Below are positions 1-37,570 of a DNA stretch of 37,570 bases, one piece after another (positions within the stretch are counted from its first letter, which is position 1; each line of letters begins with the position of its first letter). The notes under the pieces are model-generated. The model had not been told where the DNA came from. It made no database searches and saw nothing but the letters and a program-made list of their open reading frames with translations. A program made the translations under genes and the position numbers. This stretch comes from Candidatus Ruminococcus equi (GTDB lineage Bacteria > Bacillota > Clostridia > Oscillospirales > Acutalibacteraceae). The stretch is taken from positions 1 to 37,570 of the forward strand of contig JAGHTC010000030.1 of the NCBI GenBank assembly GCA_018065465.1. Direction: 5' to 3'.

Positions 1-32
1 CAATGAATATTTGATTTTTTTTACACAATATA

Positions 33-61
33 TGGACAAATAAAGTATTTTTATGTATAAT
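33..61 (+). promoter_or_regulatory. sigma-A type promoter upstream of lipoprotein gene
   Basis: TGGACA (33-38), 17-nt spacer, TATAAT (56-61), 35 nt before the ATG at 96. Confidence 0.65.
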
Positions 62-95
62 AGTTTAGTTAATAAAATAAAGGGCAGGTAATTTT

Positions 96-1286
96 ATGAA
101 AAACTATATGAAAATTGTCGCAGTAGTTTTGGCTTTGGTTATCGCTTTATCGGCGGCTTCATGCTCACTTTCCAAAGATTATTCCTACAAAACAAGCGAC
201 ACAGAACTTCCTATCGGCGTTTATATCTATGCTTTGTACTCAGCCTATAATCAGGCTCAGGGCTTTGCTCAGAAACTCGATACATACGATTCCGAAAAAG
301 GAACCTACGACGGAAAAAAATCTTTCCTTAAACTCGAAATCACAGACGACGACGGCAACAAGGCTACCGCTGACGAGTGGATTAAAGACAATGCCGACAA
401 AACAATGAAAGATATTCTTGCAACACAGAAACTTTTCAAAGAACTCGGTGCAACAGTTGACGAAGCAACTTTGTCAGGTTACGAACAGTCTTGTAAAGAA
501 TACTGGGACTACGGTCCGTACTACGCATACTACGGCGAACAGTACAAAAATCCGTACAAAGACATCTTTGAACCTCTCGGTGTTTCATATGATTCTTTCT
601 ACACAGCAACATATTACAACTCTGCACTCAAAGAGGCTGTTTTCGACAAACTCTACACTGAAGACGGAACAAAGGCTGTCCCCGAAGAAGAACTTACAAA
701 ATACTTTACAGACAGCTACACAAGTTACAAATACTTCAGCACTAACCTCTATGAGTCACAGCCTCAGAATGCAACCACTGAAACAGGCGAAGTATCACAA
801 GAAAACGCTGATGTTGCTTTCTCCGAGGAAAAAGTCGCAGAATACACATCTGCTTTTGAAAACTATGCCGCTTCTATCAATGCAGGCGAAAGTTACAAGA
901 GCGTTGTTGAACGCTATATGTCCGACTACTCTGTTGAAAATGACCCGACAGTAGAAAATGTCGAGATTATGAAAGACTCGACTATCGGCGAGGACCTTGT
1001 CGCAGAAATCGAGAAACTATCTGAGGGTACTGCTTCAACAAAGGTTATCGGCGAAGGAAACACAGCTGTTCTTTACCTCTTCTACAAAGAACCTATCTCC
1101 GAGCAGATAAGCACTTACATCGGTGACAAAGACAAGAAGAAAGCTGTTTTACAAAGTTACAAGCAGGAAGAATTCGACAACTATATCAAAGAAGTAGGCG
1201 AAAGCCTTGAAATTACTATCAGTTCTTCTGCAAAGAACTTCTCACTTAGCAAATTTGAACAGGAAAATAAAACAAGTACCAAATAA
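96..1286 (+). CDS. Lipoprotein, possibly SurA-N/foldase-like
   Basis: 396-aa ORF, signal peptide with lipobox (LSAASC), RBS-like GGGCAGG upstream; family assignment weak. Confidence 0.7.
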   Translation: MKNYMKIVAVVLALVIALSAASCSLSKDYSYKTSDTELPIGVYIYALYSAYNQAQGFAQKLDTYDSEKGTYDGKKSFLKLEITDDDGNKATADEWIKDNADKTMKDILATQKLFKELGATVDEATLSGYEQSCKEYWDYGPYYAYYGEQYKNPYKDIFEPLGVSYDSFYTATYYNSALKEAVFDKLYTEDGTKAVPEEELTKYFTDSYTSYKYFSTNLYESQPQNATTETGEVSQENADVAFSEEKVAEYTSAFENYAASINAGESYKSVVERYMSDYSVENDPTVENVEIMKDSTIGEDLVAEIEKLSEGTASTKVIGEGNTAVLYLFYKEPISEQISTYIGDKDKKKAVLQSYKQEEFDNYIKEVGESLEITISSSAKNFSLSKFEQENKTSTK

Positions 1287-1335
1287 AAAGAATTTTTGAC
1301 CATAAATTGCGGATTATAGTCAGGGAGTGATATTT

Positions 1336-2127
1336 ATGAAAAACTTAATTAAAATTATATCTCTGTCAGTCTGTTTGATTATGTGTTTATCCATATTCGC
1401 TTTTGCCGCTTTTGCAACCGACGGTGTTGCCGAAATCGGTGACGCGGGAGATATTCCACCGGCTACCGAACAGCCCTATACCCAATATCAACCGCAGACA
1501 GAAGAACCGCCACAGCCGCAAACGCAATATCAACCCGAAACGGTTTACACACCACAGCAGGTCGAAACCGAGTACATTCCCCAGCAAGAGAACTACATCA
1601 CGGGCGACGGCAACTACGATTCTGACGGAAACTATGTAGACTCAAACAATTCAAACGGTAATGCGGGCTCTGTTTCCGACTACGCTTCAAGTCTTTACGG
1701 TATCAGTGACATCAACGATAAAGACCTTGAATCAAACCAGTGGAGTGCAATCCAGATTGACGACAAAAAAGATGCCGGCTCTGCCGAAGACTTTTCGTCA
1801 ATTAAGGACAATAAAGAAAAAGGCGACAACGGTACGTGGATACTCTACACAGGCGTTGTACTAATCGGTCTTTCAATACTCGGCATTATCTTCTTTATTG
1901 TTGCTACCGCTACATACAGAAAGAAACTCAAAAAACTCCAGGCTCGTAATTCACGCGAGCGAGGAGACTACAAAAATGAATCAAGAAGCAGAGCAGACTA
2001 TAGCGATGCTTACAAAGTTGATTCTCCGAGAAAAAGACATTATTCAAACGACAAAGATTTGAGCTATTCCGAAAGGAAAAGACTCAAAGCAGATACAGCG
2101 GATATTGTCCTTCCGCGTCAATACTAA
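1336..2127 (+). CDS. Single-pass membrane protein with Pro/Gln/Thr-rich extracellular region
   Basis: Signal peptide, PQTEEPPQPQTQYQPET-like low-complexity region, C-terminal TM then basic tail; start moved to the ATG after GGGAGTG. Confidence 0.7.
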   Translation: MKNLIKIISLSVCLIMCLSIFAFAAFATDGVAEIGDAGDIPPATEQPYTQYQPQTEEPPQPQTQYQPETVYTPQQVETEYIPQQENYITGDGNYDSDGNYVDSNNSNGNAGSVSDYASSLYGISDINDKDLESNQWSAIQIDDKKDAGSAEDFSSIKDNKEKGDNGTWILYTGVVLIGLSILGIIFFIVATATYRKKLKKLQARNSRERGDYKNESRSRADYSDAYKVDSPRKRHYSNDKDLSYSERKRLKADTADIVLPRQY

Positions 2128-2135
2128 ACAACAAA

Positions 2136-2167
2136 GGTGCAACCAATTCGGTTGCACCTTCTTTTTT
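2136..2167. terminator. Intrinsic terminator between convergent genes
   Basis: GGTGCAACC-AATTC-GGTTGCACC perfect 9-bp stem followed by TTCTTTTTTG. Confidence 0.85.
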
Positions 2168-2168
2168 G

Positions 2169-2636
2169 TTATCGAAACAAAATCAACATATATTGACCGT
2201 ATTCTTCATTAAGGCAGTTTATTATTCCGTCTTCTGCCTGTGCGTCCTGCGACACCGTCACCTTACTGCTTGAAATGGTAATTCCGCTTGTGCCGCCGCT
2301 TCCGTAGTATGCAATTCCACTGCGTACCAAGGTGTTACCATCGTTATCTACCGTAACGGGCGGATAGAATTTTTGCACGACTATCGCAAGTTTCGGAGTA
2401 TTTTCAATGCTTATCTCCTTTGTGCTTTCTCCGTCTCCGACATAGGATATAATCGAATAGGGGTTTGTAAATTTTGCCCTCTCCGCCGATGTCACATGCA
2501 TTGTGGTATTTGCAAGGTGCGAACCGACAGTTGAATCAATTATACTGTTATCCGAAACGAAATCGGCTCGCTTTGGCTTGTCGCTTCCGTTCCATTTGCA
2601 CAAGCCGAGATTCGGTGTATATTCAGTAGATGCCAT
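2169..2636 (-). CDS. Phage tail fibre/collar-like protein (short)
   Basis: 155 aa; N-terminus TPNLGLCKWNGSDKPKRADFVSDNSIID resembles XkdV-type fibre N-termini; last gene of structural cassette. Confidence 0.6.
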   Translation of the reverse strand: MASTEYTPNLGLCKWNGSDKPKRADFVSDNSIIDSTVGSHLANTTMHVTSAERAKFTNPYSIISYVGDGESTKEISIENTPKLAIVVQKFYPPVTVDNDGNTLVRSGIAYYGSGGTSGITISSSKVTVSQDAQAEDGIINCLNEEYGQYMLILFR

Positions 2637-3208
2637 TATTCGTCCTCCTCTGTTAAGTTATCAAAATCGTCCCACGACATATCAAGAGCATCAATTTCCG
2701 TAAATGTCATATCTTTTTCGTCGAGTTCATCCCACGAAATGCTATTAAACAGCACCTGCCATTCAAGATGAGCGGGAAGTATTTTTTCGACCTGTGACCT
2801 TATCCATTCTTTTTGGGCCTCGGTGTAATCGCCTTCGGCATAAACCATAACACGATTAAACCGCGGGAATTCGTCTATCACATAGTCCAGATTAAAACTC
2901 GACAACGCCTTGTCAAATCCCGACAAGGTGAAATCTTTGCGACAGATACTTTCGCGCTTTATAAGCATATCCCTTCGTTTATTCAGTGGCAGGTTGTCCA
3001 TTGTCGGGCCGTAAATAAGTTCGTAATTTGTAAGTCCGTAGGTCGACGCCGTCTGGAAAAATGCCTCGTTTAGCATTCTGTTAAGAAGACTGTCAAGCCT
3101 TTCAATTTCAACAGCGTATGCCGAAATCTCACAGTTAACCGTGGTATTTTGAAAGTCATACAGCCCTGTGTCAAAGAGGGCTTTTTTCATTGAAATATAC
3201 GGTCTCAT
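2636..3208 (-). CDS. Phage tail protein I-like / XkdU-YmfQ-like baseplate protein
   Basis: 190 aa, placed directly after the baseplate J-like gene with overlapping ends. Confidence 0.65.
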   Translation of the reverse strand: MRPYISMKKALFDTGLYDFQNTTVNCEISAYAVEIERLDSLLNRMLNEAFFQTASTYGLTNYELIYGPTMDNLPLNKRRDMLIKRESICRKDFTLSGFDKALSSFNLDYVIDEFPRFNRVMVYAEGDYTEAQKEWIRSQVEKILPAHLEWQVLFNSISWDELDEKDMTFTEIDALDMSWDDFDNLTEEDE

Positions 3209-4269
3209 TCTCCCACCTGCCTGAATATGATGTCATACGGATAAACATACTGGTACTGATACGGATGCACATCCATACTGGCGGAAAGAAAAGTAAAGTT
3301 TTTCACTCCGTCTGTATGATAAATTATCTCGCCGATATCTTTCAGCAGAACATCTACGCCGATACCGAGAGAATTTATATACTCACACAGTTTGTTTCTT
3401 ATGGTGATACTTAATTCATCAAAATCATAGCCGTCTTCCTGTTCGAGTCTTACATACAATGTGTAATTCAGTCGTGTTGCCTGATAAACTTTGACATCAA
3501 CATTCAGTTCTCTCGATACATCCATAATATCCTGAACCTGACTTAATACAGAAGCAGTGACAGGTCCGCCTTTTGCGGCGACATATACATTCACCGTTCC
3601 CGTTCCTCGCGCTTTCGGATATACTCCCGCAGAATATACTCCGTCTATACTTTGAGCAAGTTTCTTATAATATACGGAATTAGTACCGTTTGATATATCC
3701 TTGTAACTTTCGAGGACTCTTTTTCGCAAATTTTCGTCATTCTCGGCATTTTCTCCGCCTTCAAACGCATTAAGATTTTTTACGCTCGTAATTCCAACAA
3801 CAGGTGTTACGATAACAGATACCGCACCCGCTTCGACATTTCCGCTTTTTCCCGCAACTTCTGCTGTTACGGGAGCGGTTACCGTTCTTACATTATGGTA
3901 CATAGTTACATCTTCATCGGTTACAAATCTTATTGCTTCATCAGAAGAAGTGCAAATAACCGTACCCGCGCTGACTGTGATATTTTCTGTCGGTATTGTG
4001 TCGGCATAAAAAGTTACCACACCTTTTGCTTTTGTCGCGTCTTTTCTGTTAAGACCTCTACGCTGGGCGTGCATATCAAGATACTCGCCTGTCGCTGTAT
4101 TTACAAACATCTGCCTGAGTACAAAATCAGCCTGAACATTTTGTTTATACAATTCTCCTGCGAGTACTTTGAGCCTCAGCATTATGTCTGATTCATCGTT
4201 TATTTTACACTGTGCCTTGCTTTCATATTCTTCTACCATATTATGTAAAATCTCATCAAAACTACTCAA
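3205..4269 (-). CDS. Baseplate J-like protein (XkdT family)
   Basis: 354 aa; LDMHAQRRGLNRKDATKAKGVVTFYAD, AGKSGNVEAGAV and ENAENDENLRKRVLESY motifs typical of baseplate J. Confidence 0.9.
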   Translation of the reverse strand: MSSFDEILHNMVEEYESKAQCKINDESDIMLRLKVLAGELYKQNVQADFVLRQMFVNTATGEYLDMHAQRRGLNRKDATKAKGVVTFYADTIPTENITVSAGTVICTSSDEAIRFVTDEDVTMYHNVRTVTAPVTAEVAGKSGNVEAGAVSVIVTPVVGITSVKNLNAFEGGENAENDENLRKRVLESYKDISNGTNSVYYKKLAQSIDGVYSAGVYPKARGTGTVNVYVAAKGGPVTASVLSQVQDIMDVSRELNVDVKVYQATRLNYTLYVRLEQEDGYDFDELSITIRNKLCEYINSLGIGVDVLLKDIGEIIYHTDGVKNFTFLSASMDVHPYQYQYVYPYDIIFRQVGE

Positions 4270-4609
4270 ACACTATCACCTCCGTACCTATATCCTGTCC
4301 TTTGTAATTTATTCTTATGTTCACCGTATAAGCATCATTTTCATCCGTTATCGAAACAACTCCAACATAAATATCGGGGATATTCACTACGGCTTCATTT
4401 AGAATAATTTCAAGCCTGTCCTTTGCATTTTCAAAAGAAAAGATGTTTTCCGATACCTCTGCTCCAAACTCTCTGTCATAGACAAAACTGCCCTTTTTTA
4501 CCGAGCAGGCAAGTTTTACTCTTTGGCGGATTTCGTCCGTTCCCGTTATGTAAACCGTGTCACCGTTATCAAGAGTTTTTATGTCTTTATTCTCAATTTT
4601 TACATCCAT
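4262..4609 (-). CDS. gp25/gpW-like baseplate wedge protein (XkdS-like)
   Basis: 115 aa; RQRVKLACSVKKGSFVYDREFGAEV... with position immediately before gpJ. Confidence 0.7.
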   Translation of the reverse strand: MDVKIENKDIKTLDNGDTVYITGTDEIRQRVKLACSVKKGSFVYDREFGAEVSENIFSFENAKDRLEIILNEAVVNIPDIYVGVVSITDENDAYTVNIRINYKGQDIGTEVIVFE

Positions 4610-4610
4610 A

Positions 4611-4958
4611 TCAGGAATTAACCTCCTGTCCGTTGATAAGAACTTTTCCGTTGTTTTTCAACAGAATTGTTGCTCCGCCCGAAGAAAAAAGCATCAATTC
4701 GCCCGGCTCTAAATCCCTTTGCTGTGCTACAACACCCAAGCATACATCCCTGTCATCTGTCGGCAAAACAACACATTTTTCGCCGACTTTCGGAACATAG
4801 GCTATGCCGTAGGGTGCAACACAGCAAAGATTAAATCGGTCATTTGTCGCTCCGACAGAAACTTCATTATTCGATGCACTTGTGACATTGCCGAGCGACG
4901 CATCATCTTTTGAAAAAGAATTTTTCGTTACATAATCAGTCAGCCACATATCAGACAT
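4611..4958 (-). CDS. Baseplate spike/gpV-like protein (XkdR-like)
   Basis: 115 aa OB-fold-like; PKVGEKCVVLPTDD...GGATILLKNNGKVLINGQEV. Confidence 0.6.
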   Translation of the reverse strand: MSDMWLTDYVTKNSFSKDDASLGNVTSASNNEVSVGATNDRFNLCCVAPYGIAYVPKVGEKCVVLPTDDRDVCLGVVAQQRDLEPGELMLFSSGGATILLKNNGKVLINGQEVNS

Positions 4959-5883
4959 CCTTCCTTTTCAGCACGACAGTAGTCACATCTTTTTTTGAAT
5001 TCAGCACATAGCGAACTTCGCTGACATAAAGATTTTCTTCATCAGAGCAAAATTCACTTTTTACTTTTGCACTCCTGCCCAAAATATCGAGGTATCTGCC
5101 CTGACAAATAAGTTTTATATTAAAACTGTTTTTTCGTCCGTTTGATATCATCATATCGGCACATTTCATCGGGGTATCTGTCAAAACTGCGTTGAGATAT
5201 CTCTCCCTTGTAATGCCTCTTTTTTGTGCATCTTCGTTTGTCACTTTGCAAAAATATCCGGAGGAATTTGTAACTTTGATATTCACTCTTGATATTTCTT
5301 CGCACCGCTTTTGTGTCTGTGTCAAAGAGATATAGTTAATATCACCGTCACCTGCGGAAAATACGACTTCGTCTCCGTATGGTGATAAAAAATCAAGTTC
5401 GCCTCGTATATTTATTCTCGGTGTCTTTGAAAAACAGTTGTTGAAAAAGTTGTACACCGCCTGCCAGTTTGACATACCCTTGCTGATTACAAGTTCACCG
5501 AAGTATGTGCTGTCGCTTCCGTTGTATTTTGAAATACCGAAAGGCTTTGCGTGTTTCTCAAAAATAAGATTTGCGTTGGGGTGGTTATATGTCACGGGAA
5601 TACTCTCGTTATCTATCAAAACAGCCGCCATAGAACGGGCACAGATTTTCAAATATGCCCCATCCGTTGAGACTATAGTTTGCTGTTCATCAACAACGCC
5701 GGTAAAAACAATCATATCGTCATCGTATACAACAACGCTTTTCAGTTGTGGTACTTTTTCATAAGAGAAAACCGCCGTCATATCGTCACAGGGAATGTTT
5801 TCTTCCTGATTTATCGACAACGCAAGCGGGCAAAATAAAAGCACCTTTGTATCTTCAATATCTGTAAAAACAAATTTCAGCAT
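4951..5883 (-). CDS. Late control gpD-like / XkdQ-like tail hub protein
   Basis: 310 aa; position between the LysM protein and spike; beta-rich hub-like sequence. Confidence 0.65.
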   Translation of the reverse strand: MLKFVFTDIEDTKVLLFCPLALSINQEENIPCDDMTAVFSYEKVPQLKSVVVYDDDMIVFTGVVDEQQTIVSTDGAYLKICARSMAAVLIDNESIPVTYNHPNANLIFEKHAKPFGISKYNGSDSTYFGELVISKGMSNWQAVYNFFNNCFSKTPRINIRGELDFLSPYGDEVVFSAGDGDINYISLTQTQKRCEEISRVNIKVTNSSGYFCKVTNEDAQKRGITRERYLNAVLTDTPMKCADMMISNGRKNSFNIKLICQGRYLDILGRSAKVKSEFCSDEENLYVSEVRYVLNSKKDVTTVVLKRKDV

Positions 5884-6395
5884 ACTCTCACCTTCTCTAT
5901 ATCTGTCAGGTCGTCTATATATCTTATCTGCGGATTAAGACTTACTAAACTTTCTATCTTTTTCTCATACATATTTGCAATATCCCACAGCGTTTCTCCC
6001 TGTGATACGGTATGTATAATACTTGTATCATCTTCGGTGTTCTCGCTTTTTGTCTCTTTGAAAACGAATTCATAGGTAAGCACATTTTCCTTTGCTTCGC
6101 CGATAAGAGAAAGTTTCTCAAACAGAGCATACATACAGATTGTTTTCGAAATACTCAGTATTCCCTGCTTTTTCAGTTTATAAACCTTTTCAAGGTTTCT
6201 GTATTCTTCAAGGCAGTTTTCGCCGTAGAGTTCACCTACCCCGCTGACGGTCCGAAGATTTTCTCCGAAATCTTTTGAAAAATGCTTTTGATACGGTGAG
6301 CAAAGATTTACAACATCTTTGTCGCTGATAATCTTAATCGACTTTGGATTGTGGTGCCAAGTGTATGAGCAAAATCTCATGGGTACAAGTTTCAT
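5877..6395 (-). CDS. LysM-domain tail protein (XkdP-like)
   Basis: C-terminal LysM HTVSQGETLWDIANMYEKKIESLVSLNPQI; start ATGA-overlaps the 46-aa ORF. Confidence 0.75.
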   Translation of the reverse strand: MKLVPMRFCSYTWHHNPKSIKIISDKDVVNLCSPYQKHFSKDFGENLRTVSGVGELYGENCLEEYRNLEKVYKLKKQGILSISKTICMYALFEKLSLIGEAKENVLTYEFVFKETKSENTEDDTSIIHTVSQGETLWDIANMYEKKIESLVSLNPQIRYIDDLTDIEKVRVC

Positions 6396-6532
6396 TTTAC
6401 GCTTGCCTCCTGTTCGTCAAGAAATGCTCGCACAAAGCGTCTTGCGTCCTGCTCCAAGAATTCCGACAATATGCTTACGCTGTCATCGGGAGCAAGTTCA
6501 TCGGCAAATTCATAATATCTTTCGTTATTCAT
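6392..6532 (-). CDS. 46-aa ORF absent from the supplied track: MNNERYYEFADELAPDDSVSILSEFLEQDARRFVRAFLDEQEASVK
   Basis: Manual translation of the minus strand; ATG overlaps the end of the upstream gene by 8 nt and TGA overlaps the next ATG (ATGA). Confidence 0.65.
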   Translation of the reverse strand: MNNERYYEFADELAPDDSVSILSEFLEQDARRFVRAFLDEQEASVK

Positions 6533-6905
6533 CTTCTACCTCGCTTTGTGTCATATTTTTTGCAGTAATCGTATATTTATCGCAAACATTCTTTGCACCG
6601 TCTGCTACTCGCTTTTTCTCTAAAAGATTACAGCCTTCATATGTATATGTTCTGCTTTTGTCGCAAACGGTCAGGGTAAAGTTACTGCTTGACAGTACAT
6701 CAAAATCGAAAAGCGAAAGAGCGACAAGTTCGAGTACATAATGCTTTTGCTCATTTACCGTGTCAAAAGGCTCACCTGACAAAAACTCGTTTATATCATA
6801 GTGCGAATACTTTTCGTCCGACACAAAATCGGTCACACCGTAGAGCGCAGTTTCGTTGACGGAAAGTGAGATATCCGTGCCTTTTGTTATCCTCAAATGG
6901 TTCAT
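6525..6905 (-). CDS. Phage tail-associated protein, possible tube-like (unverified)
   Basis: 126 aa, predicted beta-rich, TYTYEGCNLLEKKRVADG resembles the C-terminal strand region of tube proteins; position suits a tube. Confidence 0.4.
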   Translation of the reverse strand: MNHLRITKGTDISLSVNETALYGVTDFVSDEKYSHYDINEFLSGEPFDTVNEQKHYVLELVALSLFDFDVLSSSNFTLTVCDKSRTYTYEGCNLLEKKRVADGAKNVCDKYTITAKNMTQSEVEDE

Positions 6906-7339
6906 ACACTTGCCTCCTCATAAAGGCAGTAGCAAAGGTTAACACTGACATCTCTGTATACGGTACGCATTGTGCTTTCGTAAGAAATCGGAAAAAGTTT
7001 TATTGAAGAACAGACTTTTGACACATCGTTTCTTTTGATTGCATCATACAAAGCGTTTGCACATAATGACAGCGAATCACCCGAGTCAAAAGACTTTGCA
7101 TACACACGAAAACGCAGGGTAATATCATACATTCTTCCGACAAGGTTTTCGCCTGCAGATTCACCGATAAACTCGGTACTGATTTGGGTATCGAGAGTAT
7201 CTACCACTATCATTACTTTGGTGATGGGATTCGGGATTTTTTCGCCGGAATATCCCTTTACAAATGTGTATTCACTCAAATGTTCATCGTTTTTTATTCT
7301 CTTTACAAACTCATCAATGTTTTCCTCAATCTGTGTCAT
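6902..7339 (-). CDS. Phage neck/tail-completion-like protein
   Basis: 145 aa; position after head-tail connectors; overlaps both neighbours. Confidence 0.5.
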   Translation of the reverse strand: MTQIEENIDEFVKRIKNDEHLSEYTFVKGYSGEKIPNPITKVMIVVDTLDTQISTEFIGESAGENLVGRMYDITLRFRVYAKSFDSGDSLSLCANALYDAIKRNDVSKVCSSIKLFPISYESTMRTVYRDVSVNLCYCLYEEASV

Positions 7340-7685
7340 AATCGTCCTCCCTCATTTTCTGATATTCAAGAAGAATTGCCCAAATATAGATTATGTCTTT
7401 CCCGACTTTGAACTGTTCACTTGTCACTACTGTATATTTTTGTCCCTCGTGGGTGATAAATGTATTCATCCCTCTTTCAAAAGGATGTGTGGGGTCGCCG
7501 ATATACAGAACATACTGATTATCGAAATATCCCGACGGAATAATCTTGTCGTTTATATAAAGTCTGTGTCGGCGTCTTAACGGCTGGATAAACGCTTTGC
7601 TGTATGTAGTCTGTCCGTCTTTTTCGATTTTAACAGAACTTGCATACTTTTCCATTGCATACCTTATTGTGCTTTTTATACTCAT
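7326..7685 (-). CDS. Phage head-tail joining-like protein
   Basis: TGATG overlap with the upstream gene supports the internal ATG at 7685; position and size of a head-closure protein. Confidence 0.5.
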   Translation of the reverse strand: MSIKSTIRYAMEKYASSVKIEKDGQTTYSKAFIQPLRRRHRLYINDKIIPSGYFDNQYVLYIGDPTHPFERGMNTFITHEGQKYTVVTSEQFKVGKDIIYIWAILLEYQKMREDDYDTD

Positions 7686-8050
7686 CAGACCACCCGACAA
7701 AAAACAAAGTCGTCAGAGCCGACAAGATCAGACACTTCTTCTTTTTCACAAAGCCAAAGTTGCTTTGCCTTGTTTACTGTATCTTCATCAACGGAAAACT
7801 CAACATCGCCCGCCTTAAAACGGCTCAGATTTTCTGCCGACATACAGCAATTTACTTTGTAGTAGGCAAAAACGGCACAAGCGTGAACAAGCCTTTTTCT
7901 GTCCGTTTTACTTGTGCTTTCACTTATCTTCTCATTGAAAAAGCCCATACAGTCAATAATAATCGGCAGGTATTTTGAAATTTCTTCTTCACTTTGTCCC
8001 GACACCAGAGCATATCTCTTTATGACTTCATTAAGACTCAAGGTGCCCAC
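7685..8050 (-). CDS. Phage head-tail connector-like protein
   Basis: 121 aa, helical, immediately downstream of the capsid gene. Confidence 0.5.
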   Translation of the reverse strand: MGTLSLNEVIKRYALVSGQSEEEISKYLPIIIDCMGFFNEKISESTSKTDRKRLVHACAVFAYYKVNCCMSAENLSRFKAGDVEFSVDEDTVNKAKQLWLCEKEEVSDLVGSDDFVFCRVV

Positions 8051-8056
8051 CTCCGA

Positions 8057-9064
8057 TTAGTATGTCAGTTTCTTTGAAGCACCGACAAAAATCTTTGCAA
8101 AACCTGCGATACAGCTGATTGTTGCACGCTCTAACTGGCGGTCAATGAGCTTGTCGTAGTCGGTTGTAACATCGCCCGCTTTGACCATTTCGAGAGCGCA
8201 GTTTTTGTCAAGACCGATAATAAGGTCGGAAGAAATGGAAGAAGTGTGAATGAGGTTTGCACCCAAAGGTGTTACCATCTTGCCGCTGCCCTGGAAATTG
8301 AGTCCCGCTACAGCGTCTTTCATCTCGTCCATTTTGAGAATCTGTGTCATTGCGCCTGTCGGGGCAAGGATAGTATTGAGTTTGTAAGGTGACAAACTCG
8401 CCCAAAGGGAAACAAGGTCAGCGTAGGTGATTGTGTCTGCTGTTGCGGTAGAGATACCGGAACAAGCGTTGTTGTTGCCGTCACCGTTTAAAATTACATT
8501 AACGGCGTCGTTTAACTGTGCTTTTGCAATATATGCACCAATCTGCTTAAGTGTTACCGTAAACAGGTCAAGACGCTGGAAACGAAGAGCCTCGTATGAT
8601 GATACAAGCATTCTTCCGCGCTTTTGAAGTTTTACAAGGTTTTCCTGGGTTTTTACAACTGTCTGGGGAATGACTGCACCCTCGCCTACTGCTGCAAGTG
8701 ACTTGTCATCGTCTGTCGGATTTGATGTGATTGAACGGTAGTCCATACCGTCAATCATGGTTACGGTTGCAACAATATCGGAAAGAGCGTCTGCTTCTTC
8801 CATACCCTGCATTACCGCTCTGCTGACATATTCGGGGAAAAGTGCCGATGAATTTGAAGTCTGAAAAAATTTCTCAACACAGTCGGAACCTACTCCGCTT
8901 ACTTTGATGTCAAATCTTTTGAGCTGTCTTGAAAATGCGTCTAAACCGTCAAGTTCGGTGCCCTTGTAGTTTTCGCTCGGGTCTATTTTTTCGAGTACAT
9001 CTGTCAGGCTTTTGCCTGTCTGGTACATACCTTTTTCAAGTGTTATGTTTTCATATAAAGCCAT
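8057..9064 (-). CDS. HK97-fold major capsid protein
   Basis: 335 aa; SEEFP-like N-terminal arm, VVKTQENLVKLQKRGRMLVSSYEALRFQRLDLF, syntenic after prohead protease. Confidence 0.75.
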   Translation of the reverse strand: MALYENITLEKGMYQTGKSLTDVLEKIDPSENYKGTELDGLDAFSRQLKRFDIKVSGVGSDCVEKFFQTSNSSALFPEYVSRAVMQGMEEADALSDIVATVTMIDGMDYRSITSNPTDDDKSLAAVGEGAVIPQTVVKTQENLVKLQKRGRMLVSSYEALRFQRLDLFTVTLKQIGAYIAKAQLNDAVNVILNGDGNNNACSGISTATADTITYADLVSLWASLSPYKLNTILAPTGAMTQILKMDEMKDAVAGLNFQGSGKMVTPLGANLIHTSSISSDLIIGLDKNCALEMVKAGDVTTDYDKLIDRQLERATISCIAGFAKIFVGASKKLTY

Positions 9065-9079
9065 AATTTTGCCTCCCTC

Positions 9080-9412
9080 TTAAAGAATAATGCCGACACG
9101 GTCTGTGCCGACTGTTACGACAAGATAACTTTTTCCGCTTTCTGCTGACTTTACGCCAGTTGAAGCCGCTACAAGGATGTTGTAGCCCGCTGTGATTGTT
9201 GAATCGCTAGTTGCAAGTTCAACGTAGCCCTCTAGCTGTACAGTTGCGTAACCGTTTCGAACGCCTACGCATACGCCGATAAAGTCATCGTTTGCACTGC
9301 ATGGTGTAACGGTATCGGATGCACTCATTTTTACGAGTGAACCTGCTTCTACCGTACTGCTTGCAATAAATGTTGCTACGTTTTCGCCGTAGCCCTTAAA
9401 ATTTACATTCAT
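9080..9412 (-). CDS. Capsid decoration/cement-like protein (DUF2190-like)
   Basis: 110 aa beta-rich; ASSTVEAGSLVKMSASDTVTPCSANDDFIGVCVG, between protease and capsid. Confidence 0.6.
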   Translation of the reverse strand: MNVNFKGYGENVATFIASSTVEAGSLVKMSASDTVTPCSANDDFIGVCVGVRNGYATVQLEGYVELATSDSTITAGYNILVAASTGVKSAESGKSYLVVTVGTDRVGIIL

Positions 9413-9426
9413 GGTTTACCTCCGAA

Positions 9427-10392
9427 TTAAATTGTGAATTGGGTATTGTTATGAGTTTTTTCGCCTTCACTTTTAGAAAAAAGTTGAGGCTTTACGGGCA
9501 TTGTTTTTTCTGCCCTTTTTTCATACGCCGCTTTGAGTTCTTTTATCTCGCTGGTACAAAGCTTTGACAAAATTTTTTCAAGTGTTTCGGTTTTCAACTC
9601 GTTGTCGCAAAGGGCTGAGAGTTTTACTACCGATTTTGTCAAATCTTCTCTGTAAAGTTTTGCGTCCTCTGCACCTTTTTCAAGAGTAACTATGTACTCA
9701 AAAAGGTTTTTCGACTGCGACTTTGAAAGCGTGATTTCTTCGCCTTTTTCAAGGGCTTTTCTGATATTTTCCATATAATCTGCCTTTCCTTTATGTGCCT
9801 TTATTACGCCCGCACCTTTTTGTGCCGGTACGGCAACAAAACTGAATTCATACGCATCAGTAGGTGAAATAAGTTCGCCGAAGCATAACTTTGAGCCGTA
9901 TTTTTCGCCCTTTGTATGACTGCACGCGTTTGAGTGAATATCGTTTGAACAAATTGAGCAAACGACCTTTTCTACGGCACAGCCGACAGACACTTCCTTT
10001 AATATTCCCGTGTCTATCATATCGATAAAGTCTTCGTTTTTCTTTGTTATCGGAATATACGCTCTTGCAACAAGTCTGAAATAGTCGTCACCGAGCATTG
10101 TTTTTCTGCCTTCTATCGCTTCGACAGAACAAGAAATTATCCTTGCTGTCATATTCTCTGCTTTCATACTGTGGTCAACTATGCCCGTTTTTCCGACAAA
10201 AAGTTTTTCGAGTTCAAAAAGAGATTCCACCGTAAAGCGTTCGTTATCTCTGTCGATATCGTTGTCGCAAAGCACAACCGAGAAAAGATACACATCTTCG
10301 CTTTTGAGTTCTTTTCTTGAATAAGAATTTACGAGTGCCATTTCTTCTTCGCTGATACTGTCAAAAGTTTTTAACACCTGTCCCGTTTTCAA
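9427..10392 (-). CDS. Prohead protease-like protein with Cys/His cluster
   Basis: NDIDRDNERFTVESL, GKTGIVDHS, LKEVSVGC motifs; CSICSNDIHSNACSH cluster; overlaps portal gene. Confidence 0.75.
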   Translation of the reverse strand: MKTGQVLKTFDSISEEEMALVNSYSRKELKSEDVYLFSVVLCDNDIDRDNERFTVESLFELEKLFVGKTGIVDHSMKAENMTARIISCSVEAIEGRKTMLGDDYFRLVARAYIPITKKNEDFIDMIDTGILKEVSVGCAVEKVVCSICSNDIHSNACSHTKGEKYGSKLCFGELISPTDAYEFSFVAVPAQKGAGVIKAHKGKADYMENIRKALEKGEEITLSKSQSKNLFEYIVTLEKGAEDAKLYREDLTKSVVKLSALCDNELKTETLEKILSKLCTSEIKELKAAYEKRAEKTMPVKPQLFSKSEGEKTHNNTQFTI

Positions 10393-11546
10393 TTTTTCAC
10401 CCCCGAAAGTTCAGTTTCGATTTTCTCTGCTTGGGCGTTTGTGAGTCTTGCGTTTGCAAGTTCTGTTTCGTCTTGCAGGTTGATATTGTTCCAGACTATA
10501 TCAAAGTCCGAAGTTTCTCCCGTAAGTCGCAAAAAAGTTTTTACTATCTTTTTTATTACGGGATTTATAAGAGTTCTGTAATAGTCGATTTCACTTGTGA
10601 GAATATCCGCTTGCTGGGCGCTCATTCTCTCGGTTGTTGACCAAGAAAGCCCGAGTAAAAACGGCGGAATAGACAGTTTTGATACAATCTGTTCCAAAAT
10701 GTGTTTTATCGGAACATCGTAGTCAAGTACCTGATTATCCGCACCGATTGCTTTTATCGACACATCACCGACAGATACAAAGTCGCAAACTTGCGATGTG
10801 TCACGCATAGCTTTGCTCCATTCCTTCGCGATTTCTTCTGCCTTTTTTCTTGAATTTGAAGAAGGAGAATTATCCGAAGGCTTGTATGTAACCGCAAAGC
10901 GAACATTTCCGACACGCTCGAAATTTAAACCCATTGTGTTGAAAATTTTCAGGAGTATCCCCGACACAAAGGGCAGCCCGCAAAGTATTGAATTGCCGAC
11001 AAGCGTTCCGGGAGTCGGATTTAAAAGAGAGAGTAAAATCAACTGCTGATACTGTACTTTTTCTGCTTTTATGCCGTCGGTCTTTACATACACAATCGGC
11101 TCTAAAATGCTCGTTTCGTAACCGATTTCGATATCCTTTAGTGATGCGTTGTAAAGAGAGTCAACAGACGAATTATCGCTTGACAAAACGATTTCGCCAA
11201 CCGCTGTACCGTATGTCAGAAGCTGGTCGAAATAGGTGCTGATAAACTGCCCTATTCCTATTGATGTCCCGTTTACTTTGACATTTTTCAAAAATGAATT
11301 TACGGCATTTTCAACTTTCTTTTTTTCGCAAGTTACAGAGAAAGTTCCCAAAAGCCGCACTATTTTTGATATAGCGGCATCAATTACCGGCACCGCTTCT
11401 CTTAAAGATGAATAAAGAGAAATCTGCGGATTTGAACACGGGTTGTATCTGTTTATCTCATAAAACGGATGTCCCATAAAGGTTGACGGAGAAACCACAC
11501 AAGTTTTTTCATCTGATGTTTTCTTTTTTGATGATATAAGTTTCAA
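10389..11546 (-). CDS. Phage portal protein
   Basis: 385 aa; AVPVIDAAISKIVRLLG start and KLSIPPFLLGLSWSTTERMSAQQADIL near the C-terminus, typical of portals. Confidence 0.85.
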   Translation of the reverse strand: MKLISSKKKTSDEKTCVVSPSTFMGHPFYEINRYNPCSNPQISLYSSLREAVPVIDAAISKIVRLLGTFSVTCEKKKVENAVNSFLKNVKVNGTSIGIGQFISTYFDQLLTYGTAVGEIVLSSDNSSVDSLYNASLKDIEIGYETSILEPIVYVKTDGIKAEKVQYQQLILLSLLNPTPGTLVGNSILCGLPFVSGILLKIFNTMGLNFERVGNVRFAVTYKPSDNSPSSNSRKKAEEIAKEWSKAMRDTSQVCDFVSVGDVSIKAIGADNQVLDYDVPIKHILEQIVSKLSIPPFLLGLSWSTTERMSAQQADILTSEIDYYRTLINPVIKKIVKTFLRLTGETSDFDIVWNNINLQDETELANARLTNAQAEKIETELSGVKN

Positions 11547-11565
11547 TGTAACCTCCGTGATTTAC

Positions 11566-12807
11566 CTATCTTTTTGCGGCGATTGCAAAACACGAATCGC
11601 CGTTTTCCAAATAAGTTGTGACAAAATATCTTATGTCATCCATAGCGTGGTCGTTTTCTTTGAGTACCGTGTCTTTGCTTTTCTTTTCATCCCATCTGTA
11701 AAGCGAAAACTCTCTTTTTGCGTCTTCGCAGTTATCACAGATAACGATTCGTTTTTCTTTCAGTGCAGAAGATGTTTTGCGTATGCCGTCAAGCACATTA
11801 TTGTCAGCCGTCATAACAACGAATTTTCCTTTTCTTTTGATAACCTCAATGAAACTTTTGGCTGACGGGTCAACAATAATTGCTTCGATAGATCGTTCAC
11901 CGATAAGACTGATAAGAGCGTCATAATGCTCTTCGTCAGTACGCATAACGCCTTCTTTTTTTGAATCAAAGTAGTACTCATCTATTCGATACCACACAAA
12001 ATCTTTTCTGCCCCAAAGACCAAACGACGAGGGATTTACAGTGCCGTAATCGCAGGATACGACAAATTCGTGAAACTCCTCATCTGGCACAGGGCAAAAC
12101 ATACTGCTGTCCATAAAGGGATAGACAGCACCCGACACCGACACCCATTCACCTTTGACAAAACGGCGATAAAACGCTCCCGAGTACAGGCTCTCGTAGC
12201 GACTTATCATTTCATCACTCAATGACGGGTTGTCCTGCATCGTAAAGTGGATATACAAAGCACGTTTATCATCGCACTTTTTTATCCATTCTTTGTAGAA
12301 CCAATGGTAGGGATATTCGGGATTACAGTTGAAGAAAAATTTTGAGCCCGAAACGGAACAGCGCGCAAGAGCCTGCTCAACAAAGGAACGAGGCATCAAG
12401 GCGACTTCATCAAAAAGAACACCTGAAAGTGTCACGCCCTGAATAAGCGAAGCGCTTGACTCGTCTTTCCCCGAAAAAAGGATAAGGGTAATTTCTTTTT
12501 TCTTATCGCTTACCGTTATCCTGCTCGAAGAAATGTTGTCTTTGACAGAAAATCCGAGTTCTTTGAGAATAGGCAAAAGTGGGATTACCACATTTCGCCT
12601 AAGTGATTTTATCGTCTTTCCGCAAAGCCCGAACAGCCCCCCGTCGAATGTCGAAAATGCCCAAAGCACGAACGACAGCGACAAAGAGAATGTTTTTCCC
12701 GAACGCACCGCACCGTCACAGATAATTGCGTTATAGTTTTTGTATTTCGAGTTTTTCCACCAGGAAAGTGCCTGCAACTGCTTTTTCGAAAACGGCTTAT
12801 ACTCCAC
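11566..12807 (-). CDS. Terminase large subunit (PBSX family)
   Basis: Walker A GAVRSGKT, Walker B GVLFDEVALM, nuclease motifs CDYGTVNPSSFGLW, VDPSAKSF, HAMDDIRYF; GTG start. Confidence 0.93.
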   Translation of the reverse strand: MEYKPFSKKQLQALSWWKNSKYKNYNAIICDGAVRSGKTFSLSLSFVLWAFSTFDGGLFGLCGKTIKSLRRNVVIPLLPILKELGFSVKDNISSSRITVSDKKKEITLILFSGKDESSASLIQGVTLSGVLFDEVALMPRSFVEQALARCSVSGSKFFFNCNPEYPYHWFYKEWIKKCDDKRALYIHFTMQDNPSLSDEMISRYESLYSGAFYRRFVKGEWVSVSGAVYPFMDSSMFCPVPDEEFHEFVVSCDYGTVNPSSFGLWGRKDFVWYRIDEYYFDSKKEGVMRTDEEHYDALISLIGERSIEAIIVDPSAKSFIEVIKRKGKFVVMTADNNVLDGIRKTSSALKEKRIVICDNCEDAKREFSLYRWDEKKSKDTVLKENDHAMDDIRYFVTTYLENGDSCFAIAAKR

Positions 12808-13288
12808 TTATATCACCGCACTCATCAAAGGCATTCTCCGCTTGGCTGCTCAACGCATCCAAAAGCGTGCTTGCAGATGTGCTTTCCTTTTCGTCAAGAG
12901 TAGAAAGTTTTTCAAGCGCTTTCACTCTGTCGAAAAACTTTATCTCCACCGATTTGTCAGTTCTTTTTATCTCCGAAACAGAGAAAAGGTCAAGCGAATT
13001 TATCAACTCTTTTGTCGGAGCGTTTTCATACAAAAGGCTCACCGCATCTGCAACATTTGAGAATGCAAGACGGTAAAGTCCAATCAAAACAAACGATGAT
13101 TTCAGTTTGTTTTTTTCTTTTACCATTCTCGCGATTTCATCACAAATGTCTGACCTGCAAATAAGTTTATTTGAAGCCTTTTTCGGATTTTGAAAACCCG
13201 CAAGTTTTGCCGAATGCTCCATATCTCCGTTTTCACAAAAATAAGAACAAAAATCTTTTTCTTTTTTTGTCAGTTTTTTCTTTGACAA
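12797..13288 (-). CDS. Terminase small subunit
   Basis: KLTKKEKDFCSYFCENGDMEHSAKLAGF...ICRSDICDEIARM terS signature; TTG start with AAAGGATG RBS; overlaps terL. Confidence 0.85.
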   Translation of the reverse strand: MSKKKLTKKEKDFCSYFCENGDMEHSAKLAGFQNPKKASNKLICRSDICDEIARMVKEKNKLKSSFVLIGLYRLAFSNVADAVSLLYENAPTKELINSLDLFSVSEIKRTDKSVEIKFFDRVKALEKLSTLDEKESTSASTLLDALSSQAENAFDECGDISGV

Positions 13289-13327
13289 TTTTTACATCCT
13301 TTCATCGTTCTACTACTTATCGCCATA

Positions 13328-13361
13328 AAAAGAAAAAAGTTGCATACGGATATGCAACCTT
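13328..13361 (-). terminator. Intrinsic-terminator-like hairpin in the 5' leader region of terS
   Basis: Minus strand AAGGTTGCATA-TCCG-TATGCAACTTTTTTCTTTTT; 8-bp perfect core stem extended by wobble/A-T pairs, then T-run. Confidence 0.7.
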
Positions 13362-13429
13362 GAAAATTTTATTTATTAAAACAGAAAAATTTGGTAATAC
13401 TAATAGAAATTTCTTGAAAGGACAACAAA

Positions 13430-14824
13430 ATGTTTACAGAAAATTTTGAAGATAATAAAAAACTACTGCAAACCACATTGCGAAGCAGTGAATGTTTTGA
13501 CATCATCGAAAGGAACATCACGATAGCGGGCAAAAAAGCCGTGATGTTCTACATTGACGGACTGTCAAACGACGCGATTATGGAAAAGATTATGGAGTTT
13601 TTCTACAAAAATACAAAGGCGGAAAATTTCGAAGACGCCCGCACATTTGCAAGCGAGTGTGTTCCGTATATTGAAGTAGATGTAATCGGCGACCTTGACA
13701 CCGTGGTTAAAAATATATTAAGCGGTATTTCCTGCATTATCGTTGAGGGCTTTACCGAGTGCGTAATGCTTGATATGCGCTCATACCCCCAACGAGTTAC
13801 AAGTGAACCCGAAGACGACAAGGTGCTTCGAGGAAGCAAAGACGGTTTTGTTGAAACGCTTATTTTCAACTGTGCATTACTTCGGCGAAGGATAAGGGAC
13901 ACAAACTTTACTACTCGTGCTTTCACGGTGGGAAAAGAATCGAAAACCGATGTTATTCTTTGCTATATGGACAACCGCGTTGACAAAAAACTGCTCGACA
14001 ATCTTTCAAAAAGAATAGACAGACTTAATATCGACTCGCTTTCGATGAATCAACAAAGCCTTATTGAGGCGTTGTATAAAAAGAAATGGCTCAACCCTTT
14101 TCCGAAAGTAAAATATACAGAACGCCCCGATGTTGCGGCGGCTGTTGCACTGAAGGGAAATATCGTAATACTTGTTGACAACTCCCCCTCTGCCCTGCTT
14201 TTACCGACTTCTATTTTCGATTTGCTCGAAGAAGCAGACGACTACTACTTTCCCCCTATCACGGGAACATATATCCGCTTTACGCGAATACTGATTTCGA
14301 TTTTCTCCGTAATTCTCACCCCGCTGTGGCTGCTCGCCCTGCAAAATCCCGATTCCGTACCCGAGGCGTTACGCTTTACTATTGACACAGGACCGCAGAA
14401 TATTCCGATTTTTCTGCAACTGCTGATTATCGAAATAGGCGTTGACGGACTGCGCCTTGCGGCACTTCATACGCCCGAAAGCCTTACCTCTGCGCTCGGC
14501 ATTATCGGTGCTATTGCTTTCTCCGAATTTGCGGTTGATTCAGGCTGGTTTGCGGCGGAAGCAACCTTATATATGGCGTTTGTCACTATTGCGAACTTCT
14601 CGCAGACCAACTACGAATTCGGCTACAGCCTGAAATTTATGCGAATACTGTTGCTCATACTGACAAGGGTGCTGAACTCTCTCGGGTTTGCGATAGGCGT
14701 AGTAATAAACATTATTCTACTGTTTACAAACACAACCATTTCGGGAAAAAGTTATATGTATCCGCTGTTTCCTTTTCACGGAAAAGAACTACTCGGAAAA
14801 CTTCTGCGAATTCGCTTTAAGTAA
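13430..14824 (+). CDS. Spore germination protein, GerA/SpoVAF family
   Basis: 464 aa; KLLDNLSKRID, YTERPDVAAAVALKGNIVILVDNSPSALLLPT, multiple TM helices. Confidence 0.9.
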   Translation: MFTENFEDNKKLLQTTLRSSECFDIIERNITIAGKKAVMFYIDGLSNDAIMEKIMEFFYKNTKAENFEDARTFASECVPYIEVDVIGDLDTVVKNILSGISCIIVEGFTECVMLDMRSYPQRVTSEPEDDKVLRGSKDGFVETLIFNCALLRRRIRDTNFTTRAFTVGKESKTDVILCYMDNRVDKKLLDNLSKRIDRLNIDSLSMNQQSLIEALYKKKWLNPFPKVKYTERPDVAAAVALKGNIVILVDNSPSALLLPTSIFDLLEEADDYYFPPITGTYIRFTRILISIFSVILTPLWLLALQNPDSVPEALRFTIDTGPQNIPIFLQLLIIEIGVDGLRLAALHTPESLTSALGIIGAIAFSEFAVDSGWFAAEATLYMAFVTIANFSQTNYEFGYSLKFMRILLLILTRVLNSLGFAIGVVINIILLFTNTTISGKSYMYPLFPFHGKELLGKLLRIRFK

Positions 14825-15326
14825 AGAAAATACTCACGGTAACAACACTCATAATAACTGCCGTAAAATCCGCCGCAAGCGCCGATATCAAGGTGTGGCG
14901 GATTTTCTTTATGCCTATACTTCCAAAGTACATTGTTATCGCGTAAAATGTTGTTTCGGATGAACCTGCAAGAACGCTTGCACATCTACCTAAAAAACTG
15001 TCTGCACCATAATCTTTATATATTCCCGTCAAAAGTGCCGTAGCCCCCGAGCCCGACACGGGTCTTAATACAGCCATAGGAAGTATCTCCGACGGAAAAT
15101 GGAAAAAATCCGTCACAGGCTTTACCAAAGTTACAATAAAATCGGTAAGTCCCGATGCTTTCAGCATATTGACACAAACTATAAGTCCTATCATTGTCGG
15201 TGCGATTGAATATAAAGTGAAAAGTCCCTGCTTTGCTCCGTCTGTAAATGCATCAAAAACATTTATCCTTTTTACAAGACCGAAAACGACAGTGAACACG
15301 AGAAAAGCGGGGATTATGTACTCCAT
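14817..15326 (-). CDS. spmB: Spore maturation protein B
   Basis: nucleoside recognition/Gate family; TLYSIAPTMIGLIV, PMAVLRPVSGSGATALLTGI, LAGSSETTFYAITMYFGSIGIKK. Confidence 0.9.
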   Translation of the reverse strand: MEYIIPAFLVFTVVFGLVKRINVFDAFTDGAKQGLFTLYSIAPTMIGLIVCVNMLKASGLTDFIVTLVKPVTDFFHFPSEILPMAVLRPVSGSGATALLTGIYKDYGADSFLGRCASVLAGSSETTFYAITMYFGSIGIKKIRHTLISALAADFTAVIMSVVTVSIFFT

Positions 15327-15898
15327 TTTTTACGCCCTTTCAAAGTTTTTGCAAGAATAAGTCCGACGCTGACGGAAACAATTGATGAAATCCATACACA
15401 GAAAATCACATCAAAAGGTGACTTGCTCCCGTAACTTGCACGAAGTGACGCAACCGTTGTCGGCAAAAGTTGTATTGATGCTGTATTGAGTACAACAAAA
15501 GTGACCATACTATCCGTTGCTGTGTCGAGTCTTTTGTTCCCTTTTAACTCTCGCATAGCAGAAAGCCCCAAGGGAGTTGCGGCGTTGCCGAGTCCCAAAA
15601 GATTTGCACTTATATTCATAGTAATATATGAAAAAGCGTCGCTTTGTTCATCTACATCGGGGAAAAGTCTTTTTATCACAGGGGACAGAATTTTTGAAAA
15701 AACTTTCGTCAGTCCGCCCTTGTTTGCTATTTCCATAAAGCCCGACCACATACACATTATCCCGCAAAGCGTAATTAAAAGTTCTACCGCCTCTTTTGCG
15801 CCGTCTATTACCGATTGGGACAGCGCAGACATATTCCCCGAAAACGCGGCATAGACAAAACTCAGTGTTATCATTCCCGCAAAAATATACGAAATCAT
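15314..15898 (-). CDS. spmA: Spore maturation protein A
   Basis: LCGIMCMWSGFMEIANKGGL, NISANLLGLGNAATPLGLSAMREL; overlaps spmB. Confidence 0.9.
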   Translation of the reverse strand: MISYIFAGMITLSFVYAAFSGNMSALSQSVIDGAKEAVELLITLCGIMCMWSGFMEIANKGGLTKVFSKILSPVIKRLFPDVDEQSDAFSYITMNISANLLGLGNAATPLGLSAMRELKGNKRLDTATDSMVTFVVLNTASIQLLPTTVASLRASYGSKSPFDVIFCVWISSIVSVSVGLILAKTLKGRKKWST

Positions 15899-15934
15899 AG
15901 TGCCTCCTATATCACTTTTGGCATTATATAACTG

Positions 15935-15963
15935 TTGACAAAATTGGCGAGTTTTGGTAAAAT
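15935..15963 (+). promoter_or_regulatory. sigma-A promoter for AbrB-like gene
   Basis: TTGACA, 17-nt spacer, TAAAAT. Confidence 0.7.
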
Positions 15964-15993
15964 TATGTCATAAAAACAGAAGGAGGAGTTATT

Positions 15994-16236
15994 ATGAAAC
16001 CCGCAGGTTTTCTCTGCAAAATTGACAAACTCGGCAGAATTGTCATTCCAAAACCCATTCGAAAAACCTATAACCTTAACGAAGATGACACGGTTGAACT
16101 TTTCACCGACAATGACGGCATTATCATCAAGCGTTACGGTATGAAATGCACCTTCTGCGAAAACTCTGATGACCTTACAAACTTCAAGGGCAAACCCATT
16201 TGCAGTTCGTGCTTGAAGGCTCTGTCATCAAAATAA
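15994..16236 (+). CDS. AbrB/SpoVT-family DNA-binding protein with C-terminal zinc-ribbon-like motif
   Basis: KIDKLGRIVIPKPIRKTYNLNEDDTVELF plus CTFCENSDDLTNFKGKPICSSC; AGGAGG RBS. Confidence 0.9.
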   Translation: MKPAGFLCKIDKLGRIVIPKPIRKTYNLNEDDTVELFTDNDGIIIKRYGMKCTFCENSDDLTNFKGKPICSSCLKALSSK

Positions 16237-16292
16237 CTTTGTAAATTATATAAAAAAACTATAAATAATATTCAAAATCGGGGGATGAAGTT

Positions 16293-16781
16293 ATGACAAG
16301 AATTGATAAGGAAAACTACTATCTTGATATTGCCGAAACCGTTTTGGAGCGTGGCACCTGCCTTCGCCGTAATTTCGGTGCTATCATCGTAAACCAAGAT
16401 CAGATTATTTCTACAGGCTATGTCGGTGCACCCAGAGGACGCAAAAACTGTATCGACCTCGGTCACTGTATCAGGGAGGAAAAGAAAATTCCCCGTGGCG
16501 AAAGATACGAACTTTGTCGCAGTGTTCACGCCGAGGCTAACGCAATCATCCACGCTCCCCGTGACCAGATGTTGGGCGCCACTTTGTACCTTGTCGGCAA
16601 GGAAGTCACAACAGGCAACTATGTCGAAAATGCAAGTGCCTGCTCAATGTGTAAGCGTCTTATCATCAACGCCGGCATAAAAAAAGTCATCATCCGCACC
16701 ACAAAAACAACATTCAAAGCACTTTATGTTGAAGAATGGATAGAAAATGATGATTCATTAGAAGGTATTTTAGGTTACTGA
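16293..16781 (+). CDS. Deoxycytidylate (dCMP) deaminase family protein
   Basis: SVHAEANAI and CSMCKRLIINAGIKKVI zinc deaminase motifs; GGGGGATG RBS. Confidence 0.9.
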   Translation: MTRIDKENYYLDIAETVLERGTCLRRNFGAIIVNQDQIISTGYVGAPRGRKNCIDLGHCIREEKKIPRGERYELCRSVHAEANAIIHAPRDQMLGATLYLVGKEVTTGNYVENASACSMCKRLIINAGIKKVIIRTTKTTFKALYVEEWIENDDSLEGILGY

Positions 16782-16794
16782 TAATACATAGTTA

Positions 16795-16825
16795 AAGGCT
16801 GTGACGCTTTCATCACAGCCTTTTA
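16795..16825 (+). terminator. Intrinsic terminator after dCMP deaminase
   Basis: GGCTGTGA-...-TCACAGCC stem then TTTT. Confidence 0.75.
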
Positions 16826-16852
16826 GTATATAGTTTTTAGTTTTACGATAAT

Positions 16853-16886
16853 AAAAAACTGCAACGGATTTGGGTTGCAGTTTTTT
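16853..16886. terminator. Bidirectional intrinsic terminator
   Basis: AAAAAACTGCAAC-GGATTTGG-GTTGCAGTTTTTT. Confidence 0.8.
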
Positions 16887-16902
16887 GTTTATGTTTGATA
16901 TT

Positions 16903-19182
16903 TTACGAATAAGTCCAAGATTTAACTGACCAAGTTTTCGGGTCAGCCGTTGTATCGGAGCCACCTGTTACCTTGTCGGGATACCAAGCCATATTTTCGC
17001 TAAACGGTCCCTTAATATCCTGGGTTTTTGCTGAGCCTGAATTACTGCGCCAGATAAGTCCCTGTGCATCTGCGGGAAGGTCACAGCAGTAAATCTTCTG
17101 TCCGTAATCATTTGTCTTTACATAGGTGCAGGTAGGACTTGTCTCCCAAGTCGGGTTTTCACTTGCTGAACCCCACCAGTAAGCTTTTACGACAGACCAG
17201 TTATCGCCGTTTGTAAAGTATACTTTTACTGTCTTCGGCGGGTCGCCGACAAGTTCTTTGAACTCTGTGTAAAGGTTGTTCAATTTGTTGTATGCTGTGT
17301 CGGATGTGTCACCCGATTTTTCAAGTTCTTTGACATATTTTTTGAGTGCCTGATACTGGTTATATGAAGCGTAAAGGTAACTTGCTGTCAAATCGCTCTT
17401 TGACTTCTTTATTAAAGCCGCGATATCGTTTGCACCGGTTACTGCGTAGTCGTTTGAAGAAGTCTTTGCAAGTTGTTCTTCAACGGGGAATTTGTCGATA
17501 AGTTTTGCAAGTTTCTTTTGGATTAAAGTTGCATCGACAATATTAAGAACATCGGTACCGTCTACTCTTGCCAAAACAAGCTGGTCAGGTGACAGTGTAA
17601 TCATCTTTGCAAGGGCTTTTTGAATAAATGTTGCGTCAACAATTTCAAGTAGATTATTCTCGTCAACATCGCCGTAGAGCAAAGGCTTTTCGGTTGTGGG
17701 CTGTGTAGTGGGTTGAGTAGTAGGCTGTGTTGTGGGCTGAGTTGTAGGCTGTGTAGTCGGCTGTGTGGTAGGCTCGGTAGTCGGCTCAACTCTGTTGCCT
17801 TTTACGAAATAACTTGCTGTCGGGATAATCTCGTTGTAGTAGAGGTTAGTTCCGTTGAATACTGTATGGTCTGAGTAAACATCAACAATATATCCTTCTG
17901 TCTTTTCGAGTGATGTATCGTTAACTCTTGTTGTGCCGTTCTTTATCATTCTTACAGCACCGACAGACGAGTTGTGGATGATAAGTGCAGATGTACTGCT
18001 GTTATCCGAGTAGTTTAACTGCTGGTCAAGACAAAAATGAGTATGACCTGTGATTACAACAGCATTCTTATATGTTTTGAGGAGGTTCTTGAGTTTTACC
18101 GTTGAAGGCATTGTATCTTTCAGCGGGATATCATAAATCGGTCTGTCAATCTGGTCGCCTGCGCCCCATTTGTAGAAGTTGCTGTGTTCAACGATAAAGC
18201 AGTTTTTGCCGTCGTTTTGATATGCTTTGAGTTTTGATTCAAGCCAGGAAAGTTGAGCATCTGTAAATTCATCTACTCTGTCGGTGTAGAAACCGCCTTC
18301 AAGCGCCAACATAAGGAAGTGGTCGCCTGTAGTAGGCTCTGTGAATTCGTAGTATGCTTTGCCCGCTTTGATTGTTGCGCTGTTTGAATCAAGGCCTGTG
18401 CTCTTAATAAAATATTTTGTGCCGACAGACGGGTCTTTTCTATAATCCGATTCGGTATCGCCGTTCCAAAGTTCGTGGTTGCCGATTGCTTCATATATCG
18501 GGTTGCAGTAATCACTTTCGGACAAGATTTTCAGATATCTGTTCCATTCTGCAGCATAGTACGGGTTTGAATGAGAACTTCCGGAATCGGCTCTTTGGTT
18601 ATTTACATGGTCACCGCTTGTGACAATAAAGTCAACTTTTCTGTTAGCGGCGGTTTTGAACGCAGAAGCAAGGTGCTGTTCATCGTAAGGATAACTTGAA
18701 CTTCCGCCTTCGCACATATGAATATCGGACAAAGCTTCGAAACTGTAAAGTTTAGAGGAACTTTTCTTTGTCGGAAGTTTTGAATCCGGTATTGTATATA
18801 CAGCCGCAGCAGAAGTAACTGTCTTTGTAGTCGGCTTTGATGCTGATTTAATGGCGATTAGTTTTGTTGCATCGGCTGGGATAGCCGTTTGTGCAGGCAT
18901 AGTAAAAGTTGCCTTTCCCGAAGATGCTGTCACCTGTGCTATTTCGGCATAACCCGAAAGTGCAGAAGTGTTGTCAGCCCAGTAAAGCCAGTATGAAGTA
19001 GGCGAAGCGGTAGAGTCAACGGATAGAGTAATAGTGCCCTGTGCATAGCCTTTGTCATTTTTGTTATTTCCCGAAAAAGCGTATGCTATCGAGGACGAGG
19101 CGCCGGCTGTAATAGTAAAACCGGTACACGCTAATGACAAAAGTATCATGGCAACAAGACACAAAGAAATCAATTTCTTCAT
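16903..19182 (-). CDS. Secreted calcineurin-like metallophosphoesterase with TTQP linker, dockerin and C-terminal CBM-like domain
   Basis: SDIHMCEG, TSGDHVN, IGNHELW, ITGHTHF; dockerin YGDVDENNLLEIVDATFIQKALAKM/ARVDGTDVLNIVDATLIQKKLAKL; VKVYFTNGDNWSVVKAYWW; RBS GGAGG before internal ATG at 19182. Confidence 0.85.
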   Translation of the reverse strand: MKKLISLCLVAMILLSLACTGFTITAGASSSIAYAFSGNNKNDKGYAQGTITLSVDSTASPTSYWLYWADNTSALSGYAEIAQVTASSGKATFTMPAQTAIPADATKLIAIKSASKPTTKTVTSAAAVYTIPDSKLPTKKSSSKLYSFEALSDIHMCEGGSSSYPYDEQHLASAFKTAANRKVDFIVTSGDHVNNQRADSGSSHSNPYYAAEWNRYLKILSESDYCNPIYEAIGNHELWNGDTESDYRKDPSVGTKYFIKSTGLDSNSATIKAGKAYYEFTEPTTGDHFLMLALEGGFYTDRVDEFTDAQLSWLESKLKAYQNDGKNCFIVEHSNFYKWGAGDQIDRPIYDIPLKDTMPSTVKLKNLLKTYKNAVVITGHTHFCLDQQLNYSDNSSTSALIIHNSSVGAVRMIKNGTTRVNDTSLEKTEGYIVDVYSDHTVFNGTNLYYNEIIPTASYFVKGNRVEPTTEPTTQPTTQPTTQPTTQPTTQPTTQPTTEKPLLYGDVDENNLLEIVDATFIQKALAKMITLSPDQLVLARVDGTDVLNIVDATLIQKKLAKLIDKFPVEEQLAKTSSNDYAVTGANDIAALIKKSKSDLTASYLYASYNQYQALKKYVKELEKSGDTSDTAYNKLNNLYTEFKELVGDPPKTVKVYFTNGDNWSVVKAYWWGSASENPTWETSPTCTYVKTNDYGQKIYCCDLPADAQGLIWRSNSGSAKTQDIKGPFSENMAWYPDKVTGGSDTTADPKTWSVKSWTYS
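17691..17790 (-). repeat. In-frame 12-bp-period repeats encoding (TTQP)n/TTEP linker
   Basis: Translation TTEPTTQPTTQPTTQPTTQPTTQPTTQPTTE. Confidence 0.9.
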
Positions 19183-19344
19183 AAATCTTACCTCCAATAT
19201 TGATGACATTATAATTTTTCCGATTTCATTATATCATATTTGCTCTTAAAAATAAAGATATTAACTTATTTTTAGGAGTTTCCAACAAAGAACACGGCAA
19301 AAATGTGTATAACATTACAAGTAAAAATTTTTTCGCGTAATTGT

Positions 19345-19373
19345 TTGACACAAAAAAGAATACATTGTATAAT
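19345..19373 (+). promoter_or_regulatory. Consensus sigma-A promoter for sortase B-LCP operon
   Basis: TTGACA, 17-nt spacer, TATAAT. Confidence 0.85.
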
Positions 19374-19410
19374 CAATATGAAATATTGTATAAAAAATGG
19401 GGCATGTTCT

Positions 19411-20232
19411 TTGGACAAAAAGCCGAAAAAAACAATATGGATAATTTTGCTGATTATCTTTATTATTATACTGATTTTGGGACTTTTGTTTGTGCTGAAA
19501 AGCTACGGCATCATTTTTGCCGACAAAACTCCGACACGAGCAGAAACGACAGAAGAGCCCACCACCATAGCCACCATAGCCACACAGCCACCGACAGAAC
19601 GCTTTGATTATCCGCTTGCACCTGAGCCCGATATGAGTTCTGTTGACTTTGATGAACTCGAAAATATCAACGAAGACATCTACGCGTGGCTGTATATTCC
19701 GAACACAAATGTAGATTTGCCTGTTGTGCAAAGCATCAAAGACCGCGATGACTTCTTCTATCTTTCGCACAACATCTACAAGGAATATCAATTTTCGGGC
19801 GCTATTTACTCCGAAATACAAAACAGCACCGATTTTTCGGACCCTGTTACCGTGCTGTACGGTCACAATATGATAAACGGTTCGATGTTTGCAACGCTTC
19901 ATAAATTTGAAGACGAAGACTTTTTTAACGAAAACACTACTATGTTTGTCTATACAAAGCACAAATTGCTTACTTACCTTATTTATGCGGCGTATGAAAC
20001 CGACGACAGACATATTCTCAATTCTTTTGAACCAAGGACAAAAGAAGGGTTCAGGGAATTTCTCGATTCTACTCTTTCTCCGCGCTCGTATAACTGCAAT
20101 GTGAGAGATGTAGAACTGAATACTAATGATAGGATTTTAACATTGAGTACCTGTTCCAATACCGTAAGCGGTAACAGGTATTTAGTTCAAGGGGTGTTAG
20201 TACATGAGCGAACAAGAAAACAAGCAAAATGA
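19411..20232 (+). CDS. Class B sortase
   Basis: TM N-terminus, YGHNMINGSMFATLHKFEDEDFF, LSTCSNTVSGNRYLVQGVL; start at TTG 19411 proposed because the supplied upstream starts precede or overlap the expected TSS. Confidence 0.85.
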   Translation: MDKKPKKTIWIILLIIFIIILILGLLFVLKSYGIIFADKTPTRAETTEEPTTIATIATQPPTERFDYPLAPEPDMSSVDFDELENINEDIYAWLYIPNTNVDLPVVQSIKDRDDFFYLSHNIYKEYQFSGAIYSEIQNSTDFSDPVTVLYGHNMINGSMFATLHKFEDEDFFNENTTMFVYTKHKLLTYLIYAAYETDDRHILNSFEPRTKEGFREFLDSTLSPRSYNCNVRDVELNTNDRILTLSTCSNTVSGNRYLVQGVLVHERTRKQAK

Positions 20233-21670
20233 CGGTTCAACACAGGAAAAAATTGATAAGTTAAATTCGCTTATCAGCGATTTGCAGGATACTGTCGAGA
20301 AAATGAAAGAAGATATCAAAGAAAGCGAAAAGCCCGAAGGCAGTGATGAAATAAATACGAAAGAGCAAGAAAGCGAAACTGCACAAAGCACCGAAGCAGA
20401 AACGGTCGAACCTAAACTTGTTATCACAAAAGGTGATTTGCAAAAGGCTGACCCCGATGCAGAAGATTATGTTATGCCAAGAAACATTAAAAACAAGCGT
20501 ACAGGGCGTCGTCATCACCATCATCATTCTTCTCACAGTTCAAATTCACACAGAAGCAATCTGACACAAGAGGAGATTGAAAATATGGAAAAAGGCTTTG
20601 TGTATCATACAAGCGGAAAACACAGAAAAAATCGCAAAAAACGCAAAGTACTGAAAATTATCGGCATTATTTTTGCTATCCTTTTCGGCATTATTATCGT
20701 TGCTTTATCTACCGTACTGATACTCAATCAAGTCGGTAAAAACCAAATGCACGACTATAATGATATTGATATCACCGTTCCCGAAAACCTCGTGAATGAC
20801 TTGTTTGTTGAGAATAATGGTAAAACCATCAAATATGACGGTAAGACCTATTCTTTCAACGAAGATGTTTCTACAATAGCCTTTTTGGGCATTGACCGTG
20901 ACGAATTCATAAACGAAGGCGGAAATATGGCAGACGCCATATATATTGCCGTCATTGATGAAAAAGCAAGCAAAGTTCGCCTTATCTGTGTATCCCGTGA
21001 AACTATGGCAGATGTTGATGTCTATTCCGACAAGGGCACTTTCGTCGATACACAAAAATTGCAGATTTGTCTTGCTTACGCCTACGGCGACGGCAAAGAA
21101 ACAAGTTGTGAAAATGTTACCAGATCACTTTCAAGGCTGTTCTACGGTATTCCGTTCAAAACCTATTTCGCGATAGACTTTAACGCACTGAAAACCCTCA
21201 ACGATACTGTCGGCGGAGTCACCGTTAAATCTTTGATTCCCTTTAAGTCAAAAGTTACGGGACAACAGGTAAATGTCGGAGATGAAGTTACTCTCTACGG
21301 TGAAGATGCACTTGTATATGTTCGCCAAAGAGACACAAAGAAACTCGAAAGCAACAATGACCGTATTGCCCGTCAGGAGCAATATATAGACGCATTTTTG
21401 TCAAGCGTTATCCCTGCGGCAAAAGAAAACATTTCCGTTGTATCCGACCTTTACAACACAATCGCCGCGAACTCAACAACATCACTCACTTTGCCGAAGA
21501 TTACTTATCTTGCTTCATCCGCTTTGTCAAATATCAGCGGGGCTTCCGATATCGAATTTATCAATATCCCCGGTGAAATCGTAGCAGGCGAAAAGTTCGC
21601 CGAGTTTCATGCCGATGATAAGGAACTTATCAAAATTATGCTTGATGTCTTCTACGAAGAAGTAAAATAA
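20204..21670 (+). CDS. LytR-CpsA-Psr (LCP) family protein
   Basis: FLGIDRDE...GNMADAIYIAVID, KVRLICVSRETMADV, TYFAIDFNALKTLNDTVGGVTV, YVRQRDTKKLESNNDRIARQEQYI. Confidence 0.92.
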   Translation: MSEQENKQNDGSTQEKIDKLNSLISDLQDTVEKMKEDIKESEKPEGSDEINTKEQESETAQSTEAETVEPKLVITKGDLQKADPDAEDYVMPRNIKNKRTGRRHHHHHSSHSSNSHRSNLTQEEIENMEKGFVYHTSGKHRKNRKKRKVLKIIGIIFAILFGIIIVALSTVLILNQVGKNQMHDYNDIDITVPENLVNDLFVENNGKTIKYDGKTYSFNEDVSTIAFLGIDRDEFINEGGNMADAIYIAVIDEKASKVRLICVSRETMADVDVYSDKGTFVDTQKLQICLAYAYGDGKETSCENVTRSLSRLFYGIPFKTYFAIDFNALKTLNDTVGGVTVKSLIPFKSKVTGQQVNVGDEVTLYGEDALVYVRQRDTKKLESNNDRIARQEQYIDAFLSSVIPAAKENISVVSDLYNTIAANSTTSLTLPKITYLASSALSNISGASDIEFINIPGEIVAGEKFAEFHADDKELIKIMLDVFYEEVK

Positions 21671-21680
21671 TTGCAAACAA

Positions 21681-21709
21681 AAACCGCCCTTCATATAGGG
21701 CGGTTTTTT
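21681..21709. terminator. Intrinsic terminator between convergent genes
   Basis: AACCGCCC-TTCATATA-GGGCGGTT then TTTT. Confidence 0.85.
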
Positions 21710-21715
21710 ATGTTC

Positions 21716-22642
21716 TTATTGTTTTTTTCGATGTAGTTTTTCCATGGGAAGTTGAGCAATAATTATTGCCGTAAACATTATAAGACAGCCGACAATTTCT
21801 CTCGTTGAAAAATGCTCACCCGAAAACATCACTCCGCCTACTGCCGCAAATACCGACTCAAGACTCATAACGATAGAAGAGACCGTCGGCGAGGTGCTGT
21901 ACTGCTGACCGATAATCTGTAATGTATAGGCAACGCCCGACGACATAACCGCAAGGTAGAGTATGTCTTTCCAAACTGAAAGGATAGAAGAAATATCGGG
22001 CTTTTCGAATATAAACATCAGTATAAGTGAAATAATACCACAGACTAAAAACTGTATGCACGAAAGCTTTAGCCCGTTGACATACTCACCGTAGTAGTCA
22101 ATACAGATAATCTGAAAAGAAAAGGCAACGGCACACATCAGTATTACCACGTCACCGAGATAGACAGAGCCTATGCCGTTTGAAAGGCAAAGAACATAAA
22201 GTCCGACAATCGCCAAGGCAACACAAAACCAAATATGCAGACCGACTTTTTTATGAAAAAACAACCCGATTATCGGAACGATAAGAATATACAACGCGGT
22301 GATAAATCCGCTTCGACCTGAAGTATTTGCATTGTCGGGGTAAAGCGCAATGCCGAATTGCTGAATATTTGCGGCAACGCTCAAAAAAAGTCCGCAGAAT
22401 ATACCCGCTTTTATAAGCATCTTTCTGTCTTTCTTTGTTTTTTCAAAGACAGGACGATTTTTTACTTTTGCCAAGACAACAATAATCGGTGCGAGTACAA
22501 AAGCACCGATAATAAACCGAATAGCGTTTAATGTGAATGTATCCACCTTTTCGGCTGCGTTATCCTGTGTTACAAAAGCAAAACCCCAGATTAACGCCGC
22601 AAGCAGTAATGCTGAGGTTGAAACAAATTTTCTTCTTTCCAT
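21716..22642 (-). CDS. EamA/DMT-family transporter
   Basis: About 10 hydrophobic segments, two EamA halves; start at 22642 preceded by GGAGGG. Confidence 0.88.
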   Translation of the reverse strand: MERRKFVSTSALLLAALIWGFAFVTQDNAAEKVDTFTLNAIRFIIGAFVLAPIIVVLAKVKNRPVFEKTKKDRKMLIKAGIFCGLFLSVAANIQQFGIALYPDNANTSGRSGFITALYILIVPIIGLFFHKKVGLHIWFCVALAIVGLYVLCLSNGIGSVYLGDVVILMCAVAFSFQIICIDYYGEYVNGLKLSCIQFLVCGIISLILMFIFEKPDISSILSVWKDILYLAVMSSGVAYTLQIIGQQYSTSPTVSSIVMSLESVFAAVGGVMFSGEHFSTREIVGCLIMFTAIIIAQLPMEKLHRKKQ

Positions 22643-22731
22643 TTTATCCCTCCGAATAACGAAAGGATACACCGATTTATGTTTTTAGTCAATAGTGAAA
22701 AAGCATTATTGTCGTATAAGGGCGGTTGTTG

Positions 22732-22760
22732 TTGAAATAGAAAAATTTTTGTGGTATAAT
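22732..22760 (+). promoter_or_regulatory. sigma-A promoter for GH3-like gene
   Basis: TTGAAA, 17-nt spacer, TATAAT. Confidence 0.8.
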
Positions 22761-22789
22761 GACTGTAATTATGGAATTGGAGGCATATT

Positions 22790-23998
22790 ATGAAAAAATT
22801 TGCTATCGTTTCTACAATTATTCTTGTTCTCTGTGCAGGTTTATTCGGCTTTTCGCTGTATCACTATATTGATGTTACAAAAGGCGATGCAACACCCGAT
22901 GAAACAGTTGCCGAAACAACGGCAGAAAAGCAGGAAACAACCAACGGGGCTTCTTCTGTACCGCAGGAATGGAATGACGGCGGTATTTTCTCACAAAATT
23001 ACGAGAAAGCCTACACGGAAGTAAAAAATATGTCAACAGAGCAGTTGGCAGGTCAGGTTCTTATCGGCGTTTGTAAAGCCGATGATACACACAAAAACGA
23101 CTACGAAACCTATGCTTTGGGTGGCTACCTGTTTACTATGGATAATTTTTCGGGCAAAACAAAAGACGAGGTTAAAGCCCTTCTTGCCACATATAAGTCC
23201 AAGTCAATGATTCTTTCCGTTGAAGAAGAAGGCGGAAGCGTTACAGCAGTCTCCGACCTCGATATTTTCCCCGAATACGATTTCTATTCTCCGAGAGATA
23301 CTTTTGCATCAGGCGGTATCGATGCACTTACCAAGATGGAAACCGACAAAGCGACTATGCTTTCTTCAATCGGTATCAACTTGAATCTTGCCCCCGTTGT
23401 AAATATTGCAGATGAAAATGCAATTTCAATGTATCCACGAACTCTCTCCGATGACTCTAAAACCGTTTCCGATTATGCGAAAAAGGCTGTTGAGATAAGT
23501 CAGTCAAAAAGCGTTTCGGCAGGGCTTAAATTCTTCCCGAGTTGCGGTAACCTTGAAAATTCCGAATATGGCATTACAGCCGACACAAGAAAACTTTCCG
23601 ATATTCGTACAAAAGAATTCTCGGCATTCAAGGCGGGAGTTGACCAAGGCGTTCACTGTATCGTAATGTCAAATGTGCTTATTCCCGATATCGACCAAAA
23701 GCGTATTGCTTCGCTTTCCCCCGATGTAAACAAGTTGGTTCGTGACGACTTGAAATTCACAGGACTTTGCATAGCCGATAACCTCAACAAAGCAAACTAT
23801 TCACAGTACGCCGACAACAACGATGTAGCGGTACAATCCCTTGTTGCAGGCAACGATATGCTTATTGTCAGCGACTATCAATCGGCGTTCAAGAGTATCG
23901 TCTCGGCAGTAAACGCTAAGACACTTGATGTAAATGTTCTTCAAAAAGCGTGTATGCGAGTTCTGGCATTCAAATACACAGCAGGAATAAAGAAATAA
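22790..23998 (+). CDS. Membrane-anchored glycoside hydrolase family 3 (NagZ-like) homologue, probably inactive
   Basis: LAGQVLIG, VEEEGGSV, GINLNLAPVVNI, GLKFFPSCGNLE, CIVMSNVLIPDID match NagZ motif positions but with altered catalytic residues. Confidence 0.75.
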   Translation: MKKFAIVSTIILVLCAGLFGFSLYHYIDVTKGDATPDETVAETTAEKQETTNGASSVPQEWNDGGIFSQNYEKAYTEVKNMSTEQLAGQVLIGVCKADDTHKNDYETYALGGYLFTMDNFSGKTKDEVKALLATYKSKSMILSVEEEGGSVTAVSDLDIFPEYDFYSPRDTFASGGIDALTKMETDKATMLSSIGINLNLAPVVNIADENAISMYPRTLSDDSKTVSDYAKKAVEISQSKSVSAGLKFFPSCGNLENSEYGITADTRKLSDIRTKEFSAFKAGVDQGVHCIVMSNVLIPDIDQKRIASLSPDVNKLVRDDLKFTGLCIADNLNKANYSQYADNNDVAVQSLVAGNDMLIVSDYQSAFKSIVSAVNAKTLDVNVLQKACMRVLAFKYTAGIKK

Positions 23999-24010
23999 CA
24001 TAATAAAACT

Positions 24011-24046
24011 AAAGCGGAGTGAAGAACATCTTCACCCCGCTTTTTT
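24011..24046. terminator. Intrinsic terminator between convergent genes
   Basis: AAAGCGGaGTGAAG-AACAT-CTTCACcCCGCTTTTTT. Confidence 0.8.
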
Positions 24047-24051
24047 GTTTG

Positions 24052-25506
24052 TTATTTTACGAATATTAAGTATTCCCAAGGCTCAAAGTTTTTCAAATTA
24101 AAATCGCTTTCGGAATACGGTTTTTCGTCAGCCGTGAAGCCGTCTTTTGTATAATGCAGTGCACATTTTGTACCCGATAAATCAAGGCTGTACTTTGCAT
24201 TTTCGACCTTGTTCGTGCTCAAATTTCCGACAAAATACACCGTGTTATCACCGTTTTCGTCCTGCCTTGTATATATGAGCATTTCGGGATTTTCGACATC
24301 AACAAATTCGATTTCACTGCTTGTTGCGTTGTAAATTGCTTTGTTGTTCGCTTTGATTTTTGATAAAGCTGAGAGCAAATCCTGATATTTATGCTCGCCC
24401 CATTTTACAGTATCTTTTTCAAAAAACTCTAAACTATGGTCGTAGAAATCCTCATTTGATGTATAAATCATCGGCATACCCGGCATTGTAAAAATCACGC
24501 CGAGCATAGGCGCGTAGGAGTCGCCGTAGTTAGTTACTATCGTGTCGTTGTATGAGTTTTTGTCGTGGTTGTCGAGGTAGTTCATCGCAAAGGAATTGCC
24601 TTCTAATTTGCTGTTTTTCTTCATCGCTTCCTGCATACTTTGCGGTGTTATATTATTTTTTATCGGCAACGATTGCTGATAGAAATTATCGTTGTAGCAG
24701 GAGTCAAAAGCATACATCGTCAACGCCGGCGCAGGAGAAGTTTCCGCAAGGAGCATAATCTCGCTGTTGATAGATTTGAGTTTATAAACCGCCGCATTCC
24801 AAAACGGTCCCGGAACACCGATAGCGTGGTCGCAACGAAAACCGTCAACCCCGATTTCTTCTATCCAATACTGCATACATTTTATCATTTCGTATCGCAT
24901 TTCGTAGTTTGTGTAGTCAAGTTGCGCGGTGTCTGTCCAATCAAACGGACTTTCGATTTCGCCGTTTTTGTTGTGAACATACCAGTCGGGGTGTTCTTCT
25001 ATCCAAGGGTTATCCCAGCCCGTGTGGTTTGCTACCCAGTCGAGAATTACATGAAATCCCATATCGTGCGCTTTTTTTAAAAGGGCTTTGAAATCGTCCA
25101 TTGTACCGAACTCGGGATTTACTTCCATGTAATTTTTAACTGCATAGTATGAGCCGAGCGTTCCTTTTCTGCCCTCTTTTGAAATCGGATGAATAGGCAT
25201 AAGCCACAAAGTATTTATCCCTGTATCTTTGAGCCTTTGCAGATGTTCGGAAAAAGCGTTGAATGTACCTTCTTCAGTATACTGCCTGATATTTACTTCG
25301 TACAAAACCGCCGTATCGCACCAGGACGCGGTGGTTTTTTGAAGTATTTCGTCATCGGCGGCAATATCCGTCATAACGGAATTGATAACCGAGCCTTCTT
25401 TTGAATTCTCGCTCATTTTATATTCGTTCTTTTTGCTCTGTCCGTTGCACGATACAAGCGAAAGGACAAGCAAAAGGCAAAGGATAAGTGCTATTGATTT
25501 TTTCAT
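24052..25506 (-). CDS. GH13 alpha-amylase family lipoprotein
   Basis: Lipobox LSLVSC; DWVANHTGW, GVDGFRCDHA, LLAETSP, NYLDNHD conserved GH13 regions. Confidence 0.92.
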   Translation of the reverse strand: MKKSIALILCLLLVLSLVSCNGQSKKNEYKMSENSKEGSVINSVMTDIAADDEILQKTTASWCDTAVLYEVNIRQYTEEGTFNAFSEHLQRLKDTGINTLWLMPIHPISKEGRKGTLGSYYAVKNYMEVNPEFGTMDDFKALLKKAHDMGFHVILDWVANHTGWDNPWIEEHPDWYVHNKNGEIESPFDWTDTAQLDYTNYEMRYEMIKCMQYWIEEIGVDGFRCDHAIGVPGPFWNAAVYKLKSINSEIMLLAETSPAPALTMYAFDSCYNDNFYQQSLPIKNNITPQSMQEAMKKNSKLEGNSFAMNYLDNHDKNSYNDTIVTNYGDSYAPMLGVIFTMPGMPMIYTSNEDFYDHSLEFFEKDTVKWGEHKYQDLLSALSKIKANNKAIYNATSSEIEFVDVENPEMLIYTRQDENGDNTVYFVGNLSTNKVENAKYSLDLSGTKCALHYTKDGFTADEKPYSESDFNLKNFEPWEYLIFVK

Positions 25507-26177
25507 AATATACCTCCGAAAATTTCAAAATATCCGTTAGTCGGAATGGATTCTATCTCAATTTTTTTATGAGTTACGGGATGAACAAAGGAAAGTTTAC
25601 CGCAGTAAAGCATAATACCGTCTGTATTAAATTTACTGCCGTAGCGTCTGTCACCGACAATCGGCATTTTTCGTGAAGAAAACTGAACTCTTATCTGATG
25701 TGTTCGCCCTGTCATCAGCGAAATTTTTACTAATGACACAGACTTGTTTTCTATTGTACTTTGCGATAAAGTTTCAAAAGACAAAAGTGCTTTTTTTACA
25801 CCTTTTCTTTCTCTTTTTACGACAAAAGACTTGTTTTTTGTCCTGTCGTAATACAAAAGGTCACAAAATTCGCCTTTGTCGGTTTCGGGTTTGCCCTCGA
25901 CTATTGCAAAGTAGGTTTTGTCGATTTCGCCTTTCTGAAACATCTCACACAAAAGCACAGTTGTTTTCTCATCTTTTGAATACATTACTATTCCCGAAGT
26001 AAGTTTATCGAGTCTGTGCACCGTGCCGACATAAGAATTCTCGCCTTTATTTGAAAAATATTCTCCTATTTCGTCTGCAAGGCTCTTTGTGTTTTCGTTT
26101 CCCTGCGAGAGGATATTCGGCTTTTTCAAAGCACAAATAATGTACTCATCTTCGTATATTATTTTGATATTTTCCAT
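25503..26177 (-). CDS. RluA-family pseudouridine synthase
   Basis: VGTVHRLDKLTSGIVMYSKDE, MTGRTHQIRVQFS, GDRRYGS. Confidence 0.93.
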   Translation of the reverse strand: MENIKIIYEDEYIICALKKPNILSQGNENTKSLADEIGEYFSNKGENSYVGTVHRLDKLTSGIVMYSKDEKTTVLLCEMFQKGEIDKTYFAIVEGKPETDKGEFCDLLYYDRTKNKSFVVKRERKGVKKALLSFETLSQSTIENKSVSLVKISLMTGRTHQIRVQFSSRKMPIVGDRRYGSKFNTDGIMLYCGKLSFVHPVTHKKIEIESIPTNGYFEIFGGIL

Positions 26178-26404
26178 AACTTTCCATAACCCATATTCTT
26201 TTGAAAAAGTATATCATAGTAAACCCAAGAAATCAAATATATATTCAGCATAAAAAGTACAAAGCAATAAAAAGAAAAATTGTGTCATATTTTGTCTTAT
26301 AATTCTCAACAGGAATTAAAAAGATCCTTTTTTCGTATAAAATTATAGATAATAATTATAAGGGGAAGAATTTTGCGATACAGCAGGATTCAAGGGTGAT
26401 GAGT

Positions 26405-26977
26405 ATGAAACTTTTGCAGGAAAAAATCTTAAAAGACGGAAAAATCGGCGAAGGCAACATTTTGAAGGTTGACAGTTTTGTTAATCATCAAATTGATGTA
26501 AAATTTATGAACGAAGTCGGCAAAGAATTTGCCCGTTTGTTCAAAGACGAAGAAATCACGAAAATTCTGACTATCGAAGCATCTGGCATCGGTATTGCAT
26601 GCATCGTTGCACAGTATTTTGATGTTCCCGTTGTTTTTGCAAAGAAAAGCAAAACCATCAATATCGCCGGTGATGTCTATGTATCAAAAGTAGAATCATA
26701 CACCCATAAAAATGTTTACGATATTATAGTATCAAAAGAATTTTTACATAAAGAAGACAAAGTGCTGATTATTGACGACTTCCTTGCAAAAGGCTCTGCG
26801 CTCAACGGACTTATCGAACTCATCACAGCAGCAGGTGCTACTATTGTCGGTGCAGGCATAGTAATTGAAAAGGCATACCAAAACGGCGGTGAGCTCATCA
26901 GAAGCCGCGGCGTAAGGGTAGAATCTCTCGCAAGAATCAGCAGTATGTCTGACGGAAAGATTGAATTTATTGACTGA
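26405..26977 (+). CDS. xpt: Xanthine phosphoribosyltransferase
   Basis: ILKVDSFVNHQIDVKFMNEVGKEFA, VLIIDDFLAKGSALNGLIEL PRPP motif. Confidence 0.93.
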   Translation: MKLLQEKILKDGKIGEGNILKVDSFVNHQIDVKFMNEVGKEFARLFKDEEITKILTIEASGIGIACIVAQYFDVPVVFAKKSKTINIAGDVYVSKVESYTHKNVYDIIVSKEFLHKEDKVLIIDDFLAKGSALNGLIELITAAGATIVGAGIVIEKAYQNGGELIRSRGVRVESLARISSMSDGKIEFID

Positions 26978-26993
26978 TTTTCAGGTGATATAA

Positions 26994-28448
26994 ATGAAAA
27001 AAACTTTGCTTTTTAAAGTTTTGCCGTTTGTTGTTTTGACGCTTGTTTTGATAGCGGTTTTCCTTATTCCGATTATCACCGCAAACAGCGCAAAAACTGC
27101 AACCGCCTCAAACAGTGAAGCAAAAATTGAAAACACAGAAAACGCAAGTGGGGACGCCTCACTTGTTCCCCTGTCCCAAAACGGAACCGCAGATAAAAAT
27201 ATCGAAAATTCAAGCGGTAAGATTATGAACATCTACAAAGAAAGCAACGAATCAGACAGCATTACGATTTTTTGGGACAGCGTTGAAAACGCAACGGGAT
27301 ATAAAGTCTACTTCCAAAGGATGGACGAATCCGACGATTATGAATTTCTCGGTACCGTCAAAGACACGACATATACTGTCAGCGACCTGCCAAGTTCTTC
27401 GCGCTTTTCGTTTAAAGTAACCCCTGTGTTTGATTTTGGGGCTTTGCTTGTTGAAGGTGAGCCTACCGTACTCAATACGGCAACTCATCCCGATACTGTC
27501 GGTGCAATAAGGCTGAAAAAATCGGCTTTCACTATCGGTTTTGCTTTTTCACAGGTTGAGCATGCCTCTGCTTATGAGATTTACCGCATGTGTTACAAAA
27601 ACAAGGGCGAGTACGAACTCTACGACACCATTACCGATAACAGTATAACCGAGTACGAAGACAAAAATGTCGAAGACGGCAGGTCATACTACTATAAAGT
27701 AAGGGCTATTCTGAAAACCGAAAACGATACCGAATATTTCGGTGAATTTTCCGATTTCAAAGCGGTTTGCGGTTTGTATGCTCCGAAACTCAACTCCGTT
27801 ACCACACAACTTCGCCGAGTCAGTTTCAACTGGAGCAAAAGCAAATATGCAGACGGCTATGACATATACTACTCAAAAACTCCCGACAACGGATTTCAAC
27901 TTTTAGGCACTACAACCGATTTGTACTTTAACTCTCCGAGACTTGAAGCAGGAACAAAATACTATTTCCGACTTGCCCCCTATAGTCTTGTAGGCGATAA
28001 TAAAGTGAAGATTATCGGCTCGTGGGACAGCGTAGCAGAAACTCCGACAAAAGAAGCTTTTTCCGTTGATTGCGGTGATACATATATCGAAGTCAGCCGT
28101 GAACAGCAAAGACTGTGGTACTATATTGACGGCGAACTTTTTGAAACCACCCCCGTTGTAACGGGTAATTTCGGCTCTATGGATACGCCCAAAGGCTGCT
28201 ACAAGATTTTCCAGCGTACTGCCCCCGCCACACTTCGAGGTCCCGGTTATGTTACCTATGTTAACTACTGGCTCGGATTTACAACAAGCGGTTGCGGAAT
28301 TCACGATTCCAACTGGCGCTCAGGCGGTGAATACGGCGGAAGGACCTATGTCGGCAACGGCTCTCACGGTTGTGTAAACACGCCCATTGAGTCCGTTAAA
28401 AAAATCTACGACAAAGCGACTATCGGCACCTATGTCGTGGTATATTAG
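26994..28448 (+). CDS. FN3-domain L,D-transpeptidase (YkuD)
   Basis: Fibronectin-III-like repeats followed by GIHDSNW...NGSHGCVNTP catalytic motif. Confidence 0.9.
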   Translation: MKKTLLFKVLPFVVLTLVLIAVFLIPIITANSAKTATASNSEAKIENTENASGDASLVPLSQNGTADKNIENSSGKIMNIYKESNESDSITIFWDSVENATGYKVYFQRMDESDDYEFLGTVKDTTYTVSDLPSSSRFSFKVTPVFDFGALLVEGEPTVLNTATHPDTVGAIRLKKSAFTIGFAFSQVEHASAYEIYRMCYKNKGEYELYDTITDNSITEYEDKNVEDGRSYYYKVRAILKTENDTEYFGEFSDFKAVCGLYAPKLNSVTTQLRRVSFNWSKSKYADGYDIYYSKTPDNGFQLLGTTTDLYFNSPRLEAGTKYYFRLAPYSLVGDNKVKIIGSWDSVAETPTKEAFSVDCGDTYIEVSREQQRLWYYIDGELFETTPVVTGNFGSMDTPKGCYKIFQRTAPATLRGPGYVTYVNYWLGFTTSGCGIHDSNWRSGGEYGGRTYVGNGSHGCVNTPIESVKKIYDKATIGTYVVVY

Positions 28449-28555
28449 TCACAGCAAAGGACTTGCAGTTTATTCTTGACTTTTTTGCAATATAGTATAA
28501 TAATTGAGTTAGATAAAATCTATAGTGATTTTTCATATATCAAGGAGGAATAATT

Positions 28556-30223
28556 ATGTCAACAAAAGCGTTTTATCCGCTTAATGAAATAGGAAAGGAC
28601 AAGGTAGGTTTTGCAAAAACCAGGAGTATTATCGAAGCACCTTTTTACGGCAACAATGTTGTTATGGTAAACAGCCTTGCACAGGCGTATGAACTTGCTA
28701 AAAATTCTCCCGGTACTGTCGTTACCGATATGCCCGTTTACCGCGGTGAGGAATTCGGACTTCCCTCTGATGCAAAAGTACTTTTGTTCAACGACGGCTC
28801 TATCACAGGCAGATATGCCGCTGCAAGAAGAATTGCAGGCGAGCCCGGTGTTGATACCGATGCTCTTGACAAGATTGTTATGGATGCCGTTTATGATACT
28901 CGTTTCAAAAAGATGTATCACGCACAGGTTTATATCGGACTTGACCCCGAATTTATGGTAAAGGCTCATCTTCTTATCCCCGAAGGTGAAGAAAACCTTT
29001 TGTATTCTTGGATGCTCAACTTCCAGTATATGAATGAGTATTACAACAAGATGTACAAAGAATCAAAATACTATTCCAACGAACCCGATATCTACATTTT
29101 CTCCGACCCGCAATGGAAGGGTACAACCCGCACCGATGTTTGTGACGGAAAATGCCTTGCATACTTCAACACAGGCACAAACTGTGCCGCAATCCTCGGT
29201 ATGAAATACTTTGGTGAGCACAAAAAAGGCACGCTTACTATCGGCTGGGCTATCGCTAACCGCAACGGCTACGCTTCATGCCACGGCGGTCAGAAAGAAT
29301 ATACTCTCTCGGATGGCTCAAAATATGTTGCTTCCGTATTCGGACTTTCAGGCTCGGGTAAATCAACTATCACCCACGCTAAGCACGGCGGTAAATACGA
29401 AGTTACGGTTTTGCACGATGACGCTTTTGTTATCAATTCCGAGACCTGCTCTTCTGTTGCTATGGAGCCTACTTATTTTGACAAAACTGCCGACTATCCG
29501 ACAAACTGCCACGATAACAAGTTCCTGCTCACAGTACAGAACTGCTCCGCAACCCGCGACGAAAACGGCAACATCGTTCTCGTTACTGAAGATATCAGAA
29601 ACGGCAACGGCAGAGCTATCAAGTCAAAACTTTGGTCACCGAACAGAGTTGACAAGATTGAATCTCCCGTTAACGCTATTTTCTGGATTATGAAAGACCC
29701 GACAATCCCGCCTGTTGTTAAACTCAAAGGTGCTTCGCTCGCTTCCGCTATGGGTGCTACTCTTGCTACAAAGCGCAGCTCCGCAGAAAGACTTGCAGAA
29801 GGTGTTGACCCCAACGCTTTGGTTGTTGAGCCTTACGCAAACCCGTTTAGAACTTATCCGCTCGTAAACGACTATGAGAAGTTCAAGAAACTCGTTGCCG
29901 AAAAGAATGTTGACTGCTACATCATCAACACAGGCGACTTTATGGGCAAAAAAGTTCAGCCGAAAGATACTTTGGGTATCATCGAGGCTATCGTTGAGAA
30001 GAAAGCCGTATTCAAAAAATGGGGCAACTTCGACGATATCGAAATCTTTGAGTGGGAAGGCTTTGTTCCCGATTTCAGCGATGAAGAATATGTCAAAGCA
30101 CTCAAAGCAAGAATGCAGGACAGAGTTGACTTCATCAAGTCAAGAGAAACAGCAAAAGGCGGTTTCGACAAACTCCCCGAGGACGCTTTGCAGTCAATCG
30201 AAAAAGTTTTGGAACAAATCTGA
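28556..30223 (+). CDS. pckA: ATP-dependent phosphoenolpyruvate carboxykinase
   Basis: FGLSGSGKSTITH kinase loop, LHDDAFVI, full-length 555 aa; AGGAGG RBS. Confidence 0.93.
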   Translation: MSTKAFYPLNEIGKDKVGFAKTRSIIEAPFYGNNVVMVNSLAQAYELAKNSPGTVVTDMPVYRGEEFGLPSDAKVLLFNDGSITGRYAAARRIAGEPGVDTDALDKIVMDAVYDTRFKKMYHAQVYIGLDPEFMVKAHLLIPEGEENLLYSWMLNFQYMNEYYNKMYKESKYYSNEPDIYIFSDPQWKGTTRTDVCDGKCLAYFNTGTNCAAILGMKYFGEHKKGTLTIGWAIANRNGYASCHGGQKEYTLSDGSKYVASVFGLSGSGKSTITHAKHGGKYEVTVLHDDAFVINSETCSSVAMEPTYFDKTADYPTNCHDNKFLLTVQNCSATRDENGNIVLVTEDIRNGNGRAIKSKLWSPNRVDKIESPVNAIFWIMKDPTIPPVVKLKGASLASAMGATLATKRSSAERLAEGVDPNALVVEPYANPFRTYPLVNDYEKFKKLVAEKNVDCYIINTGDFMGKKVQPKDTLGIIEAIVEKKAVFKKWGNFDDIEIFEWEGFVPDFSDEEYVKALKARMQDRVDFIKSRETAKGGFDKLPEDALQSIEKVLEQI

Positions 30224-30238
30224 TATTTGCATAAGAAA

Positions 30239-30276
30239 ACGCTCATCAAGTTTAGGCTTGATGAGCGTATTTTTAT
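30239..30276. terminator. Bidirectional intrinsic terminator
   Basis: ACGCTCATCAAG-TTTAGG-CTTGATGAGCGT perfect 12-bp stem then ATTTTTATT. Confidence 0.88.
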
Positions 30277-30419
30277 TGCTTTTTGCTTTTACAAAGTTCG
30301 CAGTTACTGCACGAACAGCCAACGCATTTCCCGTCTTTTTTTCGCTTTACTATATACCTTACGGCAAAGAAAACAAGCACCGCAAGTACAAGAATGATTA
30401 TGTAATCAAAAATGTTCAT
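30273..30419 (-). CDS. FeoB-associated Cys-rich membrane protein
   Basis: MNIFDYIIILVLAVLVFFAVRYIVKRKKDGKCVGCSCSNCELCKSKKQ; ATGA overlap with feoB. Confidence 0.88.
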   Translation of the reverse strand: MNIFDYIIILVLAVLVFFAVRYIVKRKKDGKCVGCSCSNCELCKSKKQ

Positions 30420-32425
30420 ATTATCAAACTTCCTATTGTGTAAACGATGAAAGCAGATACCCACGCAACCGCACATTGAAGTACAACTACGCCCAAAGTC
30501 TGTATGCGAGAGTCAAGTTCCTTGCGAATGGTAGTAACAGCCGCAACGCAGGGTGTATAAAGCAAAGTAAAAATAAGGAAAGAAAATGCCGAAAGCGGAG
30601 TAAATAAAGTATGCAGTGCGGGACCTAAATCAGCAGTACCCGTATTTAGAAGTACCGACATAGTAGACACAACCGCCTCTTTTGCAGAGAAGCCGGAAAT
30701 CAAAGCGGTAGTAACCCGATAATCGCCAAAACCGAGCGGTTTGAATATCGGAGAGATAAACTGACCGATAAGGGCAAGTAAACTGTCAGATGAATCGGTG
30801 ACAACATTGAGCCTTGTGTCAAATTTAGTCAAGAACCAAATAATCATTGACGCTAGAAAAATAACGGTAAACGCACGGGATAAAAAGTCTTTTGCCTTTT
30901 CCCACAGGAGAAGACCGACATTTTTTGCCCCCGGCAGGCGGTAGTTCGGCAGTTCCATAACAAACGGAACAGGATGACCTTTGAACGCCGTATTCTTCAA
31001 AATCAAAGCAAGGATAATACCAAGTACAATGCCGATAACATAAAGCCCTATCATAACAAGCGCGCCGTGTTTTGGGAAAAATGCTGCGGTAAATACAGCA
31101 TAAATCGGGATTTTTGCCGAACAACTCATATAAGGAGTTAAGAGTATTGTCATCTTTCGGTCGCGGTCGGAAGATACCGTTCGTGTTGCCATAATCGCAG
31201 GAACGGAACAACCGAAACCGATGAGCATCGGAACAAAACTTTTGCCCGAAAGTCCGATTTTTCGAAGGAGTCTGTCCATAACAAAAGCAACCCTCGCCAT
31301 ATATCCCGTATCTTCCAAAATTGATAGGAAGAAAAACAGGGTAACGATAATCGGCAGGAAAGTCAGCACCGAGCCGACTCCGACAAAAATGCCGTCTATT
31401 ATCAAAGAATGAACAACCTCGTTTATGCCATAAGCGGTCAGCGCGTTGTCGACAACCATAGTCAGTTGGTCTATCCCGAGAGTCAACAGGTCGGAAAGCG
31501 CCGAGCCGATAACATTGAATGTCAGCCAGAATATAAGGAACATTATACCGAGAAAAACAGGAATCGCCGTATATTTTCCGGTGAGGATATTATCTATTTT
31601 TACCGAGCGGATATGCTCTTTACTTTCGTGGCATTTCACAACCGCTTTTGATACTATCTTCTCAATGAAAACATATCGCATTTCAGCCAAAGCGGCGTTT
31701 CTGTCGAGTTTACACTCGTCTTCCATCTCAACAATACAGTGCTCCAAAAGTTCCTTTTCGTTTTCATCGAGTTCGAGTGCTTCCTCGATTTTTGTATCAC
31801 CTTCGATGAGTTTTGTCGCACAAAATCTTTTGGATATGCCCGCACGCTCGGCGTGGTCTTCGATAAGATGCACAACCGCGTGGATACAGCGGTGAACAGG
31901 AGAGTCGGAAGAACAAAAGTCCCATACAGCGGGTTTTATCTTTCCTTTTGCGACCTTTACAGCCTGGTCGATAAGTTCGGAAACACCCTCGCCTTTTGAC
32001 GCGCTTATCGGTACAACGGGGATACCGAGTTCCTTGCTCATTTTATCAACATCAATCGTACCGCCGTTTGAACGGACTTCGTCCATCATATTAAGGGCTA
32101 AGACCATCGGTACACGAAGTTCAAGAAGTTGCAAAGTAAGATAGAGGTTTCTTTCGATATTCGTAGCGTCAACAATATTGATAATTCCGTCGGGCTTTTC
32201 GTTTATGATAAAATCTCTTGTGACAATTTCTTCCTGTGTATACGGGCGAAGTGAATATATACCCGGCAGGTCAACAACAGATGCATTCTTTACATTTTTT
32301 ATTGCACCGATTTTTTGGTCAACGGTGACGCCGGGAAAATTTCCGACATGCTGGTTCGAGCCTGTAAGGGCGTTAAACAGCGTGGTTTTTCCGCAGTTTT
32401 GGTTTCCTGCAAGTGCAAAAATCAT
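30416..32425 (-). CDS. feoB: Ferrous iron transport protein B
   Basis: GNQNCGKTTLFNALTG, VDLPGIYSLRPYTQEE, Gate domains. Confidence 0.96.
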   Translation of the reverse strand: MIFALAGNQNCGKTTLFNALTGSNQHVGNFPGVTVDQKIGAIKNVKNASVVDLPGIYSLRPYTQEEIVTRDFIINEKPDGIINIVDATNIERNLYLTLQLLELRVPMVLALNMMDEVRSNGGTIDVDKMSKELGIPVVPISASKGEGVSELIDQAVKVAKGKIKPAVWDFCSSDSPVHRCIHAVVHLIEDHAERAGISKRFCATKLIEGDTKIEEALELDENEKELLEHCIVEMEDECKLDRNAALAEMRYVFIEKIVSKAVVKCHESKEHIRSVKIDNILTGKYTAIPVFLGIMFLIFWLTFNVIGSALSDLLTLGIDQLTMVVDNALTAYGINEVVHSLIIDGIFVGVGSVLTFLPIIVTLFFFLSILEDTGYMARVAFVMDRLLRKIGLSGKSFVPMLIGFGCSVPAIMATRTVSSDRDRKMTILLTPYMSCSAKIPIYAVFTAAFFPKHGALVMIGLYVIGIVLGIILALILKNTAFKGHPVPFVMELPNYRLPGAKNVGLLLWEKAKDFLSRAFTVIFLASMIIWFLTKFDTRLNVVTDSSDSLLALIGQFISPIFKPLGFGDYRVTTALISGFSAKEAVVSTMSVLLNTGTADLGPALHTLFTPLSAFSFLIFTLLYTPCVAAVTTIRKELDSRIQTLGVVVLQCAVAWVSAFIVYTIGSLII

Positions 32426-32661
32426 AGAACATCACCGCCATCTGCCGAAACTTCGATTTTTTTAGCGTCGTGGATACGAAGTGTCAGCTCATATCCGCGA
32501 ATTCGTATTTCAATAGGGTCGCCCATCGGGGCGATTTTTTCCAAAGTTACTTTTGTGTTCGGGATAAGTCCCATATCCAGCAAACGGCAACGCAGTACGC
32601 CCTCGCCGTTTACCGCGGTAATTATTCCGCTTTGCCCTACCTTCATTTCGTTTAGTGTCAT
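32422..32661 (-). CDS. feoA: Ferrous iron transport protein A
   Basis: MTLNEMKVGQSGIITAVNGEGVLRCRLLDMGLIPNTKVTLEKIAPMGDPIEIRIRGYELTLR; GGAGG RBS before ATG at 32661. Confidence 0.93.
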   Translation of the reverse strand: MTLNEMKVGQSGIITAVNGEGVLRCRLLDMGLIPNTKVTLEKIAPMGDPIEIRIRGYELTLRIHDAKKIEVSADGGDVL

Positions 32662-32671
32662 ATATGCCTCC

Positions 32672-32701
32672 ATAATGAGTTAGCCTTTGCTAACTCATTA
32701 T
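32672..32701. promoter_or_regulatory. Palindromic operator upstream of feoAB (metalloregulator-type)
   Basis: ATAATGAGTTAGC-CTTT-GCTAACTCATTAT perfect 13-bp arms overlapping the feo -10 box. Confidence 0.8.
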
Positions 32702-32725
32702 ATCACCGAGAAAAACCGTTGTCAA
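32697..32725 (-). promoter_or_regulatory. Consensus sigma-A promoter for feoAB
   Basis: Minus strand TTGACA, 17-nt spacer ACGGTTTTTCTCGGTGA, TATAAT. Confidence 0.88.
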
Positions 32726-32887
32726 GGCAATAATCCCTTGTTGCGTGATTTTTTCTCCGTTCTTCATAAAAATTGCGACAGTTGAAAATCTCTTGAAAAT
32801 ATCGGTATCGTATGATATGATTATTATATACTCAAAATGCTTTGGGTTGTTGTGTAAAAATCGTTGTATTTTTAGGAGGATAACGAT

Positions 32888-33967
32888 ATGAAAAGATTAG
32901 TTTGTTTTGTTCTGCTCGGTGTAATGATTTTATCATTTTGCTGTTCGTGTAAAAAAAGTGATGAGGTCGAAAAAATCCCTTATACTCCGACAAATTCTTT
33001 TATCGACTCGTGCGAAAGAGAAGTGGAAATTCCCGCAAAAATCGAAAAAATTGCACCAACAGGTTCAAGTTCGCAAATGATTTTGTTTCCGCTTTGCTCT
33101 GACCTTTTCTGCGGTATCAGCAGTGCTGTCAGCGAAGACGAAAAAAAGTTTTTTCCCGAGGACTTTTGCTCTTTGCCCGTGTTCGGTCAGTTTTACGGCA
33201 GTAAAGCAACCTTAAATATGGAGGCACTTTTAAGCGAAAGCCCCGACCTGATTATTGACGCAGGCGACCAAAAAAGCACCCATAAAGAAGATATGGATAT
33301 GATTGGAGAGCAGACGGGAATTCCCACCGTTTTTGTAAAAGCAACTCTTTCCGACTACCCGACTGCATACAGGACTTTGGGCAGGATTTTAGGACGAACC
33401 GAAAAGGCCGAAAAAATCGCTTCCTATATTGAAGAAAAACTGAAATTCGCAGAAGATTTGAAAAGCAAAATCAAAGATGATGAAAAAGTAAAAGTAATGC
33501 TGTCAGTAGGTGCAGACGGATTATCAGTTAATGCAAAAGGCTCCGTGCAGTCGGAAATTTTGGAACTTTGCGGTATTGAAAACGCCGTTGTCGCGGACAA
33601 AATCAGCAACAAAAACGGCGGTACTGTTCTTGATATGGAACAAGTCTACAACATAAATCCCGATGTGATTATTTTTGATGATGCGGGCGCTTATGATATG
33701 GTAAAAAATGACGACCAATGGAACAAACTTTCCGCTGTACAAAACGGCAGATACTACGAAGTGCCTTCTGTTCCCTATTCTTTCCTTTCGAATCCGCCGT
33801 CCGTAAACAGGATTATCGGCATTATGTGGCTTTCAAAACTTCTGTACCCTCAATACTGCGACTTTGTTTTAGAAGACGAAATGAAAGAATACTACTCACT
33901 TTTCTGGGGCTATGACTTAACAGACAACGAAGCAAAAGAAATGCTTTCAAAATCAATTTATAAATAA
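32888..33967 (+). CDS. ABC transporter substrate-binding lipoprotein (FecB/BtuF/MolA-like)
   Basis: Lipobox CCSC; SPDLIIDAGD, VFVKATLSDYPTAYRTLGRILGR, PPSVNRIIGIMWLSKLLYP. Confidence 0.88.
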   Translation: MKRLVCFVLLGVMILSFCCSCKKSDEVEKIPYTPTNSFIDSCEREVEIPAKIEKIAPTGSSSQMILFPLCSDLFCGISSAVSEDEKKFFPEDFCSLPVFGQFYGSKATLNMEALLSESPDLIIDAGDQKSTHKEDMDMIGEQTGIPTVFVKATLSDYPTAYRTLGRILGRTEKAEKIASYIEEKLKFAEDLKSKIKDDEKVKVMLSVGADGLSVNAKGSVQSEILELCGIENAVVADKISNKNGGTVLDMEQVYNINPDVIIFDDAGAYDMVKNDDQWNKLSAVQNGRYYEVPSVPYSFLSNPPSVNRIIGIMWLSKLLYPQYCDFVLEDEMKEYYSLFWGYDLTDNEAKEMLSKSIYK

Positions 33968-33977
33968 GAGAAAAATT

Positions 33978-34982
33978 ATGAAAAAGAACACATCATACAA
34001 GTTAAGATTTATTCTGCTCTTTGTCCTATTTATTGCCGTGTTTTTCCTTTCGTTTATGCTCGGGCGGTATAAAATTTTCCCCGACGAGTTGGTAAAAATC
34101 ATATTGGGACTTGAAACAGAAAACATAGATGCGGTTACGGTTGTTCTTAACATCCGTTTGCCTCGCGTTCTTGCTGCCCTTCTCATCGGTGCATCGCTTT
34201 CTGTTTCGGGAGCATCATATCAGGGAATGTTTCGAAATCCCCTTGTTTCTCCCGATATTTTGGGAGCATCAAGCGGGGCGGGTTTCGGCGCGTCACTTGC
34301 GATAATTTTGTCGCTGTCGTATTTTTCGATATCCCTTTTTGCGTTTTTGTTCGGACTATTAAGCGTTATTCTTGCGTATATTTTGAGCAAAATCGGCAGA
34401 GGAAATTCTACCCTTTCCATGGTGCTTTCGGGCATAATGATAGGCTCGCTTTTCTCGGCTATGACATCATTTATCAAGTTGATAGCCGACACAAATTCCG
34501 TATTACCGCAAATTACATATTGGCTTATGGGTAGCCTTTCATCAATCAAAAAGGCAGACATATATTTCTTGCTCCCGATAACTGTTATCTGTATGCTTCC
34601 GATACTTTTGCTCCGCTGGAGAATAAACCTGCTCACGACAGGCGATTTTGACGCAAAAAGTATGGGCGTAAATGTAAAACTTTTAAAGTTCATTATTATT
34701 ATTTGTGCAACACTTTTGACGGCTTCGTGTGTAGCGGTCAGCGGTATGATAGGCTTTGTCGGACTTGTAATTCCGCATTTTGCAAGGCGGATTTTCGGCT
34801 ATGATTATCGCAGGGTTTTACCCGCTTCGATTTTGCTCGGAAGCACATTTTTAATGCTGACAGATGATATAGCAAGAACGCTGACAACAAGCGAAATCCC
34901 TTTGGGAATACTCACATCATTTGTCGGTGTACCGGTGTTCATTTATCTTATCATAAGCAGGGGTGAACGATATGAGTATTGA
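33978..34982 (+). CDS. FecCD-family ABC transporter permease
   Basis: LRLPRVLAALLIGASLSVSGASYQGMFRNPLVSPDILGASSGAGFGA and GLVIPHFARRIFGYDYRRVLP. Confidence 0.95.
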   Translation: MKKNTSYKLRFILLFVLFIAVFFLSFMLGRYKIFPDELVKIILGLETENIDAVTVVLNIRLPRVLAALLIGASLSVSGASYQGMFRNPLVSPDILGASSGAGFGASLAIILSLSYFSISLFAFLFGLLSVILAYILSKIGRGNSTLSMVLSGIMIGSLFSAMTSFIKLIADTNSVLPQITYWLMGSLSSIKKADIYFLLPITVICMLPILLLRWRINLLTTGDFDAKSMGVNVKLLKFIIIICATLLTASCVAVSGMIGFVGLVIPHFARRIFGYDYRRVLPASILLGSTFLMLTDDIARTLTTSEIPLGILTSFVGVPVFIYLIISRGERYEY

Positions 34983-36465
34983 TGTAAAAAACCTTTGCTT
35001 TTCATACGGCGAAAACAAAGTCCTCGACGATGTATCTTTCTCCGCTTCTGACGGCGATTTTCTAATGCTCCTCGGTGAAAACGGCGCAGGAAAAACAACG
35101 CTTTTTAAATTACTTTTGGGCTTTCTGTCAAAGTATTCGGGCGAAATAGAAATAAACGGACAAAACACAAAAAATATGTCGGCAACCGACTTTGCAAAAA
35201 ATGTTTCCTATGTGTCGCAGATGTCGTCGCCTGTGTTTGACTATACCGTGCTTGATACCGTTTTGATGGGTATGACAAACTCACTGCCGAAATTTTCTTC
35301 CCCGAAAGCAGAACATATTAAAAGGGCAAAAGAAATACTCTCCCTGCTATCCATAGAGCATTTGGCACAAAGAGGAATAGGGCAAATATCGGGCGGTGAA
35401 AGGCAACTGACAATGCTCGCCCGCGCACTTGCCCAAGGTGCAAAAATTTTAGTCCTTGACGAGCCTTGTGCAAACCTTGACTACGGAAACCGTTTCAAGG
35501 TGATGAACAAAATAAGCAGGCTTACAAAACGAGGCTACACCGTGATTATGTCAACCCACGACCCGAATCAGGCATTTTTATATTCCAACAAAGTTTTGAC
35601 ACTGAAAAACGGTAAGGTACTTTCTTTCGGAAAGCCGAAAGAAACCCTCAACGAAGAAATTTTGTCACAACTTTACGGCATAACGGTAGCAAAAGAAGAA
35701 GTCACTTTGACTTCGGGGCGAGAGTTCACCGTTTGTATTCCCGAAGGCGGAAAACGAAACACGGTGTCCCAATGGGCGGATGATATGGTCTTATTTATGA
35801 CAAAGGCATCTCTCTACGGTAACTATAATTCAAGTCTTGCCGATATTATCTCAAAACACCTCGACAAAAATGACACCATCTGTGACGCGGGTTGCGGACT
35901 TGGTTTTCTCTCGATTGAACTTGCAAAAAAAGGTTATGATGTTACCGCCGTTGATTCAAACGAAAAGGCTATTTCGGTTTTGAAAGAAAATTCAAACGGA
36001 CTTGCAAATATCAATGCAATTTGCACCGACCTGTTTTCGTACAAAACCGATGAAAAGTTTTCCGCGATGATATTCAACTATTTCGGTAATATTGAAGAAA
36101 TCATCACCCTGTCAAAAAAACTTTGCAAAGGCAAAATCATCATAGTAAAACGCAGTGATAAAAAATCGGGATTTTCGCTCGACCAAGGTGAAAACAGAAA
36201 TTCATTTTCAAAAATTTCAGAGTATCTCGACAAAGAAAAGATAAGATATAAAGCAGAGCAGGCAGAAATCGAATTCGGTCAGCCATTTGAAAACGCAGAT
36301 GAAGCAATTCGCTTTTTTGAACTATACAAAAATCCCGATACTCCAAAGGCGACAAAAGAAGATGTTATGTCACTGCTCATAAAAACCGACGACGAAAAAT
36401 ATCCGCTTTATTATCCGCACAAAAAGCATATAACCATAGCGGTTATTGATGTAAAGGACTTGTAG
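34972..36465 (+). CDS. Fusion: ABC transporter ATPase (N-term) and class I SAM methyltransferase (C-term)
   Basis: GENGAGKTTLFKLL, ISGGERQLTMLARAL, ILVLDEP, then ICDAGCGLGFLSIELAKKGYDVTAVDS in one frame. Confidence 0.9.
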   Translation: MSIDVKNLCFSYGENKVLDDVSFSASDGDFLMLLGENGAGKTTLFKLLLGFLSKYSGEIEINGQNTKNMSATDFAKNVSYVSQMSSPVFDYTVLDTVLMGMTNSLPKFSSPKAEHIKRAKEILSLLSIEHLAQRGIGQISGGERQLTMLARALAQGAKILVLDEPCANLDYGNRFKVMNKISRLTKRGYTVIMSTHDPNQAFLYSNKVLTLKNGKVLSFGKPKETLNEEILSQLYGITVAKEEVTLTSGREFTVCIPEGGKRNTVSQWADDMVLFMTKASLYGNYNSSLADIISKHLDKNDTICDAGCGLGFLSIELAKKGYDVTAVDSNEKAISVLKENSNGLANINAICTDLFSYKTDEKFSAMIFNYFGNIEEIITLSKKLCKGKIIIVKRSDKKSGFSLDQGENRNSFSKISEYLDKEKIRYKAEQAEIEFGQPFENADEAIRFFELYKNPDTPKATKEDVMSLLIKTDDEKYPLYYPHKKHITIAVIDVKDL

Positions 36466-36466
36466 T

Positions 36467-37471
36467 ATGAAAGAACTTTTTTCAAAATTATATGAACTTT
36501 TGCAAAATGGTAAAAATGCCGTTTTGTGCACTATTATCGAAAGTTTCGGCTCAACTCCGCGAAAAGCGGGCGCAAAAATGCTCGTCTACGGTGACGGCGA
36601 AATGCTCGGTACAATCGGTGGCGGGGTTGTTGAGTTCAACGCAATAAACACGGCAAAAGAACTCCTGAAAACCGAAGAATCGAAAACAGAAACTTTTTCA
36701 CTTAACCGTGAAGAAGTGCTTGACAGCGGTATGGTCTGCGGCGGAAAAGTCACAGTATATTTTCGCTGTTTCTCCCACGATAACAACGACGATAAAATTG
36801 TAATAAAAGCGATAAATGACAGCCTTTTGGGCGAAAAAAACTTGTGGCTCATTACCGAAATCTGTGAAGGCAAAAAAGGCAAAATCTTCCTTTTTGATAA
36901 AGAAAACGGAGTAAGTTTTTCAAAAATCGGTGAAAACGAAATTAAGCCGTATATCAAAAACAATGCCACTTTGATAAACAAAAAATACTTTGCAGACCCG
37001 CTTGTCAGCGGTGGGTTTGTCTATATTTTCGGCGGTGGGCATATATCACAGGCTCTTGTCCCCGTTATTTCAAAAGTAGATTTTCGCGCGATTGTTGTCG
37101 AAGACAGAGAAAAATTTGCCGACAAAAATCTTTTTGACGGAGTACACGGCACGATATTAACCGACTTTTCGAAAGTCAAAGACAGAATAAAAGTAACCGA
37201 CAACGACTACATCGTTATTATGACACGAGGCCACGAAAAAGATTTTGAGATACTCGAGTTTGCACTTTCAACAAAGGCAACCTATATAGGGCTTATCGGC
37301 AGCCGTCACAAATGGGCGTATACAGAAGAAAAGTTAAGGTCCGACGGCTATACAAAAAGTGATATAGAAAGGGTAATAAATCCCATCGGACTTCATATAA
37401 TGGCACAAACACCGAACGAAATTGCGATAAGTATTGCCGCCCAGATGATAAAACACAGGGCAGAAAACTAA
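36467..37471 (+). CDS. XdhC/CoxI family protein
   Basis: ESFGSTPRKAGAKMLVYGDGEMLGTIGGGVVE, SGMVCGGKVTVYF, GGGHISQAL, YIGLIGSRHKWA, INPIGLHIMAQTPNEIAISIAA. Confidence 0.93.
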   Translation: MKELFSKLYELLQNGKNAVLCTIIESFGSTPRKAGAKMLVYGDGEMLGTIGGGVVEFNAINTAKELLKTEESKTETFSLNREEVLDSGMVCGGKVTVYFRCFSHDNNDDKIVIKAINDSLLGEKNLWLITEICEGKKGKIFLFDKENGVSFSKIGENEIKPYIKNNATLINKKYFADPLVSGGFVYIFGGGHISQALVPVISKVDFRAIVVEDREKFADKNLFDGVHGTILTDFSKVKDRIKVTDNDYIVIMTRGHEKDFEILEFALSTKATYIGLIGSRHKWAYTEEKLRSDGYTKSDIERVINPIGLHIMAQTPNEIAISIAAQMIKHRAEN

Positions 37472-37478
37472 AAATTTT

Positions 37479-37520
37479 TTCTCCCCCTCGGCGGTTTCGC
37501 TTTGGGGGAGATTTTTTATT
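37479..37520 (+). terminator. Intrinsic terminator after xdhC-like gene
   Basis: TCTCCCCC-...-GGGGGAGA then TTTTTTATTTTTT. Confidence 0.85.
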
Positions 37521-37570
37521 TTTTGGTAAAATATTTTTTCAAAAATTATTGTATATATAAACAATATATG

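Follow-up and report, generated by a model that had tools for sequence, protein, structure and literature searches.

Gene transfer agents (GTAs) outside the Alphaproteobacteria are few. One of them, FpGTA of Faecalibacterium prausnitzii, was described in 2026 and called by its authors the first GTA from the human gut microbiome; its particles measure 40 nm, show no visible tails and contain 8.4 to 8.9 kb of host DNA (PMC12946183). FpGTA is encoded by two unlinked operons, operon I comprising TerS, TerL, portal, scaffold and capsid and operon II comprising baseplate, fiber, receptor-binding protein (RBP), holin and endolysin, and was present in all Faecalibacterium genomes examined by its authors, who left open a PBSX-like particle with host DNA packed and undelivered (PMC12946183). 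In the alphaproteobacterial CcGTA, control relies on anti-termination (PMC11150451). Here, the window (the whole stretch of 37,570 nucleotides of Candidatus Ruminococcus equi that was analyzed) was found to carry a phage-derived cassette at 2169-13288, which is likely to be part of a domesticated, vertically inherited, two-locus GTA-like system with a sheathless mini-tail. The label GTA-like is used, since a proven GTA calls for particles that carry and transfer random host DNA.

FpGTA and the window lineage both belong to the Clostridia and have the same two-operon make-up, a likeness of gene content. Unlike that of FpGTA, operon I of the window has additional genes for a tube, a LysM protein, a hub, a spike and a wedge baseplate, together with a tape-measure stub, and its TerS retains the DNA-binding domain. 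The accession order of the FpGTA capsid and portal (RCH50849/RCH50851) agrees with the portal-protease-capsid order of the window, order alone having been compared. RcGTA and CcGTA are likewise domesticated and vertically inherited and have further genes away from the head-tail cluster, whereas they are alphaproteobacterial, with a siphovirus-type tail and a TerS without the DNA-binding domain. The baseplates of Bacillus PBSX and phage Mu share the XkdP/Q/S/T-like and gp44-48-like gene order, but both systems possess a sheath and a long tape measure, which the window lacks.

The cassette comprises terminase, portal, protease, capsid, connectors and a Mu-like baseplate (Table 1), with host genes on both sides in the genus loci. 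Genes were identified with Pfam, PHROGs and PDB profiles, and the tube protein with AlphaFold and Foldseek. All 17 genes named in the first-pass annotation were intact ORFs at the coordinates assigned to them, with TerS (PF03592), TerL, portal, capsid, LysM, the gp25-like 'sheath initiator', Baseplate_J and Mu gp48 identified by Pfam and PHROGs. TerL carries Walker A/B motifs and putative nuclease acidic residues, as read from the sequence. Against PDB sequences, the capsid profile gave zero matches and connector 3 nothing meaningful. The LysM protein homologue in one sheathed relative (L005) additionally matched PF07157. The gp25/gpW-like protein scored 31.0 bits with PF10934, marginally below the cut-off of 32.9; this 'sheath initiator' is retained although the sheath is absent. 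No integrase, replication or lysis genes were found among the cassette ORFs, so that, as in GTAs, phage-derived head, packaging and tail genes occur without genes for replication or integration.

Table 1. Features of the cassette and its leader in the window
Feature	Coordinates	Strand	Evidence or remark
Leader hairpin AAGGTTGCATA-TCCG-TATGCAACTTT + T-run, before terS	13336..13361	-	also heads unlinked RBP/lysis operon
TerS, small terminase, N-terminal HTH-type domain retained	12797..13288	-	PF03592 E 1.5e-10, residues 6-131
TerL, large terminase	11566..12807	-	PF03237 1e-16; phrog_2 6e-49
Portal	10389..11546	-	phrog_30703 1e-120; found in 55/60 genus genomes
Probable head maturation protease/scaffold	9427..10392	-	phrog_16951 1e-95; phrog_18299 protease match weak
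Head decoration-type virion protein	9080..9412	-	phrog_4588 2e-18
Major capsid protein (HK97 type)	8057..9064	-	PF25209 3e-15; phrog_3922 4e-96
Head-tail connector 1 (adaptor position)	7685..8050	-	position only; kept in every genus locus
Connector 2 (stopper position)	7326..7700	-	position only
Connector 3 (tail terminator position)	6902..7339	-	position only
Tail tube protein (predicted fold), 126 aa	6525..6905	-	AlphaFold pLDDT 86; Foldseek best E 2.5e-7
46-aa ORF, C-terminal stub of mini tape measure, contains LEQDARRFVRAF	6392..6532	-	profile homology
LysM baseplate/tail protein (XkdP-like position)	5877..6395	-	PF01476 2.6e-5
Baseplate hub, Mu gp44/gpD-like	4951..5883	-	PDB 3d37 5.9e-8; phrog_177
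Probable spike, Mu gp45/gpV-like	4611..4958	-	weak: 9ki1 E 0.02; phrog_25991 2e-13
gp25/gpW-like wedge protein ('sheath initiator')	4262..4609	-	PF10934 2.8e-7; phrog_120 3e-12
Baseplate wedge gpJ	3205..4269	-	PF04865 2.7e-50
Baseplate wedge gpI / Mu gp48	2636..3208	-	PF10076 2.8e-10
Short fiber / tail-end protein	2169..2636	-	phrog_33092 N-terminus 5e-5; closes 16/20 genus loci

No cassette ORF matched the two sheath families, with which the sheath of L005, serving as positive control, scored 51 and 41 bits, and none was long enough for a normal-length tape measure. Genome-wide, the sheath family PF17482 had an above-cut-off match in a single one of the 60 genus genomes, which was not the window's own, and PF10145 had zero matches in the window's own genome; on the strength of both searches, we rejected the idea that the missing tail genes reside at another genomic location. 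The earlier claim that sheath and tape measure are absent thus stands for the sheath and for a long tape measure, while a 46-aa tape-measure stub is kept; this ORF had been overlooked. The 126-aa protein at 6525-6905 is predicted to be the tail tube, so that the tube is retained, a point missed in the first-pass annotation. Foldseek targets of its model were the tubes of phage 812, monocin, Mu, diffocin and lambda, and a tube profile built solely from the genus had as its only matches the tubes that adjoin the sheath, found in every one of the 28 sheathed loci. The 46-aa ORF lies between the tube and LysM genes, is joined to them by short overlaps and is conserved in the genus; in sheathed loci, the top matches of its profile (lowest E 1.8e-6) were the proteins that immediately precede LysM, where it matched the C terminus of the mini tape measure, showing homology. 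The cassette therefore has neither the sheath and full-length tape measure of contractile phages, tailocins and PBSX nor, given its tube protein, the podovirus condition of having no tube of the major-tail-protein fold. The first-pass annotation was judged right in that the loss implies a capsid whose baseplate sits on a very short tail unable to contract, whereas its description of this architecture as a novelty was only partly so, because the FpGTA study presents tail-less-looking GTA-like capsids with a comparable two-operon gene set (PMC12946183).

Relatives in sister families (e.g., L093, L107, L177, L178, L232-L241 and L244-L246) have the same TerS-to-gpI order, with homologous head, tube and baseplate; in addition, they have a sheath, a mini tape measure of 93 to 229 aa and, in many, XkdN-like and zinc-ribbon proteins. 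This contractile version is probably the source from which the sheathless cassette was stripped down. The first-pass annotation had named such relatives, combined with an isolated deletion in this copy, as grounds for its refutation; the relatives exist, but the deletion is not isolated, the sheathless form being the fixed state of the genus and of most of the family. The cassette was single-copy and intact in 55 of 60 genus species, as it was in 112 of 200 family genomes (79/135 genera), and gene order was identical in 20/20 genus loci read; the other 88 family genomes gave no cassette match, being either able to dispense with it or too diverged. Its tree followed that of rpoB (Mantel r 0.856, 0/2000 permutations; 18/26 splits in common), and dN/dS was 0.02-0.23 for all 17 genes across three species pairs. 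The cassette is under purifying selection and vertically inherited, as the structural genes of GTAs are. These values, the intact frames and the preserved short overlaps also uphold the view that the loss was precise rather than random.

A second operon, lying outside the window and beyond the view of the first-pass annotation, encodes a baseplate protein with a BppU-type fold and then, across an assembly gap, a phage holin and a CHAP endolysin. Holin and endolysin were found in relatives and in the window's own genome, where the two halves lie on different contigs and would together form one operon, the order expected across the gap (C11-C22) being BppU-type protein, a 94-aa membrane protein, holin and endolysin. 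The operon II protein was absent from the results in 8 of 24 genomes searched, perhaps through fast divergence. Several loci with a lysis module are likewise a GTA feature. A GH25 gene at C37:21003 was rejected as the lysis gene for its housekeeping context. The same terminator-like hairpin heads operons I and II; the genome has 3 exact copies of its core, the two operons accounting for 2 of them, and the 647 kb read contained 20 sites with the strict element, each of them preceding terS or operon II. Changes on both sides were seen in 6 of 11 pairs (0/500 shuffles). A palindrome at C87:37682, after glmS, was set aside, having no T-run and no phage genes nearby. A scan around TATAAG after the hairpin found no promoter, and a sigma-70-type promoter there is disfavored, given also that in operon II this motif abuts the ribosome-binding site, which makes a place within the leader more likely for the hairpin than one ahead of a promoter. 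The whole-leader RNA fold was no better than shuffles (z -0.84), conservation being limited to the hairpin, and Rfam gave no match.

We propose that the operon I capsid would pack DNA by means of TerS, TerL and portal, and would bear a minimal non-contractile tail made up of connectors, tube, LysM protein, hub, spike and wedge baseplate, the last of these a legacy of a contractile phage. The tube would probably be one or a few rings, kept short by the 46-aa ruler stub. The BppU-type protein of operon II would bind the receptor, while holin and endolysin would lyse the producer, and through the shared hairpin the two operons could be switched jointly by a single factor, either a DNA-binding activator or an anti-terminator. 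Particles with random host DNA would then bind kin and deliver it through the short tube; the most likely use is thus the shipping of pieces of the cell's own DNA to relatives. The GTA reading is weakened because the window TerS keeps the N-terminal domain absent from known GTAs; in the TerS set compared, loss of this domain was confined to other lineages of the family.

An unlikely alternative is a PBSX-like particle that packs host DNA without delivering it and either serves as a bacteriocin to kill rivals or does no more than lyse the producer. The PBSX/Mu-like gene order agrees with it, it would have just as much use for the receptor-binding and lysis genes, and the FpGTA authors left it open; however, for PBSX and R-type tailocins, killing by the tail requires the contractile sheath that this lineage lacks, and purifying selection acts on terminase, portal and connectors. 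Less likely still is a capsid domesticated for another host job, such as storing cargo or taking part in sporulation: the spore genes gerA/spmA/spmB adjoin the cassette at a stable position in many genus loci, but in other genera the neighbors differ while the cassette persists, and the presence of holin, endolysin and a BppU-type protein speaks for release and cell binding. That the compact cassette, copies of which are catalogued as viral in IMG/VR and GenBank, is a phage satellite or active prophage with tail genes borrowed or hidden elsewhere is very improbable in view of its vertical descent, single copy, fixed neighbors, lack of mobility genes and own baseplate, and of the 59 of 60 genus genomes with no above-cut-off sheath. 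A prophage remnant that lost sheath and tape measure by chance would explain the genes missing relative to full contractile phages, but was rejected as scarcely credible against the dN/dS values, the intact frames in nearly all species and the preserved overlaps.

For the preferred GTA-like system, the chances seem about even that it belongs to an order-wide GTA family from one contractile phage, whose tail was stripped stepwise, from sheath plus mini ruler, through tube plus 46-aa ruler stub, to a head-only operon I; the result would be a new type of virion with a sheathless mini-tail of tube and wedge baseplate, under joint control with an unlinked lysis/receptor operon by way of the leader hairpin common to both. 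If so, GTA-like particles would be an old, inherited trait across much of a Clostridia order. Since the family shows intermediate stages of contractile-tail loss, the least tail that delivers DNA and the need of a baseplate for a sheath become directly testable questions. Cassette copies were also seen in human fecal samples, where such particles would offer a possible route of gene flow.

All 17 named genes of the cassette (operon I) are genuine, unbroken and closely packed open reading frames (ORFs), and the first-pass annotation was sound; the locus is neither an ordinary prophage nor debris. The cassette is, short of proof, a gene transfer agent (GTA) variant within a graded series of tail loss. 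Pfam and PHROGs assigned TerS, TerL, portal, capsid, LysM, gp25-like wedge, gpJ, and gpI, and PDB profiles pointed to a hub resembling Mu gp44 and, with a weak match, to a spike resembling gp45. The gp25-like "sheath initiator" was under purifying selection despite the lack of a sheath, and its retention suggests a role in the wedge ring itself.

Coordinates of features discussed in the text
Feature	Position	Strand
Cassette (operon I)	2169-13288	-
gp25-like sheath initiator	4262-4609	
46-aa ORF (ruler end)	6392-6532	
Predicted tail tube (126 aa)	6525-6905	
Perfect palindrome	13340-13357	
Metallophosphoesterase-like protein (768 aa)	16903-19209	

The earlier claim that sheath and tape measure are missing holds in that neither a sheath nor a long tape measure was present in any cassette frame, but the end of the tape measure (ruler) is kept. 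Genome-wide searches revealed no match to the sheath family or to a tape-measure family in the source genome, with one of 60 genus genomes exceeding the sheath cutoff; the negative sheath search is meaningful because the Pfam sheath families did score a relative's sheath (51 and 41 bits). The 126-aa gene is a predicted tail tube, correcting the earlier reading: its AlphaFold model (pLDDT 86) matched the phage 812, monocin, Mu, diffocin, and lambda tubes and the virion of the alphaproteobacterial RcGTA in Foldseek. Moreover, a tube profile built from genus sequences only recovered the sheath-adjacent tube in 28/28 sheathed loci and nothing else among 3315 ORFs. What looked like a gap separating the tube gene from LysM is occupied by the 46-aa ORF, which overlaps both neighbors and has counterparts of 36 to 57 aa in the genus loci read. 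Its profile matched a 93- to 229-aa protein directly before LysM in most sheathed loci, and both share a C-terminal [DE][AS]RRY motif; the ruler was thus reduced to its end rather than deleted.

Of 60 genus species, 55 carried a single portal copy, including 29/30 near-complete genomes, and the portal occurred in 112/200 Acutalibacteraceae genomes; one further genus member (G057) carried it in two pieces. Another, 100% complete (G056), had no portal match, a clean loss. Gene order was identical in all 20 genus loci read, many of which are bordered by the host genes gerA, spmB, and spmA and a lipoprotein gene. Cassette and rpoB trees were concordant (Mantel r, 0.856; 18/26 splits in common), with dN/dS of 0.02 to 0.23 for all cassette genes in three species pairs. 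Many copies carry a viral label in IMG/VR and GenBank; thus, public virus sets count a host element as virus. Such copies, GenBank "Bacteriophage sp." and IMG/VR records, include MT835952.1, which contains the flanking gerA, MT836604.1, and L061-L091.

Among 40 loci read in the wider family, two were sheathed (L177 and L178), about a dozen ended after the connectors, and the remainder were sheathless with a baseplate. Across Oscillospirales, the capsid was found in 71/394 genomes from at least six families, with a sheath in 10/11 loci read of one (f14) and sheathed and strongly reduced loci side by side in another (f26). The sheathed form is probably ancestral, since it has all parts. Several reduced loci (L242, L243, L247-L249, and L002) end at or near LysM/hub and resemble operon I (10 ORFs) of FpGTA, the Faecalibacterium prausnitzii GTA; in some, capsid and protease are swapped.

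The palindrome TTGCATA-N4-TATGCAA, between terS and gerA, occurs exactly at three sites genome-wide in the source genome. The site on contig C11 has a T-run and a similar downstream TATAAG and precedes a 503-aa gene, the first of a second operon (operon II); the site after glmS lacks a T-run. An 11-bp hairpin was 94% paired over 32 leaders (20 terS and 12 operon II), which were excised by hand around the element and so show pairing conservation, not discovery; six pairs were altered on both sides (0/500 shuffles matched). In the 647 kb of DNA read, the strict form had 20 occurrences, each preceding terS or operon II; this sequence was chosen for holding these loci, so the genome-wide count is the fairer test.

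The N-terminal 200 aa of the 503-aa protein have a predicted BppU-type baseplate fold. Downstream of this gene, relatives encode phage holins (PF16945, PF05105, and PF04531) and endolysins (CHAP, GH25, and Amidase_3). C11 terminates within the next gene, and near its end contig C22 carries a single run of genes for a membrane protein of 94 aa, an r1t-type holin, and a CHAP-like endolysin; given the layout in relatives, the two ends probably adjoin.

Judging from the gene set, TerS and TerL would fill the capsid, three connectors would form a neck followed by the short tube, LysM protein, hub, spike, and wedges, the BppU-type protein would bind the receptor, and holin and endolysin would release particles. 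If each ruler residue adds about 0.15 nm of tail, as is generally assumed, 46 aa would give a tail of at most about 7 nm, or one or two tube rings. Contraction would be impossible without a sheath, making tailocin-like killing unlikely and passive, podovirus-like DNA passage the likelier use.

FpGTA forms 40-nm particles without visible tails that hold 8.4 to 8.9 kb of host DNA (PMC12946183), and its division of labor is that of operons I and II. The leader hairpin has a parallel, nothing more, in the anti-termination control of the alphaproteobacterial CcGTA (PMC11150451). The TerS of known GTAs lacks the DNA-binding domain (PMC6854486, PMC11841831), whereas the window's TerS retains it; the system is therefore GTA-like, not a proven GTA. 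Many family relatives also lack it: the N-terminal HTH-type domain was lost in many family lineages (L141-L180, L002, and L005), whereas the window's genus has kept it, and packaging specificity may therefore have shifted repeatedly.

Elsewhere in the window, the 768-aa metallophosphoesterase-like protein is secreted and combines a dockerin-like repeat with a linker of threonine-rich repeats; contig C37 encodes a similar protein of 851 aa (L294).
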